The notes beneath the pieces are model-generated. The model saw only the letters and a program-made list of their open reading frames with translations. It was not told the DNA's origin and did no database searches. Positions 1 to 64,000 of a stretch of 64,000 bases of DNA are shown here, one piece after another. Made by a program: the position numbers and the translations under genes. The stretch's first letter is position 1. Every line of letters starts with the position of its first letter. Source of the DNA: Scytonema tolypothrichoides VB-61278 (GTDB lineage: Bacteria > Cyanobacteriota > Cyanobacteriia > Cyanobacteriales > Nostocaceae); assembly GCF_000828085.3 (NCBI RefSeq), contig NZ_JXCA02000030.1, forward strand, positions 100,846 through 164,845. Direction: 5' to 3'.

Positions 1-20
1 CGATGACTTTTTTTGAATTC

Positions 21-85
21 AAAGTATGCCCTACGGGCACGCTGCCCGAACAAAGTATGCCCTCTGGGCATATTTTGAATTTTGA
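21..85. repeat. Short palindromic direct repeats and TTTTGAA units
   Basis: The 12-mer AAAGTATGCCCT occurs at 21 and 52, each time running into a small GCCC/GGGC palindrome. Two TTTTGAA heptamers follow (72-85). These are typical intergenic repeats of filamentous cyanobacteria; no gene is seen before 147. Confidence 0.6.
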
Positions 86-146
86 ATGTTTGAGAAGCGA
101 GTGATCCGTGGCATACACAACCTATTAGTCCGATGGATTTGAGATT

Positions 147-1523
147 ATGGCAGTTTACGAAAATCGAGAAGCATTTATTCCCCACAGTCGCACAGATATT
201 ATCCAACTTTGCCTGCAAGATGGTAAGCTTTGTGCGACTAATGCTGAAAAGTTTAAAAATTTCTGCCAAATCCTATCCGCGTATTACCACTTTCGCTTTC
301 ACAAAACGCAGGAAACTATTAAAGATAACTACGCACCCTTCGACCCCAATACAGATGTTCAACCACTCACTCAACCAACCTTTAACCAATACAAGGAGAT
401 GGAGTTAAAAGTGGTTGATGCATTTAACCATATTTTAGAAAGAGCTAATTACATTCCTTTGGCTGCATCGGTAGTACAAGAATCTGTGGGCAAAGCATCT
501 CTGATTGATTTGAAAACTCAGGTCGATTTCCAGGACTTTGAGCGTTTCTGTTGCTATTACCAAGGCGATATTTCCAAGAAAATTTCGGTGAAAAAGCTCT
601 TCTTTTGGAAAGAAGAAAAGAGAATTGATATTTTTGAGCGAATTGTTTTGCTAATTAAGTTCAAGGAAAAGGCTTACTTTAGTGCCAAGAAAGTCAAGAT
701 AGAGGAACTGAAATTTACTCCAGGTAAAATGTATGTCTACTTCTACAAAAACATTCCAAAACTAGATATTGACTTGCTCTTTCCAAATGTTGCCACCAGT
801 ATGAATTGGAAAGATCGGCTGCTATTTGGAATTCCTGCGATTGGAGCTGCAATTCCCCTGCTGTTAAAAACATTGCCGAATTTGTTATTGCTCATCGCCG
901 CAATATTGCTAGTTCTCAATGCGCCAACTCTAGTCGAATCACTACATGTAGAACAGGAGAAAGTCCGAAATGTGTTGCCGATTCTAGTGGCAACGCTATC
1001 AATGGCGATCGCCTTAGGCGGATTTGCCTTCAAGCAATACACCAATTACAAAAACAAAAAAATCAAATTCCAAAAAGATATTACTGACACGCTTTTCTTC
1101 AAAAATTTAGCCAACAATGCAGGTGTCTTTCAGACGCTTATCGATATTGCTGAAGAAGAGGAATGTAAGGAAATTATTCTGGTCTATTACCATCTCCTGA
1201 CTAGTCCAACTCCGCTGAATCCAGAACAATTAGACTCTCGCATCGAATATTGGATGGAGAAAAAGCTGGGCACCAAGATTAACTTTGACATACACGGTCC
1301 GTTGAACAATCTGGAAAATATTCGTGGCAAAGCGCAACGAAATGCCTCTGAAGCAGACAGCACAGCACAAAAGCCTCTACTAACTTATGATAACCAGGGA
1401 TTTTGTCACGTTCTCCCCTTAGAGAATGCCTTGGCAGTGATCGATGATGTTTGGGATAATGCTTTCCAATATAATGGCATAGCCTTGTATAAGGCTTCTG
1501 CATCCGCTTTCAAATTTCATTGA
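147..1523 (+). CDS. DUF3754 (TMEM143-like) membrane protein
   Basis: 458-residue protein resembling the DUF3754/TMEM143 family: a long soluble N-terminal half, two hydrophobic segments at about residues 225-257 and 272-292, then a short C-terminal soluble part. The family's function is unknown and membrane location is inferred from the two hairpin-like helices. The ATG at 147 opens the frame. The last seven or so codons (ASAFKFH) and the stop lie inside a stray copy of the 5' end of the next gene (see 1498-1624), so the original C-terminus may have been replaced by that duplication. Family assignment is from overall resemblance, not from a catalytic motif. Confidence 0.7.
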   Translation: MAVYENREAFIPHSRTDIIQLCLQDGKLCATNAEKFKNFCQILSAYYHFRFHKTQETIKDNYAPFDPNTDVQPLTQPTFNQYKEMELKVVDAFNHILERANYIPLAASVVQESVGKASLIDLKTQVDFQDFERFCCYYQGDISKKISVKKLFFWKEEKRIDIFERIVLLIKFKEKAYFSAKKVKIEELKFTPGKMYVYFYKNIPKLDIDLLFPNVATSMNWKDRLLFGIPAIGAAIPLLLKTLPNLLLLIAAILLVLNAPTLVESLHVEQEKVRNVLPILVATLSMAIALGGFAFKQYTNYKNKKIKFQKDITDTLFFKNLANNAGVFQTLIDIAEEEECKEIILVYYHLLTSPTPLNPEQLDSRIEYWMEKKLGTKINFDIHGPLNNLENIRGKAQRNASEADSTAQKPLLTYDNQGFCHVLPLENALAVIDDVWDNAFQYNGIALYKASASAFKFH

Positions 1524-1624
1524 CTTTAATTCCCCAGTGAGCAACTCATCTTCTAACTATTGGTACGAAGGGCGTTGTCCTCAAACGGGCGAACTACTGC
1601 GACTACCGCGCACTCCTTTTTGCT
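1498..1624 (+). pseudogene. Truncated duplicate of the RluA gene 5' end
   Basis: Read in the frame beginning LLHPLSNFIDFNSP, this stretch matches the first 40 or so codons of the RluA-type gene that starts at 1839 (LHPLSDFIDSNSP, GRCPQ-GELLRLPRT), with about 85% base identity by eye. It ends in a stop just after the arginine-threonine pair. It is a partial tandem duplication, about 349 bp upstream of the intact copy. It overlaps the end of the DUF3754 gene in another frame. The rest of the gap, 1625-1838, shows no gene. Confidence 0.8.
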
Positions 1625-1838
1625 AAACTTTGCTTCCATAATTAACAACTTTAGTACTGATCATAGAGGGGTTGAAACAACAATCGTGATGTCATCAGAT
1701 ATGGAAAACAACTAGTCGTCCTTAATCGTTAAAAGCCGTGTTTTGTTCTCTGTAAAACGCTTATTCAACGCAAGTTCCATGAGGAATGAAAACGGTTTTT
1801 AGAAATTATGTCCTACTAGATTTCCAACAATACCTTCT

Positions 1839-3755
1839 ATGATGGTTTTGCATCCGCTTTCAGATTTCATTGACTCTAATTCCCCAGTCAGCGACTCCTC
1901 TGTCAGCTATTACTATCAAGGGCGTTGTCCTCAAAGTGGCGAACTACTGCGACTACCACGCACTCTTTTGGTAGAGGCGATCGCCTACAGTTTGATGCAA
2001 CACCTTGCCACTGATGAGCGTTATTCCTCTGAAGGGAAAATGTACGGAGTATTACTGATATCACTGCCTAGTGGCGAACAAAAGATACTTAAAGCTTTCT
2101 CTGGTCTTCTGAATGGCGACAGCCTAGTTGAGGGCTGGGTACCACCCATTCCAGGACGAGATCAAGTTGCTTTACAGGAAGCCAGCACATTGGCGAAATT
2201 AGATGCTATCAAGCAGGAACTGATAACCCTCAAACAACTACCCGAACGCCAGCAGTACGAAACGCTATCTCGTGAGTTTGAGGTGCGCCTGCAACAAATG
2301 AGCGATCGCCATCGCGATCGCAAAAACCAACGACACGAAAAACGCCAGTTACTCTGCAAAACCCTGGCGGGAGAAACACTTCACTTTGCCCTTGAACAAC
2401 TCAATCAAGAAAGTCGTCGAGAAGGAATTGAACGAAAGCAACTAAAACGCCAACGAGACAAAGAGTTACAGCCGCTTCAGCAGTTGATTTCAGCCGCAGA
2501 TACACGAATTCGGGAATTGAAACAACAGCGTCAAGAACTATCCCGCCAACTCCAGGCGCAGATGTACGCCGCTTACACCCTGATGAATTTTCTCGGACAA
2601 TCTCTATCACTGCAGCAATTAATACCACGAGGTATGCCCACTGGCACAGGAGATTGTTGTGCACCAAAGCTACTCCACTATGCAGCCAAGCATAATTTGA
2701 AACCATTGGCAATGGCAGAATTTTGGTGGGGTTCCTCTTCTACTCATCAAGATAAAGTGCAAGGAGAATTCTACGGTGCTTGTACAGAGCGCTGTCAGCC
2801 ATTGATGGGGTTTCTGCTGTCAGGATTGACTCAAAGCCCATCGAATACAGATATTAGCACAACTGAGCAAACCTCACCCTCGGTTTTAGCACCTCACCCT
2901 AACCCTCTCCTTAATAAGGAGAGCCAGTGCGTTGCGGAGAGCAGCGCCTTGCGGAGCCAGCCCCGTGCGGGGGTTCCCCCCGTTGAGGGGACTGGCGTGG
3001 GGTTCCCCCCGTTGTGGCGACTGCGGAGGGTTCCCAAGGACGGTGCACCTGGCGTGAGGGATGCCCGACAGGGCAGGGTGAGGTTCCGAGGGGGTGTGGA
3101 GTGTTTTTATAATGGGCAATTACTCGGATTTGACACTCTTTATCAAGACGAATGGTTAATTGTTGTAAACAAACCCCCTGGATTACTGTCAGTGCCGGGT
3201 CGTTATTTTAACACTCAAAACAGTGTTATCACTCGTTTGCGTTATCTGTTACCTGATGGGACAAGGCTTGTGGCTGTGCATCGCCTGGATCAGGATACAT
3301 CTGGCATTCTTGTGTTGGCTCGCGATTTGCAAACTTATCGTCAACTGAGTCAGCAGTTTGAGCAGCGTTTAGTTCACAAGGTTTACGAAGCCGTACTTTC
3401 CGATTCTATCACTACTGACCGGGGTGTCATTTCACTGCCACTATGGGGAAATCCTGAGAATCGTCCCTATCAGCAAGTTGATTGGCAGTATGGAAAACGC
3501 AGCGTGACTCACTTTCAGATGGTAGCAGTTGAGGGAAACTACACTCGCGTCGAGTTTAGGCCACTAACAGGACGTACCCATCAGTTGAGAGTTCACGCTG
3601 CTGATGTCAGAGGACTTGGGGTACCGATTTTGGGCGATCGCCTTTATGGATGTCGTACAGCAGCAAGTCGGTTACATTTGCATGCGAGAGACCTTTATTT
3701 TGAGCATCCACAGTCGGGAGAAACCATTCATCTACAAGCAAAAACGCCATTTTAG
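1839..3755 (+). CDS. RluA-family pseudouridine synthase with long N-terminal extension
   Basis: 638 residues. The C-terminal part (about 430-638) is an RluA-type catalytic domain: LLSVPGR, then the signature HRLDQDTSGILVLARD around residue 481 with the catalytic aspartate, and the late R-T-HQLRVH motif. It should isomerise uridines in rRNA or tRNA; the target cannot be told from sequence. Residues 1-350 form the cyanobacterial extension, including a charged, Gln-rich coiled coil at about 115-250. Residues 351-415 are encoded by a foreign palindromic repeat inserted in frame (see 2891-3084), so the protein is longer than its relatives. Two ATGs open the frame; either could start it. Confidence 0.85.
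   Translation: MMVLHPLSDFIDSNSPVSDSSVSYYYQGRCPQSGELLRLPRTLLVEAIAYSLMQHLATDERYSSEGKMYGVLLISLPSGEQKILKAFSGLLNGDSLVEGWVPPIPGRDQVALQEASTLAKLDAIKQELITLKQLPERQQYETLSREFEVRLQQMSDRHRDRKNQRHEKRQLLCKTLAGETLHFALEQLNQESRREGIERKQLKRQRDKELQPLQQLISAADTRIRELKQQRQELSRQLQAQMYAAYTLMNFLGQSLSLQQLIPRGMPTGTGDCCAPKLLHYAAKHNLKPLAMAEFWWGSSSTHQDKVQGEFYGACTERCQPLMGFLLSGLTQSPSNTDISTTEQTSPSVLAPHPNPLLNKESQCVAESSALRSQPRAGVPPVEGTGVGFPPLWRLRRVPKDGAPGVRDARQGRVRFRGGVECFYNGQLLGFDTLYQDEWLIVVNKPPGLLSVPGRYFNTQNSVITRLRYLLPDGTRLVAVHRLDQDTSGILVLARDLQTYRQLSQQFEQRLVHKVYEAVLSDSITTDRGVISLPLWGNPENRPYQQVDWQYGKRSVTHFQMVAVEGNYTRVEFRPLTGRTHQLRVHAADVRGLGVPILGDRLYGCRTAASRLHLHARDLYFEHPQSGETIHLQAKTPF
2891..3084 (+). repeat. Palindromic repeat element absorbed in frame in the RluA gene
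   Basis: The element is bounded by a perfect 10-bp inverted repeat, ACCTCACCCT at 2891-2900 and AGGGTGAGGT at 3075-3084. Inside it is GC-rich and contains repeated GGTTCCC/GGGG modules that are common in intergenic repeats of such genomes. It contains no stop in the coding frame and adds about 65 residues (starting APHPNPLLNK) between the N-terminal extension and the catalytic domain. Confidence 0.7.
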
Positions 3756-3766
3756 CTTACACAAGC

Positions 3767-4696
3767 CTACAAAACTTCCCATCCCTTTTGTTTATACCCA
3801 TATTGAAAGATTTCTGGATGCAGGATTTCTGCCAAAATCTCTAAAGAATCTACAAGTCGCGGTCCTGGACGATTGAAGTAGGAATTACCATCAGTGATGT
3901 AAACTCTGCTAGTTTGGACAGCATGTAACTTTTGCCATTCTGGACGTTGAGTTAGTAGTTGGGCTTCTTGACGGGTACGATTTAAATCAAAGCCACAGGG
4001 CATAAAGATGATGATATCCGGGTCGCTAGAAATCAGTGTTTCCCATTTGAAAGCAGTAGAAGGTGAACCTGTCACACTAAATAATGGTTGTCCTCCGGCT
4101 TCGGTTACTAATTCAGGAATCCAATTAGCAGCAACCATCAGAGGGTCAGTCCACTCAATGCAAACAACAGTTGGAAGGTGTTCTGTTTGGGAAAGACCTT
4201 GTGTTTTTTGATCAATTATTTTCACCCGCGCTTCTAGATTTTCGATCAATTGCAGCGAGTCTACCCCAAAAACGTTACCCAGCTGCTGAATCTGCTGCCA
4301 AATATCTTTCAGAACGTTTGGCTGTAAGGAAATAATCTGAGGTGAACTATTTGCAATGGTTGCAACTGCTTCTTCGACATCTTTTAGGCTAACAGCACAG
4401 ACATCACATTGGTCTTGGGTAACAATGTGAGTTGGTTGTAATTTCTCCAAAACATCTGTGTTAATTTGATAAATACTTAGGGCAGATTGCAACAGATAGT
4501 TAACTTTCTCATGAATCTCACCACTTCGGGCGCTACTATTGATACGTGCTTGAGTACAAACAGGGCGGTCTTGAATTTCTGGGGGATAATCACATTCGTG
4601 CGATCGCCCAACAATTGCATCCGTCAAACCCAAAGCTGCTAAAATTTCTGTTCCACCAGGAATAAGGGAGACTATTCTTACACTGTCATTTGTCAT
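3767..4696 (-). CDS. Cobalamin/siderophore-type substrate-binding protein (BtuF-like)
   Basis: 309 residues with the two-lobe periplasmic-binding fold of the BtuF/FecB group: RIVSLIPGGTEILAALGL at the N-terminus, CDYPPEI, QDQCDVCAV in the middle, and EWTDPL plus DIIIFMPCGF in the second lobe. No signal peptide or lipobox is visible, as in the cytoplasmic 'cobalamin-binding protein' relatives, so a role in capturing corrinoid or a similar ligand is only inferred. A GGAGG sequence lies 6 bases upstream of the ATG at 4696. No permease or ATPase gene is adjacent. It converges on the RluA gene with 11 bp between stops. Confidence 0.75.
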   Translation of the reverse strand: MTNDSVRIVSLIPGGTEILAALGLTDAIVGRSHECDYPPEIQDRPVCTQARINSSARSGEIHEKVNYLLQSALSIYQINTDVLEKLQPTHIVTQDQCDVCAVSLKDVEEAVATIANSSPQIISLQPNVLKDIWQQIQQLGNVFGVDSLQLIENLEARVKIIDQKTQGLSQTEHLPTVVCIEWTDPLMVAANWIPELVTEAGGQPLFSVTGSPSTAFKWETLISSDPDIIIFMPCGFDLNRTRQEAQLLTQRPEWQKLHAVQTSRVYITDGNSYFNRPGPRLVDSLEILAEILHPEIFQYGYKQKGWEVL

Positions 4697-5096
4697 TTTC
4701 TACCTCCACGACAGCTGTTATACCTCAATTTTGGCAAAATTTTACAACTGAGGAATCTTTCTCTAGGTCAATGCCTAGGGGGTAATGGGGAAATAGGTTA
4801 TAAATTGAAGAAGCATTCAGTCTTCTGAATCAACCTTTGAAGCCATCGGGTGCTAACGACTGTAAACTCAAGCCAACTGAGATTATTTAGATAGAATATA
4901 TACTGATGCAATATTTGAGTTGATAAGTTATTTGGGGTGTATGGGAATTGTTGAATTCCTTATGGAATCTCCACGTGCAATGCTGTGGGGAACAGTTTAT
5001 ACAATAAGAGCATCAATCAAAACGACCAACAAATAAATGTATCTCTACCGTGCCTCAAGTAAAACTATTGATAATTTGTAATAATGAAGGTCGCTG
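4697..5096. other. Divergent intergenic region
   Basis: 400 bp between the BtuF-like gene and the HlyD gene. It must hold both promoters. No ORF, RNA or clear operator was recognised in it. Confidence 0.5.
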
Positions 5097-6317
5097 ATGG
5101 AACACCTAAATTCTTCACAACAAACCCAACGCCTTGCAGGCCTAGAGGGGCAAAAACCAGGTTTAGACCAAAAGGTGACAGCTATCACTACGACAGACTC
5201 TAACAGCGATATCCAAAAAAACAGCGATATCGAAAAACCAGCACCGCCATCTAAGCGCAATGTGGTACCGAAAGTGCTGTTAGCAGTGTTGTTAGGGGGA
5301 GGAGCGATCGCCTCCGCAACTTACGCATACCGTTCATGGCAGTATAACCAGCAGTATGCGGCAAAGTTTCAGGAAACCGATAATGCCTATGTCACCGCAA
5401 ATGTTTCCCCGATCACTTCCCGTGTATCGGGAATAGTCACCGAAGTTACAGTCAATGATAACCAAATGGTGTCTCCAAGGGATGTATTGGTGAAGATTGA
5501 TAAAGGCGACTACCAAGCATCTCTGACACAGGCAAAAGCATCTCTAGAATTAGCCAAGCAGCAAGCAGAGTTAGCACGGGAAAAAATCAAAAAAGATCTC
5601 CTCATTCTTAGTGCTTCTGAATCCAACTCAGCAGCAAACCAGCTAGCAAACAGAGAAAAAGCATTACAAGCACAAACCATAAATCAGCAAAGACAGATAC
5701 ATCAGCAACAGTACAAAACAGCGCTAGCTTCTGTCGCCCAAAAGCAGGCAGAGGTTAAAAAAGCTGAACTTCAGCTAACCTACACCAATATTACACCGCT
5801 AGTTGTTGGAAAAGTTGCTAACAAAAACGTTTCTGTAGGGCAGCAGGTACAAGCAGGACAAACTCTTATTACAATAGTGCAGCCAAATCCTTGGATTATT
5901 GCCAATTTTAAAGAAACTCAATTAGAAAAAATCCAGCCTGGGCAAAAAGTGACAATTAAAATCCCTGCTTTCCCGAATCGCGAGTTTCGCGGTAGGGTAG
6001 ACAGTATGTCCCCCACTTCGTTTGGCAAGGTTGCTCTTCCCCCACAAGAAAATGCCACAGCTCATTCCAACCTTACTCAAGACGTACAACGAGTTCCAGT
6101 CAAGATAGTGTTTGATCCTGAGAGTATTCAAGGTTATGAATCTCGCATGACTCCCGGAATGTCAGCGGTTGCGCTTGTTGAAACGAATAACTCTCTTCCC
6201 ACCCAAAAAACGCCTAATTTAACTCCCGCCCAAAAAGCACCATTATTAACGAACCCCAAAGACCCTAAGGACACGAACAAAGAAGAGAAAAAAGATAATA
6301 CCACCGAGAGACTGTAA
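5097..6317 (+). CDS. HlyD/EmrA-family membrane fusion (periplasmic adaptor) protein
   Basis: 406 residues. A cytoplasmic tail is followed by one membrane helix (about 56-78), a lipoyl-like half motif (TDNAYVTANVSPITSRVSG), a Gln/Lys-rich helical hairpin (about 140-225), the second lipoyl half (VGKVANKNVSVGQQV) and a beta-barrel domain. The C-terminal 40 residues are Lys/Pro/Asp-rich and variable. Such proteins link an inner-membrane efflux pump to an outer-membrane channel. The usual EmrB-type MFS partner is not next to it in this window, so the partner is unknown. The ATG at 5097 has a weak AAGG upstream. Confidence 0.85.
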   Translation: MEHLNSSQQTQRLAGLEGQKPGLDQKVTAITTTDSNSDIQKNSDIEKPAPPSKRNVVPKVLLAVLLGGGAIASATYAYRSWQYNQQYAAKFQETDNAYVTANVSPITSRVSGIVTEVTVNDNQMVSPRDVLVKIDKGDYQASLTQAKASLELAKQQAELAREKIKKDLLILSASESNSAANQLANREKALQAQTINQQRQIHQQQYKTALASVAQKQAEVKKAELQLTYTNITPLVVGKVANKNVSVGQQVQAGQTLITIVQPNPWIIANFKETQLEKIQPGQKVTIKIPAFPNREFRGRVDSMSPTSFGKVALPPQENATAHSNLTQDVQRVPVKIVFDPESIQGYESRMTPGMSAVALVETNNSLPTQKTPNLTPAQKAPLLTNPKDPKDTNKEEKKDNTTERL

Positions 6318-6442
6318 CATACTACAATGTCAACAGACTACGTTTGAGACAGGAAGTGAGGAAGTGAGGGAGTCAACTTAAGCAGTGGTGTAGTGAAATC
6401 AATTCACAGCTGTGCCAATAAGTTTCCACAATCCTGCTCTCT

Positions 6443-9040
6443 CTACTTCCTCAATGTTGACAAATCTTTCCATGCTTTGACGAAATCACCTTGCATAAGA
6501 GCAGCAACTCCTGAAAGAACTCTGAATTCTGGTAAATTCGGATTTTTGGCTAAACTCGGTTCTAAAGATTTTTGGGCTGCTCCTGGCTTGTAGTTGTAGA
6601 GTTGGACAAATGCTAGATAAGCGTGAGCATAAGGGTTTTCTGGATCTAAGTGAGTGACTTGTTTAAGAGATGCGATCGCACCGTCCACTCGCCGCTGCAA
6701 CACGTTTGCCAAAGCCAAAGCGTATGCCCAATCTCGGTTTGGGGTAAAATGTTGCAATCGATATTCTAAAGTCAGCCTTGCTTGTACCAAATAATCCTGA
6801 ATTGGATCGTATTGATTAATACGTCCTACTTCCTCGAAAACTTGACTCACCGCTTCAGTTCCTTTGGGTAATTGAGCACCTAAAGTCTCTAACTGAGTCA
6901 CTAAATCCAATTCTGGTGCTTGTGTAGCAGTTGCTTGAGGGTCAATTTTTAGTGTGACTTTTGGCACTGAGATAGGATAACTTTCTCCTGATAGTCTGTT
7001 GAGGTAAATTGCCTCTGGGGTATAAGTTCCTGGTGCTAGGGTAGAAGGAGGCAACATCGCCATCTTTTCAATCACTTGAAATGTCCCTTCAGGTTTTTTT
7101 GCACCAGGATGCAAAGTTCCCATCGCAATACCGTGGTCGTGTATCCATTTTGAATTTTGAAGATTTTTCCAAGTTAGCAGCACTAACCCGTGTTGTAATT
7201 CATCCCAAGAACCAGACCACTCATAGCTTACAGGTACTGGTACTCCTGGCGGAGCTTTTTCTGGTACTATAATTTGCGATAGGGCAATTTTGGCTTGTGA
7301 GTTTTGCGAGGAAGTCTGTCTGACTTCTAGTGTTGGCGTTTGTTGATGATAAAGCTTGAGAACACTGCCGTCGGGTAAATTCCAAGACTTATTGAGTTGA
7401 AAATTTCCGCCTTGCTCAACAGTATTAACCATCGCAGCTTGGGCTTCTTTGACTGGTCCTTGTTCAAGAGTTTTTGTGAGGAACCACTCAAGCGATCGCC
7501 CATCCTGATCGACATACTTTTTCCTGGTTCCCACCTGACGCCCATAAACTTGAAAGTTTTGTAGCGCCCCGTAATAATTAAAATTGTGTTGATTAATTTC
7601 TGGAGTTGATGGTAACACTCCCAAAGTAGAACGCAAATACGGTTCTGTTTGGATAATTTGCGCAATAACCTGTCGATGAGGTAACTCCTCTTTCATATAA
7701 GGATAACGTTGAGCATTGGGACTCAAAGCTTGTGTCACCCAACCACCAACAACACCTCCTACCGGAAACAGGTTGAGAAGCATCAGTAGGACTGCTAAAC
7801 CAAAGGTACTCCAATGGACACGCTGTCCCACAAGACTAGATAAACGCGTTAATCCATACGCTAAAAATACTGATAAAATAGGTAAATACGGCAACACATA
7901 GCGGTCATCTTTATTCATATTCAAAGATGACAGCAAATAAGCACCCACGAAGAATACAGTTAACCATTTGAGTGAGGACACCTGAGAGGGAGATGAAGAA
8001 GTAAAAAATTTCGGAAGCATTCCCCTTATTTTCCTCATTTTATTTGTCTGCGTGTCTTCTTTGTCGAGTCCTGATCGACCCCAATATAATAGCAACGCAA
8101 ATATAGGCACCAGCAATAAAGGAAGAGAGACTTGATGAGGTAGTTGATGCCAATAATAAGTCCAGGCTTGCAACGTGTTCAGTGGTGCTTCACCCTCAGC
8201 AATCGCAGAATCAATTGTCGCCCGTTTACCAGAAGTGAGAATGAGAAGCCAATTCGCACGATACCAAGAACCAAAAATCAACACCGAGAAACACAAAGCG
8301 CTTAGTAGTTGCAGCAACTGTCCCCAACGCCGATGACGTAGCGCACCCACTCCAACCCAGACTATCGGCGTCAACAGAAAAAACAACGCCGTTTGCTTCA
8401 CCAACAACGCCAACCCCAACGTTAAGCCAAAAGCTATAGCCCAGAAAAGAGGAGGGAGGGAGTGAGGGAACCAGAGAGGGGGGGAGTGAGGCAAAATTCT
8501 CCTTCGTTCCTCTTTCTCCTTGTCCACTGTGATTCGCCAAACGGTGAGGCAAAAGAAACTTAAAGTTACAACTGCTGCAAGAGGATAATCTAGCAGAAAT
8601 TCTAAACGAAGTTGATAAAGGGCAGGTAAAACTTGACATAGTGCAGCAGCCCATAAACCTACAGACTCGCTAAATAACACTGTGCCCAACCCATAAACTG
8701 AACCCAGTAAAATTGCACTAAAGAACAGCATAACCAGAGTTGCTTGATCTGGTCCAGTTCCAAAGATATTCTGAACAACAGCTGTCACGATGTAAGTTAA
8801 TGGCGGTATTTTGGAAGACAGCAGCCAAAAACTTTGCCACCATTCCTGGTTAAACCACTGGGGATTTTGTAACGCGCGCCAATAATTTAAAGTACCAGTT
8901 AAATAGTCTGCTTGATCCCAGGCGGGGACAGAATGATCTAAGGCAAACCAAATGCGATCGCACAACGCCCCCAATAACCAAATGATTCCTAGTATCAGTA
9001 GGCTGTTAAATTTTTTATTCCGCTTATCAATAGCCGTCAT
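6443..9040 (-). CDS. GT39-like polytopic glycosyltransferase with C-terminal TPR
   Basis: 865 residues. The N-terminal half has a dozen or so hydrophobic helices and resembles ArnT/dolichyl-phosphate-mannose mannosyltransferases (GT-C fold): an acidic DQADY motif near residue 40 in the first periplasmic loop and NKDDRYVLPYLP near 380. The C-terminal third is soluble, ending in two or three tetratricopeptide-like repeats (about 770-860). The likely role is transfer of a sugar from a lipid carrier, substrate unknown. Two in-frame low-complexity stretches interrupt the membrane part (around 7980-8060 and 8445-8520, encoding KEKEERRR and SHSLPP-like tracts); they look like absorbed intergenic spacer repeats. 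The gene converges on the HlyD gene. Confidence 0.75.
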   Translation of the reverse strand: MTAIDKRNKKFNSLLILGIIWLLGALCDRIWFALDHSVPAWDQADYLTGTLNYWRALQNPQWFNQEWWQSFWLLSSKIPPLTYIVTAVVQNIFGTGPDQATLVMLFFSAILLGSVYGLGTVLFSESVGLWAAALCQVLPALYQLRLEFLLDYPLAAVVTLSFFCLTVWRITVDKEKEERRRILPHSPPLWFPHSLPPLFWAIAFGLTLGLALLVKQTALFFLLTPIVWVGVGALRHRRWGQLLQLLSALCFSVLIFGSWYRANWLLILTSGKRATIDSAIAEGEAPLNTLQAWTYYWHQLPHQVSLPLLLVPIFALLLYWGRSGLDKEDTQTNKMRKIRGMLPKFFTSSSPSQVSSLKWLTVFFVGAYLLSSLNMNKDDRYVLPYLPILSVFLAYGLTRLSSLVGQRVHWSTFGLAVLLMLLNLFPVGGVVGGWVTQALSPNAQRYPYMKEELPHRQVIAQIIQTEPYLRSTLGVLPSTPEINQHNFNYYGALQNFQVYGRQVGTRKKYVDQDGRSLEWFLTKTLEQGPVKEAQAAMVNTVEQGGNFQLNKSWNLPDGSVLKLYHQQTPTLEVRQTSSQNSQAKIALSQIIVPEKAPPGVPVPVSYEWSGSWDELQHGLVLLTWKNLQNSKWIHDHGIAMGTLHPGAKKPEGTFQVIEKMAMLPPSTLAPGTYTPEAIYLNRLSGESYPISVPKVTLKIDPQATATQAPELDLVTQLETLGAQLPKGTEAVSQVFEEVGRINQYDPIQDYLVQARLTLEYRLQHFTPNRDWAYALALANVLQRRVDGAIASLKQVTHLDPENPYAHAYLAFVQLYNYKPGAAQKSLEPSLAKNPNLPEFRVLSGVAALMQGDFVKAWKDLSTLRK

Positions 9041-9658
9041 CTTAAGTTCAGTTTATTACCGCAGGTTCCAAGTTAGCCGAGAGCTTTTTGCAAAAAAATT
9101 GAAAGTCAATTAGCGGAATATGGGTTCTACTACGTAGGACTTTCGCACTTGACAAATAGGCATTTTTATGTTTTAGCGACTCTTAGCGGTATCAGTCAAG
9201 CCTGGGACTTTGGTTTTCTACCACATGGGAGTGATAGCTTTCGCTGTTTGTGTAACCCCAGCCGTCCAAGCAGTGGTCTATTTGCTGGCATTCTTTCGTA
9301 TTTCTATCTGGAAACTGCATAAGTTGATTTTGCTTACACCTATTCAGAGTATAGAAACCAAATCACCTTATTTGAGTTTTAGCAAAAGGAGATACATTCA
9401 CATAACTAAACTTTTATCTCCCATTCCGCACTCTCTACTGTCACAATCATTTTTTTCAGCTTTTTATCCATGATAAAGGCTGCATTTCATAGAAATATGG
9501 AGTGATTTAGGTTAGCAATACCTGCGGTAAGCTACGAATTGCGCCAAATCCAAATCTTCAAACATCCAAAATTCGTAGTGTGAGAATGCGCGGGTACGAA
9601 ATGTAGGTTTTATCAATGCGTAAATTATACCACTATAAATTGGAGAATGACATAACCT
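9041..9658. other. Intergenic region upstream of the DyP pair
   Basis: 618 bp without a credible gene. A 9-bp inverted repeat CTACGAATT (9532-9540) / AATTCGTAG (9570-9578) could form a hairpin in the leader of the following operon. Around 9131 the motif CTACGTAGGACTTTCGCAC resembles transposon ends seen in cyanobacteria; no transposase is attached. Confidence 0.4.
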
Positions 9659-10915
9659 ATGGCATATGACGTTCCTGGTCGCGCTGACCAACTGAGTACG
9701 GATCTTGTTCAAAAATGGAATGATACCATTCAAGTTGCTTACGAGCGTTTGCAACCAGAACTTGGGAGCCGCTTCTTTGTTCTCGATCCAAACACTTTGA
9801 CTGAATCGGTTTTGGCATCCATTAAGTGGTTTGCCGACCCAGCAGAACCAGACTTCTGCTTGGGGTCGTCGGAAGTGGCGAAACAACTTTCCGACTGGGG
9901 TGTTAAGGGCAGGCATGAGCTACACAACGAGTACTGCGAATACCGCACTATTGATAAGGTGGATTCTACAGGTCGGCTGCGACCAAAGAGAGTTCAGGTC
10001 ACAACTGAACTTCGTGAATACTGGGTCTGTCTGGCTATATATGATCCACATACTGTACGAGCGATCGCAAAGAGCATTCTCGGCTTTGAACCAGCCTGGG
10101 AAGACCTCTACGGAGTCAGCGACCCATTTCAGTTAACCGAGGAAGGCAGGGAAATTGCTTTTTCCACAATTGTTGCTGGTAATGGTCAGGATCCCAAGCT
10201 TGAGGGGGCTGGGGTTCCTAACCAACCGACTGGCAGACTGAACACTGATAATGCTTTGTTCATGACCCATCCGATTAACGGGCTGGATGACCTGTTATAC
10301 ATCGTGATGTTTGGTGCAAAGCCTTATGCAAACCGCACCGCCACCGGTCTAGAACAAGCAACACGGGAACAACTATTCCGTGAATTCAACGTTGAGCAAT
10401 TAGCTTGTCGCCATGCAGATCCAGCAGCTGCTATGGGTGCACTAGGAGCTGCTTTCAATGGTCAAACCGTTGCTTTCGACAACCCTTTGGGAATGTATAT
10501 TCAGTCCTTCACGAAAGACGTGTTTCTTTTCGAGGGGAACCCTATTCCAGATACTTGGGTTCGCTGGAGCAGGGGCGCAAAAGAAGGAATGTACCAACGT
10601 CTCGAGTTTGGTCCTGGTGACGATGATGCGGCGTTTTTAGACGACATCAAGGTCGCTGTCGGTTCAAATGAACAACCTTTGACAGGTGGTTTTCAGCTTG
10701 TGCAACAAATCGAGGTAGGACCTTTGGTTGTTGTTGGTAAACCAACTCCGGTGGCGGAAAATGAATATGTAATTCTCAGCGCGAGCAACGCTAATATCGA
10801 TTGCAAAGAAGCTCGCATTTGTCAGCGGATCAAAGCTCTAAAACAAGAATATGATAATGAGCACCAAATGATTCGCATAGCACCAAGAACTATGGGTTTC
10901 AAGGTTGAAAGCTAA
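9659..10915 (+). CDS. Unrecognised protein, translationally coupled to DyP peroxidase
   Basis: 418 residues, soluble, acidic, with no signal peptide or membrane helix; I do not recognise the family. Conserved-looking blocks are FVLDPNTLTESVLASIKWFADP near the N-terminus, HPINGLDDLLYIVMFGAKPY in the middle, and NPLGMYIQSF. Its stop overlaps the start of the DyP-type peroxidase gene (TAATG at 10913-10917), which argues for one transcript, coupled translation and probably a physical or functional partnership. GGAG lies about 13 bases before the ATG. It could be a structural partner, electron donor or substrate-delivery protein; nothing in the sequence decides. Confidence 0.7.
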   Translation: MAYDVPGRADQLSTDLVQKWNDTIQVAYERLQPELGSRFFVLDPNTLTESVLASIKWFADPAEPDFCLGSSEVAKQLSDWGVKGRHELHNEYCEYRTIDKVDSTGRLRPKRVQVTTELREYWVCLAIYDPHTVRAIAKSILGFEPAWEDLYGVSDPFQLTEEGREIAFSTIVAGNGQDPKLEGAGVPNQPTGRLNTDNALFMTHPINGLDDLLYIVMFGAKPYANRTATGLEQATREQLFREFNVEQLACRHADPAAAMGALGAAFNGQTVAFDNPLGMYIQSFTKDVFLFEGNPIPDTWVRWSRGAKEGMYQRLEFGPGDDDAAFLDDIKVAVGSNEQPLTGGFQLVQQIEVGPLVVVGKPTPVAENEYVILSASNANIDCKEARICQRIKALKQEYDNEHQMIRIAPRTMGFKVES

Positions 10916-12144
10916 TGGCTGGCAAACTCCAAGAAGGCATTTACCATGCTCCAGGAATTCGACCCGGAAAGTTTTTCAACATCCTTTTTCTCAGAGCTTC
11001 ACAGGGTGTTTCCGCTCGCCAAGTAGGAGAAGCGTTTGGCACTCTTTGGCAGATGTATCAGGATCTCAAAAATGGTAACGTACGAGACTTGCCTGGACAT
11101 CCTGTCCCTGCTGGAGACCTTACAGTTCTGGTAGGCTATGGTGCTAACGTCTTTAAGCTACCTGATATTCGCCGTCCTCTACCCGATAGTCTCAAGGATT
11201 TCGGTCTGTTTCGTTCACCCCTGCCAACAGGAGGAGGTTCTCTTTTAATAGGATCGGGTCTGGTGTATGCAAACGATGTGAAAACCAATCTTGCTACTGA
11301 GGAAATTGCAGTTCAATTTATTGCTGAAACACAACTGGCAGCTAATCGTGCTGTTGTGGAAACATGGAAAGTTCTTCAAGAGATGATCGATCCAGCCACA
11401 GGAGCCGCACCATTACTTTTGACCAGCTTTTACAGTGGGTTTCAAAGAGATGATGGGCGTAGCTGGATTGATTTTCATGATGGTATTTCCAACATGAAAA
11501 GTTCGGAACGAGAAGGTGCGATCGCGATTAAATCATCAGAGGAACAATGGACTGAGGGTGGCACTTATTTAGCTTTCATTAGGCTGGCAATTGATTTGAC
11601 CGTTTGGCAAAAGCTAAATCTTCAACAACAAGAGCTTTTAGTAGGTAGGGATAAGTTGACTGGTTGTGCCATAACATCCCGAGATAGTGAAGGTAAACCC
11701 GTTGTGACAACAGGGTGTCCAGTTACAGGTACGCGGGAAGTTTCTGACCCTAACCCTGGTAATGATGCTTTCCACGAACCCCCGAATGTTAATGACACTA
11801 TCGTCAAGCAAAGCCATGTTCAAAGAGCAAATCAACACCTAAAGCCTGCCAACGATCGCAATTCGTTGCGCATTTTCCGACAGGGTTACGAGTTTCTCGA
11901 ACCTCTGGAAACTGTTCCAGGTTTTAGGGCTGGTTTGAACTTTGTAAGTTTTCAAGACACCCCCCAACGTTTGTTCCGAATCCTAAAACAATCTACTTGG
12001 CTAGGCAATACAAATTTCGGTGGTGATCCCGCAAACCAACTCCCTGGAATGAAGCAGTTTCTGACAGTACGTGCTGGTGGGATTTTTTTGGTTCCACCAA
12101 TTGTTGAGGGGGAGCTATTTCCCGGCTCAAGTATTCTCCTTTAG
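10915..12144 (+). CDS. DyP-type heme peroxidase
   Basis: 409 residues. The DyP hallmarks are visible: DFHDGISN around residues 187-194 (the GxxDG motif with the distal catalytic Asp; the first Gly is Asp here), the proximal heme-ligand His in SHVQRANQ (about 302), and the conserved Arg in LRIFRQGYEF (about 324). These enzymes use hydrogen peroxide to oxidise dyes, phenolics or other substrates. No Tat or Sec signal is seen, so it is probably cytoplasmic. It follows the unrecognised 418-residue gene in a TAATG overlap. An insert with CPVTG and Pro/Asn-rich sequence (about 255-295) precedes the proximal His. Confidence 0.85.
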   Translation: MAGKLQEGIYHAPGIRPGKFFNILFLRASQGVSARQVGEAFGTLWQMYQDLKNGNVRDLPGHPVPAGDLTVLVGYGANVFKLPDIRRPLPDSLKDFGLFRSPLPTGGGSLLIGSGLVYANDVKTNLATEEIAVQFIAETQLAANRAVVETWKVLQEMIDPATGAAPLLLTSFYSGFQRDDGRSWIDFHDGISNMKSSEREGAIAIKSSEEQWTEGGTYLAFIRLAIDLTVWQKLNLQQQELLVGRDKLTGCAITSRDSEGKPVVTTGCPVTGTREVSDPNPGNDAFHEPPNVNDTIVKQSHVQRANQHLKPANDRNSLRIFRQGYEFLEPLETVPGFRAGLNFVSFQDTPQRLFRILKQSTWLGNTNFGGDPANQLPGMKQFLTVRAGGIFLVPPIVEGELFPGSSILL

Positions 12145-12199
12145 CTTGAGCATCGGTTCGGCAATCAAGATTTGCGCTAAAGCACTTACAAGTAATAAG

Positions 12200-12285
12200 A
12201 TATCCAGCCATTTCAAGCGCCCAGAGGGCTGGGGCAGCCTCAACCTAAAGATTTGGAAGAATCGATAAATTAGACGGCTGGATAT
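12200..12285. repeat. Inverted repeat downstream of the DyP gene
   Basis: ATATCCAGCC at 12200-12209 is mirrored by GGCTGGATAT at 12276-12285, with a 66-base loop. It may be a terminator-like fold or a small palindromic element. A further GTCCGC/GCGGAC hairpin sits at 12343-12360. Confidence 0.4.
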
Positions 12286-12432
12286 TTTATTTTTTGGATT
12301 TCCTTTGAACAAGCTTTTGGGCATTCCATCTGTCGTAATAAAGTCCGCTCATTCGCGGACGGGGTCTTTACTCAAATTGGTATTATCTTGAAAGGGCAAG
12401 CGAGACAGATTCTTTTTACAGTAGCAAGTTAA

Positions 12433-13095
12433 TCAATTGGGTGGGTTTGTATAGCTTTCAATCGTTTCCGTTTCCTGTTTAGCAGCAGCAATCCAGTCTT
12501 GCATGGCAGGAAGCGCCAGAATTGCTTCTGCGTAGGTGCTGCAAACCGAGTCAAGCTGCACACCGTAAGTCATAAACCGAGTCACCACAGGAGCATACAT
12601 AGCATCTACAATTGTGAATGCACCAAACAAAAAATCTCCGCCCATGCCAAATGCTTCTCGACATTCGCGCCAAATGGTTGTAACGCGGGTAATATCGGCT
12701 TGCACGGAGGGAGGTACTTCGCCACCTGGAACGTAAGCGCGAATGTTCATTGGCATATGCTGGCGCAAATTGGCAAAGCTGGAGTGCATCTCTGCAGAGA
12801 TGGAACGAGCGATCGCCCTCGGTTTTGCTGCAAGGGGTAACCAAGGCAAAGCTGGAAACTGCTCAATTAAGTACTCTAAAATCGCTAGTGAATCCCAAAC
12901 CGTGATCTCGTCGTGGAGTAACACGGGTACTTTACCGGATGGCGAATAACGCCGCACATGATCTGAGGAACCAACTTGATAAAGTGGAATGCGGATTTCT
13001 GTAAACTCCAGCCCCATCTGCTTCATCGCTAGCCACGGGCGAAGCGACCAGGAGGAATAGTTTTTGTTGCCAATGACCAAAGTCAGTGAAGTCAT
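12433..13095 (-). CDS. Glutathione S-transferase family protein
   Basis: 220 residues from the ATG at 13095. A longer reading to 13149 would add 18 non-conserved residues, and MTSLTLVIGNKNYSSWSLRPW is the expected N-terminus. The N-terminal thioredoxin-like domain has the NYSSWSLRPWL glutathione-binding start and the VPVLLHD and DSLAILEYL segments; the all-helical C-terminal domain follows from about residue 90. The role is conjugation or reduction with glutathione, substrate unknown. It lies alone, 75 bp downstream of the GNAT gene on the same strand. Confidence 0.85.
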   Translation of the reverse strand: MTSLTLVIGNKNYSSWSLRPWLAMKQMGLEFTEIRIPLYQVGSSDHVRRYSPSGKVPVLLHDEITVWDSLAILEYLIEQFPALPWLPLAAKPRAIARSISAEMHSSFANLRQHMPMNIRAYVPGGEVPPSVQADITRVTTIWRECREAFGMGGDFLFGAFTIVDAMYAPVVTRFMTYGVQLDSVCSTYAEAILALPAMQDWIAAAKQETETIESYTNPPN

Positions 13096-13153
13096 ATGAT
13101 TGTGTATTGAGGTACTTTGCAAATATTTACAGCAGTTTTCTGTTGGCACTCAG

Positions 13154-13173
13154 TGATCAGTGATCACTGATCA
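13154..13173. repeat. Perfect 20-bp palindrome TGATCAGTGATCACTGATCA
   Basis: A perfect self-complementary 20-mer between the GNAT and GST genes. It belongs to the CAGTGATCAGT/CAGTTATCAGT class of intergenic repeats; a relative is at 56800-56836. It may act as a weak transcript end or be inert. Confidence 0.6.
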
Positions 13174-13626
13174 GTTGTTCACTCTTGACTGACTTAATTT
13201 CTTCCTCATTGTCACATGGCGAATGCCAGCCTCTTCAAAAACCTCTCCCTCTTCCTGAAAACCCAATTGTTGATACAAACCCTTCACATACTCTTGGGAA
13301 TTAACCACAACTTCTGGAATATTCTTACTCGCTATAACTTCCATTGCCTTTTCCATAATTTTCTTGCCAACACCACACCCTCTAGCTACCGATAAAACAG
13401 CAAGCCTTTCAATCTTCGCAGTCTTTCCATCCAAATATCTCACCCTAGCAGTTCCCACATACTCTCCATTTAAAAAAGCAATCAACTGCTGGGAAGTTTC
13501 ATCTTCTCCATCAAAATCTAAATCAGGATCTACACTTTGTTCCTCTTGAAAAACAGACTTCCTGATTGCTTGAATTGCTAAAAAATCCTCATACCAATCA
13601 GCAACTCTAACGATGACATCCTTCAT
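13171..13626 (-). CDS. GNAT-family N-acetyltransferase
   Basis: 151 residues with the GNAT fold: an N-terminal ADWYEDFLAIQAIR segment, ARVRYLDGKTAKIERLAVLSVARGCGVGKKIMEKAMEVI giving the acetyl-CoA pyrophosphate loop (R-G-x-G-V-G-K), and the YQQLGFQEEGEVFEEAGI motif common in ElaA/YitI-type acetyltransferases. The acceptor is unknown. The ATG at 13626 gives the expected length. Confidence 0.85.
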   Translation of the reverse strand: MKDVIVRVADWYEDFLAIQAIRKSVFQEEQSVDPDLDFDGEDETSQQLIAFLNGEYVGTARVRYLDGKTAKIERLAVLSVARGCGVGKKIMEKAMEVIASKNIPEVVVNSQEYVKGLYQQLGFQEEGEVFEEAGIRHVTMRKKLSQSRVNN

Positions 13627-13704
13627 TTAAATTTCTTCGCGCTCTTTGCGTCTTCGTGGTTCGATAATAAAATAAGGTGGGCAATCTTGCCCACCCTACT
13701 AAAT

Positions 13705-16692
13705 TTAATCTGCTCCCTCAATTGGTGCAAAACCCTGACGTTGAATATTCTCAGTCACAGTACGCGGTTCTGTGAATTGCAGCAGGTAATCTGGTCCCCC
13801 AGCCTTAGAACCAACACCAGAAAGTTTGAAACCACCAAATGGCTGTCGTGCAACAATAGCACCCGTAATATTGCGGTTGATATATAAATTCCCGACTTCA
13901 AACTCATCCTGCGCCTTCTGAATGTGCGAAGGAGTTCTAGAGTAAAGTCCTCCAGTCAAAGCGTAGTTAGTCCCGTTAGCAACTTCCAGCGCTTCTTCAA
14001 AGTTCTTCACCTTAATCACCGCGACAACTGGACCAAAAATTTCTTCTTGGGCTATAGCCCCATTTGCTGGTACATCCTTAAAGATAACAGGACCGATAAA
14101 ATACCCGTTATCAGGCGCTGGCATTTCCAAAGCAACTTTTGCTTCTGCCTTACCTTTTTCGATATACTCACGAATGCGCGAGCGTGCATTAGCATCAATC
14201 ACCGGTCCAACTTGCGTACTTGGGAACTCCGTCTCCCCAATATTGAGAGATTTCGTTGCTTCCACAAAGCGTTCTACGAAAGTATCATATACCGATTCCA
14301 AAACCACCACTCGTGAACAAGCAGAACATTTTTGTCCGCTGTAACCAAACGCCGATTGCACCACTCCAACAACAGCTTGGTCTAAATCAGCACTTTCATC
14401 TATAATGATGGCATTTTTCCCACCCATCTCAGCAATCACGCGTTTCATGTGCTTTTGACCAGGCTTAAGAATTGCCGCATCTGCGTAAATTCGACAACCA
14501 ACTTCCTGAGAACCAGTAAAAGCAATTACATGAGTATCAGCGTGATTCACTAGATAAGCCCCAACTTGCGAACCCTTTCCAGGCACGTATTGAAAAACAC
14601 CTTTAGGAATTCCAGCATCTACCAAAACCTCCGTCAACTTCGCCGCAATCACAGAAGATGTTTCCGCAGGTTTGAGCAAAGTACAATTTCCTGTCACCAA
14701 GGCTGCAACAGTCATTCCCGTTGCGATCGCCAGAGGGAAATTCCAAGGAGAAATCACCACAGCAATTCCCCGAGGCTGGTAAATATAACGATTCGTTTCA
14801 CCAGCCACGTCGTAATTAAAACCCTGATCTAACCGTTCCATCTCCGAGGCGTAGTAGCGACAAAAATCTATCGCCTCGGAAACCTCAGCATCCGCCTCCC
14901 GTACTGGCTTCCCGACTTCCAAAACTATCCAAACCGAAAGTTCAGCGCGGCGTTCTTCCATCAAATCAGCCGCTTTTCGTAATATCCCAGCGCGTTCTTT
15001 TACAGGTGTTTTGCGCCAAGCAGGAAACGCAGCTTTTGCAGCTTGCATCGCTTGTTCCGCTTGTTCCACACTCAGGAGTCCTATCTTACCGACAACCTCA
15101 CTAAAATTTGAGGGGTTGACAGAATCTATAACTTGTTGAGTCTGAACATACTCACCGTTGATAAGAGGGAGATAAGTTTTTCCAACTTGCTGACGGACAT
15201 TTTGGAAAGCTTGAGTAGCCTCCTTCCTTTCCTCCTCTTCAGCATAATCTGTATCAGCCGCAGCAGAGAACCCTCCTTCCGTAAGCGAGGGGGAAGCAGT
15301 AGAGGCGGAGTTTACGACTGGTGGTGCTAGCAGTTCCTCAACTGGGCGATTTTCCAGATTTTGCCGCAAGAAAGAACTATTAGCAGTATTTTCTAACAAG
15401 CGGCGAATCAAATACGCCATTCCTGGAAGAAGTTCTCCATAAGGACAGTAAACTCGAACGCGATAACCTTTATCAACTAAAGCTTTTGCTAGTTTGTCGC
15501 CCATACCGTAGAGAACCTGCATCTCAAAACTACGGCGAGGGACATTTAAGGTTTCAGCTATTGCTATGGCGTGAGCTTGCGATCGCACATTATGGCTACC
15601 AATCGCAGCATACACATATTGATGATTTTCTAGCAATAACTGAGTGATTATCTCAAAATTTGCATCTGTTGCTGCTTTATCGTTATAAACTGGCTGTTGC
15701 CAATGTTTTTGTTCTGCTTTAATAGTTTCCTGATCCCAATAGGCGCCTTTCACCAAGCGAATTGTGATTGGATAACTACGCTGTTTCGCCCAATTAATCA
15801 AGTTTCGTGCATCTTGCTCGCTATCGCGTAGATATGCTTGGATTGTCATCCCAATATCTGTCCGAGAGCGAAACTCTTCTTCTGTTAAAAGTTTTTTCAG
15901 AATGTTGAAAGTGATATCTTTATATGCATACTGTTCCATGTCAAAATGAACAGAAGCACCTAGTTCTTTGGCACGACGTAAGAGAGTGCGGATGCGATCG
16001 CTCACCCGTTCCTCACTACCCTTAGCATCCAACGGGTCAAACTGCGAATAAAACGCCGTTAACTTCACAGAAACTTGGACTTTTGGCAAACTTTGTCCAT
16101 CAGCTTCGTCAATTAAAGGAACTGGCGTCCAACTCTTCGATGCTTCCACCAATTGTTGCATCAAATCTAGATAGCGTTCCAAATAAGACTGAGCTTCTGC
16201 TTCAGTAATCACAGCCTCACCCAATAAGTCTACAGTGAAAGCCATTTTTTCCTTACGCAGTCGCTCAATTGTTTTCAGCGCCTGTTTAATGTTTTCCCCA
16301 GAAATGTATTTATGAGCTAATGTTTCCACACCTGTGGAAACAGTCGTTGCAGCGACTTGTCCAGGCATAGAATCTGGATTAGCAAAACCCAGCATTCCCT
16401 TTAGGGCTGTCGGTAATTCTACTGAATCATCACCCAGATATTCTTGTAAATGCGCTGCAATTTCTGGTTTACTACGTAAAGCAGGAAGAGTATCAATAAA
16501 GCGAAACAGTTGCACCCGTAACCCAGGATTGCTCATCGCCCAAGCTAACAACTTATCGTCCCAGCGCATCTGATCTCGCAGTGCACCAAAGAACGAACGA
16601 TTTTCTTGTGTTGCGGCTAGAAGCTGTTTAGCGATTTCTTGGGTTTTGGCTTCGTAGGTGCCCCTTTGTACTTGTAATACCACTGATAACAA
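13705..16692 (-). CDS. putA: Bifunctional proline dehydrogenase / glutamate-semialdehyde dehydrogenase
   Basis: 995 residues. The N-terminal half is a proline dehydrogenase TIM barrel (roughly 90-470), with SVKLTAFYSQFDP, DMEQYAYKD and the flavin-site IRLVKGAYWD block. The C-terminal half is an aldehyde dehydrogenase (about 510-985) with SPWNFPLA, FTGSQEVG, EMGGKNAI and the catalytic cysteine in GYSGQKCSACSR near 789. Together they oxidise proline to glutamate using FAD and NAD. There is no N-terminal ribbon-helix-helix, so it should not be a self-regulating PutA. The linker (about 455-500) is Ser/Ala/Glu-rich and may contain an absorbed repeat. Confidence 0.93.
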   Translation of the reverse strand: MLSVVLQVQRGTYEAKTQEIAKQLLAATQENRSFFGALRDQMRWDDKLLAWAMSNPGLRVQLFRFIDTLPALRSKPEIAAHLQEYLGDDSVELPTALKGMLGFANPDSMPGQVAATTVSTGVETLAHKYISGENIKQALKTIERLRKEKMAFTVDLLGEAVITEAEAQSYLERYLDLMQQLVEASKSWTPVPLIDEADGQSLPKVQVSVKLTAFYSQFDPLDAKGSEERVSDRIRTLLRRAKELGASVHFDMEQYAYKDITFNILKKLLTEEEFRSRTDIGMTIQAYLRDSEQDARNLINWAKQRSYPITIRLVKGAYWDQETIKAEQKHWQQPVYNDKAATDANFEIITQLLLENHQYVYAAIGSHNVRSQAHAIAIAETLNVPRRSFEMQVLYGMGDKLAKALVDKGYRVRVYCPYGELLPGMAYLIRRLLENTANSSFLRQNLENRPVEELLAPPVVNSASTASPSLTEGGFSAAADTDYAEEEERKEATQAFQNVRQQVGKTYLPLINGEYVQTQQVIDSVNPSNFSEVVGKIGLLSVEQAEQAMQAAKAAFPAWRKTPVKERAGILRKAADLMEERRAELSVWIVLEVGKPVREADAEVSEAIDFCRYYASEMERLDQGFNYDVAGETNRYIYQPRGIAVVISPWNFPLAIATGMTVAALVTGNCTLLKPAETSSVIAAKLTEVLVDAGIPKGVFQYVPGKGSQVGAYLVNHADTHVIAFTGSQEVGCRIYADAAILKPGQKHMKRVIAEMGGKNAIIIDESADLDQAVVGVVQSAFGYSGQKCSACSRVVVLESVYDTFVERFVEATKSLNIGETEFPSTQVGPVIDANARSRIREYIEKGKAEAKVALEMPAPDNGYFIGPVIFKDVPANGAIAQEEIFGPVVAVIKVKNFEEALEVANGTNYALTGGLYSRTPSHIQKAQDEFEVGNLYINRNITGAIVARQPFGGFKLSGVGSKAGGPDYLLQFTEPRTVTENIQRQGFAPIEGAD

Positions 16693-16883
16693 ACTCCATA
16701 TTCAAGACAAGGCTTTATTGTATACAGCCTCTATCTTCTATTGTGGCTTTTCCATTGTGCGACTACCACTTCCTAAATTGGTAATCGCTATGGATTGTTT
16801 GACATTCCCCACCGCTAACCCTTACGAGTGTAACGGACATTTCATCAAAGAAGCTCACCGGAAAGAATCAAAGTTTCCCAAAC

Positions 16884-17978
16884 TCAAAGCCATTTTTTAT
16901 CGATTTGTGTTGCCTGGTTAATTCTGACACAACATAAGTTGGCACCATTGAGATTGGCTGTGCTCAGATTAGCACCTTCCAAATTAGCGCCCTCCAGATT
17001 AGCATTCTCTAAATTGGCATTACTGAGATTAGCATTCTTCAAATTAGCACAACAAAGATTTGCACCACAGAGGTTAGTACCAGTGAGGTTCGCTTCTTGA
17101 AGTTTGGCATCACTCAGATTAGTGTCTTTAAGCAAAGCGCCGCTTAGGTTTGCATTCCTCAGTTCTGTACTGTTCATGTAGGCACTACTAAGATTTGCAC
17201 CCAAAAGGTTAGCCCTGTTGAGATTTCCACTCCATAAATAGACATTAGTCAGGTTTCCACTGCTGAGGTTTGCATCCCTCAAGTCAGTATTGCTAAGGTT
17301 AGCGCCACTCAAATCACTATCCCTCAAGTCAGCATTGCTGAGGTTAGCATTACTGAGATTTGCCTCTTTCAAATCAGCACTGCTGAGATTTGCATTTATG
17401 AGATTGCTGCAGCTCAGGTTTGCATTCTTCAAGTTGGCATGACTCAAGTTGGTATGTACTAACTCAGCAGTACTAAAGTTACTATTCCATAGGCTAGCTC
17501 CACTGAGATTAGCATGACTGAGGTTGCTACCGCTGAGATAAGCACAGTTGAGGTTAATATCCGCAAGTTGAGCATTTTTAAGGTTAGCAAGGACAAAGTT
17601 CACACTGTTGTGACTTTGAGATTTCAGAACAAGAGCCTTTTCAACTAAATCAGATTGACAATCTAGTTTATTTTGTGCATCACTTAAATCTCTATGGTTA
17701 AACTCTGGAGAAATTGTTAAAAAATTTTCCGACTTCTTCTTAAACCACCGCTGTTTACTCCAAGTAACAAATAAACTCAAACATAAGTATAAACCAACAA
17801 CAAATCCTGGTGGTTTACCTTTTGTGAGCAGCAGCATCAGTGTAAAACCTAAGCTAATCCAAGTTACTTGCTTGACTAACGAAATCAGTCTCATGTTCGC
17901 TTTGTTCTCATAGAGCCTAAAGTTTTCACTGTTAACTAAAGTCATATTAAATACTTCCCTGTTTTGTGTTATGATCAC
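16884..17978 (-). CDS. Pentapeptide-repeat protein with N-terminal membrane segments
   Basis: 364 residues. Two hydrophobic segments (about 36-52 and 56-72) precede a short charged linker and then some 45 tandem A(N/D)LS(N/G/S) pentapeptides (about 130-355), expected to fold as a right-handed quadrilateral beta-helix on the membrane surface. Many repeats carry Cys-Ala-Asn-Leu. The function of such cyanobacterial proteins is mostly unknown. The repeats are strongly tandem at DNA level too. Confidence 0.85.
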   Translation of the reverse strand: MIITQNREVFNMTLVNSENFRLYENKANMRLISLVKQVTWISLGFTLMLLLTKGKPPGFVVGLYLCLSLFVTWSKQRWFKKKSENFLTISPEFNHRDLSDAQNKLDCQSDLVEKALVLKSQSHNSVNFVLANLKNAQLADINLNCAYLSGSNLSHANLSGASLWNSNFSTAELVHTNLSHANLKNANLSCSNLINANLSSADLKEANLSNANLSNADLRDSDLSGANLSNTDLRDANLSSGNLTNVYLWSGNLNRANLLGANLSSAYMNSTELRNANLSGALLKDTNLSDAKLQEANLTGTNLCGANLCCANLKNANLSNANLENANLEGANLEGANLSTANLNGANLCCVRINQATQIDKKWL

Positions 17979-18096
17979 TCAATTTTGCTAAAAATGACTA
18001 GCCATTTAACCTACAAGCAAAAGCTGAAGGATCTTTTTCATGGTCAGTCCGTAAGTAGTACCCTATTTTATTCCATGACCGTTTTTACATAGTTTT

Positions 18097-18213
18097 TTAG
18101 CCTAATTGCGAAAGTGACGAGAATGTAGGATTAGTATATCCTCCTGTAGGAAACACAGAACTACCTGCTATGAATAGGTTCGAAACGCTATGAACTTTAA
18201 ATCTTTCATTGAG
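18097..18213 (-). pseudogene. C-terminal remnant of a GMC-family oxidoreductase
   Basis: The minus-strand frame reads FKVHSVSNLFIAGSSVFPTG and then GYTNPTF. This matches the C-terminal motif of glucose-methanol-choline oxidoreductases, which normally continues into a helix starting TIVALALRLAD. Here it breaks off after NPTF and stops at 18097. No upstream FAD-binding part is present, so it is a relic. Confidence 0.7.
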
Positions 18214-18276
18214 GTTGTCGTTCGTCTTTAATAGGACTACATATATATCTGGGTTTATACTTTTCTTATAGGGAAA

Positions 18277-18457
18277 AGGTAACAAAAATATGTAAATCCC
18301 GTATCGAAGTTGTGACAGATTCACTAAAAATTGTGAAATTAATTATCAAATTAATTTATTTATCTGTGAATTTACACTTTTTTTGTAACATTTAGGTAAC
18401 AAATACATGTCAATCCTGTAGCGAAGTTGTGACATTTTCGCTAAGACTTGTTGAAAT
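18277..18457. repeat. Pair of about 63-bp imperfect direct repeats
   Basis: Copy 1 (18277-18339) and copy 2 (18394-18457) share AGGTAACAAA, ATGT-AATCC-GTA-CGAAGTTGTGACA and a terminal TTGTGAAAT/TTGTTGAAAT, about 80% identical by eye with a 117-bp period. They lie upstream of the response regulator gene and may be a duplicated promoter or operator block. Confidence 0.65.
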
Positions 18458-18618
18458 GTATTCCAACGTTTGTGAAGAATCTGTAAAGTCTGTCACGGGG
18501 TTGTGGAATATTCGTGCTCCCGGCAGTTCGCCTATTGCTCAAATTTCGTCCTTAGTTGATATGGTCTGATAAAGTGGTTTACTATTAATGCTTGGCAGAA
18601 AAGATCTTTATCAGGCTA

Positions 18619-19326
18619 ATGGAGATTTTGATTGTTGAAGATGAAGTTGAAATTGCTCAATTAATTCAACTGTATTTGGAAAAAGAAGGATTTTCTTGTC
18701 GTCACTGCTCTGATGGATTAAGTGCGCTTCAAGTGTTTCAAGAGTATTCGCCAGACTTAATAATCCTAGATCTAAAGATTCCCGGTTTGGACGGACTGGA
18801 AGTTTGTGCCCGCATTCGACAGCAAGCAAGCTTTAAAGACCCTTACATCTTGATGTTGACGGCGAAGGGTGAGGAGAATGATCGGATCGTCGGTTTATCA
18901 ACTGGAGCAGATGACTACGTCGTCAAGCCATTCAGCCTAAAGGAACTGGTAGCCCGTGTGCGAGCACTCCTACGACGGATGCGACGTGATGGTAACCAAA
19001 GTCAGATTTATCGTACCCAACACTTTGTGATTAATATTGAGCAACACTCAGCCAGCCGGATTATTAATACAAATCAATTGGCTCGTTTAGACCTAACGAA
19101 TTTGGAGTTTGAACTAATAGCAACGTTTATGAGTGACCCTGGTCGGGTTTGGAATCGAACTCAACTCATTGAGAAACTTTGGGGTAGTGACTTTTATGGC
19201 GATGAGCGGGTTGTTGATACTCACATCGCACGTCTACGAAAGAAGATCGAACCCGATCCAGCGAATCCAACTTTTGTCAAAACTGTGATTGGAGTAGGTT
19301 ATAAGTTTGAGGATCAAGTTATTTAG
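18619..19326 (+). CDS. OmpR/PhoB-type response regulator
   Basis: 235 residues from the ATG at 18619 (MEILIVEDEVEIAQLI); a frame extension to 18592 adds nine residues that are not part of the fold. Receiver domain 1-120: acidic EDE pocket, phospho-accepting Asp in LIILDLKIPGLDG, and Lys in VVKPFSLKELVAR. The winged-helix DNA-binding domain (about 135-233) ends GVGYKFEDQV. It is eight bases upstream of the histidine kinase gene and forms a BaeR-like pair with it. Confidence 0.92.
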   Translation: MEILIVEDEVEIAQLIQLYLEKEGFSCRHCSDGLSALQVFQEYSPDLIILDLKIPGLDGLEVCARIRQQASFKDPYILMLTAKGEENDRIVGLSTGADDYVVKPFSLKELVARVRALLRRMRRDGNQSQIYRTQHFVINIEQHSASRIINTNQLARLDLTNLEFELIATFMSDPGRVWNRTQLIEKLWGSDFYGDERVVDTHIARLRKKIEPDPANPTFVKTVIGVGYKFEDQVI

Positions 19327-19334
19327 GACTAATT

Positions 19335-20426
19335 GTGAATAAGCTTAGCTTGCGATCGCGATTACTGTTGGGCAACATTATTGTGATGCTAGTTGGATTG
19401 AGTACCCCACTCATAGTCGGCTGGTTCTTCTCCCATCAACTATTTGGGTTGCACTTAACGCCTTTAGAAGGACAAAAATTTAATGTGGGTGCAACTGGGA
19501 ATGAGTTGATTAACAAGTGTGAGGTAGTCTGGAACCAAGGAGTTTGGTGGTCACTGCTCCTCGGTGCAACCGTAGCAGGTAGTTTGAGTTATTTGTTTGC
19601 TCGGCGGATTGTACAACCTCTGATTCAGATGGAGAAAATTACTCAGCAGTTTGCTCAGGGGAACTTGAGCGCGCGTATACCCAAGAGTGAAATTCCAGAG
19701 TTGAACCGCCTTGCTATAAACTTTAACCGAATGGCATCAAACCTTGAAGGGGTAGAACAGCGCCGTCGGGAACTCATGGAAGATTTGACCCATGAACTAC
19801 GTACGCCGTTGACAATCTTTGAGGGTTCTCTGGAGGGTTTAGCAGATGGGGCGATTGAACCAAAAACAGAACTGTTTGAGCGATTAGCCAGAGAGACCGC
19901 CCGACTAGGTCGGTTGGTAAATGATACACAAGAACTTTCTAAGGCGGAGGCGGGATATTTACCCATCAAGATTCAACCCATTGATCTATATCCACTCCTG
20001 CTTTCCCTAATAAAACGGTTTGGTGATCAACTACTAGAAGACGGTCCGGTGTTGCGCTTGGAGTGCCCACCCAATCCTCCTGTGGTATCTGCCGATCCTG
20101 AACGAGTTGAGCAGATTCTGGTCAATCTACTTGGCAATGCAGTACGGTACACTGTAAATGGTTCTATCACTGTGCGAGTTTGGAACGAACCTCCGAAATT
20201 ATGGATTGCGGTGATTGACACAGGTCATGGTATGAAAGCAGAGGATCTACCCTTTGTTTTTAATCGGTTTTGGCGATCAGAGCGCTCTCGTATCCGCCAC
20301 CCTGGTGGTTCTGGAATGGGTTTAGCTATCTCCCAGCGTCTAGTTCAGTTGCAGGGAGGTGAAATTATGGTAGAAAGTGAGCTAAATAAGGGAAGTACGT
20401 TTCGATTTTCCCTACCTTTGGCATAA
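19335..20426 (+). CDS. Sensor histidine kinase (BaeS-like)
   Basis: 363 residues, GTG start at 19335. Two membrane helices (about 10-32 and 56-76) enclose an unusually short periplasmic loop of about 25 residues. A HAMP domain follows, then HisKA with the phospho-acceptor in DLTHELRTPLTI (about 155), and HATPase with NLLGNAVRYT, DTGHGM and GGSGMGLAIS. The short sensor loop suggests it senses the membrane or a membrane partner. It should phosphorylate the response regulator encoded just upstream. Confidence 0.92.
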   Translation: MNKLSLRSRLLLGNIIVMLVGLSTPLIVGWFFSHQLFGLHLTPLEGQKFNVGATGNELINKCEVVWNQGVWWSLLLGATVAGSLSYLFARRIVQPLIQMEKITQQFAQGNLSARIPKSEIPELNRLAINFNRMASNLEGVEQRRRELMEDLTHELRTPLTIFEGSLEGLADGAIEPKTELFERLARETARLGRLVNDTQELSKAEAGYLPIKIQPIDLYPLLLSLIKRFGDQLLEDGPVLRLECPPNPPVVSADPERVEQILVNLLGNAVRYTVNGSITVRVWNEPPKLWIAVIDTGHGMKAEDLPFVFNRFWRSERSRIRHPGGSGMGLAISQRLVQLQGGEIMVESELNKGSTFRFSLPLA

Positions 20427-20508
20427 GGATAGTTTCAATTCCTACCCTTGTACCTTTGAGCCGGATATCATCGGGGCGTTGAAAGTCAAAGTAATCTTCT
20501 AGTTGCAT
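20425..20508 (-). pseudogene. N-terminal remnant of a DUF433 protein
   Basis: The minus strand encodes MQLEDYFDFQRPDDIRLKGT followed by RVGIETIL, the typical start of cyanobacterial DUF433 proteins (winged-helix, antitoxin-like). It has a GGTGA ribosome-binding sequence just upstream. Similarity ends exactly at the stop codon of the histidine kinase gene, so the rest of the gene has been lost by a rearrangement there. Confidence 0.7.
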
Positions 20509-20567
20509 AACTCACCTTATTATTTTCTACCCTTCGGCGAAGCTCGGGGCAAGCCCATAACACAATC

Positions 20568-20627
20568 TTACATCTTCGCAAAATGCTCTCGTAGCAGGTC
20601 GTGAATGAAGCGATACAAGATACCAAA
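20568..20627 (-). pseudogene. C-terminal remnant, possibly of a NACHT-type NTPase
   Basis: The minus strand reads GILYRFIHDLLREHFAKM then a stop. The YRFIHDLLREHFA block is common at the C-terminal side of NACHT/AAA-like domains in cyanobacteria. Only 17 or so codons remain. The identification is from a short motif. Confidence 0.4.
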
Positions 20628-20692
20628 CTATACTTTGCACGGTAATAACTTACGCTTTTACTTAGCCTTCAACTCGTTTTCTAGGAAAATCA

Positions 20693-21346
20693 ATGAGTCC
20701 ATTTGACTTAGTTATCTTTGATTGTGATGGTGTACTTGTAGATAGTGAACAAATCACTAACTCGGTTTTTGCGGCAATGCTTAGTGAAATCGGGTTACCG
20801 GTCACCTTGGAATATATATCTAACACATTCGTCGGTCAACCTATGACAGCATGTGTAGAAATTATTCAAAAGTCACTTGGAAAACCTATTCCAGATAATT
20901 TTGTCACCGAATTTAGGCAACGCAACAAGAAGAGTTTATCAGAAAATTTAAAGCCAATTGAGGGCATACATGATGTTTTATCTCAAATTAAAACTTCTTA
21001 TTGTGTAGCCTCAAATAGCACACATGAGATGGTTCAAACAAAGCTAGGTGTCACAGGGTTAATGCCATATTTTGAGGAAAAAATATTTAGTGTTACAGAT
21101 GTCGCACGGGGTAAACCACATCCAGATCTATTCTTGTATGCTGCCGAGAAAATGAAAGTTAATCCACAGCGATGTGTAGTAGTTGAAGATACTTTAATCG
21201 GTGTGCAAGCCGGATTTAGCGCTGGAATGAAAGTTTTTGGTTATGCACAATACAGTAATCCACAAAAATTGCAAGCAGTAGGCGCATCAGTTGTTTTTAG
21301 TTCTATGAGATTACTGCCAAATTTACTTGAGAATTTGAAGATTTAA
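20693..21346 (+). CDS. HAD-superfamily phosphatase (beta-phosphoglucomutase-like)
   Basis: 217 residues with all four HAD motifs: DCDGVLVDSE (nucleophile and acid Asp, residues 8-17), SNST (motif II), GKPHPDLFLYAA (motif III Lys) and VVEDTLIGVQAG (motif IV). The helical cap between motifs I and II is of the small alpha type. Likely substrates are sugar phosphates or phosphoglycolate-like compounds; nothing nearby narrows this. Confidence 0.88.
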   Translation: MSPFDLVIFDCDGVLVDSEQITNSVFAAMLSEIGLPVTLEYISNTFVGQPMTACVEIIQKSLGKPIPDNFVTEFRQRNKKSLSENLKPIEGIHDVLSQIKTSYCVASNSTHEMVQTKLGVTGLMPYFEEKIFSVTDVARGKPHPDLFLYAAEKMKVNPQRCVVVEDTLIGVQAGFSAGMKVFGYAQYSNPQKLQAVGASVVFSSMRLLPNLLENLKI

Positions 21347-21347
21347 A

Positions 21348-21620
21348 CTACTCCCTTCCCGGTCTAAGATTACCTATCTTCTTTTTCTTCTTCCTATGCG
21401 CCAAGGGCGCACGCTACGCGCTTCGTGTCCTAGCCTTCGGCACGCCGCTTCGCGTCTAACGCGTCTTTGCGGTACCAGCAGGGAAGCCCTCCGGGTATCT
21501 CCTGCACCAGACGCACTCGCGTTCGGGGGGTCGCAATCGACGGGAACCTTAAGAACTGCGACCCCCTCACCGCTGCGCGTCTACGTTAAATTAGGTATTC
21601 TTCTGGGGGGAAGGGAGTAG
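21348..21620. mobile_element. MITE-like palindromic element, 273 bp
   Basis: A perfect 13-bp terminal inverted repeat, CTACTCCCTTCCC (21348-21360) and GGGAAGGGAGTAG (21608-21620), bounds a GC-rich mosaic of short repeats (CGCACGCTACGCG, GGGTATCTCCTGCACC, GCGGTACC). There is no coding capacity. It starts two bases after the HAD stop. A non-autonomous element or repeat island is inferred. Confidence 0.6.
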
Positions 21621-21836
21621 TCTTGAGCCACTCTTTACGGTATTTGTCAGGCTTTGTCGAGGTTTGTCGAGAAATTAGACTACTAGGAAGCAACTCTTCT
21701 GTTTCTTGGCGTCTTGTTGCTAATCGATGCACGCGCACGCTACGCTAAGGCGTCTTGGCGGTTGATAATTTTCACGCTAATCTTTTGAGAGGTTTGTTGA
21801 TACACTTGAACTGCACAAGCCCGGTAAAACAGCGCG

Positions 21837-24800
21837 ATGGTTCATATAAAGCGCGTACAACTCACGAACTTCAAATCCTTCGGCGGTACAACTTCTGTCC
21901 CCTTGCTGCCGGAGTTTACTGTCATTTCTGGACCGAATGGTTCCGGAAAATCCAATATTCTAGACTCGCTGCTGTTTTGCCTGGGACTTGCTAGTTCTAA
22001 GGGAATGCGTGCCGATCGCCTCCCTGATTTAGTCAACACGACTCAAACTAGCAAATCTCGTTCCGCTGTGGAAGCTTCCGTGACGGTAACGTTTGATTTG
22101 TCAGACCATGAACTGGATGATCAACTTGAGGAAATCTCCTCTGTCGTCTCCATCGATGAAGATGAGGAAGTTGAGAAATTAGAGGACGCGCAAAAAGAAG
22201 AAAGCGAGGATGATAGAAATCGCAAAGAAAAAATACGTGCGAAACCTGGTAGCGAATGGAGTGTCACTAGAAGGCTGCGAGTCACTCCGCAAGGAACTTA
22301 TACATCGAATTACTACATTAACGGTGTATCTTGCACTCTCACAGAGTTACACGAAGAACTAGAAAATTTACGTATTTATCCGGAAGGTTACAACGTTGTC
22401 CTGCAAGGGGATGTCACCAGTATTATCTCGATGAACCCCCGCGAAAGACGAGAAATTATTGATGAGTTGGCAGGGGTGGCGGCGTTTGATCGCAAAATCA
22501 ATCAGGCAAAAGAAACTTTGGATCAAGTTAAGGAGAAGGAAGACAGCTGTCGTATTGTTGAGACAGAGTTAACTGGACAACGCGATCGCCTCTCCCAAGA
22601 CCGCGCCAAAGCCGAAAAATACCAAAAACTCCGCGCTGAGTTTCAAGATAAACAACAATGGGAAGCGGTTTTATCTTGGCGTTCCCAACAAGCACAGCAA
22701 GAAAAATTAGCGACGCAAATTCAACAAGGCGATCGCACCTCCGGTGAACTCACAACTCAACTCACCACCCTCAATTCAGAAATCACCCAAAAAACCACTG
22801 AACTTGAACAACTCAACGCCCATGTCAAAGCCTTAGGAGAAGAAGAACTTTTAGCAGTACAATCTACCCTTGCTACCCAAGAAGCAGAACGAAAACAGCT
22901 TCAGCGTCAACAAAAAGAATTAGAAACAGCCGCACAAGAAACACTCAAGCGCCTACAACAAACTCAAGAGGAAGTTCAACAGCATCACTCTTGTTTAGAA
23001 CAAGTCGCACAACAACAAGTTGAACAAACGCAATTTATCGCGTCACGACAAACCGAACGAGATGAGACGCGACAAGAATTAGAAAACTCTCGTGAAGCAG
23101 CAGCAGAAATTGCTTCCGCCTCAGAAGCGTGGGTACAACAACAAACAGCCCTGAATCGTCAAATTGAAACTTTGCTGCAAACCATTGAACCTCAACGTAC
23201 AGAACAAGCACAACTCACAGAACGTAATAACCAACTCCAGCAGCAAATTCAAGAACAAACTGAACTTGTTCAAACTTTAGAACCTCAGCAATTAGAAAGA
23301 CAAGCTGAATGTCAACAAGTTGAAACAGAATTTAACACTTCTAGCGAACCGATTCAAAACTTAGCTGAAACGCTATCAGCTACAGAACAAGAACTACAAA
23401 TCCAGCAGGAAACCCAAAAGCGCTTGTTGCAGGAACAACGAGAAAAACAACGCCAATTGGATAAACTAGAGGCGCAACAAGCAGCACAGCAAGAAGTTCA
23501 AGGAACCCAAGCGAGCAAGATCATTCTACAATCGGGAATGCCTGGAGTTTGTGGATTAGTTGTACAGCTAGGACGGGTGGAACCTCGCTATCAATTGGCT
23601 TTGGAAACTTCTGCTGGGGCGCGTTTGGGGCATATTGTTGTAGAAGATGACAGCATAGCTGCTGCAGGAATTGAACTACTCAAACAGAAACGTGGTGGTC
23701 GAGCGACTTTTTTACCACTGAATAAAATTCAGGCTCCCAAATTTACCCAAGATTTTACACTGCGATATGTGAATGGGTTTGTGGATTATGCTGTGAATTT
23801 AGTGAATTGCGATCATCGCTATAAGGATGTGTTCAACTACGTTTTTGGGAACACAGTGGTTTTTGCAAATCTCGCTGACGCGCGTCAGCATATGAAACTT
23901 TATCGTATTGTCACCTTAGACGGAGAATTGTTAGAAACTAGCGGTGCAATGACTGGTGGTAGCACGAACCAGCGTTCATCGTTACGGTTTGGTACGGTGG
24001 AAGCTGCGGAATCTGAAGAAGTTTCTTGTTTGAAAAGTCGGTTGACTGATATTGAGCGAATTTTAGAACGTTGTAGTTCCGCAATTCATTCTCTTTCTTC
24101 TCAAACAAAACAACTGACACAACAGGTGACGGAAGCACGACAGGCGCGGCGAGAACAACAACTACGCTTGGAACAGTTATACAAAGAAGTAAAAAGTTTG
24201 ACGGCCCAATTGGAAACAACGCGATCGCAGCTTTCCCAAAACAGAGAAAAATTAACCACCGTTCAATCCCGCCTCGAAATTTTAGCTCGGGAATTACCTC
24301 CACAAGAGCAACAATTACAACAATTGCGACACGCTTTAACTGAGTTAGAACAGTCCCAAACTCCCCAAGAATGGCAACAAATCCAGGCAAAAATCAAAAT
24401 TCAAGAGCAACAATTGCAACAAAGAGAAACAGCGTTAAGGGAAGCAGAGCAAAGACTTAAAGATTTGGAAAATCAGCAGCAGCGGTTGCAAGAAAAAATT
24501 GCTGTTGGGGAACAGCGTATTGAAGAATACCATCAAGAGCAGTTAAATCAGCAAAATCAACGTACAGCACTTCAATCTCAGCACTTCAATCTCAGCACTG
24601 CGATTTCACAGACTCGCGCAGTTTTGAGTCAAATGGAACAAAGTTTGGGAGAAGAGAAGCAAAAACGTGATGCAACAGAACAAGAATTGCGATCGCACAC
24701 AATGCGCCAACAACAATTGGAATGGGAACAGCAAAAACTCCAAGAAACCCAGCAGACGCGCCGAGAAGAACTCGCTGCATTACAAACCCAATTGCGAACG

Positions 24801-25511
24801 ATGTCAGCGGAATTACCTAGCCCTCTGCCAGAAGTACCAGACAAAGTCAATTTAGAAGAATTGCAAAAAGAATTGCGCTCTCTTGCCAAACGCCTACAAG
24901 CAATGGAACCTGTGAATATGCTAGCGTTAGAACAATATGAGCGCACGCAAAAACGCCTTGAAGAACTCACTCAAAAGTTGCAAACCTTAGAAGGAGAGCG
25001 CACTGAATTACTGTTAAGAATTGAGAATTTTACCACTTTGCGTCAACGGGCATTTAAAGAAGCCTTCGACGCTGTCAATGAAAACTTTCAATCAATTTTT
25101 GCTGTCCTTTCTGAGGGCGATGGATACTTACAACTCGACAATCCAGAAGATCCATTTAACAGCGGATTAAATTTGGTTGCACATCCAAAAGGCAAACCTG
25201 TACAGCGACTCGCTTCTATGTCAGGAGGAGAAAAATCTCTGACTGCATTGAGCTTTATTTTTGCTTTGCAACGCTACCGTCCATCGCCATTTTATGCATT
25301 TGACGAAGTAGATATGTTTTTAGATGGAGCAAACGTAGAACGATTAGCTAAAATGATTAAGCAACAAGCACAACAAGCACAATTTATCGTTGTCAGTTTG
25401 CGTCGCCCGATGATAGAATCAGCCGAACGTACAATTGGCGTGACTCAAGCCAGAGGAGCTTATACCCAAGTTTTGGGAATTAAGCTACAATCTGACCAAA
25501 CAAGTGCTTGA
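21837..25511 (+). CDS. smc: Chromosome segregation ATPase Smc
   Basis: 1224 residues, normal SMC length. The N-terminal ATPase head has Walker A GPNGSGKSN (about 33-41). Long Gln/Glu-rich coiled coils (about 200-520 and 700-1030) flank the hinge (about 540-690, GVCGLVVQLGRVEPRYQLAL and ATFLPLNKI). The C-terminal head has the signature SMSGGEKSLTALSF and Walker B FYAFDEVDMFLDG. It should form the condensin ring that organises and segregates the chromosome. An acidic insert (residues 100-140) lies in the N-terminal head. A tandem duplication of CACTTCAATCTCAG occurs near 24575. scpA/scpB are not in the window. Confidence 0.97.
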   Translation: MVHIKRVQLTNFKSFGGTTSVPLLPEFTVISGPNGSGKSNILDSLLFCLGLASSKGMRADRLPDLVNTTQTSKSRSAVEASVTVTFDLSDHELDDQLEEISSVVSIDEDEEVEKLEDAQKEESEDDRNRKEKIRAKPGSEWSVTRRLRVTPQGTYTSNYYINGVSCTLTELHEELENLRIYPEGYNVVLQGDVTSIISMNPRERREIIDELAGVAAFDRKINQAKETLDQVKEKEDSCRIVETELTGQRDRLSQDRAKAEKYQKLRAEFQDKQQWEAVLSWRSQQAQQEKLATQIQQGDRTSGELTTQLTTLNSEITQKTTELEQLNAHVKALGEEELLAVQSTLATQEAERKQLQRQQKELETAAQETLKRLQQTQEEVQQHHSCLEQVAQQQVEQTQFIASRQTERDETRQELENSREAAAEIASASEAWVQQQTALNRQIETLLQTIEPQRTEQAQLTERNNQLQQQIQEQTELVQTLEPQQLERQAECQQVETEFNTSSEPIQNLAETLSATEQELQIQQETQKRLLQEQREKQRQLDKLEAQQAAQQEVQGTQASKIILQSGMPGVCGLVVQLGRVEPRYQLALETSAGARLGHIVVEDDSIAAAGIELLKQKRGGRATFLPLNKIQAPKFTQDFTLRYVNGFVDYAVNLVNCDHRYKDVFNYVFGNTVVFANLADARQHMKLYRIVTLDGELLETSGAMTGGSTNQRSSLRFGTVEAAESEEVSCLKSRLTDIERILERCSSAIHSLSSQTKQLTQQVTEARQARREQQLRLEQLYKEVKSLTAQLETTRSQLSQNREKLTTVQSRLEILARELPPQEQQLQQLRHALTELEQSQTPQEWQQIQAKIKIQEQQLQQRETALREAEQRLKDLENQQQRLQEKIAVGEQRIEEYHQEQLNQQNQRTALQSQHFNLSTAISQTRAVLSQMEQSLGEEKQKRDATEQELRSHTMRQQQLEWEQQKLQETQQTRREELAALQTQLRTMSAELPSPLPEVPDKVNLEELQKELRSLAKRLQAMEPVNMLALEQYERTQKRLEELTQKLQTLEGERTELLLRIENFTTLRQRAFKEAFDAVNENFQSIFAVLSEGDGYLQLDNPEDPFNSGLNLVAHPKGKPVQRLASMSGGEKSLTALSFIFALQRYRPSPFYAFDEVDMFLDGANVERLAKMIKQQAQQAQFIVVSLRRPMIESAERTIGVTQARGAYTQVLGIKLQSDQTSA

Positions 25512-25569
25512 GTTTTTGTTAATAATAGTGTATAGATAAACCGGATTCGAGATCAGGACTCGGTACAGG

Positions 25570-26565
25570 ATGACCTCTGAACAAAGTATTAGACGTTCCG
25601 ATATTTTAAACACCCAGGTAATCACTCGTGACAACGGCAAGCGATTAGGAATCGTGAGTCAAGTTTGGGTTGATGTAGATCAGCGAGAGGTTGTGGCGCT
25701 TGGCATGCGAGACAACCTGATCTCTATTTCTGGCGTGCCACGCTATATGTATCTCAACAGCATCAACCAAATTGGTGATGTCATCCTCGTGGATAACGAA
25801 GATGTCATTGATGATGTTGAGGTTGATATCTACAGCAACCTGATAAACTGGGAAGTCATTACAGAGACTGGTGAAGTTTTAGGCAAAGTGCGGGGCTTTA
25901 AGTTTAATGCCGAAACAGGAAAGCTTTACTCAATAGCGATCGCCTCTCTTGGATTACCACAAATTCCCGACCAATTCTTGAGTACCTACGAGTTCTCAGT
26001 AGACGAAATCGTCAGCACAGGTCCCAACAGATTGATTGTTTTTGAAGGCGCTGAAGAGCGACTTAACCAATTAACTGTTGGTGTACTTGAGCGCTTGGGT
26101 ATAGGTAAAGCGCCGTGGGAACGCGATGCTGACGAAGAATACTCCAGCTACACCCCCCGTACAGTCACACCAGACAAACAACTACCAAGCGGAGTACCAT
26201 TAGAACAACCCAAGCCAAAAATCGTTCGTACACCCGAACCCGTAGCGCAAGAATGGGACGAAGACTACTACGAAGAAGAACGCCCTCAGCGTCAAGTGAT
26301 GAAAGCACGGCAGTATGAGCCTGTGCAGTATGATGATGACGATGAAGAAGATAACTGGAGTGAAGCAACAGGTAAAGACAAATATCAAGCACAGCCAAAA
26401 TATAACTCTGGTTCTTATAACAAAAAGCCATACGCTGACGATTACGAAGATTTGGACGAGGATTTAGCTCGCGATGCTTGGGATGATGAGCCACCTAAGC
26501 CAGTGAATATTCCCAAAAAAGTCAAAGAAAGACAGCCAGAATACGAAGAAGAGGGTGGATATTAA
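25570..26565 (+). CDS. PRC-barrel domain protein
   Basis: 331 residues with two PRC-barrel-like domains: about 8-80 (SDILNTQVITRDNGKRLGIVSQVWVD) and about 95-165 (NLINWEVITETGEVLGKVRGF). The last 150 residues are disordered and very acidic, with Tyr/Glu/Asp runs and Arg-Gln stretches. PRC barrels serve RNA processing and photosynthetic complex assembly; the cyanobacterial role here is not known. It starts 58 bp after smc on the same strand and could share a transcript. Confidence 0.8.
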   Translation: MTSEQSIRRSDILNTQVITRDNGKRLGIVSQVWVDVDQREVVALGMRDNLISISGVPRYMYLNSINQIGDVILVDNEDVIDDVEVDIYSNLINWEVITETGEVLGKVRGFKFNAETGKLYSIAIASLGLPQIPDQFLSTYEFSVDEIVSTGPNRLIVFEGAEERLNQLTVGVLERLGIGKAPWERDADEEYSSYTPRTVTPDKQLPSGVPLEQPKPKIVRTPEPVAQEWDEDYYEEERPQRQVMKARQYEPVQYDDDDEEDNWSEATGKDKYQAQPKYNSGSYNKKPYADDYEDLDEDLARDAWDDEPPKPVNIPKKVKERQPEYEEEGGY

Positions 26566-26582
26566 TTCATTAATTCATTAAA

Positions 26583-26659
26583 TTTCACTTCCTGCCCGCT
26601 TGCGGCTAAGAAGTGAAAATAAATCCTCGTTCCCAGGCGTGATCCTGGGAATTTCTTTT
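26583..26659 (+). terminator. Two consecutive hairpins, the second with a T-tract
   Basis: TTTCACTTC (26583-26591) pairs with GAAGTGAAA (26610-26618). Then TTCCCAGG (26630-26637) pairs with CCTGGGAA (26644-26651) and is followed by TTTCTTTT, a good intrinsic terminator for the PRC-barrel gene. Confidence 0.75.
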
Positions 26660-26788
26660 AGCTTTCGCGAGACTATGAAGCCTGCACAGCTTTGAGTCTG
26701 GCAAGCGATTCACTCAAAATGCGGTCTTCGATGACATTAAATTTCTCTCCTATAATGCTTGATATATATATTCGGATTGAAAAAAAGA

Positions 26789-26811
26789 TTATACGAAAAC
26801 TTTCCGTATAA
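26789..26811. promoter_or_regulatory. Dyad upstream of the acetyltransferase gene
   Basis: TTATACG (26789-26795) and CGTATAA (26805-26811) form a 7-bp inverted repeat with a 9-base spacer. It lies 44 bp before the acetyltransferase start and is placed like an operator. The remaining gap to 26855 has no gene. Confidence 0.4.
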
Positions 26812-26854
26812 TAAATAGTTAAGTCTCGCGTCTGCTTATCAGCAGGTCTCACTC

Positions 26855-27364
26855 ATGGCATCTGTGGTCACACTTGTTCCTTTTGGTGACGGTGCCGTCG
26901 CACTGCTCTCACGCTGGCTAGTTGCGCCGCATGTTGCACGCTGGTACCCCGAGCCGCAGGAGCACCTTAACTGGGCTGTCAATCCACCTATTGGCGGTGA
27001 ACGAGCGCTGATCGCAGCAGATGGCGATCAAGTTGGGTACTTGCGCTGGCAAGTTGTCTCCCGCGAAGTACTGGACTTGGTCGGGCTGCACGACATCCCT
27101 GAGAACTCAGTAGATATCGACATCCTCATCGGCGAGGAAAAGACCGTAGGTCGGGGAGTCGGACCGCTGGCTTTGCAGAAGCTCGTTGCGCACCTACAGA
27201 CCAATCCAGCGATTCCGCTCCTTGGTCTTACCACCTCAATTCACAATTACGCTGCGCAACGAGCATTCCGGAAGGCAGGTTTCAGCATCTTGCGGCAATA
27301 CGATCCGCCGGGCTATGGTCATTGCCATCTCATGGTCAAGAATCTCGCGCTAGGCAATCAATAG
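26855..27364 (+). CDS. GNAT acetyltransferase resembling aminoglycoside 6'-N-acetyltransferases
   Basis: 169 residues: WLVAPHVARWYPEPQ at the N-terminus, DIDILIGEEKTVGRGVGPLALQKLV with the acetyl-CoA loop (G-R-G-V-G-P), NYAAQRAFRKAGF, and a GYGHCHLMVK end, as in AAC(6')-like proteins. Antibiotic modification is only a possibility; many relatives are of unknown substrate. Its G+C is clearly higher than that of neighbours by eye (GC-rich third positions, e.g. GCCGTCGCACTGCTC), which suggests recent acquisition. It ends one base before the msrA start, so it may be cotranscribed with it. Confidence 0.8.
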   Translation: MASVVTLVPFGDGAVALLSRWLVAPHVARWYPEPQEHLNWAVNPPIGGERALIAADGDQVGYLRWQVVSREVLDLVGLHDIPENSVDIDILIGEEKTVGRGVGPLALQKLVAHLQTNPAIPLLGLTTSIHNYAAQRAFRKAGFSILRQYDPPGYGHCHLMVKNLALGNQ

Positions 27365-27365
27365 T

Positions 27366-27824
27366 ATGAATTTAGCAACATTTGGAGCTGGTTGTTTTTG
27401 GGGCGTAGAGGCGGCGTTTCGTAAGGTGAAGGGAGTTGTTTCTACCTCAGTTGGCTACATGGGAGGATATTTTCCCAACCCTTCCTATCTGGATGTATTA
27501 TCAAGGATCACAGGCCATGCTGAGGTGGTACAAGTGGAGTATGATCCACAACACGTAAGTTATGATGATTTATTGGAGATATTTTGGGACATCCATGATC
27601 CCACCACGCTAAATCGTCAAGGACCAGACCGAGGAGAACAGTACAGATCTGTTATCTTTTTTCATAATAGTCAACAGGAAGAAGCAGCCATTCGGTCAAA
27701 GGCAAAGCAACAGAATTCCAACAGATTTGATAAGGATATTGTGACAGAGATTGTACCTGCTCTTGAGTATTATTTAGCAACACAAGAACATCAGCAGTAT
27801 TTTGAGAAGAAGGCACGAGATTGA
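27366..27824 (+). CDS. msrA: Peptide-methionine (S)-S-oxide reductase
   Basis: 152 residues with the MsrA active site GCFWGVEAAFRKVKGV (catalytic Cys9), GY-GG, GHAEVVQVEYDP and the DRG-QYRS motif. It reduces methionine sulfoxide in oxidised proteins. The only cysteine is the catalytic one, so no resolving cysteine is encoded and an outside thiol must regenerate it. It starts one base after the acetyltransferase stop and ends 6 bp before the convergent kinase gene. Confidence 0.92.
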   Translation: MNLATFGAGCFWGVEAAFRKVKGVVSTSVGYMGGYFPNPSYLDVLSRITGHAEVVQVEYDPQHVSYDDLLEIFWDIHDPTTLNRQGPDRGEQYRSVIFFHNSQQEEAAIRSKAKQQNSNRFDKDIVTEIVPALEYYLATQEHQQYFEKKARD

Positions 27825-27830
27825 TAGTCT

Positions 27831-29306
27831 TTAGTGACTGGTGACTTCCAAAGGAAGGAAAATCGTTAGCACTTCTCCGTGACGTGGGCGATCGCGCACA
27901 ATAAGTTTACCCCCAATCGCTTGAAATAAATGCTTGGTTGCGTTAAGATTCAAACTTATCGTACCTGTTTCCGGCTGGAACATAAGCAATTGACCCAAAG
28001 CTTTACGAATTGGCGGTGTGCATGGAGAGGTTGACATTTTTCCATTATCTCCCGCCTGAGTTAAAGGCAATAATTGTAATTTCAGTTGATCCCCAGCAGG
28101 AATAACCTGTACTTGAATATGACTACCAGCTGGTAAACTACGGGTAAAATTCTCCATCAAACCCGTGAGAACCCGATCCAACATAGCAGGATTACTAACC
28201 ACAGTTGGTAACTGCTGAGGTAAAACCACATCCAAAGTCAAGTTGCGTCGATTAGCTGCTTGTTCCCAACGCGGAATACTCTGCTGCAAAACTTGCTCCA
28301 GAGACATTGCTGTGAGTTGAGTATTTATAGATTTTACAGTAGCAGATGTTTGTAGTTCTGCTGCTCTAAAGAGTAACTCCATACGATCAATTTGCTCGGT
28401 GCATTCGCGATCAATAAGTTCCAAACGCTTGATCACATTTGCAGGTAAATTACGCTGTTTCAACAGTAAACGAGTGGTGGTGCGAATCGTTGTTAAAGGA
28501 GTGCGAACTTCGTGAGCAAAAGCTTGGAGTAGTTCTACATCAGGGCGAGTATGCCCTTGTGATGAAGCACCCAAAGACAGATGTGGCGAAGCTGGGACGG
28601 TTTCTACAAACTCTGAACGTCCCCGTGTCCCCACATCCCCGCTTTTTGCTATCTCCGTGTTTTCTTCTTGTTCTGGAAATTGTGTCAGTAATAAACGACT
28701 GAACTCCATCACTACGCGGTAATCTGGAGCTACGGTCGAATATTTATGTACTAACTCTTGTAAATCGGCAAACAAATCAGGATTGCTGACTACAACTCTT
28801 GCTCCCAACGATCGCCATGCTAACTCAACAACCTCTGGCTCAAAAGAAAATGAAAAAGTCTTATTGCCATTGATATCTTCTGCTAAAACCAGGACTAATC
28901 TAAATTGCTTGGTGAAAACCAAACAAAACTGCTCCCTTGCCAACGGATCTGTTTCTAATACAGGTAAAACCGACTCACTAGCAGCAAATGCATCTACCAC
29001 ACCCACATCAGGAGGCATTTGAAATGGCATAAGTGCCAAGGGGTTAAATGGCTTTGCCGTAAAACTGACAGTCTGCAAACTCCCAGCCAGTCTTGGATCA
29101 CTGAAAACAGGCGCTGGCGCAGCTAAAACTAATCCTTGTGTGGCTTCTTCAGGTGAAGCACTTGTTAAAATATTTAATAACAGTTGTTCTGTAGCTGCTA
29201 CGCTGACGCGCCATTGCTGTTCTGATGCAGCAGATGAACATGTAGCAACTATTGATTGACTATTTGCTAAAACTTCGCTTAGACTTGGCAAGATCCATTT
29301 GTACAC
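27831..29306 (-). CDS. Soluble histidine kinase with N-terminal sensor region
   Basis: 491 residues, GTG start at 29306 with GGGGGTG upstream. No membrane helix. Residues 1-200 form a sensory region I cannot name. A HisKA domain has the acceptor in FAHEVRTPLTTIR (about 272). The ATPase domain is poorly conserved: an N-box-like MENFTR and ending GGKLIVRDRPRHGEVLTIFLP, without a clear G1/G2 glycine motif, so catalytic competence is uncertain. Residues 220-250 (DVGTRGRSEFVETVPASP) look like an absorbed intergenic repeat. No response regulator is adjacent. Confidence 0.75.
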   Translation of the reverse strand: MYKWILPSLSEVLANSQSIVATCSSAASEQQWRVSVAATEQLLLNILTSASPEEATQGLVLAAPAPVFSDPRLAGSLQTVSFTAKPFNPLALMPFQMPPDVGVVDAFAASESVLPVLETDPLAREQFCLVFTKQFRLVLVLAEDINGNKTFSFSFEPEVVELAWRSLGARVVVSNPDLFADLQELVHKYSTVAPDYRVVMEFSRLLLTQFPEQEENTEIAKSGDVGTRGRSEFVETVPASPHLSLGASSQGHTRPDVELLQAFAHEVRTPLTTIRTTTRLLLKQRNLPANVIKRLELIDRECTEQIDRMELLFRAAELQTSATVKSINTQLTAMSLEQVLQQSIPRWEQAANRRNLTLDVVLPQQLPTVVSNPAMLDRVLTGLMENFTRSLPAGSHIQVQVIPAGDQLKLQLLPLTQAGDNGKMSTSPCTPPIRKALGQLLMFQPETGTISLNLNATKHLFQAIGGKLIVRDRPRHGEVLTIFLPLEVTSH

Positions 29307-29639
29307 AAGTATTTCACCCCCTGAATAAAGAGCGACTGACAGTGTCGAAGAGCGGCATCCACTACTATTTATGAGGTTATAGTTATTTGTTTGTTAGTGA
29401 AAGTAGTATAACCGAACAATAGAAGCGCAATTTCCCCTCGTAAACAGCAAAGACGTGAAACGAGTTTATGATTTTTTCAAATTCCCATTTAGGCAAAGAA
29501 CCAATCTATCGATAGATATTTAGCTTAACTTGCGGACGATGAAAGTGAGAGCAAAGCAAGGCGAAACTGTAATATAAGCACGAAGCAAAGTAAGTTATAC
29601 GTTTTTGTGCTTCTTTTAGCTATTTAATGGAGGAGTGAA
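29307..29639. other. Divergent intergenic region
   Basis: 333 bp between the histidine kinase and the stress protein gene. No gene or clear operator seen. GGAGG at about 29629 is the ribosome-binding site of the next gene. Confidence 0.5.
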
Positions 29640-30278
29640 ATGGCTTTAGGTAAACACAACAAGCGTGCAGTCGGTGTATTTCCTAGTCGTCGTGAAGCTG
29701 AGTATGCACTCACCGAGCTTAGAGACGCTGGTTTTCCAATGAATAAGGTCTCTATCATTGCTAAAGACGCTGATCGCACTGGTGATATTGCTGGTATCGA
29801 AACGCAACAACGTATTGGTAACAAAGCTGATGAAGGAGCCGCAGCCGGAGCAGTCACAGGTGCAACACTCGGAGGCATTACCGGTTTACTCGTGGGCTTA
29901 GGAACCTTGGCAATTCCTGGCGTTGGTCCTATATTACTTGCAGGTGAAGTCGCGACAACTCTGGCCACAGCTGCAGCTGGTGCTGGAATTGGTGCAGCGG
30001 CTGGTGGATTACTAGGTGGACTCCTTGGTTTGGGAATTCCTGAAGAACGAGCCAGAGTATACGACCAACGAGTATCCCGTGGTGATTATCTAGTGATAGT
30101 AGACGGGACAGATGACGAAATTCGTCATGCCGAAACTGTTTTGACAAACCAAGGTATTCAGGAGTTCGGAATCTATAATGTACCTGGTGTTGTAGACACT
30201 GACACAAATTACACTGGCAGCGTTGTGAATCATGAGCCTTCGGTAACAATTGTTGATCGTCGGGATACAACTGTTTAG
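29640..30278 (+). CDS. YflT/general stress protein 17M-like protein
   Basis: 212 residues. The N-terminal domain (about 10-55, VGVFPSRREAEYALTELRDAGFP-NKVSIIAKD) is the YflT 'heat-induced stress protein' fold. The middle is a Gly/Ala-rich hydrophobic stretch (about 65-135) that could pack into membrane like glycine-zipper proteins. A second YflT-like half follows (YDQRVSRGDYLVIVDGTDDEIRHAE). Role: stress-related, molecular function unknown. GGAGG stands seven bases before the ATG. Confidence 0.85.
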   Translation: MALGKHNKRAVGVFPSRREAEYALTELRDAGFPMNKVSIIAKDADRTGDIAGIETQQRIGNKADEGAAAGAVTGATLGGITGLLVGLGTLAIPGVGPILLAGEVATTLATAAAGAGIGAAAGGLLGGLLGLGIPEERARVYDQRVSRGDYLVIVDGTDDEIRHAETVLTNQGIQEFGIYNVPGVVDTDTNYTGSVVNHEPSVTIVDRRDTTV

Positions 30279-30703
30279 TCAGTCATAAGTTATCATCAAA
30301 AAACTTTACCTGTGCACTTGCAAAGATTCGCTCCTGAACTTCACACACCATTAACAGTATTTCAGTTATCAGTGAATTCTCGTAAGTAAAATCAGGAGAT
30401 TTCAATAAGGATTTGTTTAAATTTATCCATTCAGGAGACATTAAGCCAATACAAGTGTTCTCCGCATGTACTAGTAGTCTGCCAAAGCAACTTTGATGGG
30501 TTAACAGCAGCAAGAAAAATCTCTTTCTCCCCCTGCTTCCCCAACTTCCCCTGCTCCCCCTACTTACCCTAACCTGGCAATTTTGGGTTGGTCGAGTACT
30601 AGTGATATGTTGTCTTCGTGTTTTGGATAGCTGGGTAACTGTTTGCTGTTAAAAGCTACCTATGTCAAGGAATTTTTTGAAATATTTCAGTAGGAGACAG
30701 AAG
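30279..30703. other. Intergenic region with pyrimidine-rich repeat
   Basis: No gene seen. Around 30525-30570 is a CCCCTGCTTCCCC-type tract of the kind that recurs between, and sometimes inside, genes of this genome. Confidence 0.45.
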
Positions 30704-31189
30704 ATGAACAAGTTTATTCCATTGATCATTAGCGGTGTTATTGCTATTGGTGCGGTTGGTTGCGAACCCCCTTCAAGAACAAGTGCAGATGCTCCCTCAG
30801 GGACAAATGAAAACGTTAATGCCCCAACGCAAGAAACTGCTCAGAAAACTCAAGAAGACGCCACTAGCCAAGTTCGTAAAGACCAAATAGAGTCTGATAT
30901 TAGAGCACGCGAACAACGTAACAACACGACTGGTGGTGACGCCAAAAGAGATGATGATGATTTAGAAAGTGAGGTTCGCGGTAAGTTAGAGGTGAATTTA
31001 CCAGCCAGTCAGTTAACAGTTGACGCTGAAGAGGGTTCTGTAACAGTAGCTGGAACAGTTCCTACACAAGAACAACTCAATAAAATTCCCACTTTGGCAC
31101 AAGAAATTAAAGGTGTAAAAAGTGTGAAGGTCAATGCAAAAGTTGCTCCCGCACAACCTTCATCAAATACAAACAATAAACCTCAATAA
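30704..31189 (+). CDS. BON-domain lipoprotein
   Basis: 161 residues from the ATG at 30704, which has AGGAG about eight bases upstream; the frame also extends to 30662 but without a ribosome-binding site. A signal peptide with lipobox IGAVGC puts the lipidated cysteine at residue 20. A disordered Thr/Gln/Asp-rich region follows, then one BON domain (about 85-150: LESEVRGKLEVNLP and LTVDAEEGSVTVAGTVP). BON domains bind phospholipid or peptidoglycan-associated surfaces; an envelope stress role is plausible beside the stress protein gene. Confidence 0.85.
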   Translation: MNKFIPLIISGVIAIGAVGCEPPSRTSADAPSGTNENVNAPTQETAQKTQEDATSQVRKDQIESDIRAREQRNNTTGGDAKRDDDDLESEVRGKLEVNLPASQLTVDAEEGSVTVAGTVPTQEQLNKIPTLAQEIKGVKSVKVNAKVAPAQPSSNTNNKPQ

Positions 31190-31246
31190 TTCGTCTTGTA
31201 GCTGACAAGGTTACTTAAGCATCTACCTGGCACAGACTCAAAAACT

Positions 31247-31290
31247 AACGCTCGCATTCTTTAAAGAAACAGAAGAATGCGAGCGTTTTA
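31247..31290 (+). terminator. Strong intrinsic terminator after the BON gene
   Basis: A perfect 15-bp stem, AACGCTCGCATTCTT (31247-31261) with AAGAATGCGAGCGTT (31273-31287), an 11-base loop, then TTTTA. It may also serve the convergent PEP-CTERM gene. Confidence 0.9.
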
Positions 31291-31329
31291 TACACCCTAA
31301 CTGATGATCTGAATACACAACAAAAGAAT

Positions 31330-32601
31330 TTAACCTCTAGTTTGTATACGCCACTGCTTGTGATTTAGTACGTAAAGGACAATGACCAACAACACAAGCG
31401 GCGTTATTGTTGCTGGTTCTGGTACTTTCTTTACTTCCTGTCCTGGCGGAGTAGTTACAGCAGGACCGGACGGTACTTCAATGATTTGATTGTTACCGGG
31501 AGAACCACCGCCTGAAGGAGGAATAGACCCACCTCCTTCAGAAGGAGTACTAATAGGAGGTGTACTCGCTACTGCACTTGATCCTCGACCGGAAGAACTA
31601 TCTCCACCACCACCAAAAGCAAGAAGAAGTAATAACAACACAGGCAGGCCAGCAAGCCAACCAGTTGGAAAAGAACTTTCTCCTGTTTGTGGGAATAAAG
31701 CAACTTCTGCAAGGCTAGGAGGAAGCTCAACGTTTATCCCTTCTGGATCTAGCGCTATTGCAGTTTCCCAGGGAACAACATCTCCAGCGAGAGTTTCTTC
31801 AGTGAACGAATTAGTTGGAGGAATGCCAAGATTTGGACGTCCGATCTCTGCCCCATCTGGTGAATACGGATAGGAGAGATCTTTGAGAATCACCTCTTTA
31901 AGAGACTCCTCATTCCCAGATTTCAACACACGCATTGAACTGGAAAGTTTTTCTGAGTAAAACTTGGTCAGTTCTGGCGCTAAACCCAAAGCTTGAATCT
32001 GCTGCTTTGCATCAGGAATTTTTGCCACCTCTTCAAGCAACAGACGTCCATAAGAGTATTTCAAATCTAGTAAGCCATTACGGCCGTCAAGTGACTTTCC
32101 GGTTCCTTGAGGTGCCCAGTAAAAGTTCTTGGTAACTTGTCCTAAACCTTCTTGTGGAGTCTGATTGACTGTTTGCCCAAGAAGATAGCGATACCCATCC
32201 ACGATATCGGCGTTGTCGTCCTGCCAGAATGAGGCGTACGGTATCTGAGTTAGATTGGGGTCATTTCCGTAAAATTTAGCAAAATTCTGGTAGTTTTCTT
32301 CCCCTCCAGCAGCTTGTATCAGCAACTGTTCCTGGGTTGGTCCACCATTTGATTCAAGTAATTTCTGAAACACTGCTCCTGCTTTGTTACAAGCGGCACC
32401 AAATCCCACACTACATGCAGGAATACCTCGCATTTGACTTAAAGAACGCCCCGATATCTGGTACTGGAGATAGTTATGCTCAAGTCCTGGTTGAATACCA
32501 TGGTTTCCAACTTTCAACTGAGCAGAAGCAGATTGAGATGTATTAACTACTGTTGCTAAAGATGATAATGTGACAACGATTGTTTTAACTTTTGACTTCA
32601 A
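31330..32601 (-). CDS. PEP-CTERM sorting-domain secreted protein
   Basis: 423 residues from a TTG start at 32601, chosen because GGAGG lies eight bases before it; the frame continues five codons further, but those codons overlap the Shine-Dalgarno. N-terminal signal peptide (MKSKVKTIVVTLSSLATVV, cleavage near SASA-Q). The body is unfamiliar, with a Gly/Ser/Pro-rich spacer and one internal hydrophobic segment (LPVLLLLLLAFGGGG). The C-terminus is a PEP-CTERM anchor: VPEPATI, a hydrophobic helix (TPLVLLVIVLYVL) and the basic tail NHKQWRIQTRG. It should be processed by an exosortase and surface-associated. Confidence 0.85.
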   Translation of the reverse strand: MKSKVKTIVVTLSSLATVVNTSQSASAQLKVGNHGIQPGLEHNYLQYQISGRSLSQMRGIPACSVGFGAACNKAGAVFQKLLESNGGPTQEQLLIQAAGGEENYQNFAKFYGNDPNLTQIPYASFWQDDNADIVDGYRYLLGQTVNQTPQEGLGQVTKNFYWAPQGTGKSLDGRNGLLDLKYSYGRLLLEEVAKIPDAKQQIQALGLAPELTKFYSEKLSSSMRVLKSGNEESLKEVILKDLSYPYSPDGAEIGRPNLGIPPTNSFTEETLAGDVVPWETAIALDPEGINVELPPSLAEVALFPQTGESSFPTGWLAGLPVLLLLLLAFGGGGDSSSGRGSSAVASTPPISTPSEGGGSIPPSGGGSPGNNQIIEVPSGPAVTTPPGQEVKKVPEPATITPLVLLVIVLYVLNHKQWRIQTRG

Positions 32602-32633
32602 GGGATTTACCTCCAATAACTAATTTTGAAAGC

Positions 32634-33269
32634 CTATGAGACAGGAGAGGAAGATAAATTCTGAGGCGAGCTGATATTGATGGTAATTGCCGCTCCCTTA
32701 AGTTTTCCGCCTGTGACAGGGTGGTATATAACAACTGCACCGCTTGGTTGATCAAAGAGGTAACCACGATTAGAAAGTTGTACCTTGCCTTGCTTAACAA
32801 AGGAAAAGAAAGATTCCAGATATCTGCGTATACTTTCACGATTTCCTTGATTTGCCTTTGTATGCTTCTCTATGAGCATCATGAAGAAGTCTAAACTGCG
32901 GTTGTTTTGACCTTCCACGAGAATACCCTCCTCTAGAAAAGAACTGGCTACAAGCTTTCCATTTATTTGTTGGACTTTAAACAGGGTATAGTAACGTCCT
33001 TGCTTCCTAGAATCACTCACATAACAGGTCCAGGAACCATCTGGGCTGTGTGTAAAACCTTCCTCACCCAAGTAAGAAAGTGGAGAACGACTTTCCTGAC
33101 TAACTGGCGGAGGCAACAAATTTTCAACTGAATCGGAAGAGCAAACTCTCTGCGTCTTTTGTTGTTCGGGAGCAGTTGGCGTTTCTTGCGCTATGGCGAA
33201 GTAAGGTATGACAGCAACCGCAGATATAGAAATAGCAAATGTACTAAGTAAACGAGCAATTATATTCAT
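32634..33269 (-). CDS. Secreted protein of unknown function
   Basis: 211 residues with a clear Sec signal peptide (about 1-27, ending AIA-Q). The mature part has a C-S-S-D and a WTCYVSDSRKQGRYY segment; the two cysteines could form a disulfide. I do not recognise the family. It ends 32 bp before the start of the PEP-CTERM gene on the same strand, so the two probably form an operon and may work together at the cell surface. A long AT-rich leader region lies upstream. Confidence 0.65.
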   Translation of the reverse strand: MNIIARLLSTFAISISAVAVIPYFAIAQETPTAPEQQKTQRVCSSDSVENLLPPPVSQESRSPLSYLGEEGFTHSPDGSWTCYVSDSRKQGRYYTLFKVQQINGKLVASSFLEEGILVEGQNNRSLDFFMMLIEKHTKANQGNRESIRRYLESFFSFVKQGKVQLSNRGYLFDQPSGAVVIYHPVTGGKLKGAAITINISSPQNLSSSPVS

Positions 33270-34630
33270 TTTCTTTACATATAAGTTATTTGAAAATACC
33301 TTTTGTCAGAGGAAATCTTCATTTTTTACTTTGCACCCATATACAATTATTCAGACATTGTTTCCAGATTTAGATAAAGTCCCTATAAATCTTTAAAAAG
33401 AATCTATGAAAAAACTCTGTTGATAAGAACAATTGAACTTATCATTTTTTTTATAAGTAGAAATATTGAACAAGAGCTAGACTTCCCCTAACTTACCTTT
33501 TAACCAGTAAAAACAAGGCTTTTAGATATTATTTTTTTGAATAAAATTGTTTAAGTTCCTAATAAATATTAAGTGTTTTTACTGTTGGTACTTAAGTTAA
33601 CAATCAATTAACTCAAATATTTTTGATGAAGCAAATTTTAAGTTTATATAAAGTCCAAGAATACTTGAGTTTACAGGCTTTACACTATTTACACAACTTA
33701 TTCTTTGTTAGAAACGCCCACAGGATATCCGTATGTGAGTCTATATCTAAAAACTTTACGGTTTTAATATTGACTTTCTCAAACACACACTAGTTATGTA
33801 GTCTAAAGAGTTTATAGTTGATTCATGACAGTTTTAAGTACAGTTACTATTGTTTGCTTTAATTTGCTTTGATAAATTATTAGAAAAGTATACTAAGCAG
33901 ATGCGCGTACATCTTGCACTTTTTTGCTTCAAGTCAACAGTCTTGAGTTCTTGTTAACCGTTACAGGCATGCCTGTGGCTTATGCAACGGTTGATAGCAA
34001 CAGGGTTTAAAGCAGCATCCTACTCTTTTGTGCCGGAAAATCCTGGTCGAGCACTGGCTGACTTCATAGCGGAGGCGGAGCGTCTCTGCTTTTAAGTATT
34101 GACGCCCCGAACTAATAAATGTCCAAGTTGTAGGTGTGACAGCTTCTTAACTTTTTTGTTCTAATTTGTACAGAAAAATGTATAAACTAGTGTTCGAGGT
34201 TGTTACACTTATTTGAAGTTTGCCAGCAATATCTATTGGTTAACATATTTATATCAAATATTTGAACTAGAACGCTGTGACTCGAATCACAATCTTATTG
34301 TTAATTGTAAAGTCAGCATTGCTGGGTGAATAAAAAAGTTATTAACTGACGAATAATTGCGATCTTTCTTGACTGGCTATCTGGTTTTTATTGTTTTACC
34401 ATTCCACAACTTCTCACCCTGATCCTCCAGTATCCCTATGACTCTTGGGTTTGTTATTTTAGAACTTGATTGGTTAAAAACGGCGTAATCTCATTGAAGA
34501 AATTCATGCGTAGCTAGAAAAAAGTTCAAGAAGTATCAGATTACAAAGTGGTGAAAAAATCTCTGACTATCGGAGACATCGCAGTATTGTTATTCTTAAC
34601 TTAGAGCATGAAATATTAAGGTTCTTGAGT
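33270..34630. other. 1.36-kb AT-rich gap without protein genes
   Basis: No convincing ORF on either strand. Contents noted: a perfect palindrome ACAGGCATGCCTGT at 33963-33976 inside an AACCGTT/AACGGTT inverted repeat; a GCGGAGGCGGAGCGTCTC repeat fragment near 34070; and a perfect CRP-type site at 34276-34291. It may encode a small RNA or a long 5' leader for the minus-strand secreted-protein operon. Confidence 0.5.
34248..34291 (-). promoter_or_regulatory. Perfect CRP consensus site with class-II spaced -10 box
   Basis: TGTGACTCGAATCACA (34276-34291) is an exact TGTGA-N6-TCACA site. On the minus strand a TATAAA box lies at 34253-34248, which would place the site centre about 42 bases before the start of transcription (near 34241), the geometry of CRP-activated class-II promoters. 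The transcript would run toward the secreted/PEP-CTERM operon about 970 bp away, or be a small RNA. Confidence 0.6.
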
Positions 34631-35794
34631 TTAGATACGACTTAAAGCTTTTACCAATTTTTCAAGATGAGTCAAGTTATGAGTTGCCATAATAGAAATT
34701 CGTATCCGACTCGTAGGCACGGTAGGCGGACGAATAGCAGGAGCAAAAATACCAACTGACTTGAGGTGTTGTCCAACTTTGAGCGCATCTGGTGCACTTG
34801 GTAATTGAAAACAGAGAATGGATGATTCAGAAGGTAACAATTTCAGCTTCGGTAGTTGCTGTTGCATAACCTGTTTGAGTAGAGCTACATTCTGCCATAA
34901 TTGAATGCGGCGTTGTGGTTCTTGCTGTACTATTTTTATGGCTGTCAGTGCGGCTGCAACATCAGCTGGAGAAAGCCCTGTGGTGTAAATCCAAGTCGGT
35001 GCGCGATTCCGCAAAAAGTCTATTAAGTTTGCACTTGCCGCCACATACCCCCCTAGACTACCCAAAGCTTTACTCAAAGTCCCAATTTGAATCAACTGGC
35101 TTCCTGTACATCCGAAATGTTCTAGACATCCAGCGCCAGTGTCCCCCAGTACTCCAGTGGCGTGCGCTTCATCAATCAGCAGCATACAGCTAAATTCGTC
35201 CGCTATCTCCAACAATGCTGGCAAAGGACACAAATCACCATCCATGCTAAAGACGCTATCAGTGATGATCAGACAACGTCGATAATTTTGCCTTTGTTGA
35301 CTGAGTTTTATTCTTAATGCTTCAACATCACAATGAGGGTATTCAAGAATCTCAGCACTACTGAGAATTGCCCCATTTTTCAGACTAGAATGATTGTACT
35401 GGTCAGATAAAATCAAATCACGCTTGCCAACAAGGGCTGTGATTGTACCAAGATTTGCGAGATAGCCAGAACTAAAAACCAGAGAATCTTCTGTTTGTTT
35501 AAGTGATGCGATCGCCCTTTCTAATTCTCTATGTATTTCTCTATGTCCGCTGAGTAATCTTGAACCTGTAGCACCCGCACCAAATTCTTGGATAGCAATT
35601 GTTGCTTCTGCAATCAGCCGCTGATCCCCAGCTAATCCCAAATAGTCATTACTGGCAAAATTGATAACCTCTCGTCCTTCCAAAAAAACCGTTGCTCCTG
35701 GAAGACCGTGAACTGTTTGTACTGACCTATACCAATCAGCGCGGTGAATTGTAGCCAGAGATTCTTCGATCCAAGCGTAGGGGTTTGTCGGCAC
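34631..35794 (-). CDS. bioF: 8-amino-7-oxononanoate synthase
   Basis: 387 residues, alpha-oxoamine synthase fold. It shows [59 protein letters not shown] (Asp and His holding PLP) and the PLP lysine in [13 protein letters not shown]. It condenses pimeloyl-thioester with alanine in biotin synthesis. The ATG at 35794 gives the family length. No other bio gene is in the window; the divergently transcribed methyltransferase is not of the BioC type. Confidence 0.9.
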
Positions 35795-35943
35795 GGCAGG
35801 GAAGTGAGAGAGGTTGTTTTTTTTACTTTATACAATTAAGTTATAGTTATTAACTATAAAACAAATTTATAACTAAAACTCGTAATATTGTGTAAATTTA
35901 TCTTTAAACTACTTGATAGTAGTTCAAAAAAACTTATCGAAAA

Positions 35944-36807
35944 ATGCAAGCTACTGATTTTGACAAAATCATCCACACTGCTTTCATGGTTTGCAAAGCC
36001 CGACAGTTCACAGATATTCCTTATGCCAAAGAGTTGGCGCAATTGGTAGAAGCGCAAGGCTTGGTAGAACTATCTGAGCCACAAAATCAAGACAAAAGTG
36101 CTTTGCTGACTGCACGTGTGGAAGCTCGTTATAAAGCTATCAACCAAGTCATGGCTCAATATCAAATAGGGCAAGTTATAGAACTAGCATCCGGTTTGCT
36201 ACCGCGTGGTGTTTTCATGTCTTCTCATCCGAACATCACATTTATTGAAAGTGACTTGCCTAGAATGATTCGTTGCAAACAGCAACTGGTTGAACAACTT
36301 GTTGGGGAACGTCCCAATCTGCACTTTCTCTCAATTGATGCTACTAGCCGTCCAAGTGAGTTTTTAAAAAGTGCTGAACTACTAAAAGCGGGACAGCCAA
36401 TCATAATTTTGTGTGAGGGGTTGCTAACACATCTGAATATGGCAGAAAAACAACTTGTGTGTGCCAATATTCGCGAGATGCTTCAACAGTACGGTGGCGT
36501 CTGGATTACCCCTGACTTTATTCACACAGCTAGTCTAAGGCAGTCACAAGAATTTGACGCTTCTTTACAGAAGCTCTTACAAACAGGTACTAATCTTACA
36601 GGCAGGTCTTTGGTAGATAATAATTTTGCAACACTTGAGGAGGCACGACAATTTGCTTATGAGCAAGGTTTCCGTGTGGCAGAGTATAGTATGTTGAATG
36701 TGATGGAGCATTTAAGCTGCTTAGAAATCTTAGGCATTGACACAGAAGTGGTAAGGAAAATGCTTGCGCTTTGGTCTATTTTTGCCCTAACTCTGGATGT
36801 CGCTTGA
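35944..36807 (+). CDS. Leucine-carboxyl-methyltransferase-family SAM methyltransferase
   Basis: 287 residues. The SAM-binding motif is LCMT/PPM1-like: VIELASGLLPRGVFM with the ARYKAINQVM segment before it, ESDLPRMIRCK (acidic residue after beta-2), and ILCEGLLTHLNMAE. These enzymes methylate carboxyl or hydroxyl groups of small molecules or polyketide intermediates; the substrate is unknown. It is divergent from bioF across 150 AT-rich bases. Confidence 0.8.
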   Translation: MQATDFDKIIHTAFMVCKARQFTDIPYAKELAQLVEAQGLVELSEPQNQDKSALLTARVEARYKAINQVMAQYQIGQVIELASGLLPRGVFMSSHPNITFIESDLPRMIRCKQQLVEQLVGERPNLHFLSIDATSRPSEFLKSAELLKAGQPIIILCEGLLTHLNMAEKQLVCANIREMLQQYGGVWITPDFIHTASLRQSQEFDASLQKLLQTGTNLTGRSLVDNNFATLEEARQFAYEQGFRVAEYSMLNVMEHLSCLEILGIDTEVVRKMLALWSIFALTLDVA

Positions 36808-36921
36808 TTTGAAACGGCGTATCTTAGTCATAGACATGGCTTAAAGCAAACAAAGTTGCTCAACCTTAATTCTTTTTCACTCGGAATTATAGGTGTACGT
36901 GACAAGTACCAACTTACTGAG

Positions 36922-36955
36922 AAGCCGTGTGAATCAACGATTCATACACGGTTTT
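36922..36955 (+). terminator. Intrinsic terminator after the methyltransferase gene
   Basis: CCGTGT (36925-36930) pairs with ACACGG (36946-36951), extended by AATC/GATT inside, followed by TTTT. Confidence 0.7.
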
Positions 36956-36998
36956 GTCCCTTCCTCACAGAGATGGCTCTCACAGCTTAGGTATCCAA

Positions 36999-37634
36999 CT
37001 ACTGACTATATTCAGTGCTTAAATGAGCGATCGCCTGTTTAATCCACTCCTCCACATAAGCATCTTTAGGAAGTCCAATCTCTTCACTCACCACATGCAA
37101 AGCGTGACTTACCTCATTAGCAGTGTAACCCAATGCCAACAGAGTCATTTGGACTTCTTCGATAATACCTGGTGCTGGACCGCCTGTCGCGACGAAGAAG
37201 CCTGCTGTCTTACGCCACTCTACTAATTTGGTTTTGAGTTCCAAACAAATGCGTTCGGCGGTTTTTTTGCCAACACCAGGGGCTTGAATAAGTAATTGAA
37301 TATTACCTGTGATGATTGTCTGCACGAGTTCTGGTAGTTCCAAAGTGTCTAACAGGGCGATCGCTATAGCTGCACCAACACCACTAACACCTAACAAGTG
37401 GCGAAACACATCTCGTTCTCCTGGTGAACCAAAGCCATAAAGCAATGGTACCTCTTCTCGAATTTGGTAATGGGTAAAAATCTGCACTTCGCCTCCAGTA
37501 TTTGGCAACTGCTGTGCCAGTCGTGCAGGGATTTGCAAATCATACCCAATACCATTGACTTCCAGAGTCAGAGTATGGCGGTGAACGCTATTGTCTTGGA
37601 TAGCAGCAACAATGCCTTTGAGATAGCTAATCAT
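36999..37634 (-). CDS. ruvA: Holliday junction DNA helicase subunit RuvA
   Basis: 211 residues from the ATG at 37634 ([15 protein letters not shown]); the reading frame runs further up, but only into the preceding gene. OB-fold (1-65, ending [14 protein letters not shown]), tandem helix-hairpin-helix (about 72-140: [16 protein letters not shown] and [18 protein letters not shown]), and the C-terminal RuvB-binding domain after a linker. The start overlaps the stop of the phosphatase gene as ATGA, so translation is probably coupled. Confidence 0.93.
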
Positions 37635-38380
37635 TCTAAGAAACCAAAGTGTTTTAAACCTTCCAGTATTCCACCAGCACAAAAATTTGTTGCCAGATAA
37701 TGATAGTCGGCAGGATGTTCATTATGCCATTGAAGTAGCTCCGGACGAGCATTTCCGACAATAATACCTCTTTCACTGCCAACAGAGAATAAAGCAATAT
37801 CATTACCAGAATCGCCACAAACAACCGTTACCTCTGCTACAAATTTCCACTTTTGGCGGAGAAACTGTACTGCCTGTCCTTTATCGCTTCCATGCGGTAC
37901 AATGTCAAGGTCTATACCGCTACTATAAATTAACTTTACGTCTAAACCAGATTTTTGCAATTCTGATTTCAGTTGCGGTAAAACCTTTTGTGAGTCTTCT
38001 TCTTGAAGAAAAAAACTCACCTTGAAAGGACGCTGTTCTGAGTCAGGTTGCGAAACCAACTCAGGAAAAGCAGTCGTCGTTGATACTACAATGTCACGAT
38101 TCCAACCAGATGAAAGTTTTTCTGACCATTCTGAATCAGGAGTATGACTACCGTCAAGATAAATTTCTGTTCCCACACATAGAATCAGGGCATCGGGTTC
38201 TAAAAGATTTTTTTCATCTTTGAGTTCTTGGTAAAGAATGGGCGATCGCCCTGTGGCATAAACAATCTTGGTACCGTACTCTTGGCGTGACTGTTCTAGG
38301 CGATCGTTCAGTTCAAGCAGCGCCTTGTCGTCACCTACCAGGGTATTGTCTAAATCAGTTACGAATAAGAATTTAGCCAC
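37631..38380 (-). CDS. Sucrose-phosphate phosphatase-type HAD hydrolase
   Basis: 249 residues from a GTG at 38380, preceded by GAGAGG; this gives the expected start [21 protein letters not shown] motif I is DLDNT, motif II YATGRS, motif III lysine near SDKGQAV, motif [14 protein letters not shown]. This is the sucrose-6-phosphatase subfamily, the last step of sucrose synthesis. Its TGA overlaps the ruvA start (ATGA, 37631-37634), an odd metabolic/DNA-repair pairing. Confidence 0.85.
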
Positions 38381-38739
38381 AGCAACCTCTCTTGTTAGCT
38401 TTACCACCAAAAAAAAGTTTATGCTGATTTGGTACCAATCTCATCTGTCTTCTGATTTTACAGTGACAAGTTGAGCAACAACAGGAGTGTGGAGTCTGGG
38501 AGTGTGGGAGTATGGGAAAATATCCTTGGATTAGTGCAAGATATCAATGAGGATTTTATAGCTACTCACAACTAGGCTTTTCTATACAACAAGATGACTG
38601 GCACTAGTTCAAGAGCATGAGTTTCGTTGATAGAGGCGATGGGCAATATTACCTGCCACACCTCTGTGTTAGATCTGCGCATGCAGCTTTCACCGCACCC
38701 AGATCCTGATGTTCTAGGATTTCTCCTTGCTCATGTGGA

Positions 38740-38900
38740 TGTAGTCATGACAGCTTTCATGTACGGCTAGAAGGTTCTTTGCTTTCCAGTTTTGGGTTTC
38801 CGTATTTTCCGTGACTTTGCAGCTTGAAGTGCCAGCCTAACAAGTCAAATCCATCTGTCGATGGGGTTATCTTGGTTTTCTTTTCGCTGATATTCATTAG
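38740..38900 (-). pseudogene. 3' remnant of a group II intron (maturase end plus domain V-like hairpin)
   Basis: On the minus strand LMNISEKKTKITPSTDGFDL and LGWHFKLQSHGKY match the end of the reverse transcriptase/maturase domain (usually EKTKI-HT-EGFDFLGW-F). It is followed by AGCCGTACATGAAAGC (38768 downward), which resembles the 5' half of intron domain V (GAGCCGTAT-GAAA). The order and strand agree with a decayed intron. It abuts the 3' end of the chemoreceptor gene. Confidence 0.65.
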
Positions 38901-38907
38901 TGGTGGA

Positions 38908-41238
38908 TCAATTCTGAACACCAGTTTTGAACACACCAACAGACTTCTGCAATTCCTGCGCTATCTCTAAAGTTTTCTGTAGAGAACCTGATACATTGTA
39001 AGAGAAATCCGAAGTGCGTTCTGAAACTTTGGCAATGTCCTGCATCAAAAGAGCGACGGTACTGGAAGTTTGAGCTTGAGATACTGTTGCAGTTGAAATC
39101 GACTGCAGTAATTGGTCAATCTGGCGAGACACCTGTGAAATCTTCGCAAGGCTAAGCTTGGCATCTTTGACAAGATTTGCTCCTTGGACGACTTCAATCC
39201 TTCCCAATTCCATAGCTTTGACTAGATCGTTAGTTTCCACTTGGATGTTCTCTAAGATTTGTTGAATTTCTAGTGTTGCTTGGGCAGACTGCGCAGCCAA
39301 TTGACCAATTTCGTCTGCCACCACACTCAACCCCCGATTTTCATTACCTGCTCGTGATATCTCTAAACTAGCGTTGATGGATAATAAGTTGGTTTGCAGG
39401 GCAATTTGGTTAATCAACGACACAACTTTGGAAATTTGTTGAGAAGATTGACCCAGACGGTTTACCTTGTCAGCTGTTTGTGTCACTGTATGCTGCAAAT
39501 TCAAGATACTTATGACAGTGCGATCCATTGCTACTTCACCAACTGTCGCTATGTCAGAAGCGATCTCAGCAACTTCTGCCGCTTGATGGGCGCTATCTGC
39601 CACTGCTTGAATTGAGAGGGACATTTGATTAATCTCTGCAACGGTGCGGGTAATTTCTTGAGCTTGTTCGAGGGCTTCATCTGCCAGTTGCTGGGTGGCA
39701 TTTGAGTTTTCTCCGACAGAAACATTCACCTCTTCCGCAGCTTTTTTGACAGCAGTGACAATTTGTCGTAAGCTCTCGATGATAGAGTTAAAAAAGTCAG
39801 CTATTGTACCAATTTCACCTGGTGTCACCTCAGCTCTGACAGTTAAATCACCATTAGAAGCTGCTTCGATACTATAGAGCATTTCTATCAATCTTTTCTC
39901 AAGTGCTTCTTTTTGTTGACGTTGATCCTGTGAAACAGCCTCAACCTGTTCTAGGAGAGTCGCTTGATCTAGAGCAAATCCAACTTGGATGGCTAACTGT
40001 GCGAATAAATTGATTTCCCACTCTTGCCAAGCACGAGGTTTTTTACACTCATGAGCAACCACTAAGCCAATCAGCTGCTTTTCTTGAAAAATTGGTGCGA
40101 CTAAACTTGCCTTGACTGCAAATTTTTCTAAAGCTTCTATGTGACAATTTGTTAACCCCGCTTGATAAATATTATCAATAGCACGCACCCGGCCATTTTT
40201 GTAGTGTTGTATGTAACGCTCACTTAAACAGGGATCATTCATCTGTTTATCGATCATTTTTGACCAACCAGCAGCAACAGATTCTGATACGATATTTCCA
40301 CTTCCTACATCGTTAAAGCGATATACGACTACTCGCTCAGTTGCAAGTAAGTTTCGGATTTCTTCAACTGTTGTTTGGAGGATATCTTGCTGTCTTAAAA
40401 ATTGACGAATCCGCAGCGTGATTTCTGTAAAGATTTGTGTTCGTTTGGCTTCAGCTTCTTGGCGAGAGGAGTATTCTGCTTGTTCTTTGACTAGAACTTT
40501 GAGTTGGTTTGCCATCAAGTTGATTGTAGAGCCTAAAGAAGCGAGTTCGTCAACTTCAAGTGCATCAATCTGGTGGGGTTCTTTTAAACCTAGTTTTTTG
40601 AGCACATTCGTTGTATTCAGGATTGGACTTATGCACCATTGAACTAGGAAAACAGCGATCGCAACGACCAAAGATCCTATCACCCCAATCCAAATTAGCA
40701 GGCTCAGGAGTGAGTCTTGTTGGTTGGCAGATGCAGTAACTTTATTTACAGCAAAGACGACCTCTGAATTTAAGTTTGGCAAACCTTTTGGTGTTTTCCA
40801 AACTACGTAGTTTACAAGCTGGTATGCACTATCGATTTTTACAACGATTTTGTCAAGGTTCACCAGAACCTGTATGTAGCGGTTTAGCACTGCTTGCTGT
40901 TGTTCAAAAGTATTATGCCGTACCAGAGGATTTACCAAAATCGGTAAATGAGCCGCTATCTGAATTTTTTGATGCTGTTCAAGCATCGTTTGGGGTACCT
41001 CATTTGCTTTAGCAGAGGTTCTGGTTTGTTGAACTTCGGTCATTTCCTGACTTCTCGATTGGTTCGCAAAGTCATGAGCCGTTGTCCTAACTGCCAGTAA
41101 TGGAAGTGTGCCAATGGTGATAGCTAAAGCTGTCACTTTTAAAACAATACTCCCTCTAAGAACTTTAACAACACCAGTACAGTCAAGCTTCCACAAAGAC
41201 GCTATATCTGGCTTGACGTCTCGACGATTATCCAACAT
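38908..41238 (-). CDS. Methyl-accepting chemoreceptor with cyanobacteriochrome-like GAF domain
   Basis: 776 residues. Membrane helix about 29-50; periplasmic region to about 175; second helix 178-200; HAMP; GAF domain about 275-420; second HAMP-like segment around 455-510; then the MCP signalling coiled coil (to 760), with a tip region near QTNLLSINASLEISRAG. The GAF has DPCLSERY and LTNCHIEALEKFAVKASLVAPI: Cys337 and Cys365-His366, exactly 28 residues apart. These match the DXCF second cysteine (Phe is Leu here) and the canonical Cys-His chromophore site of PixJ-type cyanobacteriochromes. A phototaxis receptor is inferred. No cheA/cheW genes are adjacent. Confidence 0.85.
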   Translation of the reverse strand: MLDNRRDVKPDIASLWKLDCTGVVKVLRGSIVLKVTALAITIGTLPLLAVRTTAHDFANQSRSQEMTEVQQTRTSAKANEVPQTMLEQHQKIQIAAHLPILVNPLVRHNTFEQQQAVLNRYIQVLVNLDKIVVKIDSAYQLVNYVVWKTPKGLPNLNSEVVFAVNKVTASANQQDSLLSLLIWIGVIGSLVVAIAVFLVQWCISPILNTTNVLKKLGLKEPHQIDALEVDELASLGSTINLMANQLKVLVKEQAEYSSRQEAEAKRTQIFTEITLRIRQFLRQQDILQTTVEEIRNLLATERVVVYRFNDVGSGNIVSESVAAGWSKMIDKQMNDPCLSERYIQHYKNGRVRAIDNIYQAGLTNCHIEALEKFAVKASLVAPIFQEKQLIGLVVAHECKKPRAWQEWEINLFAQLAIQVGFALDQATLLEQVEAVSQDQRQQKEALEKRLIEMLYSIEAASNGDLTVRAEVTPGEIGTIADFFNSIIESLRQIVTAVKKAAEEVNVSVGENSNATQQLADEALEQAQEITRTVAEINQMSLSIQAVADSAHQAAEVAEIASDIATVGEVAMDRTVISILNLQHTVTQTADKVNRLGQSSQQISKVVSLINQIALQTNLLSINASLEISRAGNENRGLSVVADEIGQLAAQSAQATLEIQQILENIQVETNDLVKAMELGRIEVVQGANLVKDAKLSLAKISQVSRQIDQLLQSISTATVSQAQTSSTVALLMQDIAKVSERTSDFSYNVSGSLQKTLEIAQELQKSVGVFKTGVQN

Positions 41239-41293
41239 TGCTCTACCTTAAGTTTGTGTGAAAATACTGAACTAATTTTTTTAAATAGTTCGC

Positions 41294-41349
41294 ATCATAA
41301 CAATACTTACGAATAGACCACTGTGATAATAGTCACTAAAAATAGTGAC
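41294..41349 (-). promoter_or_regulatory. CRP-type site and -10 box upstream of the chemoreceptor gene
   Basis: TGTGATAATAGTCACT (41322-41337) matches TGTGA-N6-TCACA at nine of ten positions. A TATGAT -10 box lies at 41299-41294 on the minus strand, giving a predicted start near 41287 and a site centre at about -42, the same geometry as the site at 34276. An overlapping palindrome GTCACTA-AAAA-TAGTGAC (41332-41349) supplies a second half-site. The rest of the gap to 41585 holds no gene. Confidence 0.6.
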
Positions 41350-41585
41350 AGATGTATGTATTGATGTGAACCGCTGTATTTTGCTACGTCTGAAGCCGGC
41401 GCGTATCGGGTTTACTTTCGCCGTTTGCATTGTAGCTCTGTATCACGTGACACTGCGGGTAGGCGCATCTCCTGTGCTTCTTTTACGGAAATTTACCAAT
41501 ATATTTTGTAAAAGAATCCCGATATTTGCTGTAATCTTAGTTTAGCAATCTATATCTTATCAGGCGAGATACTTAAGAAATTTAT

Positions 41586-42524
41586 ATGAGAAAAAATAGG
41601 ATTCCTGTTCAATTGGTTTGGGCAGTAGTCGTCATCTGTGTGCTGCCTAGCTTGCTGAATCTATTGGGAGTAGATTTTGGTTCGCCCTCACAGACTTTTG
41701 ATGCCTCACTGTCAAATACTACTAAGGACAAAGTGATTGATGTTATGCACTACACTTTATCTGGCAGTTTTACGCACACCATTTTAGAGTGGAGTGCCTT
41801 CTGTACAGCAATCTTCACAGTTATTTTGTCTTTGATACACTTCTACCTTAAGGCTGATGTCGTTACTCCCATCATTGGGATAGCACTTTTTAGCTCTGGA
41901 TGCATGGATGCATTTCACACTCTGGCGGCTGATAGATTAATTCAGGGTGTGGCAGATAACCAAAATCTCATCCCCTTCACTTGGGCAATCTGCCGACTTT
42001 TCAATGCTCTGATTATGCTTGGTGGAGCAGGCTTTTTTTTGATTGCTCAGCCAAGAAGATGGAAGAGTGGTATCAGTTTGGTGGTACTTTCGAGTCTAGT
42101 TTTTGGTGTCATTGCTTTTTGGATTGTATCTATCTGCGCCCACAGCGCAACTCTACCCAAAACCATATTTCCTAACTCTATGGTGACTCGTCCGTGGGAC
42201 GTTGCTCCGCTGTTACTATTTATCTTTGCAGGTTTTGTTGTTTTCCCTCGCTTTTATAACAAATATCCAAGTCTGTTCTCTCATGCGCTGGTTATCAGCG
42301 TTATTCCCGAAGTAGCGACTCAGCTCCATATGGTTTTTGGTTCAAAAGTGCTGTTTGACAACGATTTCAACATCGCCCATTTTCTCAAGATTATTGCTTA
42401 CCTAGTGCCGTTTCTCGGATTGATTTTGGACTATATACGAACTTATCGAGAAGAGGCAGATACAGCTAAGCAGTTAAAACAAGCTATGGGGGTGTTTAGT
42501 TCTATTTTGAGTGAGTCTCGCTAG
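41586..42524 (+). CDS. MASE3-like membrane sensor, probably lacking its output domain
   Basis: 312 residues, seven or eight hydrophobic helices. It resembles the N-terminal membrane sensory module (MASE3 type) of cyanobacterial histidine kinases and diguanylate cyclases: HTILEWSAFCTAIFTVILS, FSSGCMDAFHTLAADRLI and NLIPFTWAICRLFNALI. After the last helix a short coil (REEADTAKQLKQAMGVFSS) starts as if leading to PAS/kinase domains, but a stop follows at once. Downstream DNA has no kinase sequence, so this is either a truncated sensor or a stand-alone membrane receptor. It is divergent from the chemoreceptor gene. Confidence 0.7.
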   Translation: MRKNRIPVQLVWAVVVICVLPSLLNLLGVDFGSPSQTFDASLSNTTKDKVIDVMHYTLSGSFTHTILEWSAFCTAIFTVILSLIHFYLKADVVTPIIGIALFSSGCMDAFHTLAADRLIQGVADNQNLIPFTWAICRLFNALIMLGGAGFFLIAQPRRWKSGISLVVLSSLVFGVIAFWIVSICAHSATLPKTIFPNSMVTRPWDVAPLLLFIFAGFVVFPRFYNKYPSLFSHALVISVIPEVATQLHMVFGSKVLFDNDFNIAHFLKIIAYLVPFLGLILDYIRTYREEADTAKQLKQAMGVFSSILSESR

Positions 42525-42551
42525 ACGCGTACAGGAGATGAACCAGTATAG

Positions 42552-42594
42552 GTGAAGTCCCCAACGAGCGTTTCGCGCCCGGTTGGGGCTTCAC
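42552..42594. terminator. Hairpin after the MASE3-like gene
   Basis: GTGAAGTCCCCAAC (42552-42565) pairs with GTTGGGGCTTCAC (42582-42594) with one bulge. There is no strong T-tract; it may be a terminator or a repeat. Confidence 0.5.
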
Positions 42595-42709
42595 AACAAA
42601 AGTGAATCAGTGAGGATTCATGGCAATTATTAGCACATAGTATCATGGCATTATGGGTTTCTACTCTGTCATCAACATCGATGCCACTACTAAGAATGTT
42701 AATCACCGG

Positions 42710-42988
42710 CTACTGGATACCCAACTCAATCAACTTAGCTCTCTGACGACCAGCTTCTGGATGATCTGGGTTTACTTTCCCCAAACTAATCGCCGCTTGC
42801 CAACGAGTTTTCTCATCTCTTGCTGTGTGCAATAATTCGGTAAGAGCAATGCTGACATCATGACTTCCTACGCCAATCTTTCCCAAGACTCCCGCAGCTT
42901 GGCAACGAAGCAATTCATCATGATCAGGCTTTAATAAGGGAATAATGCTGGCGATCGCCTTAAGTTTACTTTCTCTATCAGGTTTTGT
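42710..42988 (-). pseudogene. HEAT-repeat protein C-terminal fragment
   Basis: The minus frame reads SKLKAIASIIPLLKPDHDEL, then LRCQAAGVLGKIG and KTRWQAAISLGKVNPDHPEAG, ending KLIELGIQ and a stop. These are two HEAT-like repeats as found in cyanobacterial HEAT/NACHT proteins that usually continue into a C-terminal DUF1822-like part. There is no start; the 5' side breaks near 42975-42988 against a TnpB fragment on the other strand. A translocation scar. Confidence 0.65.
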
Positions 42989-43172
42989 TCAAATCCCTCA
43001 TGCTAAGTTAATTGACCAAATCAGTTACAAATGTGAGCTAGCAGGAATCAAGGTTATTCAACAGGAAGAATCTTACACCAGCAAGACATCAGCTTTAGAT
43101 CTTGAATCTCCATGCAAGCACGAAACCTACATGGGTAGACGTGTGCATAGAGGGTTGGGTCACAACGATTGA
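42981..43172 (+). pseudogene. TnpB (IS200/IS605-type) C-terminal fragment
   Basis: The plus frame reads GFVQIPHAKLIDQISYKCEL, then AGIKVIQQEESYTSKTSALD and GRRVHRGL. This matches the TnpB region around the last RuvC motif and the HRGL stretch. The zinc-finger cysteines and the final Asp-containing motif are missing, and it starts abruptly at 42981. It is dead and cannot encode a working nuclease. Confidence 0.8.
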
Positions 43173-43308
43173 AAAATCTGCCAGCCTCCGGAAAAATCGC
43201 CCATGTATAAATACTCATTTTTTTAGAAAAATCCACGTTTGGGCGATTTTTCCGCCCAGATCGTTGGCGCTAAACCAACCAATTAGTAATGAGGCTGGCA
43301 GATTTTTC
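43171..43308. mobile_element. Nested inverted-repeat (MITE-like) element
   Basis: Outer arms GAAAAATCTGCCAGCCTC (43171-43188) and GAGGCTGGCAGATTTTTC (43291-43308) are a perfect 18-bp inverted repeat. Inner arms GGAAAAATCGCCCA (43190-43203) and TGGGCGATTTTTCC (43240-43253) are a perfect 14-bp inverted repeat. GGAAAAATC-like words occur four times. It begins where the TnpB fragment ends. The remaining bases to 43570 hold no gene. Confidence 0.65.
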
Positions 43309-43570
43309 CGGTTTTAATGAAGCGGATGTTTCGCTCTGGTACTGGTAAAGTCATCAATAGTCATGCTCCTTTTTTATTTATCGGTTCAACTTTGATATTT
43401 GTTGCAACTTCAGAGGAATGTAAAGATTTGTAACAAAACGTATAAGTTCCTCTAAACAAACTGAAAAGCAAATAGAAATCCACGAGTTCATCAACAGGTG
43501 GGTAAACACATAAGCCAACAGAGGCAATTAGTCAAGATCTCTCCTATTAACCTAATTCACCCATTTATCT

Positions 43571-44995
43571 ATGAATACTCACGAATTGGATCTCTATCAG
43601 CGTATTCAGCAGTTCTCCTTGGATGACATTGATGCAAAATTATCTTTTAGTAAACGCCTTGCGAGGGATAATAATTGGACAGTTGAATATGCTCAACGAG
43701 TCATTGATGAATACAAGAAATTTGCATTTTTAGCTATTGTTTCTGGTCATCCAGTTACCCCTTCGGATCAAGTAGATCAAGTCTGGCATTTACACCTTGT
43801 TTATACAAAATCATATTGGGAAAATTTCTGTGATCATGTTCTACAAACGCCTTTGCATCACAATCCTACAAAAGGCGGGCAACAGGAAGGGTATAAGTTT
43901 AATAACTGGTATGCTAAAACATTAGCGAGTTATGAACAGTTTTTCCAACAGCTACCACCACCTGATATTTGGTCGCCTCCCCATATCCGTTTTGGCAGAG
44001 ATATTCATTTTGTTCGCGTCAATACACAGCAGAATTGGATTATCCAAAAGCCGGATTTCAGTTTTTTAACCAAGTTTCGTTTCAGTCAGGGTGCTGTCTG
44101 GATGCTGTCGCTGCTTGCACTTGTGAGTATCATCACTTGGGATGTTCCCGCACTCGCAAGCTTTCCAAATCCAATTAACCGTTCATTACCTGAGTTTTTC
44201 AACTTTTACCTGTTAGTTGGATGTATTGGGCTTTTGTTTATAGGTATTCTCGGCTTATTATTACAACGATTCAAAAATGATTCTCGAACGGCTTGGGTGT
44301 TATTTGCCATCTTGGCGTTTGTTTTATTTGGTTTAGGGACTATTAATTTAGCGACAGGAATTTTGAATATAGCAGGAAAGGAGTTTATTGGGTTTTATAT
44401 TTTATCTGCGATCGCCAGTTTTCTCTTTGATTTTGCCATCCTTCGTTGGAAACAGACAAAACCTTTCACTCGCCCTTCTGGAATGAGAGGGCTAGACGAT
44501 ACACCATCTTGGGGAGAATTTTTGCAAGGAAATAAATTATCTTTGCAAGAAAGCATTGCAACCTGGTTAACAATGCTCTCGATTTTTTGCCTATACTCTC
44601 TAGGAATTGCCAGGATTATCATCGGAGTTTATCGAGACAAACCGATTGGTTATCTTGTTGTCTTATGCCTGTGTGTGGGTGTATATCTCCTATGGCTTCT
44701 AAATCGTGAGGATGATAATTTTAACTCTTTTATCAAAACATTGATCAATGTAACTGTCCTACTCTCAGGTATAGTTTTGCTTTTCCTGGGATTCCAGGTT
44801 CTAATTTGGTTAATCTTCGCCGTGATATTTTTTGTAGGTATAGCCGTGAATATTTTTGTAGGTATATCCTCTGGAGGAGGAGGGGGTTATACAAGTGGTG
44901 GTGGTTCAGATGGAGGTGGTGATGGAGGTGGTGATGGAGGCGGTGATGGAGGTGGTTGTGGTGGTTGTGGTGGTTGTGGTGGCTGTGGTGGTTAA
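43571..44995 (+). CDS. TIGR04222-like glycine-rich membrane protein
   Basis: 474 residues. The N-terminal soluble part (1-140) has SGHPVTPSDQVDQVWHLHL and SYWENFC, the motif of glycine-rich-domain (GRDP-like) proteins. Then come about eight hydrophobic helices, and the last 45 residues are nearly all Gly with Asp, Ser and Cys (GGGDGGGD and GGCGGCGG repeats). The domain order is that of the TIGR04222 family, whose function is unknown. The C-terminal Cys-Gly repeats could bind metal; that is a guess. The ATG at 43571 starts the conserved part. Confidence 0.75.
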   Translation: MNTHELDLYQRIQQFSLDDIDAKLSFSKRLARDNNWTVEYAQRVIDEYKKFAFLAIVSGHPVTPSDQVDQVWHLHLVYTKSYWENFCDHVLQTPLHHNPTKGGQQEGYKFNNWYAKTLASYEQFFQQLPPPDIWSPPHIRFGRDIHFVRVNTQQNWIIQKPDFSFLTKFRFSQGAVWMLSLLALVSIITWDVPALASFPNPINRSLPEFFNFYLLVGCIGLLFIGILGLLLQRFKNDSRTAWVLFAILAFVLFGLGTINLATGILNIAGKEFIGFYILSAIASFLFDFAILRWKQTKPFTRPSGMRGLDDTPSWGEFLQGNKLSLQESIATWLTMLSIFCLYSLGIARIIIGVYRDKPIGYLVVLCLCVGVYLLWLLNREDDNFNSFIKTLINVTVLLSGIVLLFLGFQVLIWLIFAVIFFVGIAVNIFVGISSGGGGGYTSGGGSDGGGDGGGDGGGDGGGCGGCGGCGGCGG

Positions 44996-44998
44996 CGT

Positions 44999-45040
44999 CT
45001 CCTTGATACCGTAGAGTTACCTTACGGCATCAAGGAGTTT
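44999..45040 (+). terminator. Hairpin terminator after the glycine-rich protein gene
   Basis: CTCCTTGATACCGTA (44999-45013) pairs with TACGGCATCAAGGAG (45023-45037), one mismatch, then TTT. Placed two bases after the stop codon. Confidence 0.75.
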
Positions 45041-45101
45041 GAACAGCCAGAATCAAAAATGTGATAGAAAACAGGTAGCAAGAGCCTTTATTCACACTTT
45101 T

Positions 45102-45974
45102 TCAAGCAGCACAACAAAGAGGGGCAGGTTTGAAACCCGCCCCCATGTCTTCCGATATTCTCCGCCCAACAGATGCTGCTACGGGCTTTAAGCTATGAAC
45201 CAAATTCACCATATCTTCTAAAGACAGCGCTTGACGTGCATCAGAAACAGATTTTTCTGGTTCTGGATGACACTCAATAATTAACCCATCTGCCCCACAA
45301 GCTATAGCCGCCTTCGCCAGAGGTGCCACGAGTTCTCGTTTACCAACTGCATGAGATGGATCTACAATCACAGGTAAGTGAGTTATCTGCTTTAGAGCTA
45401 CCACTGCTCCTAAATCTAGTACGTTGCGGGTGTAATTATCGAAGCTGCGGATACCTCGTTCGCACAGTACGACATCAGGATTTCCGTGGCTTAAGATGTA
45501 TTCAGCTGCCATAACGAATTCTTCAATTGTCGCTGCTAAGCCGCGTTTGAGGAGTATCGGCTTACCTGCTTGTCCCAATGCTTTGAGGAGATCAAAGTTT
45601 TGCATGTTGCGGCTACCTAGTTGAAGCATATCAACATGGGTGGTTATCCCTTCTATTTGAGAAATTGACATCACCTCAGTCACGACTGGGATATTGTAGT
45701 AGGATTGCACTTTTGCCAAAACTTCCAATCCATCTTCTCCCATTCCTTGAAAAGCGTAGGGAGAGGTGCGAGGTTTGTAAACACCGCCACGTAACGCTTG
45801 TACAGGCGCGGCGGAGAGCTTTTGGGCGACTGTTTCCATTTGTTGGGCGCTTTCAACCGCACAAGGTCCACCGATAATCACCAGTTCTGTACCACCAAAG
45901 GCGACTTTCTCTGAAAGGTTGACGATTGTCTGATGGTCAGGATGAGATTTGGCAGCTAATTTAGCACTATTCAT
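45102..45974 (-). CDS. aroF: 3-deoxy-7-phosphoheptulonate (DAHP) synthase, KDOPS-like type
   Basis: 290 residues. The KDO8P-synthase-like DAHP synthase shows GGPCAVES, RGGVYKPRTSPYAFQG, LLKRG, CERGIRSF, VDPSHAVGKR and IECHPEPEKSVSD. It condenses phosphoenolpyruvate with erythrose 4-phosphate, the first step toward Phe, Tyr and Trp. There is no ACT or chorismate-mutase domain, so feedback control must lie elsewhere; the leader described at 45990-46360 supplies a candidate. AGGAG stands nine bases before the ATG. The last dozen residues (GAGFKPAPLCCAA) are encoded by a GGGGCGGGTTTC/GAAACC palindrome, a repeat read through at the 3' end. Confidence 0.93.
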   Translation of the reverse strand: MNSAKLAAKSHPDHQTIVNLSEKVAFGGTELVIIGGPCAVESAQQMETVAQKLSAAPVQALRGGVYKPRTSPYAFQGMGEDGLEVLAKVQSYYNIPVVTEVMSISQIEGITTHVDMLQLGSRNMQNFDLLKALGQAGKPILLKRGLAATIEEFVMAAEYILSHGNPDVVLCERGIRSFDNYTRNVLDLGAVVALKQITHLPVIVDPSHAVGKRELVAPLAKAAIACGADGLIIECHPEPEKSVSDARQALSLEDMVNLVHSLKPVAASVGRRISEDMGAGFKPAPLCCAA

Positions 45975-46016
45975 GGTTGGATTCTCCTAAAAAACAAGAA
46001 ATGAGAGGTTAACACT

Positions 46017-46049
46017 AAAAAAGCCCAGAACCTTTGCTGTTCCGGGCTT
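46017..46049 (-). terminator. Attenuator terminator 2 of aroF
   Basis: On the minus strand AAGCCCGGAAC (46049-46039) pairs with GTTCTGGGCTT (46031-46021) around a 7-base loop and runs into a T-tract, 43 bases before the aroF start. Its 5' arm CCCGGAAC can instead pair with GTTCCGGG (46085-46078), the last codons of leader peptide 2. Confidence 0.85.
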
Positions 46050-46074
46050 GAAAGATTCATCGACATGATGCTAT

Positions 46075-46137
46075 CTACCCGGAACTTATTCGGGACCAAA
46101 AATAAAAGCCATAAAACCAGGTATTGGGATAGATCAT
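46075..46137 (-). CDS. Aromatic-rich leader peptide 2 (MIYPNTWFYGFYFWSRISSG)
   Basis: 20 codons plus TAG. Eight of 20 residues are aromatic, clustered as WFYGFYFW at positions 7-14. AAGGAG occurs 15 bases upstream of the ATG, a rather long spacing. The final codons AGT TCC GGG carry the segment that can pair with the 5' arm of the following terminator, so a ribosome finishing the peptide would mask it and one stalled on the aromatic cluster would leave it free. This is the arrangement of trp/phe-type attenuators. Translation is inferred, not shown. Confidence 0.8.
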   Translation of the reverse strand: MIYPNTWFYGFYFWSRISSG

Positions 46138-46156
46138 GACGATGAAATTGAACTCC

Positions 46157-46193
46157 TTAAAAAAACAAAAACCGCAGAGTGCGCTCTGCGGTT
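46157..46193 (-). terminator. Attenuator terminator 1 of aroF
   Basis: On the minus strand AACCGCAGAG (46193-46184) pairs with CTCTGCGGTT (46179-46170), loop of four, followed by TTTGTTTTTTT. It lies between the two leader peptides. Its first four bases are shared with the competing hairpin at 46190-46239. Confidence 0.88.
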
Positions 46194-46239
46194 CACCGGG
46201 CGGTTTCCATTAGGAAACTGAATTCACCCCCGGTGAACC
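46190..46239 (-). promoter_or_regulatory. Putative antiterminator hairpin of attenuator 1
   Basis: On the minus strand GGTTCACCGGG (46239-46229) pairs perfectly over 11 bp with CCCGGTGAACC (46200-46190), with an inner GTTTCC/GGAAAC stem (46218-46213 and 46208-46203). The 5' arm lies in codons 14-18 of leader 1. The 3' arm overlaps the first four bases of terminator 1, so the two folds exclude each other at that point. Confidence 0.75.
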
Positions 46240-46280
46240 ACCTTAAACCAAAAATAAAAATAGGAATGACTGCAATACAT
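46224..46280 (-). CDS. Aromatic-rich leader peptide 1 (MYCSHSYFYFWFKVVHRG)
   Basis: 18 codons plus TGA on the minus strand. Codons 7-12 read Tyr-Phe-Tyr-Phe-Trp-Phe, and Tyr is also at 2. No clear Shine-Dalgarno precedes the ATG. Codons 14-18 contain the 5' arm of the hairpin that competes with terminator 1. It is the first of two such leaders before aroF and its sequence outside the aromatic run is unrelated to the second. Confidence 0.75.
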   Translation of the reverse strand: MYCSHSYFYFWFKVVHRG

Positions 46281-46327
46281 TTGTTCGGCGTTTTATTAGA
46301 TAACTTAATTTACACTCATGTTTCATG

Positions 46328-46356
46328 ACCTTAACATAGAAAACGAGTTCCGTCAA
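46328..46356 (-). promoter_or_regulatory. Candidate aroF promoter
   Basis: On the minus strand TTGACG (46356-46351), 17 bases, then TAAGGT (46333-46328) fit a sigma-70 promoter. Predicted start near 46321, about 40 bases before leader peptide 1, giving a leader of roughly 350 nt before aroF. Confidence 0.5.
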
Positions 46357-46449
46357 GAAAGCCATAACGCCTGAAAAAGCGTTAAGCTTAGTACAATTGG
46401 TGAAAGTTAAGCCATATTGCTAGCATGAGCTAGTAGCTCAACCTAATTA

Positions 46450-46875
46450 AACGTAAAATGTCCGCCCAAGAGCGAAAGGCAGTATAGACGTGTTGCAAGA
46501 GCGTCCGCTTTGCGCTCAGCGGTCAGACAGCGCGAATGACGGCTTTCCAACGCGGCTATGCTCCACTTGGGAAGCCAGTGCGTTGGCGGGGTTCCCGAGT
46601 GACTGCGTTGGGCGGGTTTCCCCACTTGAAGCATGTGGCGTCCCGCTTAAAGCACCTGGCGTGAAACCCCAAGACCCCACTGGCTCCTCACTTGGCGACT
46701 GCGTATCTCCTGAGGCCTATGGCTAACGCCACGGCTTCGCCTAACGGGCACGGCCTCGTGCCGAACGGAGACGCTAAGCGCCAAAGGCGCATGCTGCCCG
46801 TATCTCCTGCGGAGACGCTGCGCTAACGCTAACGCCCTTGGCGCGCCGCAGGCATACCCGAAGGGCTTTCCGTAG
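46450..46875. repeat. Mosaic of GC-rich palindromic repeats
   Basis: About 425 bp with no gene, made of recurring words such as GTATCTCCTGCGGAGACGC, GCTAACGCC, GGGTTCCC and ACGGGCACG, many self-complementary. G+C is far above the flanks. It separates the aroF promoter region from the next gene. Such islands are typical of repeat-rich filamentous cyanobacteria. Confidence 0.7.
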
Positions 46876-47080
46876 ATTCCGTATTTAAATCCCCTAGCAC
46901 TCTATTTATTTATGGGGATATCCAAGCTGAGTTGGTACGTTCTAACCTATGTGTTCTTCTTAAAAAAAAGGTGAATTTTATAGATTTTCTGGCTTACCAT
47001 GCAGGAAGGGCTTTGCTCTACATCTTCCGCTACCTTCTTGCAATAGGGACTAGACTAATTGCTAACACTAGTTTTCTTAA

Positions 47081-47108
47081 TTTTGAATTTTGAATTTTGA
47101 ATTTTGAA
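47081..47108. repeat. Four perfect TTTTGAA heptamers
   Basis: Short tandem repeat of period 7 directly before the next gene (units at 47081, 47088, 47095, 47102). The same four-unit array is at 57774-57801. Confidence 0.85.
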
Positions 47109-47114
47109 TTGTTT

Positions 47115-47603
47115 ATGATGCCCAGGTCCAAAATCCTAACCACATCTTTTCATGATCAAGGAGTTTATCCCTGCCCAGTTTGTCGTGTAGGTAAGATTAG
47201 TCATATGCCATTAATGGAGGCTATGTCTTGTGACTTCTGCCAACAAATTTTTACTGCCAACGTAGAAGAACAGCAAATTAAAATGCCATCCAGACAACCA
47301 CCTCTAATTTGGTATTGGAATGGCTTTAATTGGACAGAAGCGCAAATAGAAGGTGTAGAACTTGGATGGGGCTATGTGATAGCAGCAGTTGTTTTTGTAC
47401 TCCTCCCAACTGTTTTAATTGGGATAGTGGCTTATCATTTTCCACCCCATCCAGAAACTCCCATTACTTGGGTACCATATGTCTGGACAGCATTAACTTT
47501 TGTCTTACATCTAGCAATTATTCTTTGGCTTTTGATTGAAGTTTATCAAATTCCAGTTGGGGCGTATTGGCGAGCTATACGACAGCGTTTTCTTGGTCGA
47601 TGA
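47115..47603 (+). CDS. Zinc-ribbon membrane protein of unknown function
   Basis: 162 residues from the first of two adjacent ATGs (47115, 47118); an upstream TTG at 47097 lies in the heptamer repeat and is unlikely. A small zinc ribbon (YPCPVC, then MSCDFCQQIF) is followed by a PPLIWYWNGFNWT linker and two membrane helices (about 90-115 and 125-150). I do not recognise a function. Relatives of this layout are common hypothetical proteins in cyanobacteria. Confidence 0.65.
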   Translation: MMPRSKILTTSFHDQGVYPCPVCRVGKISHMPLMEAMSCDFCQQIFTANVEEQQIKMPSRQPPLIWYWNGFNWTEAQIEGVELGWGYVIAAVVFVLLPTVLIGIVAYHFPPHPETPITWVPYVWTALTFVLHLAIILWLLIEVYQIPVGAYWRAIRQRFLGR

Positions 47604-48090
47604 TCATGAGAAATATCTACTGTTAAGCCAGATGGAATCACTCTTTGGATAGCTTATAGCGTCTGAGTTAACAACAGATGCTGGAAAATCTTAACGAAGC
47701 TTTATTTTCAAGTATAGAAGTTATATAAGAATGGGAAAAACTATAACAAGCTTAGAAAAAAATCACAAAATGTTAAGGTATATATCATTTTTCATAAAAT
47801 CAAGAAGGAATTCAAATTTCAATGACGCAAAACCTAGGGTTTGATATTTGTTTGTAGAATGCTTACTATATTTCCTTATTCCCTCGAAAGACTGCGTCTG
47901 TTAGCATACAGTTATGCTGTAGTAAAATAGAGAGTCACGATTGCTTAAGTGTGGTTTCCAGCTAAGCAAATATACTAATAAATCTCGGCTTTTAGCCAAA
48001 ATCAACAAACAGCAAAAAAGTTTGACAAATAATGCAGCCGCTAAACGGTTGCATCACTCATAATTAAGATAATTTCCACCGAAACGTCTT
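47604..48090. other. Intergenic region before the DnaJ-pentapeptide gene
   Basis: 487 bp, AT-rich, no gene. Contains a possible promoter (TAGTAAAAT near 47922) for the plus-strand pair that follows. Confidence 0.4.
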
Positions 48091-48801
48091 ATGAGCGAGT
48101 TCGAGCAGTACTATAGAGTTTTGGAATTAGAGCCTGGGGCAACATTTGAGGAAGTGACCCAAGCTTACAAAGATTTGGCTTTTGTATGGCATCCTGATCG
48201 CCTCCCAAAAGACAATAGCCGCTTACAAGAGAAAGCGCAAAAAAAGCTACAAGAAATTAACGAGGCTCGTGAGCAATTACGCTTATCGAAGATGAAGTAT
48301 CAAAGGTTACAATATTCTGCCTCACACTATTCAGCAGCATCTGCACAGAAAAAGCCAACCGAGAAAACCTATCAACATTCAGCACCGTCTGCACAGAAAC
48401 AGCCAACCGAGAAAACCTATCAACCACCACACCCAAACCCAGACTTAAGTGGAAAAGATTATAGTCGGGCAAACTTACAAAACAAAGATTTATCTGGCAG
48501 AAACATGAGTTATGCAAACTTGAGTGGTGCAAATCTCAGTGATACTTTCATGCACAAAGTGAATCTTAGAGGTGCAAATTTGTCTGAGGCAAATTTATTT
48601 AGAGCTAACTTACTTTTAGCTGATCTGAGGGAAGCCAATTTCCGGGGTGCTAATTTAGTTGGAGCAGATTTGAGTGGAGCAGACTTGCGGGGAGCGAACT
48701 TCATGGGAGCGCGGATGAAATCTGGTGACAGACTTCTTGTTAAACTGGTTGGAGCTAACTTAGCTGGGGCAATCATGCCTGATGGCAAAATTTATGAATA
48801 A
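48091..48801 (+). CDS. DnaJ-domain / pentapeptide-repeat fusion protein
   Basis: 236 residues. A J domain at 3-68 has the HPD motif (VWHPDRLPKD). The linker 75-115 contains two copies of a KPTEKTYQHSAPSAQKQP-like repeat, and pentapeptide A(N/D)LSG repeats run about 120-232. The J domain should recruit a DnaK chaperone; the beta-helix may dock it to a target. It is nine bases from the next gene and probably cotranscribed. Confidence 0.85.
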   Translation: MSEFEQYYRVLELEPGATFEEVTQAYKDLAFVWHPDRLPKDNSRLQEKAQKKLQEINEAREQLRLSKMKYQRLQYSASHYSAASAQKKPTEKTYQHSAPSAQKQPTEKTYQPPHPNPDLSGKDYSRANLQNKDLSGRNMSYANLSGANLSDTFMHKVNLRGANLSEANLFRANLLLADLREANFRGANLVGADLSGADLRGANFMGARMKSGDRLLVKLVGANLAGAIMPDGKIYE

Positions 48802-48810
48802 ATTAAGATA

Positions 48811-49635
48811 ATGAACGTTGCGATTATTGGTTGCGGATATGTTGGTTGTACAATTGCTCGGTATTGGCAACACAAAATGACTTTTGTGGTCACCGCTACC
48901 ACAACCACTCCTGAACGTGTCCCTGCGCTGCAAACAGTAGCGCAACGAGTCGGAGTCGTCAAAGGAAATGACCCAGAAGGTCTAAAATCAGTCTTGAAAA
49001 ATCAAGATGTTGTGCTTTTGAGTGTTGGTGCAAAGAGTGCTGATGTTTACGAAGAAACCTATTTACATACTGCTCAAACTTTAGTCTCTCTCCTCAAACA
49101 GATTCCTAGTATACAGCAACTGATATATACAGGGAGCTATGCTGTTTATGGTGACAGACAAGGAGCATGGGTGGATGAAGAATCACCACCAGCACCTGCT
49201 AACCAAAATGGACAAATTATTAGCGATACCGAGCAAGTTTTACTATCAGCATCCAGTACAAACCTCCGTGTTTGTATTTTGCGATTGGGAGGTATTTACG
49301 GTCCAGGTCGAGAATTGGTCAAAATATTTGGTCGATATGCTGGTACAACTCGACCTGGCAATGGGAAGGATACAACAAATTGGATTCACCTGGATGATAT
49401 TGTTGCTGCTATAGAGTTTGCTCGTAGGACTCAACTACAAGGCATTTATAACTTAGTTGATGATGCCCATCTCACAACTGGAGAATTACTTGACGGTTTG
49501 TTTGAAAAACACAATCTACCCAAAGTAACATGGGATTCCTCCCAAGAGAGTAAGCGCCCATATAATGCCAAGGTGTCTAATAAAAAGATGAAAGACGCAG
49601 GATACAACTTGATTCATCCACAGATGATATTTTAA
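48811..49635 (+). CDS. NAD-dependent epimerase/dehydratase-like protein
   Basis: 274 residues, extended-SDR Rossmann fold: N-terminal VAIIGCGYVGCTIAR (GxGxxG type with Cys), TGSYAVYGD with the active-site Tyr region, LRLGGIYGPGRE, and NWIHLDDIVAAI. It resembles YeeZ-type proteins rather than a named sugar epimerase. It probably shares a transcript with the DnaJ-pentapeptide gene. Confidence 0.8.
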   Translation: MNVAIIGCGYVGCTIARYWQHKMTFVVTATTTTPERVPALQTVAQRVGVVKGNDPEGLKSVLKNQDVVLLSVGAKSADVYEETYLHTAQTLVSLLKQIPSIQQLIYTGSYAVYGDRQGAWVDEESPPAPANQNGQIISDTEQVLLSASSTNLRVCILRLGGIYGPGRELVKIFGRYAGTTRPGNGKDTTNWIHLDDIVAAIEFARRTQLQGIYNLVDDAHLTTGELLDGLFEKHNLPKVTWDSSQESKRPYNAKVSNKKMKDAGYNLIHPQMIF

Positions 49636-49723
49636 AGATGATATTTTAAAAGAGTTCTTCTGTCCTATGAATGTTCTGCTCTGCGTCCTATGATTACCTG
49701 GTACAGTTCCTTACTCTTAAACT

Positions 49724-50638
49724 ATGATTACTCAAGAGAAAACAGTATCTCCTACCCAGTTTTACGATTGGAAAAATTATCGCTGCGCCTATGAGGTTGA
49801 TAACCCAAGTCAATCAACTCCTGAGGGTATTCCCTTATTGTTAATACACCCGATTGGTGTTGGATTATCGCGGCAATTTTGGCAGCGTTTTTCCAGCGAA
49901 TGGTATCAACAAGATCGTCGCAATCCTATTTACAATCCCGATTTATTGGGATGCGGTGAAAGCGATATGCCTCATGTTGCTTACACTCCAAGTGATTGGG
50001 CAGAACAGTTGCAACACTTTTTAAACACGGTGGTGCAAAAACCTGTCATTTTGGTCGTACAGGGTGCTTTATTTCCAGTTGCAATTGAATTAGTTCAAAA
50101 AGAACCAGATTTAATAGCCGGACTTGTATTAGCTTGTCCTCCCGGTTGGGCAATCATTACAAAGAAAACACCTCAATGGCAAGATAAACTTATCTGGAAT
50201 CTATTAGATTCGCCTTTGGGTAATGCTTTTTATCGCTATGCCCGAAGAGAAAAGTTTTTGCGTGATTTCTCAACACGTCAACTGTTTGACTCAACAGATG
50301 CAGTTGATGCTGAATGGATAAACACTTTGCAAAAAGGTGCAGCAAATAGTGATAGTCGCCATGCAGTGTTTTCTTTCTTAGCTGGTTTTTGGCGCAAAGA
50401 TTATAGTCAAGCGATCGCTTCTATTAAGCAACCAACGCTGGTCGTTGTTGGGGAAACAGCATCAAATATTAGCCAAGAAGGTAAGCAAGAAAAACCAGAT
50501 GAACGCTTAGCTGATTATCTTGCTTGTTTGCCAAATGGTCGTGGAATTAAAATTCCTGGTCGGAATGTTTTACCATATGAGTCAACTGGCGAGTTTGTTG
50601 GGGCGATCGCACCATTTGTCAATGAAAATTTGAGGTGA
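49724..50638 (+). CDS. Alpha/beta-hydrolase-fold protein without the usual nucleophile
   Basis: 304 residues. The fold is clear: LLLIHPIGVGLSRQFWQRF (oxyanion loop), DLLGCGESDMP, and a late TLVVVGETAS strand. At the nucleophile elbow, where GxSxG is expected, the protein has VVQGALFP, with no serine, aspartate or cysteine at the turn. It may be a non-catalytic binding protein or use different chemistry. It stands alone on the plus strand. Confidence 0.7.
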   Translation: MITQEKTVSPTQFYDWKNYRCAYEVDNPSQSTPEGIPLLLIHPIGVGLSRQFWQRFSSEWYQQDRRNPIYNPDLLGCGESDMPHVAYTPSDWAEQLQHFLNTVVQKPVILVVQGALFPVAIELVQKEPDLIAGLVLACPPGWAIITKKTPQWQDKLIWNLLDSPLGNAFYRYARREKFLRDFSTRQLFDSTDAVDAEWINTLQKGAANSDSRHAVFSFLAGFWRKDYSQAIASIKQPTLVVVGETASNISQEGKQEKPDERLADYLACLPNGRGIKIPGRNVLPYESTGEFVGAIAPFVNENLR

Positions 50639-50784
50639 GTGATACTGCGCAGATGTAATCCAAGCACTCAGTTGATTTTAAAACATCCATAAGAAAATTA
50701 TTGATGCGTTGGCAAGAGGAAATTTACAGGCATCAAAAGCTTATGATAATATTGTCAAATGTATGAACCGTTTTACAAATTTAT

Positions 50785-51819
50785 TCAACAGCTTTTGCCT
50801 GAATTCAAAATTGACTTCACGCTTGTTGAGTCTTTAGAGAGGTTTGGTTCTGCAATTTCTGGCCACCTTTCAAAATTGCGCCTTACCCAATCCATACCTA
50901 CTTCGTTATTTAGCTTAATTTTTTGGGGCGTATTTGGGTAAATTTTCCCCAAAATATCTGTATCTTGCTCAACTATAACTTTGGCAAAGTTGAGAAACGT
51001 CTGTCCCAGAGGCTTAAATACAGGATTTTTAAATATCCCATACATTAATACATAAGTTCGTGTCCGAATTTTAGACTCTGGGACAAACATGTGGATTTGG
51101 GCAACTTTACCCAGTCCGTTTTCTGCATGAGCTATGATTAAAAATGGAAAGTGATTTTCTAAATGAGGCTTCAGAACTTTTGGTAGCAACAACACACTTG
51201 GATTTTTCAGTTTTTCGCCCAAGCTAGTTGCTGCTGTTGGCATTTCAAAAAACGCATGGGAGTGATGCCCGTTATCAATAAACGACTCAAAATTAACTTC
51301 CTCAATCTTAAACAAAGGTCGATGGGTTCCATTTTGGTGATTGTAGTCGTGCATGTTCAGCAGCATACTCAACAAATCAGTCTCCACACTCGTATCAGCT
51401 GTATGACCGATAAACTTATATTTGGAGGCAATTTCATTCAGGATATTAGGAATCGGTATTTTGGGTTCAAAGCCACCGTATGACCAAATAAAATCATCTT
51501 GAATAATCAGTTCTAGCGGTTTGAGTTGTGGTAGAGTTTTCTTGTTGGAACCTGGTAAAACCGTGCAACCTTCACCATCAAACTCAAGTGCATGAAAAGG
51601 ACAGACGACTCCACTGGTTTTATCTTCACGTTCTTGGCACCACCCTTCAGATAACATAGCCCCCATGTGTGGACAAGCATTAGGCAGGGCATTCACTTTG
51701 CCTGTTTTATCTTGCCAAAGGACATAATCACTACCGTAAAGAGATACTTTTTTTGGCTTGTTGACTTCCAACATAGACTTATGTGCCAATAGCCAGGGTG
51801 CACCAGTAAGCATAGACAT
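50785..51819 (-). CDS. Rieske-type aromatic ring-hydroxylating oxygenase
   Basis: 344 residues. The Rieske [2Fe-2S] domain has C-P-H (ACPHMGAMLSEG) and CPFHALEF about 20 residues later. The catalytic domain carries the mononuclear-iron motif D-x2-H-x4-H in NMHDYNHQNGTH. It resembles Rieske oxygenases of the chlorophyllide a oxygenase/Tic55/carnitine-like group; the substrate is unknown. AAGGAG precedes the ATG at 51819. It is divergent from the TetR gene, which may control it across the 260-bp gap. Confidence 0.85.
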   Translation of the reverse strand: MSMLTGAPWLLAHKSMLEVNKPKKVSLYGSDYVLWQDKTGKVNALPNACPHMGAMLSEGWCQEREDKTSGVVCPFHALEFDGEGCTVLPGSNKKTLPQLKPLELIIQDDFIWSYGGFEPKIPIPNILNEIASKYKFIGHTADTSVETDLLSMLLNMHDYNHQNGTHRPLFKIEEVNFESFIDNGHHSHAFFEMPTAATSLGEKLKNPSVLLLPKVLKPHLENHFPFLIIAHAENGLGKVAQIHMFVPESKIRTRTYVLMYGIFKNPVFKPLGQTFLNFAKVIVEQDTDILGKIYPNTPQKIKLNNEVGMDWVRRNFERWPEIAEPNLSKDSTSVKSILNSGKSC

Positions 51820-52079
51820 GGTGTTAAACTCTCCTTATTTAACCAAGTTCACGAATTGGCAATCAAAATTTTACGCAAGCAGATTTGACTTGCGGTGGAT
51901 GTACAACGTATATCTGACCTATGTTGAAATGTCTCGCAATAAGGCAACTCAATTAGGCTCAGGTAGAATCGTCAAAAAAAATGTGACTTATTATTCGCTT
52001 TTATTTTAATTTATGAGTAAAAGATCATATTTGTCAAGAGGAATATTGGAAAGAATGTAACGGTGTAGAGAAGATAACT

Positions 52080-52994
52080 ATGAATTCGCCAAAAAAGAAA
52101 AACGCATCTATGCGCCGTCAACCTAAGCAAAAGCGCAGTCAGGAACGTGTTGATCGCATTTTAGACGCAGCAGCGGAGGTTTTTGATGAAGTGGGTTATG
52201 AGGCGGCGACAACTCATGTGATCGCCACTCGTGCTAACACAGCCATAGGTTCGCTTTACCAGTTTTTTCCAGACAAATTGGCGATTTTCCATGCTTTGGA
52301 ATTGCGTCATGTGCAGCGAGTACACGCTGTATGGGCAAAGCTGAGTCAGCCAGAAATCATTCAACTTCCGTTTGAGACGTTTATCCGCACTTTGGGAACA
52401 ACATTCCAGCAACTTTTTGAGCAGCCCACGTCTCGGATGGTTTTTGTGCAATACTTCACTTCCCAAGCTATCTTCCAAAGCATTGATGATAGCTTTACCG
52501 AGGAAGCGATTAACTTTACAGCAAAACTACTGCAAGCGCGTAATCCCGCTTTGAGTTTTGAACAATGCCATTTACTGGCCCAAGTCTGTACCCATGCCTT
52601 TAATACTTTACTACTCCATGCACTCCGCAGCAATGAAACCCACCGTCAGCAGATTTTTGAGCAAATTGAAGCGTTACTGATAGCATACCTACGCCCTCAC
52701 GTTGGGGATGAAGTTTTGCACAATAAAGTAATGATAGTAATGAAATGTCCTCACTGTGATTCTGAGCGTATTTCTAAAAATGGGCATCGTCATGGCAAGC
52801 AGCGTTACATTTGCAAAGACTGCGGTAAGCAATTCCCTCAAGCTTATTCATTGCAAGGATATGGAGATAAAGTTAAGCAGGAATGTTTGGAACTGTATTG
52901 CAATGGTGTTGGTTTTCGGGAAATTGAAAGAAGAACCGGAGTGTCCCATAATACGGTGATTCATTGGGTGAAGCAGACTGGTACCAGTTCCTAG
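52080..52994 (+). CDS. TetR regulator fused to an IS1 InsA-like fragment
   Basis: 304 residues. Residues 1-215 are a complete TetR-family repressor: HTH in RILDAAAEVFDEVGYEAATTHVIATRANTAIGSLYQFF, then the helical ligand domain. From Met221 the sequence is the N-terminal part of an IS1-family transposase InsA: a zinc ribbon (Cys223, Cys226, Cys245, Cys248: KCPHCDSERI, YICKDCGKQF) and an HTH (GFREIERRTGVSHNTVIHWVK). It then stops after GTSS; no InsB follows. An IS insertion at the 3' end evidently removed the repressor's stop. It is divergent from the Rieske oxygenase gene. Confidence 0.85.
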   Translation: MNSPKKKNASMRRQPKQKRSQERVDRILDAAAEVFDEVGYEAATTHVIATRANTAIGSLYQFFPDKLAIFHALELRHVQRVHAVWAKLSQPEIIQLPFETFIRTLGTTFQQLFEQPTSRMVFVQYFTSQAIFQSIDDSFTEEAINFTAKLLQARNPALSFEQCHLLAQVCTHAFNTLLLHALRSNETHRQQIFEQIEALLIAYLRPHVGDEVLHNKVMIVMKCPHCDSERISKNGHRHGKQRYICKDCGKQFPQAYSLQGYGDKVKQECLELYCNGVGFREIERRTGVSHNTVIHWVKQTGTSS

Positions 52995-53270
52995 CAACCT
53001 ATAGGCTAGAAGTTTAGAGCGACAGGATTTACGCACAAGGTGTCTACTGAGGTCGCAAGAGGTAGGTTTCACCCCGAATCGGATAGTAGTTACTCAGCAA
53101 CTGCGCAGGTCTTCGATCATAGGAATAGACCTGGTAGCCAGCTTACCTTTGGTATCGGTTTTTCTGATAATCAGCCGAAGTTAGGAAAGAGAAGACTGCT
53201 TAAAAATATTTTGTAACAACCTCCTCTCACTTTAGAAATTCTTTGCCAAAGAAGCTGCTTGGCAAATAGC
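52995..53270. other. Intergenic debris after the TetR fusion
   Basis: No gene. GACAGGATTTACGCACAAGG near 53022 resembles a transposon end of cyanobacterial type. TTTGCCAA (53241-53248) and TTGGCAAA (about 53258-53265) form a small hairpin. Confidence 0.35.
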
Positions 53271-53591
53271 TTAAGTATTTTCAGTATTTTGATACTTACT
53301 TTCTAAGAACGAGGTTTGCCGTTCATATGTCGCAGACTCTTTTTCCTCCATGTGACGAACTTGGTTTAAGTCCAATCCCAATAGAAAAAGGTAATGAAGT
53401 ATTGTTAGTACAGTCGCCACAAGACTTAGACGGATCTGAAACGTTTTTAGACGGGATGGACTCACAGAAACTTCTACTGTTTGTATTTTAGGTTTGATTA
53501 AGCCAACATCTCCAAAGACACCAGAGGCTTCACTAAGATAAAATGGAAAGACAATGTATATTTTAAAGCGGCTCAATTGCTCTGGTGTCAC
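53271..53591 (-). CDS. Possible small membrane protein, unknown
   Basis: 106 codons from a GTG at 53591; codon use looks plausible, with one hydrophobic segment (IRLSLVATVLTILHYLFLL, about 52-72). I recognise no family and see no ribosome-binding site, so it may not be a gene. Upstream to 53770 the DNA is very AT-rich. Confidence 0.3.
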   Translation of the reverse strand: MTPEQLSRFKIYIVFPFYLSEASGVFGDVGLIKPKIQTVEVSVSPSRLKTFQIRLSLVATVLTILHYLFLLGLDLNQVRHMEEKESATYERQTSFLESKYQNTENT

Positions 53592-53776
53592 AGAGTTGTT
53601 GGGCTATGTTTTTATATATAACGCTAAATTTAGAACTTGACAACTGCGTGATATTACTAGACCTGCGAATCAAACGACAGTGTAAGTAATAAAACTTTAA
53701 GTAGTAACAATCTAATAGTAAACCTAGAGTAATAACAAAAAAAATAATAACATATATAATATATAACACAGCCAAG

Positions 53777-53848
53777 GCATCTTATGCAGGGGTAGCCAAC
53801 GCATCTTATGCAGGAGGAGGATATGCATCTTGTGCAGATGGGTGTTTA
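53777..53848. repeat. Three 24-bp iteron-like direct repeats
   Basis: GCATCTTATGCAGG begins at 53777 and 53801, and GCATCTTGTGCAGA at 53825, spaced exactly 24 bp. The first two contain the dyad GCAT-CTT-ATGC. They end 33 bp before the wHTH gene and look like a helically phased protein-binding array (operator or iterons). Confidence 0.75.
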
Positions 53849-53881
53849 TAATATGCTTGGGCAGTAAAGCACTAAATTCAT

Positions 53882-54337
53882 ATGTTGTCTGAAGAAAAAA
53901 ACTTTGAAAACTCTAATACTCTATCCGTAGAAAAACTTAAGTCTCCAACTGGAACGAATAAACCTCCTACGTCAGTTGCCTATATCCACGGTTTCTTAGA
54001 TGAATACGGACTAGACCCTTATGAATTTCGTCTTTATGCCCACATGGTTCGCCGAACGGGTGGTAAACCAGAAGGGGTCTTTTTTGCGAGTCTCAAAAAG
54101 ACCGCTGAAATTTGTGATATGAGCGTTCGCAAAGCTCAACAAGCTTTAAAAGTATTGCTTAAAGCAAACCTTTTAAAGCAGACAAAACGTGACGGTCGGA
54201 CAGACGAATACAGAGTGACTTCTACTAGCGAGTGGATCTCGAAGGAGGAATTAGCAAAAATTCGCGAAACTGCAACAAGTAGTAAACCTGATAAAACGAT
54301 AGACACAGCTATACAGACAGATATCGCGTGCGAGTAA
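53882..54337 (+). CDS. Winged-helix (HTH_36-like) DNA-binding protein
   Basis: 151 residues. The core (about 35-120) is a winged helix: LDEYGLDPYEFRLYAHMVRR, VFFASLKKTAEICDMSVRKAQQALKVLLKANLLKQTKRDGRTDEYRVT. This type occurs in plasmid and phage replication or regulatory proteins. The termini are disordered. Three 24-bp direct repeats upstream suggest autoregulation or derivation from a plasmid replication module. No other replication or partition gene is adjacent. Confidence 0.7.
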   Translation: MLSEEKNFENSNTLSVEKLKSPTGTNKPPTSVAYIHGFLDEYGLDPYEFRLYAHMVRRTGGKPEGVFFASLKKTAEICDMSVRKAQQALKVLLKANLLKQTKRDGRTDEYRVTSTSEWISKEELAKIRETATSSKPDKTIDTAIQTDIACE

Positions 54338-54495
54338 CAACCAAACAGAACTTTGAGTAGGTGTTATGTAACGGTAACGGGAGTGAGGCGAAAAAGTTGG
54401 TTCTGGCTTTGGGAGGCGATCGCTCTTGTTAGCGTTACTGTCATTATTAAAACCTTGGATGATTCTAAAGAAATTATTGGGAGGAAGCGATCGCC

Positions 54496-55047
54496 ATGAC
54501 TGTTATTACTGCTAAGTGGACGATTGACGAGTATCATCGCATGATTGCTGCTGGTATTTTGAGCGAACGCAAAGTTGAACTGCTTAAGGGAGAAATTGTA
54601 GAAATGTCGCCGGAAGGAAAACCTCATGCTTATTCTAGTCATGAAGCGGGTGAGTATCTAACCCAGTTGTTAGGCAAGCGTGCCACATTACGTCAAGCCA
54701 AGCCTATCACTTTACCCAACGACTCGGAACCTGAACCAGATATTGCCATTGTTCAACGCTTAGGACGTGAGTATCGAGAACATCACCCGTATCCAGAAAA
54801 TATCTTCTGGCTGATTTCGTATGCTAACTCTAGTTTAGAGAAAGATTTAGAGACAAAAACCAAAATCTACGCAGAAGTCGGTATCCCAGAATATTGGGTC
54901 GTCAACCTGAAAAAGCTGCACTTAGTGATATTTCGAGAGCCTTTAGACGGAGAGTACGCGACAAAATTCACACTTACCGCAGGAACAATTCAACCGCTTG
55001 CATTCCCAGATATTTCTGTGTCCGTAGAGCAGATTATCAATAGTTGA
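54496..55047 (+). CDS. Uma2-family putative endonuclease (DUF820)
   Basis: 183 residues, PD-(D/E)XK-like Uma2 fold: W-TIDEYHRMIAAGILSERKVELLKGEIVEMSP, PEPDIAIV (catalytic Asp candidate), and EVGIPEYWVVNLK with the Glu-x-Tyr-Trp motif. Cyanobacteria carry dozens of paralogues, often linked with mobile DNA; the biological role is unresolved. A HIP1 octamer directly precedes the ATG and GGGAGG precedes that. Confidence 0.85.
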   Translation: MTVITAKWTIDEYHRMIAAGILSERKVELLKGEIVEMSPEGKPHAYSSHEAGEYLTQLLGKRATLRQAKPITLPNDSEPEPDIAIVQRLGREYREHHPYPENIFWLISYANSSLEKDLETKTKIYAEVGIPEYWVVNLKKLHLVIFREPLDGEYATKFTLTAGTIQPLAFPDISVSVEQIINS

Positions 55048-55286
55048 AAACATCAGAGGAACTTTGGTCTCAAAGTATTATAATCCTCATAACCACGTGA
55101 AGACAATAGTAATAAAAGAACGATAGGCGTGTAGGGGAATAAATCAGTAGGGGGTGCACCTCGTCTTTGCCCCAGGAACCTCGCCCACCGCACTGGTTGC
55201 GGGAATTTCGCGGAATTACGTTAAAACTTTATAATAAAGAGTAGAGTAGGCAACAAATATTTGAGTCTGGAGGCTTGGACTTATTG

Positions 55287-55940
55287 ATGGACGCAATGGA
55301 GTTTTTTCAACAAAGTGCTGGTTCTTGGCGATCGCAGCGCACAACCCATCACCTCGCCTTCAAACGATCTGAGGTTGGTGAGTCGCAAATCCAGGTAGAT
55401 GCTTTGGCGGCGGACGATCCAGAAATCATTGCTTTGTGTGAATTCCATCAGATTGATGCGAGTCTGGCTATTGGGGGTTGCAGCGTCAGATGGGGAGGCT
55501 CAATGGGCTGGGATCAGGAAGGCGAAAATCACGAGGGGAACACTGTATTTGCTCTGGTACCTGATGCAGAGAATCCTCGGCAAGGTCGGTTACTGCGCGA
55601 CAGAGGCTATGCCGAAATCGTGCCTGTTGTCGGTCAGTACCACATGGATGATGATGGTGGACTGGTTCTGATTACCGAATATGAGACCATGAGTTCAATT
55701 GAGCGGTTCTGGTTTGCCAGTCCTGATTTGCGAATGCGTTGCAGTACGGTGAAGCGCTTCGGGGGATTTAACACAGCATCATTCTGCACTGAAAGCCGTG
55801 TTGGGGCAGATTTCTTGAGCCATCCAGAAGTCAATCAGGGGGATGCTATCGTATCGGATGTCACCCCCACTCAAGCTCAGGAAGTCCTTCAAGCCCGACA
55901 AGACACCTCTGAACAATATTTCTCTTTGTTAGGTTGGTGA
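55287..55940 (+). CDS. CpcS/CpeS-family phycobiliprotein lyase
   Basis: 217 residues from the ATG at 55287 (MDAMEFFQQSAGSWRSQRTTHHLAF, the usual start). An upstream TTG at 55275 would add four residues. The fold is a lipocalin-like barrel: GESQIQVDAL, VRWGGSMGWDQ, GRLLRDRGYAEIVPVVGQYHMDDD and ERFWFASPDLRMRCSTVKRFGG (the conserved W-x-P-LR-R segment). It attaches phycocyanobilin to a cysteine of a phycobiliprotein beta or allophycocyanin subunit. The stop overlaps the next gene, and the CpcL gene lies 0.9 kb downstream. Confidence 0.88.
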   Translation: MDAMEFFQQSAGSWRSQRTTHHLAFKRSEVGESQIQVDALAADDPEIIALCEFHQIDASLAIGGCSVRWGGSMGWDQEGENHEGNTVFALVPDAENPRQGRLLRDRGYAEIVPVVGQYHMDDDGGLVLITEYETMSSIERFWFASPDLRMRCSTVKRFGGFNTASFCTESRVGADFLSHPEVNQGDAIVSDVTPTQAQEVLQARQDTSEQYFSLLGW

Positions 55941-56509
55941 TTGATTGTTATAGCACTGATGCATACACCCGTGGAGTCGAGTATTTGCGGGTGATGCAAA
56001 GCTTTGTTCTAGATCCAGCGATGGTGGATGTGATGGAGAACCTACGCGATCGCATGACCATCTGTACTTGGATTGGCGAAAACATTGACGTGGTGAATCA
56101 AGCTCTCCAATGCTGTCTAGAAGCCTGCCACGAGTGTTTCTACCCTGAAGTACGCCAAGCTGTTAGAATCTTTGCGGTTCCCCTAGCTCAATCATTTGGG
56201 CTAGATGGTTTATGTAACATTTCGACCATCCCAATCACAATCTTAGTCGATGCAGGTCGAGTCGCTCCACAGAATTGGTTGAGCATTGTTGCCCATGAAT
56301 ACGCCCATGCTCATCTAGGTAGTCCCGGTCATCATCAGGACTTTGCGGCGGTTCTGTTTCATCTGTGTCTCGGGCTAGGACTAGAAACACCTAGGGCGCA
56401 AATGGACGCAACAATCTTACGTAGCTGGCCTCCCTACCCTTCAATCCTAGACCCGCTGGCATTTTGGAGAGGAGAAACACGTACGACATCCCTTTACCAT
56501 GGCGATTAA
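55937..56509 (+). CDS. Putative zinc metallopeptidase coupled to the lyase gene
   Basis: 190 residues from a GTG at 55937 that overlaps the lyase TGA (55938-55940); a TTG one codon earlier is possible. A zinc motif HEYAH (about 118-122) is followed by GSPGHHQDF, giving HExxH and a further His, as in small zinc-dependent hydrolases. The N-terminal region has several Cys (ALQCCLEACHECF). I do not recognise a named family. The overlap with a phycobilin lyase suggests a role near phycobiliprotein maturation or turnover. Confidence 0.65.
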   Translation: MIDCYSTDAYTRGVEYLRVMQSFVLDPAMVDVMENLRDRMTICTWIGENIDVVNQALQCCLEACHECFYPEVRQAVRIFAVPLAQSFGLDGLCNISTIPITILVDAGRVAPQNWLSIVAHEYAHAHLGSPGHHQDFAAVLFHLCLGLGLETPRAQMDATILRSWPPYPSILDPLAFWRGETRTTSLYHGD

Positions 56510-56860
56510 ACTGAATTAATGATGCTTATAAAATCATCCCACCAAAGATGACAGATTGCTGATCGGGAATTGAACGTATTGGGCGGCAGTCCCCACCCTC
56601 AGCCGATAGCTTCCGTGGCGGAGCCATAGGCGGCTAGCTTGTAGTTCATTAAAAGACTTATGTAAGTGTATTGACTTAGGGAATCTCTTCAGTTACAGCA
56701 GCTCTATTTGTAAAAGTTTCATCAGCCTAAATCTGATACGGTCTGGCTTTTGTGCTTGTGATGAATGGACATTCTCATGAAATCAGTCATCAGTTCTCAG
56801 TAAAAACGCTTACTGAAAACTGATAACTGATAACTGTCTAGAATTTGGAGAAAGCTGCTT
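56510..56860. other. Intergenic region upstream of cpcL
   Basis: 351 bp, no gene. Contains a GGCGGAGCCATAGGCGGC repeat piece near 56620 and a CTGATAACTGATAACTG tandem motif ending at 56836, related to the palindrome at 13154. GGAG stands about ten bases before the cpcL ATG. Confidence 0.5.
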
Positions 56861-57616
56861 ATGGCAATTCCTTTGTTAGAGTACGCTCCCTCATCTCAAA
56901 ATCAACGTGTTTTGGGTTTTGAAGTTCCGGGTGATGAGCAACCCAGAATTTACACCACTGACAATTTGCTATCAGCATCGGATATGGATGTCTTAATTAT
57001 GGCAGCCTATCGCCAGATTTTTAATGAACAGCAGATGACCGCCAGCAGCCGTCAAATTGCCTTGGAATCTCAGTTGAAGGCTGGTCAAATTACGGTTAAA
57101 GAGTTCATTCGTGGACTTGCAATCTCTGATGTTTTTCGATCGCGCAATTACGACACAAACAATAACTATCGATTTGCTCAGATGTGTATCCAACGCATTT
57201 TGGGACGCGAAGTTTACAGCGATCGCGAAAAACTTGCATGGTCTATTGTACTCGCGACTAAAGGACTCAAAGGATTTGTGGACAATCTCCTCAGTAGCGA
57301 AGAATATCTAAATACCTTTGGGGATAATATCGTTCCTTATCAACAGCGGCGGATTTTGCCTCAGCACACTCTCGGTGATCTACCCTTTGCTCGCATGGCG
57401 CGTTATGGCGCAGACTATCGTGACAAACTCCCCAAACCAAGCTTCCGTAGGAAACAACAAAAAGCCGAGAGCTTGTTTTCTGAGTTTGAACGATTCGATT
57501 TCCAGACTTTTGTACATCGTGCAAACTGGTCCGTTGTCGCCGCAGTGCTGCTATCCCTCTCTGGAGTGATTTTCTTATTGCTGATGTTAAATACAGCATT
57601 GACACTCCTAGGCTAG
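56861..57616 (+). CDS. cpcL: Membrane-anchored phycobilisome rod linker (CpcL type)
   Basis: 251 residues. A Pfam-type phycobilisome linker domain (about 15-150: MAIPLLEYAPSSQNQRV start, RQIFNEQQMTASSRQIALESQLKAGQITVKEFIRGLA, RILGREVYSDREKLAWS) as in CpcG. The C-terminus, instead of a core-binding segment, is a single hydrophobic helix (about 225-250: WSVVAAVLLSLSGVIFLLLML). This is the hallmark of CpcL (formerly CpcG2/G3), which holds rod-only phycobilisomes to the thylakoid membrane near photosystem I. It lies downstream of a bilin lyase gene. Confidence 0.9.
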   Translation: MAIPLLEYAPSSQNQRVLGFEVPGDEQPRIYTTDNLLSASDMDVLIMAAYRQIFNEQQMTASSRQIALESQLKAGQITVKEFIRGLAISDVFRSRNYDTNNNYRFAQMCIQRILGREVYSDREKLAWSIVLATKGLKGFVDNLLSSEEYLNTFGDNIVPYQQRRILPQHTLGDLPFARMARYGADYRDKLPKPSFRRKQQKAESLFSEFERFDFQTFVHRANWSVVAAVLLSLSGVIFLLLMLNTALTLLG

Positions 57617-57730
57617 TAAAAATATGCCTATAGTGTGATTGACATTTTCCCCATCCTTTAAAAAATCCTGAGGGTGGGATTTCAAAATTCATGACTTGAA
57701 TTTAGAGTTTCGTTGTTTACACGTAGTCTC

Positions 57731-57765
57731 AGTTTCAGTTGGGGATTTAAACCTCAACTGAAACT
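57731..57765. terminator. Bidirectional hairpin between cpcL and the permease gene
   Basis: AGTTTCAGTTGGGG (57731-57744) pairs with CCTCAACTGAAACT (about 57752-57765), one mismatch. It sits between convergent genes. TATC-TTTC follows on the plus strand. Confidence 0.65.
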
Positions 57766-57773
57766 ATCTTTCA

Positions 57774-57801
57774 TTTTGAATTTTGAATTTTGAATTTTGA
57801 A
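57774..57801. repeat. Four perfect TTTTGAA heptamers
   Basis: Period-7 array of the same unit and copy number as at 47081-47108, three bases from the end of the permease gene. Confidence 0.85.
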
Positions 57802-57804
57802 TTG

Positions 57805-58722
57805 TTATTCCCTCGGTGTCGCCTCACCAAACTTAATTAAAAGAGCAATAGCTAGACTGACAACCAAGATGATCGTCATACTTAAAGCTGAACCAAATCC
57901 CCAATTTTGGGTAGCTCCAAGAAACTGATTATAAACTAGCCGCGCTGCTGTCATACTGGAAGCACCACCAAGTAATTCTGGATTGATAAAATCTCCAAAT
58001 GCAGTGATGAATACCAAAAAAGAGCCTGCAGCAATTCCAGTCAGAGTTTGTGGAACCGTGACTTTCCAAAAAGTTTGTACAGGATTCGCGCCTAAATCAG
58101 CTGCTGCTTCTAGCAAACGCTTGTCTAGTTTTTCTAAGGCAGCATATAAAATCAAAACTATATAAGGCAGCAAGCTGTAGCTCATGCCAATTAAGACGGC
58201 TGGACTGCTGTTAAGAACATCTAGAGTTGGTAAGCTGAAATTGCGAAGAAGACTGTTGAGTAACCCCGTCGGACGTAGAATTGTAATCCAAGCATAAGAA
58301 CGGAGTAAAGAAGACGTCCATAAAGGCAGGACAAAGCCAATTAAGAGCAAATTTCGCCAACGCTGGGGTGCCATTTGAGCAATCCAATAAGCGACTGGGA
58401 AACCCAAGGTTAAACAAATGATTGTGGAGGTGACTGCAAAAAAGAGCGATCGCCCCACAACTTGGAAATATAAAGGGTCAAAAATCCGGATGTAATTATC
58501 GAATCCACTGGGATTGACAAAATCCCCAGGTCGAATATTTGGTACCAAACTCAACTCAAAAATGATCAGTGTTGGTAGCACCAGCAAAAGTAACAACCAA
58601 ATTCCAGCTGGTGCAAGCAGTACCAAGGGTTGTAGCCAGCCCAGCCGTGAATGGGGTAATTTTGGCGCTTCGGCAATATGACTTGGGGAATTTAATTGAG
58701 CATCAGGAATTTGAGTGGACAC
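57805..58722 (-). CDS. ABC transporter permease of the spermidine/putrescine (PotB) type
   Basis: 305 residues, six hydrophobic helices (first about 32-55). The permease EAA loop reads EAAADLGANPVQTFWKVTVPQTLTGIAAG, followed by FLVFITAFGDFINPELLGG, characteristic of PotB/HisM-like polyamine permeases. The ATPase, second permease and binding protein genes are not next to it in the window. The N-terminal 25 residues are a cytoplasmic Ser/Pro tail. Confidence 0.88.
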   Translation of the reverse strand: MSTQIPDAQLNSPSHIAEAPKLPHSRLGWLQPLVLLAPAGIWLLLLLVLPTLIIFELSLVPNIRPGDFVNPSGFDNYIRIFDPLYFQVVGRSLFFAVTSTIICLTLGFPVAYWIAQMAPQRWRNLLLIGFVLPLWTSSLLRSYAWITILRPTGLLNSLLRNFSLPTLDVLNSSPAVLIGMSYSLLPYIVLILYAALEKLDKRLLEAAADLGANPVQTFWKVTVPQTLTGIAAGSFLVFITAFGDFINPELLGGASSMTAARLVYNQFLGATQNWGFGSALSMTIILVVSLAIALLIKFGEATPRE

Positions 58723-58824
58723 AAGTTTATTAAACTAATTTTTTCATACATTACTCAGAACTCAGAACTCAAAAGACAAAATAAATTTTTATGTGTTCTA
58801 GTGTACGCAGTTCATAACGACTAC

Positions 58825-60000
58825 TTAAAAATACAAGATTTCAGATTCATAGTCTTCTGGAGTTGGCTCTATTTGCCACACTAATCCTTCAGACTCGCCC
58901 AAAGCGACTTCAATGTAAAGTCTTTCTTTAGGAGTTGTGGCTTTTACTTGATTACCATCGAATGGCTGTAAATCTTCAGTCAAAAGTTTCAATGTAAATC
59001 CACTGGGAATTCGCTCATCTCTATTTCTATTTCGCAGTTCAAAGCGCCATATATTATTTTCAAGATGACCTTTAGGTTGTAACCGTAGTTCGTATCCTTG
59101 CCCATCAATGGTTAATTTTCGTACCATAGTTGGCAATTCTACTTCCTCAACTGAACCCCGCGCTCCTTGAACACTAGACTGTAACTCGACACTTCCCCAA
59201 CCAAATTTTTGGGCAAAATCTGATACACCAGCTTGCATCCATTCACGAATCGACCACTGTGGTTGCAGTCCTTGACGTTGCTCGTATAAACGTTGTCTCC
59301 AACCTCCATGTTCTAGGAGTGCTCCCCACGTTTCAAACGGTACTGCCATGCGTGGTAATATGAGTGCGGGATTTCCTAAACGCTTAAGCAAGTTTTCTGC
59401 TTGTGTGACGGATAAAGTTGGTAAGGGCGCAGTTTCTGCGCGAGTCACTTCTTCTGGACATATTTGACGCGCTATCCACAGGATGCTCAGATTAGAAACT
59501 AAGTTCTCTGCATCTAAACAATAAGCGCGATCGCCCGCATCATAAGTTCCCATTTTCTTAAGCTGCGCGTGGGTTGTATACCCCGAAACCCGAATATACC
59601 CCTCTTCCAGATTGACTTGTACTGCAACATAATAATCAGCACTCCAGCTAGGAATGTCCACCCATTCTTGAGGAACACGCAGTTCGTCCAAATCAACCGC
59701 CTCAGTGGGGATCAATACCATTCGTGACGTTTCAAAAGAAATTCCTGTACCATTAACGACTTCCCAAATGCTTGGGTTAGCTGCAGCTTTGGGAAAAGCA
59801 GTCGCATCAGGAGCGTATTCTGCCCGTAGCCAAGGTAAAAAAATGTTTAAACTTAAGCGGTTGAGATAAGCAATCCAACGACGATTAGAGCTAGAAAAAG
59901 CTTGGCTTTGTTCCCAAGCCTTTGTTTGCTCGGTTTCAGAAATTTCTAGCCATAAATCTGTAGAGTTTGTCAGTGTTAGTGTGCTTTGGTTGAATGTCAT
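58825..60000 (-). CDS. DUF1822 family protein
   Basis: 391 residues, no membrane helix. It matches the cyanobacterial DUF1822 pattern: an N-terminal region with RRWIAYLNRLSLNIFLPWLR, VLIPTEAVDLDELRVPQEWVDIPSWSADYYVAVQVNLEEGYIRVSGYTTH, and a C-terminal beta-rich half. The function is unknown; the family often occurs beside CHAT/caspase-like and sigma factor genes. Its ATG overlaps the stop of the sigma factor gene (ATGA, 59997-60000), indicating coupled translation. Confidence 0.85.
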   Translation of the reverse strand: MTFNQSTLTLTNSTDLWLEISETEQTKAWEQSQAFSSSNRRWIAYLNRLSLNIFLPWLRAEYAPDATAFPKAAANPSIWEVVNGTGISFETSRMVLIPTEAVDLDELRVPQEWVDIPSWSADYYVAVQVNLEEGYIRVSGYTTHAQLKKMGTYDAGDRAYCLDAENLVSNLSILWIARQICPEEVTRAETAPLPTLSVTQAENLLKRLGNPALILPRMAVPFETWGALLEHGGWRQRLYEQRQGLQPQWSIREWMQAGVSDFAQKFGWGSVELQSSVQGARGSVEEVELPTMVRKLTIDGQGYELRLQPKGHLENNIWRFELRNRNRDERIPSGFTLKLLTEDLQPFDGNQVKATTPKERLYIEVALGESEGLVWQIEPTPEDYESEILYF

Positions 60001-61211
60001 AGTGATTGCTCCAATTGTAGGGAGGGACGGCTATAGTGAACTTTTAACCATTCCTCTAAAGTAGTGCTGATATAGTTAAGTACCAGCGAGTCTAGGGAAA
60101 TATGCAGCGATTCTTTAGTCCAAGTAGCAAGTTTGAGTAATAAGGTGTCTTTAGACTTGCCAAGCCGACGAGAAACAGTGTACTGTTTCACTCCTAATTC
60201 TTGTGCAATCTGCTGTTGAGTGAATCCTTGGCTATAGTAAAGTTTTATGATGTTTTGCGCCTCTGCATCCAGTTCGTTCAAAGCTGCGACTAAGACAGTA
60301 CTAATTTCTGATTGCTTTGACTGTCGCTCAAGCAGTTCTTCTTGAGCAATCACTTCTGTGAGTAAGGATTCCTGCTTGAGTTGGGGTAAAATGTCTTGAA
60401 ATTCCCCAGAATCATCATCCCCTCTCGGCGCATTCAAGGAAGTCATATTTGGGTACAAGTAAGCGCGGGCAGCTTTTGCACAAGCAAGTAGCCATTTTTC
60501 TATGGTTTCTATACTGGACTCTGCTCCTGGTTGTGAGAGTTGGGTGTTACGTTGAAAGTTATAAAGTTGGGCGATCGCTTTCCATGTCGCGTCATCTGGT
60601 CTTGTCAGTTTGCGAGTATTAGTTGGTTGCTGTGGAGCATATAAGGACTGGTAACATTTCCAAGCTAATACATAACGTTCTATTATGTCCGCGCTCAGTC
60701 CAACATTTTGTAAAGATTCTACCAGCCGCTTTTGAGTTATTTTGCGCAACAGTCGCCAATCAGTACAAATATCAACTTCGTTCTGCTGGCGCAGCATTTC
60801 CTTAAGTTCACTACTAAAAATCGCACTAGCGTAATTCTTGAGGTTAAAACCCATTTCGGGTTTAAAGCCTTTCAAAACTTTATCTGTGCGAGTTGCTACC
60901 ATTTGGAAGCAGTCTGATAAAGTGTTTTGTCCAGAGGAAAAATTAGCAACTGTTTTGTGAGCTGCCCAGTAGCATACTTCTTGTAAATAAGCTGACAGAT
61001 GTCCTCGTCCCAGACTTTCCGGTTTTTCGTGCCACATTTTATACCAAAAAGTAACCCAAAAATTCTCAGAATTTTCTGGTTCTGATAGACGCGCCTGAGA
61101 GTTGAGCATATTTCGACGTAGCTTAGCATCGGTAGCCCAACCAATGACTCTGTCAGCGTCAAATTGTAAGAAAGTTGTAAATAGCTCAGTAATACCTTGA
61201 CGGGGACGCAT
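59997..61211 (-). CDS. Sigma-70-like RNA polymerase sigma factor with divergent N-terminus
   Basis: 404 residues. The C-terminal sigma-4 region is clear: LNELDAEAQNIIKLYYSQGFTQQQIAQELGVKQYTVSRRLGKSKDTLLLKL. Region 2-like sequence lies around 80-140 (KTVANFSSGQNTLSDCFQMVATRTDKVLKGFKPEMGFNLKNYA). The architecture is that of unusual cyanobacterial sigma factors always found with DUF1822. No anti-sigma factor is seen; the DUF1822 partner is a candidate regulator. The ATG at 61211 begins MRPRQGITELF. Confidence 0.8.
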   Translation of the reverse strand: MRPRQGITELFTTFLQFDADRVIGWATDAKLRRNMLNSQARLSEPENSENFWVTFWYKMWHEKPESLGRGHLSAYLQEVCYWAAHKTVANFSSGQNTLSDCFQMVATRTDKVLKGFKPEMGFNLKNYASAIFSSELKEMLRQQNEVDICTDWRLLRKITQKRLVESLQNVGLSADIIERYVLAWKCYQSLYAPQQPTNTRKLTRPDDATWKAIAQLYNFQRNTQLSQPGAESSIETIEKWLLACAKAARAYLYPNMTSLNAPRGDDDSGEFQDILPQLKQESLLTEVIAQEELLERQSKQSEISTVLVAALNELDAEAQNIIKLYYSQGFTQQQIAQELGVKQYTVSRRLGKSKDTLLLKLATWTKESLHISLDSLVLNYISTTLEEWLKVHYSRPSLQLEQSL

Positions 61212-61880
61212 AAACTAAGCAACTCATAAATGGTCTAGTAAACAACTAAAAAAGGATCATGACATAAATTTATAGGTGCATGACAAATACACTTATGCAG
61301 TTTCTGAGGGTCCGACAACACTTAGAGTCGGTGTTTTGCCCTTAAGGTATCACACTTGAATAATTTTTGCATGTGGAATTGTGTGAGGGTTTTCAAGGTT
61401 CAGTCATCGTGCGAACAGTCCGTTTTTTTTCTTTTGTTATAACAATTCATAATAACTTTTATGTTTTCGTTGCTTTTCTTATTAAGTTTTGTAAAAATTA
61501 GCGTAATTCGTCAAAAGAAAAGTGACTAGATATATAAGTAAAGGTGTTTGATTTTTGGAAGAAAAGCGTATTGAATATTGAAGGAGATCTGAAAAGTAAA
61601 ATCCCCCTAAGATGATTGTTAATTACTGTATAAAATACTATAGATACTGAACCTCAGTCATCTGGGCTGGGGAAAGCTGGGGATTTTATGACGCTCAAGT
61701 GCCCTAGTTAGCAAAGGAGTGCAAAATAAACTTTCATTTCAGTACTTTAACGCAATCAATTTGCTAGATTAAAGGAAAGGGAAAACAATTTCCTGAAATT
61801 ACTAATTCAAGTCCATAAGGATTTAGCTCAACGGACTTATAGGAAATTATCGTAGTTATTTTTAGGATTAAGTAGTAATT
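61212..61880. promoter_or_regulatory. Divergent promoter region, sigma factor / orthocaspase
   Basis: 669 bp without a gene. It contains a 92-bp palindromic unit bounded by TAAAATCCCC (61597-61606) and GGGGATTTTA (61679-61688), and several AT-rich tracts. Both flanking genes must be promoted from here. Confidence 0.5.
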
Positions 61881-64000
61881 ATGTGCCCCCTCGGTATTGG
61901 TTCTAGTGACTCAACTACTATATTGAAAACAGGAGAAGCCAAGCTTTGGATTCTATTGGTAGGTGTTAACCAATACCAAGATCAAAACTTGACTTCTTTG
62001 CGGTACCCAGCGTTAGATTGCCAAGGGTTAGGAGAAGCCCTCAGCAGCGCCACCCAGAGATTTCCAAATAAAGAAGTGATTGTTCATCACGATTTTGCAG
62101 CACAACCTCCTACCTTGCAAATGATTCGTGGGAGTCTGCAAAAAATTGTTTCACAATCTCAACCACAAGACTCCATCCTGTTATATTTCTCAGGGCATGG
62201 AATGTTAGAGCCAAATACTCAGCAGTCTGTTTTGTGTCTGAGAGACACCCGCAAAGATAACTTGCTGGGTACAGGGTTACCCATGCAAAATCTGTTGCAG
62301 ATGTTAGGGGCTAGTTCCGCAAATCAACAGTTACTTTGTTTAGATACCTGTCATAGCGGTGACTTGAGGTTGTTGGGGGGAAACCGTGGTAGCGCCAGAG
62401 ATGGAGATGTCCCGGATGCTTCATTCACTCCTACAACACAAGTAATGATGGATGTATTAAGACAACGTGCTGCTCAAAGTAAGGGATTTTGCGCTTTGTT
62501 ATCTTGTGATGCAGGACAAAAGTCTTGGGAGTTTCCAGAATTAGGACATGGGGTTTTTACGTACTATTTAATGCGGGGACTTTTGGGTGAAGCGGCTGAT
62601 TCATCTGGACTGATTGAAGCAGACGGACTTTACAGATATGTTTACCGGCACACGCGGCAATATATAGATAAATTAAATCAGCAACTGCGTCTGATTAATC
62701 AACAAAAACTCAACCGTGGAGACCGTCAATTCTATCCAGAATATCCTCTGCAAACACCTAAACGAATTGTAGAAGGGGTAGGAGAATTAATTGTTGGATT
62801 CAAGCCGACAAAAGTTGAATCTCACAAACAGCGGCGTGCGGTTGTCATTGATGGACTTTCAAACAGTAAAACGACTACTGACTTGAGTCGATTATTTGCA
62901 GGTGCTGGCGGTTTTGAGGTAGAGTATCTTCCGAGAAACGGGAAAACTTTCTCAGAGATACGGGCAACAATTCAAGAATTGACTCGTTGGCATCATCATT
63001 CAGAAATAAAATCTCCCTCACCATCCAGAATAGTCAGAAATACACCAACATGCTTATTATATTTGCGCGGGCACATCGAAGAGATTGAACACGAAGAAGC
63101 CTGGTTAGTTTTGGGTGATGGGACGCGCTTGAGTCGTTCTTACTTAAGACAAGAGTTACGCCGCGCTCAAAAAACTCAACAAATAATTATCTTAGATATC
63201 ATTGTCTCAGATTCTTCTGAAGCTGCTTCACTGGAGAATTGGATAGAAGATTTGCAATGTGAGACAGAGTATGGACAATGTTTAATAGCCGCCGCAACGC
63301 CGGCTGAGGAACCAGAATTATTTTCTCAAAACCTTCTCGAAACCCTTGTTGCAGCAAATCCGCAAGCAGGGTTATCAATTGCTAAATGGATTGCTCAATT
63401 ACAAACGCTTGGACAAGCTAAAGGTATTGACTTGCATGTCTGGCTATCAGGTACACAAGCAGTCATTGATATTTTACCTGGTAATATTGTCACGATTTTT
63501 CAAGATTTCCAAACACCAGAAGTCACTGAAAATGAGAAAAACAAACAGGAAGACGATGCTTGCGTATTGCTGAACAAGCCCAACAAAGACAGGGAAAATA
63601 TCTTCTCTGATCCACCTTCTCGACGAATTCCTCCCTTTTCTTCACACAATTCACAAAAGCAAGAGTCTTTTTCTGTTTCTAACCCTGATGTTCGTGTTTC
63701 AGCAACCAAACAATCGCAGCTGAATGTACTCCCAGGTTCAGAACAATATACCAAACTGGAACAGTTGTTAAAGCAATCAGTCGGATCGATTGCGCTTACC
63801 ATTTTACAAAAAGCTGTTATACAGGCAAAAAATCATCAAGAATTAGTGGGGGATTTGGCTACTTATTTATTGCCACAGCAACAAAAACAATTTGAGAAAC
63901 AGGCAATGGCTATATTAAAAGCACCCACTGTTTCATCTCAAACCCAGTCAGCTACATCATCAACAGGAAAAAATCAAAGAATCGATGCCAACTTTATCAG
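61881..64000 (+). CDS. Caspase-family (orthocaspase) protease, cut by window end
   Basis: Open from the ATG at 61881 to the last base (at least 706 codons). The N-terminal caspase-like p20 domain is LWILLVGVNQYQDQNLTSLRYPALDC, then ILLYFSGHGML with catalytic His106 and LLCLDTCHSGDLR with catalytic Cys157, and GHGVFTYYLMRGL. The middle (about 310-540) is a second alpha/beta region of unknown type, and the visible end is a Ser/Gln-rich linker. Orthocaspases cleave after Arg or Lys. Larger relatives carry AAA- or NACHT-like C-termini; here that part is outside the window. It is divergent from the sigma/DUF1822 pair. Confidence 0.88.
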   Translation, partial: MCPLGIGSSDSTTILKTGEAKLWILLVGVNQYQDQNLTSLRYPALDCQGLGEALSSATQRFPNKEVIVHHDFAAQPPTLQMIRGSLQKIVSQSQPQDSILLYFSGHGMLEPNTQQSVLCLRDTRKDNLLGTGLPMQNLLQMLGASSANQQLLCLDTCHSGDLRLLGGNRGSARDGDVPDASFTPTTQVMMDVLRQRAAQSKGFCALLSCDAGQKSWEFPELGHGVFTYYLMRGLLGEAADSSGLIEADGLYRYVYRHTRQYIDKLNQQLRLINQQKLNRGDRQFYPEYPLQTPKRIVEGVGELIVGFKPTKVESHKQRRAVVIDGLSNSKTTTDLSRLFAGAGGFEVEYLPRNGKTFSEIRATIQELTRWHHHSEIKSPSPSRIVRNTPTCLLYLRGHIEEIEHEEAWLVLGDGTRLSRSYLRQELRRAQKTQQIIILDIIVSDSSEAASLENWIEDLQCETEYGQCLIAAATPAEEPELFSQNLLETLVAANPQAGLSIAKWIAQLQTLGQAKGIDLHVWLSGTQAVIDILPGNIVTIFQDFQTPEVTENEKNKQEDDACVLLNKPNKDRENIFSDPPSRRIPPFSSHNSQKQESFSVSNPDVRVSATKQSQLNVLPGSEQYTKLEQLLKQSVGSIALTILQKAVIQAKNHQELVGDLATYLLPQQQKQFEKQAMAILKAPTVSSQTQSATSSTGKNQRIDANFI

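Follow-up and report, generated by a model that had tools for sequence, protein, structure and literature searches.

The enterobacterial trp and pheA attenuators have a four-segment layout. Stalling of the ribosome on codons for the end product selects an antiterminator over a terminator in these leaders, as described in PMC11802643. Ribosome-mediated attenuation has also been described before a DAHP synthase gene, in Corynebacterium glutamicum aroR-aroF, where the leader peptide contains aromatic codons (Neshat 2014 as described in PMC11802643; PMC4046766). A uORF and a terminator are predicted before the DAHP synthase gene aroF in Acholeplasma (the uORFC-13-1 motif; PMC8632094), and a single attenuator has been suggested for E. 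coli aroF and is listed for Shewanella (PMC8632094, PMC2659441). Leaders with two serial units are known as well. Salmonella mgtCBR, called a singular example in PMC3641672, carries a pair of leader ORFs and a pair of attenuators in a single leader, and tandem T-boxes and riboswitches place two sensing units in series (PMC9413887, PMC3641672). Until a 2010 survey added its own case from Firmicutes, the leader-peptide systems known to it, apart from ermC, were all from Proteobacteria and Actinobacteria (PMC2965389).

The leader described here is found in the cyanobacterium Scytonema tolypothrichoides VB-61278, where it occupies 46280-46012 of the minus strand and precedes a DAHP synthase gene. 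Positions are those of the window, the whole stretch of 64,000 nucleotides that was analysed (contig NZ_JXCA02000030.1, positions 100,846 to 164,845), and the features are collected in Table 1. The enzyme has 290 residues, and its best solved relatives include proteins of similar length, e.g., 1vs1 and 1zco. Among the named orthologue loci the closest is that of Brasilonema bromeliae, with 97% protein identity. A domain search detected five PF00793 genes in the genome, so the leader-linked enzyme is one of several entries to the pathway; this enzyme lacks the ferredoxin-like domain PF18152, present in the single paralogue that was tested. These observations do not sustain the suggestion, made in an earlier note on this DNA, that the leader could be the main feedback device for the whole aromatic pathway. 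A terminator-like hairpin (45144-45120) is present at the 3' end of the gene, which looks monocistronic. On the other side, upstream of the promoter-like site, there is a G+C-rich, repeat-like stretch (46443-46726) with short ORFs on both strands.

Table 1. Features of the two-module leader and its gene, in window coordinates
Feature	Position	Strand	Remarks
Promoter-like site	46356-46328	-	TTGACG 46356-46351, 17 nt, TAAGGT 46333-46328; weak -10 hexamer
Module 1 leader ORF, MYCSHSYFYFWFKVVHRG and stop	46280-46224	-	Reading frame kept across leaders
Module 1 segment A1, GTGGTTCACCGGG	46241-46229	-	Within last codons of ORF 1
Module 1 apical hairpin, GTTTCC-loop-GGAAAC	46218-46203	-	Inside antiterminator
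Module 1 segment B1, CCCGGTGAACCGC	46200-46188	-	Pairs with A1; overlaps 5' arm of terminator 1
Intrinsic terminator 1 and U-run	46194-46159	-	Hairpin 46194-46169
Module 2 segment S1, TTCATCGTCATGA	46146-46134	-	Contains start codon of ORF 2
Module 2 leader ORF, MIYPNTWFYGFYFWSRISSG and stop	46137-46075	-	Reading frame kept across leaders
Module 2 segment A2, AGTTCCGGG	46086-46078	-	Last three codons of ORF 2
Module 2 segment S3, TCATGTCGATGAA	46068-46056	-	After stop; pairs with S1, hiding start codon of ORF 2
Intrinsic terminator 2 and U-run	46049-46012	-	Hairpin 46049-46021; 5' arm includes segment B2, 46046-46039
DAHP synthase gene	45974-45102	-	Presumed regulated gene; PF00793; no ferredoxin-like domain found

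The earlier note had proposed two serial attenuators of the same architecture, and this description holds: both modules are present on the minus strand, each with a tiny ORF, a pairing segment and a terminator. A1 and B1 form 13 pairs, and seven bases of B1 are common to terminator 1; in module 2 the partner of A2 is the 5' arm of terminator 2. Since the antiterminator and terminator of each module use common bases, the two conformers are mutually exclusive. The helix between S1 and S3, at the start codon of ORF 2, had been missed. ORF 2 begins just 21 nt after U-run 1 in the window, too little room for a separate ORF 2 promoter, and both attenuators are probably carried by one transcript, which may start near 46321. 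The promoter-like site is absent from the computed list of signals for the window. A TTGAC occurs no more than 120 nt upstream of the module 1 ATG in 89 of 90 Nostocales-like leaders, and in 52 of the 90 it is 76-78 nt away. In two leaders with module 2 only (L194, L195), a TTGACA element is located roughly 90-110 nt upstream of ORF 2. Module 1 shows no clear Shine-Dalgarno sequence, which speaks against the attenuator reading. A Phe/Leu-rich frame that overlaps ORF 1 (ATG 46326) was considered as the leader ORF and rejected; it is not the conserved frame.

The leader is best explained, with high confidence, as a pair of serial ribosome-mediated transcription attenuators that each respond to Phe, Tyr and Trp alike. 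In each module a ribosome would trail RNA polymerase through a tiny ORF bearing Phe, Tyr and Trp codons. If any of the three charged tRNAs were scarce, the ribosome would stall on the aromatic run and leave segment A free; A would then seize the 5' arm of the terminator, and the polymerase would continue. With all three charged tRNAs plentiful, a ribosome at the stop codon would cover A, allowing the terminator to form. The polymerase would have to clear both terminators, so that the readthrough fractions should multiply. Translation, stalling, termination in the cell and this product rule are inferred; the ORFs, pairing segments, terminators, their conservation, the covariation of most helices, the tandem arrangement and the link to the enzyme are observed. 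With described leader-peptide attenuators the leader shares an ORF with codons for the end products, a terminator before the gene, an alternative helix that cannot coexist with the terminator and would be covered once a ribosome reached the stop codon, and a gene of the pathway concerned.

Both ORFs are retained in close relatives. The near set comprised 21 orthologue loci (the window's genome included) and 80 named loci, overlapping in species, with 90 distinct leaders. Both ORFs are present in 20 of the 21 and in 77 of the 80; L013 in the first set and L055, L068 and L079 in the second are truncated where a contig ends. Loci with the pair include L091 of Nostoc punctiforme NIES-2108 and L090 of Chlorogloeopsis fritschii PCC 6912. 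For L018, L019 and L021 the module 1 ORF, and for L105 the module 2 start, were set by hand, the pattern having failed there. The 90 Nostocales-like leaders were used to build one alignment per module.

Codon positions in these 90 leaders were counted back from the stop. In ORF 1, positions 8-12 are aromatic in 89, 90, 90, 84 and 89 leaders and position 7 in 75; in ORF 2, positions 7-10 and 12-14 are aromatic in 89, 90, 90, 89, 90, 90 and 88. The aromatic character is kept even where the residue is not. For example, position 9 of ORF 1 is Phe in 79 leaders and Tyr in 11. Tyr codons also vary synonymously (TAC 68, TAT 19 at position 12 of ORF 1). The N-terminal codons of both ORFs vary across the 90 leaders, and the last codons are kept at the letter level, as expected of a pairing segment. 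Free variation of aromatic and other codons alike would, by the earlier note's own criterion, have counted against its proposal; it is not seen. ORF 1 has 17-20 codons, mostly 18. Three codons separate the last Trp from the V(H) codons in 116 of the 126 module 1 peptides, a spacing that fits a ribosome footprint just clearing segment A.

Peptide counts and folds were extended to 36 distant leaders, which were chosen for divergence rather than at random and do not include leaders read later in the census. Phe, Tyr and Trp all occur in the module 1 peptide of 89 of 90 near and 35 of 36 distant leaders, and in the module 2 peptide of 90 of 90 and 34 of 36, respectively. A division of labour by amino acid between the modules, suggested earlier, is not supported by this codon content.

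The distribution of the leader was examined in 388 genomes drawn evenly from the class, with covariance models for module 1 (R1) and module 2 (R2). At E 0.01, R1 matches 138 genomes in 72 of the 160 genera and R2 matches 114 genomes in 66; the leaders fall under 17 family labels, including that of G094, a divergent case. Matches to the two models are adjacent on the same strand in 104 genomes, with a median gap of 5 nt between model ends. All 34 genomes with R1 and no adjacent R2 were read: 27 have an ORF of the module 2 type, six have none, and one leader is decayed. The six with module 1 only are G343 and five genomes of one family (G049, G083, G096, G117, G129). Eight genomes were matched by R2 only. 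Two of these (G094, G189) have module 1 on reading, two (G260, G376) are without it, and in G355 a contig end cuts the leader, with a module 1-like terminator still in view. The other three (G235, G294, G359) had weak module 2 matches and were dropped, there being no DAHP synthase in the fetched stretch.

The link with the enzyme is strict in this sample. A protein search of the 388 genomes gave a match at E 1e-90 or better in 145 of them. Those in G059 and G108 (54 and 52% identity) were counted as paralogues; the remaining 143, all with at least 62% identity, were taken as orthologues. The leader precedes 143 of 143 orthologues, that of G355 being cut by the contig end. An R1 match is found 52-347 nt upstream, on the same contig and strand, in 134 of them. 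Reading of the other nine showed both ORFs in six (G094, G169, G189, G240, G350, G381), module 2 only in G260 and G376, and the cut leader of G355. Four further leaders have no orthologue match at the threshold: the decayed one of G152, and those of G145, G163 and G291, which have both ORFs and contig ends. The total is 147 leaders: 137 with both ORFs, six with module 1 only, two with module 2 only, one decayed and one cut. Among the leaders with both ORFs, 104 were assigned by the models and 33 by reading, in which the ORFs were checked and not every helix. The tandem arrangement is thus conserved in the near set and in most leaders of the class sample. Each module is found alone, in six and two leaders, and so each is probably self-sufficient.

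Module 1 of G094 retains the layout with most letters changed; it has no Tyr and was missed by R1. In that leader (L234), about 320 to 220 nt upstream of the gene, module 1 was read as MNNFRFNFWFVEGT with a GTG start and a stop codon at its end. Module 1 of G350, one of the weaker far leaders, reads MFCPAGFYLGWHSLVHRL before its stop. The decaying copy (G152:C48, L177) has an intact module 1 ORF, but a fragmentary DAHP synthase frame follows immediately on the terminator region of that module. An orthologue match with one in-frame TGA (G164:C1:3292649-3293467) still has both modules. Within the window's own genome the module 1 model gave one strong match, the next being at E 8.7, and no aromatic ORF was listed when the regions upstream of its four remaining DAHP synthase genes were scanned. 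A pattern scan of nine paralogue loci (L022-L030) likewise detected neither module.

Most leader helices covary. In module 1, 97.4% of the alignment cells in A:B and its hairpin are paired, and 5 pairs and 10 cells are changed on both sides (0.6 and 0.6 in shuffled alignments). Slid controls of A:B pair in 26 to 52%, and one of them (26% paired) also has 5 both-side pairs, with 7 cells. Inspection by eye shows A1 and B1 changed together in L018 and L021. The module 1 terminator is 99.2% paired, with 2 pairs and 4 cells changed on both sides, and the module 2 terminator has 16 such cells compared with 3.3 in shuffled alignments, 14 of them in one pair. The A:B helix of module 2 is 93.5% paired and nearly invariant, and two slid controls score higher on covariation; since this helix hardly varies, covariation speaks neither for nor against it. 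A terminator finder succeeded for 243 of 251 modules and missed eight.

Equilibrium folding of complete modules was tried as a test and gave no clean switch: the mean terminator probability was 0.60 to 0.72 with a stalled ribosome versus 0.92 to 0.94 with a ribosome at the stop codon. The terminator is thus likely in equilibrium folds despite the stall, and the model depends on the antiterminator arising ahead of it while the RNA is still being made. Co-transcriptional folds were then made, with the 5' arm of the terminator emerged, the 3' arm not, and a ribosome mask of 12 nt from the start of the A-site codon. With the first aromatic codon in the A site, segment A captures four or more bases of the terminator's 5' arm in 90 of 90 near and 33 of 33 distant leaders for module 1, and in 87 of 89 and 30 of 31 for module 2. 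With the ribosome on the last aromatic codon little of A is exposed in module 1, and the same capture occurs in only 19 of 90 and 9 of 33; for module 2 it occurs in 87 of 89 and 28 of 31. With the ribosome at the stop codon the mask itself makes capture zero, and this value is not independent evidence.

The two modules differ in these folds when no ribosome is present. In Nostocales-like leaders, A captures at least 4 arm bases in 90 of 90 untranslated module 1 folds versus 57 of 89 for module 2. When the start region is left off, module 2 rises to 85 of 89 and module 1 stays at 90; in the distant set module 2 rises from 21 to 28 of 31, and in the window's own module 2 the captured bases go from 0.0 to 9.0. 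A refinement of the explanation given above, rather than a replacement for it, is that the modules form a starvation-specific pair. Without a ribosome, module 1 would read through and module 2 would tend to terminate, as S1:S3 hinders A, and readthrough of both would need a ribosome that starts ORF 2 and then stalls. This refinement is possible and, on balance, doubted. The effect of the start region favours it, and so does the helix itself, which is 76.9% paired and has 38 cells changed on both sides versus 17.3 in shuffled alignments and 13 to 24 in slid ones. The S1:S3 pairing of a Nostocales-like leader outdoes shuffled sequence in 85 of 90 cases and cross-species pairs in 63 (p 6e-5). A comparable helix between start and post-stop regions was sought in module 1 without success (own -7.4 versus shuffled -9.0; better in 14 of 90). 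However, one slid control of S1:S3 likewise has 10 pairs changed on both sides, and S1:S3 and A:B could coexist as a pseudoknot, which the folds used cannot represent. Among 34 distant leaders, moreover, S1:S3 is better than shuffled in 17 only (p 0.29), and the set as a whole gives no significant signal, although individual cases stand out. Such strong start-codon/post-stop helices occur in L195 (-29.5 kcal/mol), L194, L213 and L216, with sequences unlike those of Nostocales.

Taken further, the leader may be an ancient cyanobacterial two-stage attenuator, in which stage 1 would open on aromatic starvation or on translation failure and stage 2 only for a ribosome that has started and stalled. 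This idea is offered tentatively and is rather unlikely. If it were true, the pair would separate amino acid starvation from a general loss of translation, and its retention across the class would mean that cyanobacterial ribosomes follow the polymerase closely enough to control intrinsic termination.

The proposed sensing of codons can be compared with arrest by the nascent peptides. As in TnaC, the peptide itself would bind a free aromatic amino acid and thereby halt its ribosome; the signal would not be uncharged tRNA at aromatic codons. Within the Nostocales-like set the cores YFYFWF and WFYGFYFW are indeed strongly conserved. In distant families, however, the aromatic residues differ in order and identity (L187 has FYFWWQPSVH and WYYGFFYTTG, L199 has FFFGFYFWTR), and their number changes little, with means of 6.2 and 7.2 in the distant leaders versus 6.5 and 8.5. 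A changing order with a stable number is expected of codon sensing rather than of a fixed arrest motif, and peptide arrest is considered quite improbable.

Action in trans on other genes, by short terminated RNAs or by the peptides, has a parallel in peTrpL of Sinorhizobium, which is reported to act in this way (PMC7298713). The two terminators should give short RNAs here too, of roughly 160 and 310 nt. Conservation tracks the cis pairing, though, and with the enzyme link strict in the sample a trans role is unneeded; it is judged very unlikely. Least credible, indeed most improbable, is the view that the ORFs are incidental and that the leader binds a metabolite, as a riboswitch, or a protein: the leader is structured and deeply conserved, as such an element would be, but reading frame, aromatic codons and stop position are all kept, and with Rfam release 15 neither the window nor the leaders at nine other loci gave a match at gathering score. 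At a relaxed threshold the best match was a microRNA family (E 0.014, 23.9 bits compared with a cut-off of 90). The sole Rfam match among the nine other loci is a tRNA gene elsewhere in L090.

The covariance models were also used to ask whether the modules have a common origin. Applied to the window's module 2, the R1 model scores 13.7 bits (E 0.024 in 601 bases), and an opposite-strand match scores higher (16.7 bits); R2 gives 2.1 bits on the module 1 side. The modules share, by eye, FYFW-type cores and GTTC/GAAC arms. An ancient duplication behind the two modules is possible, and their sequences, called unrelated in the earlier note, may be distantly related; the earlier statement that they are not recent duplicates is supported.

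A leader before each of 143 sampled orthologues would extend leader-peptide attenuation to another phylum. Coupling of transcription and translation in cyanobacteria would become testable with a small native reporter, and the tandem leaders (137 of 147), set against lineages with a single module, offer a natural series for gauging what a second attenuator contributes. The leader is also relevant for engineering aromatic production in cyanobacteria. A literature search, in which coverage of subscription papers was poor, returned nothing on this leader, and a term search of the main text of three papers on cyanobacterial RNA (PMC4734099, PMC2662882, PMC1242208) returned no DAHP synthase leader. 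Attenuation itself is known; the class-wide, tandem, tri-aromatic cyanobacterial version appears to be undescribed.

Each of the known systems differs from it in some respect. The enterobacterial trp and pheA attenuators have one module and respond to one amino acid, whereas here two modules are present and segment A sits in the terminal codons of the ORF. C. glutamicum aroR-aroF, set apart by its description in PMC11802643 and PMC4046766, is actinobacterial and has one leader peptide with a Phe-Tyr-Phe run. The uORFC-13-1 motif, as presented in PMC8632094, has one module for which at least one Phe codon is named, and its 24 sequences come from Acholeplasma and environmental DNA. Tandem T-boxes and riboswitches sense RNA or a metabolite directly and have no leader peptide (PMC9413887, PMC3641672). 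In mgtCBR, according to the account in PMC3641672, the signals are ATP and proline, the structures are unlike intrinsic terminators, the effects are additive, and the gene is not biosynthetic; by codon content, the two modules of the cyanobacterial leader do not appear to be tuned to different signals, and both would report on the same three end products of the pathway that their gene serves.
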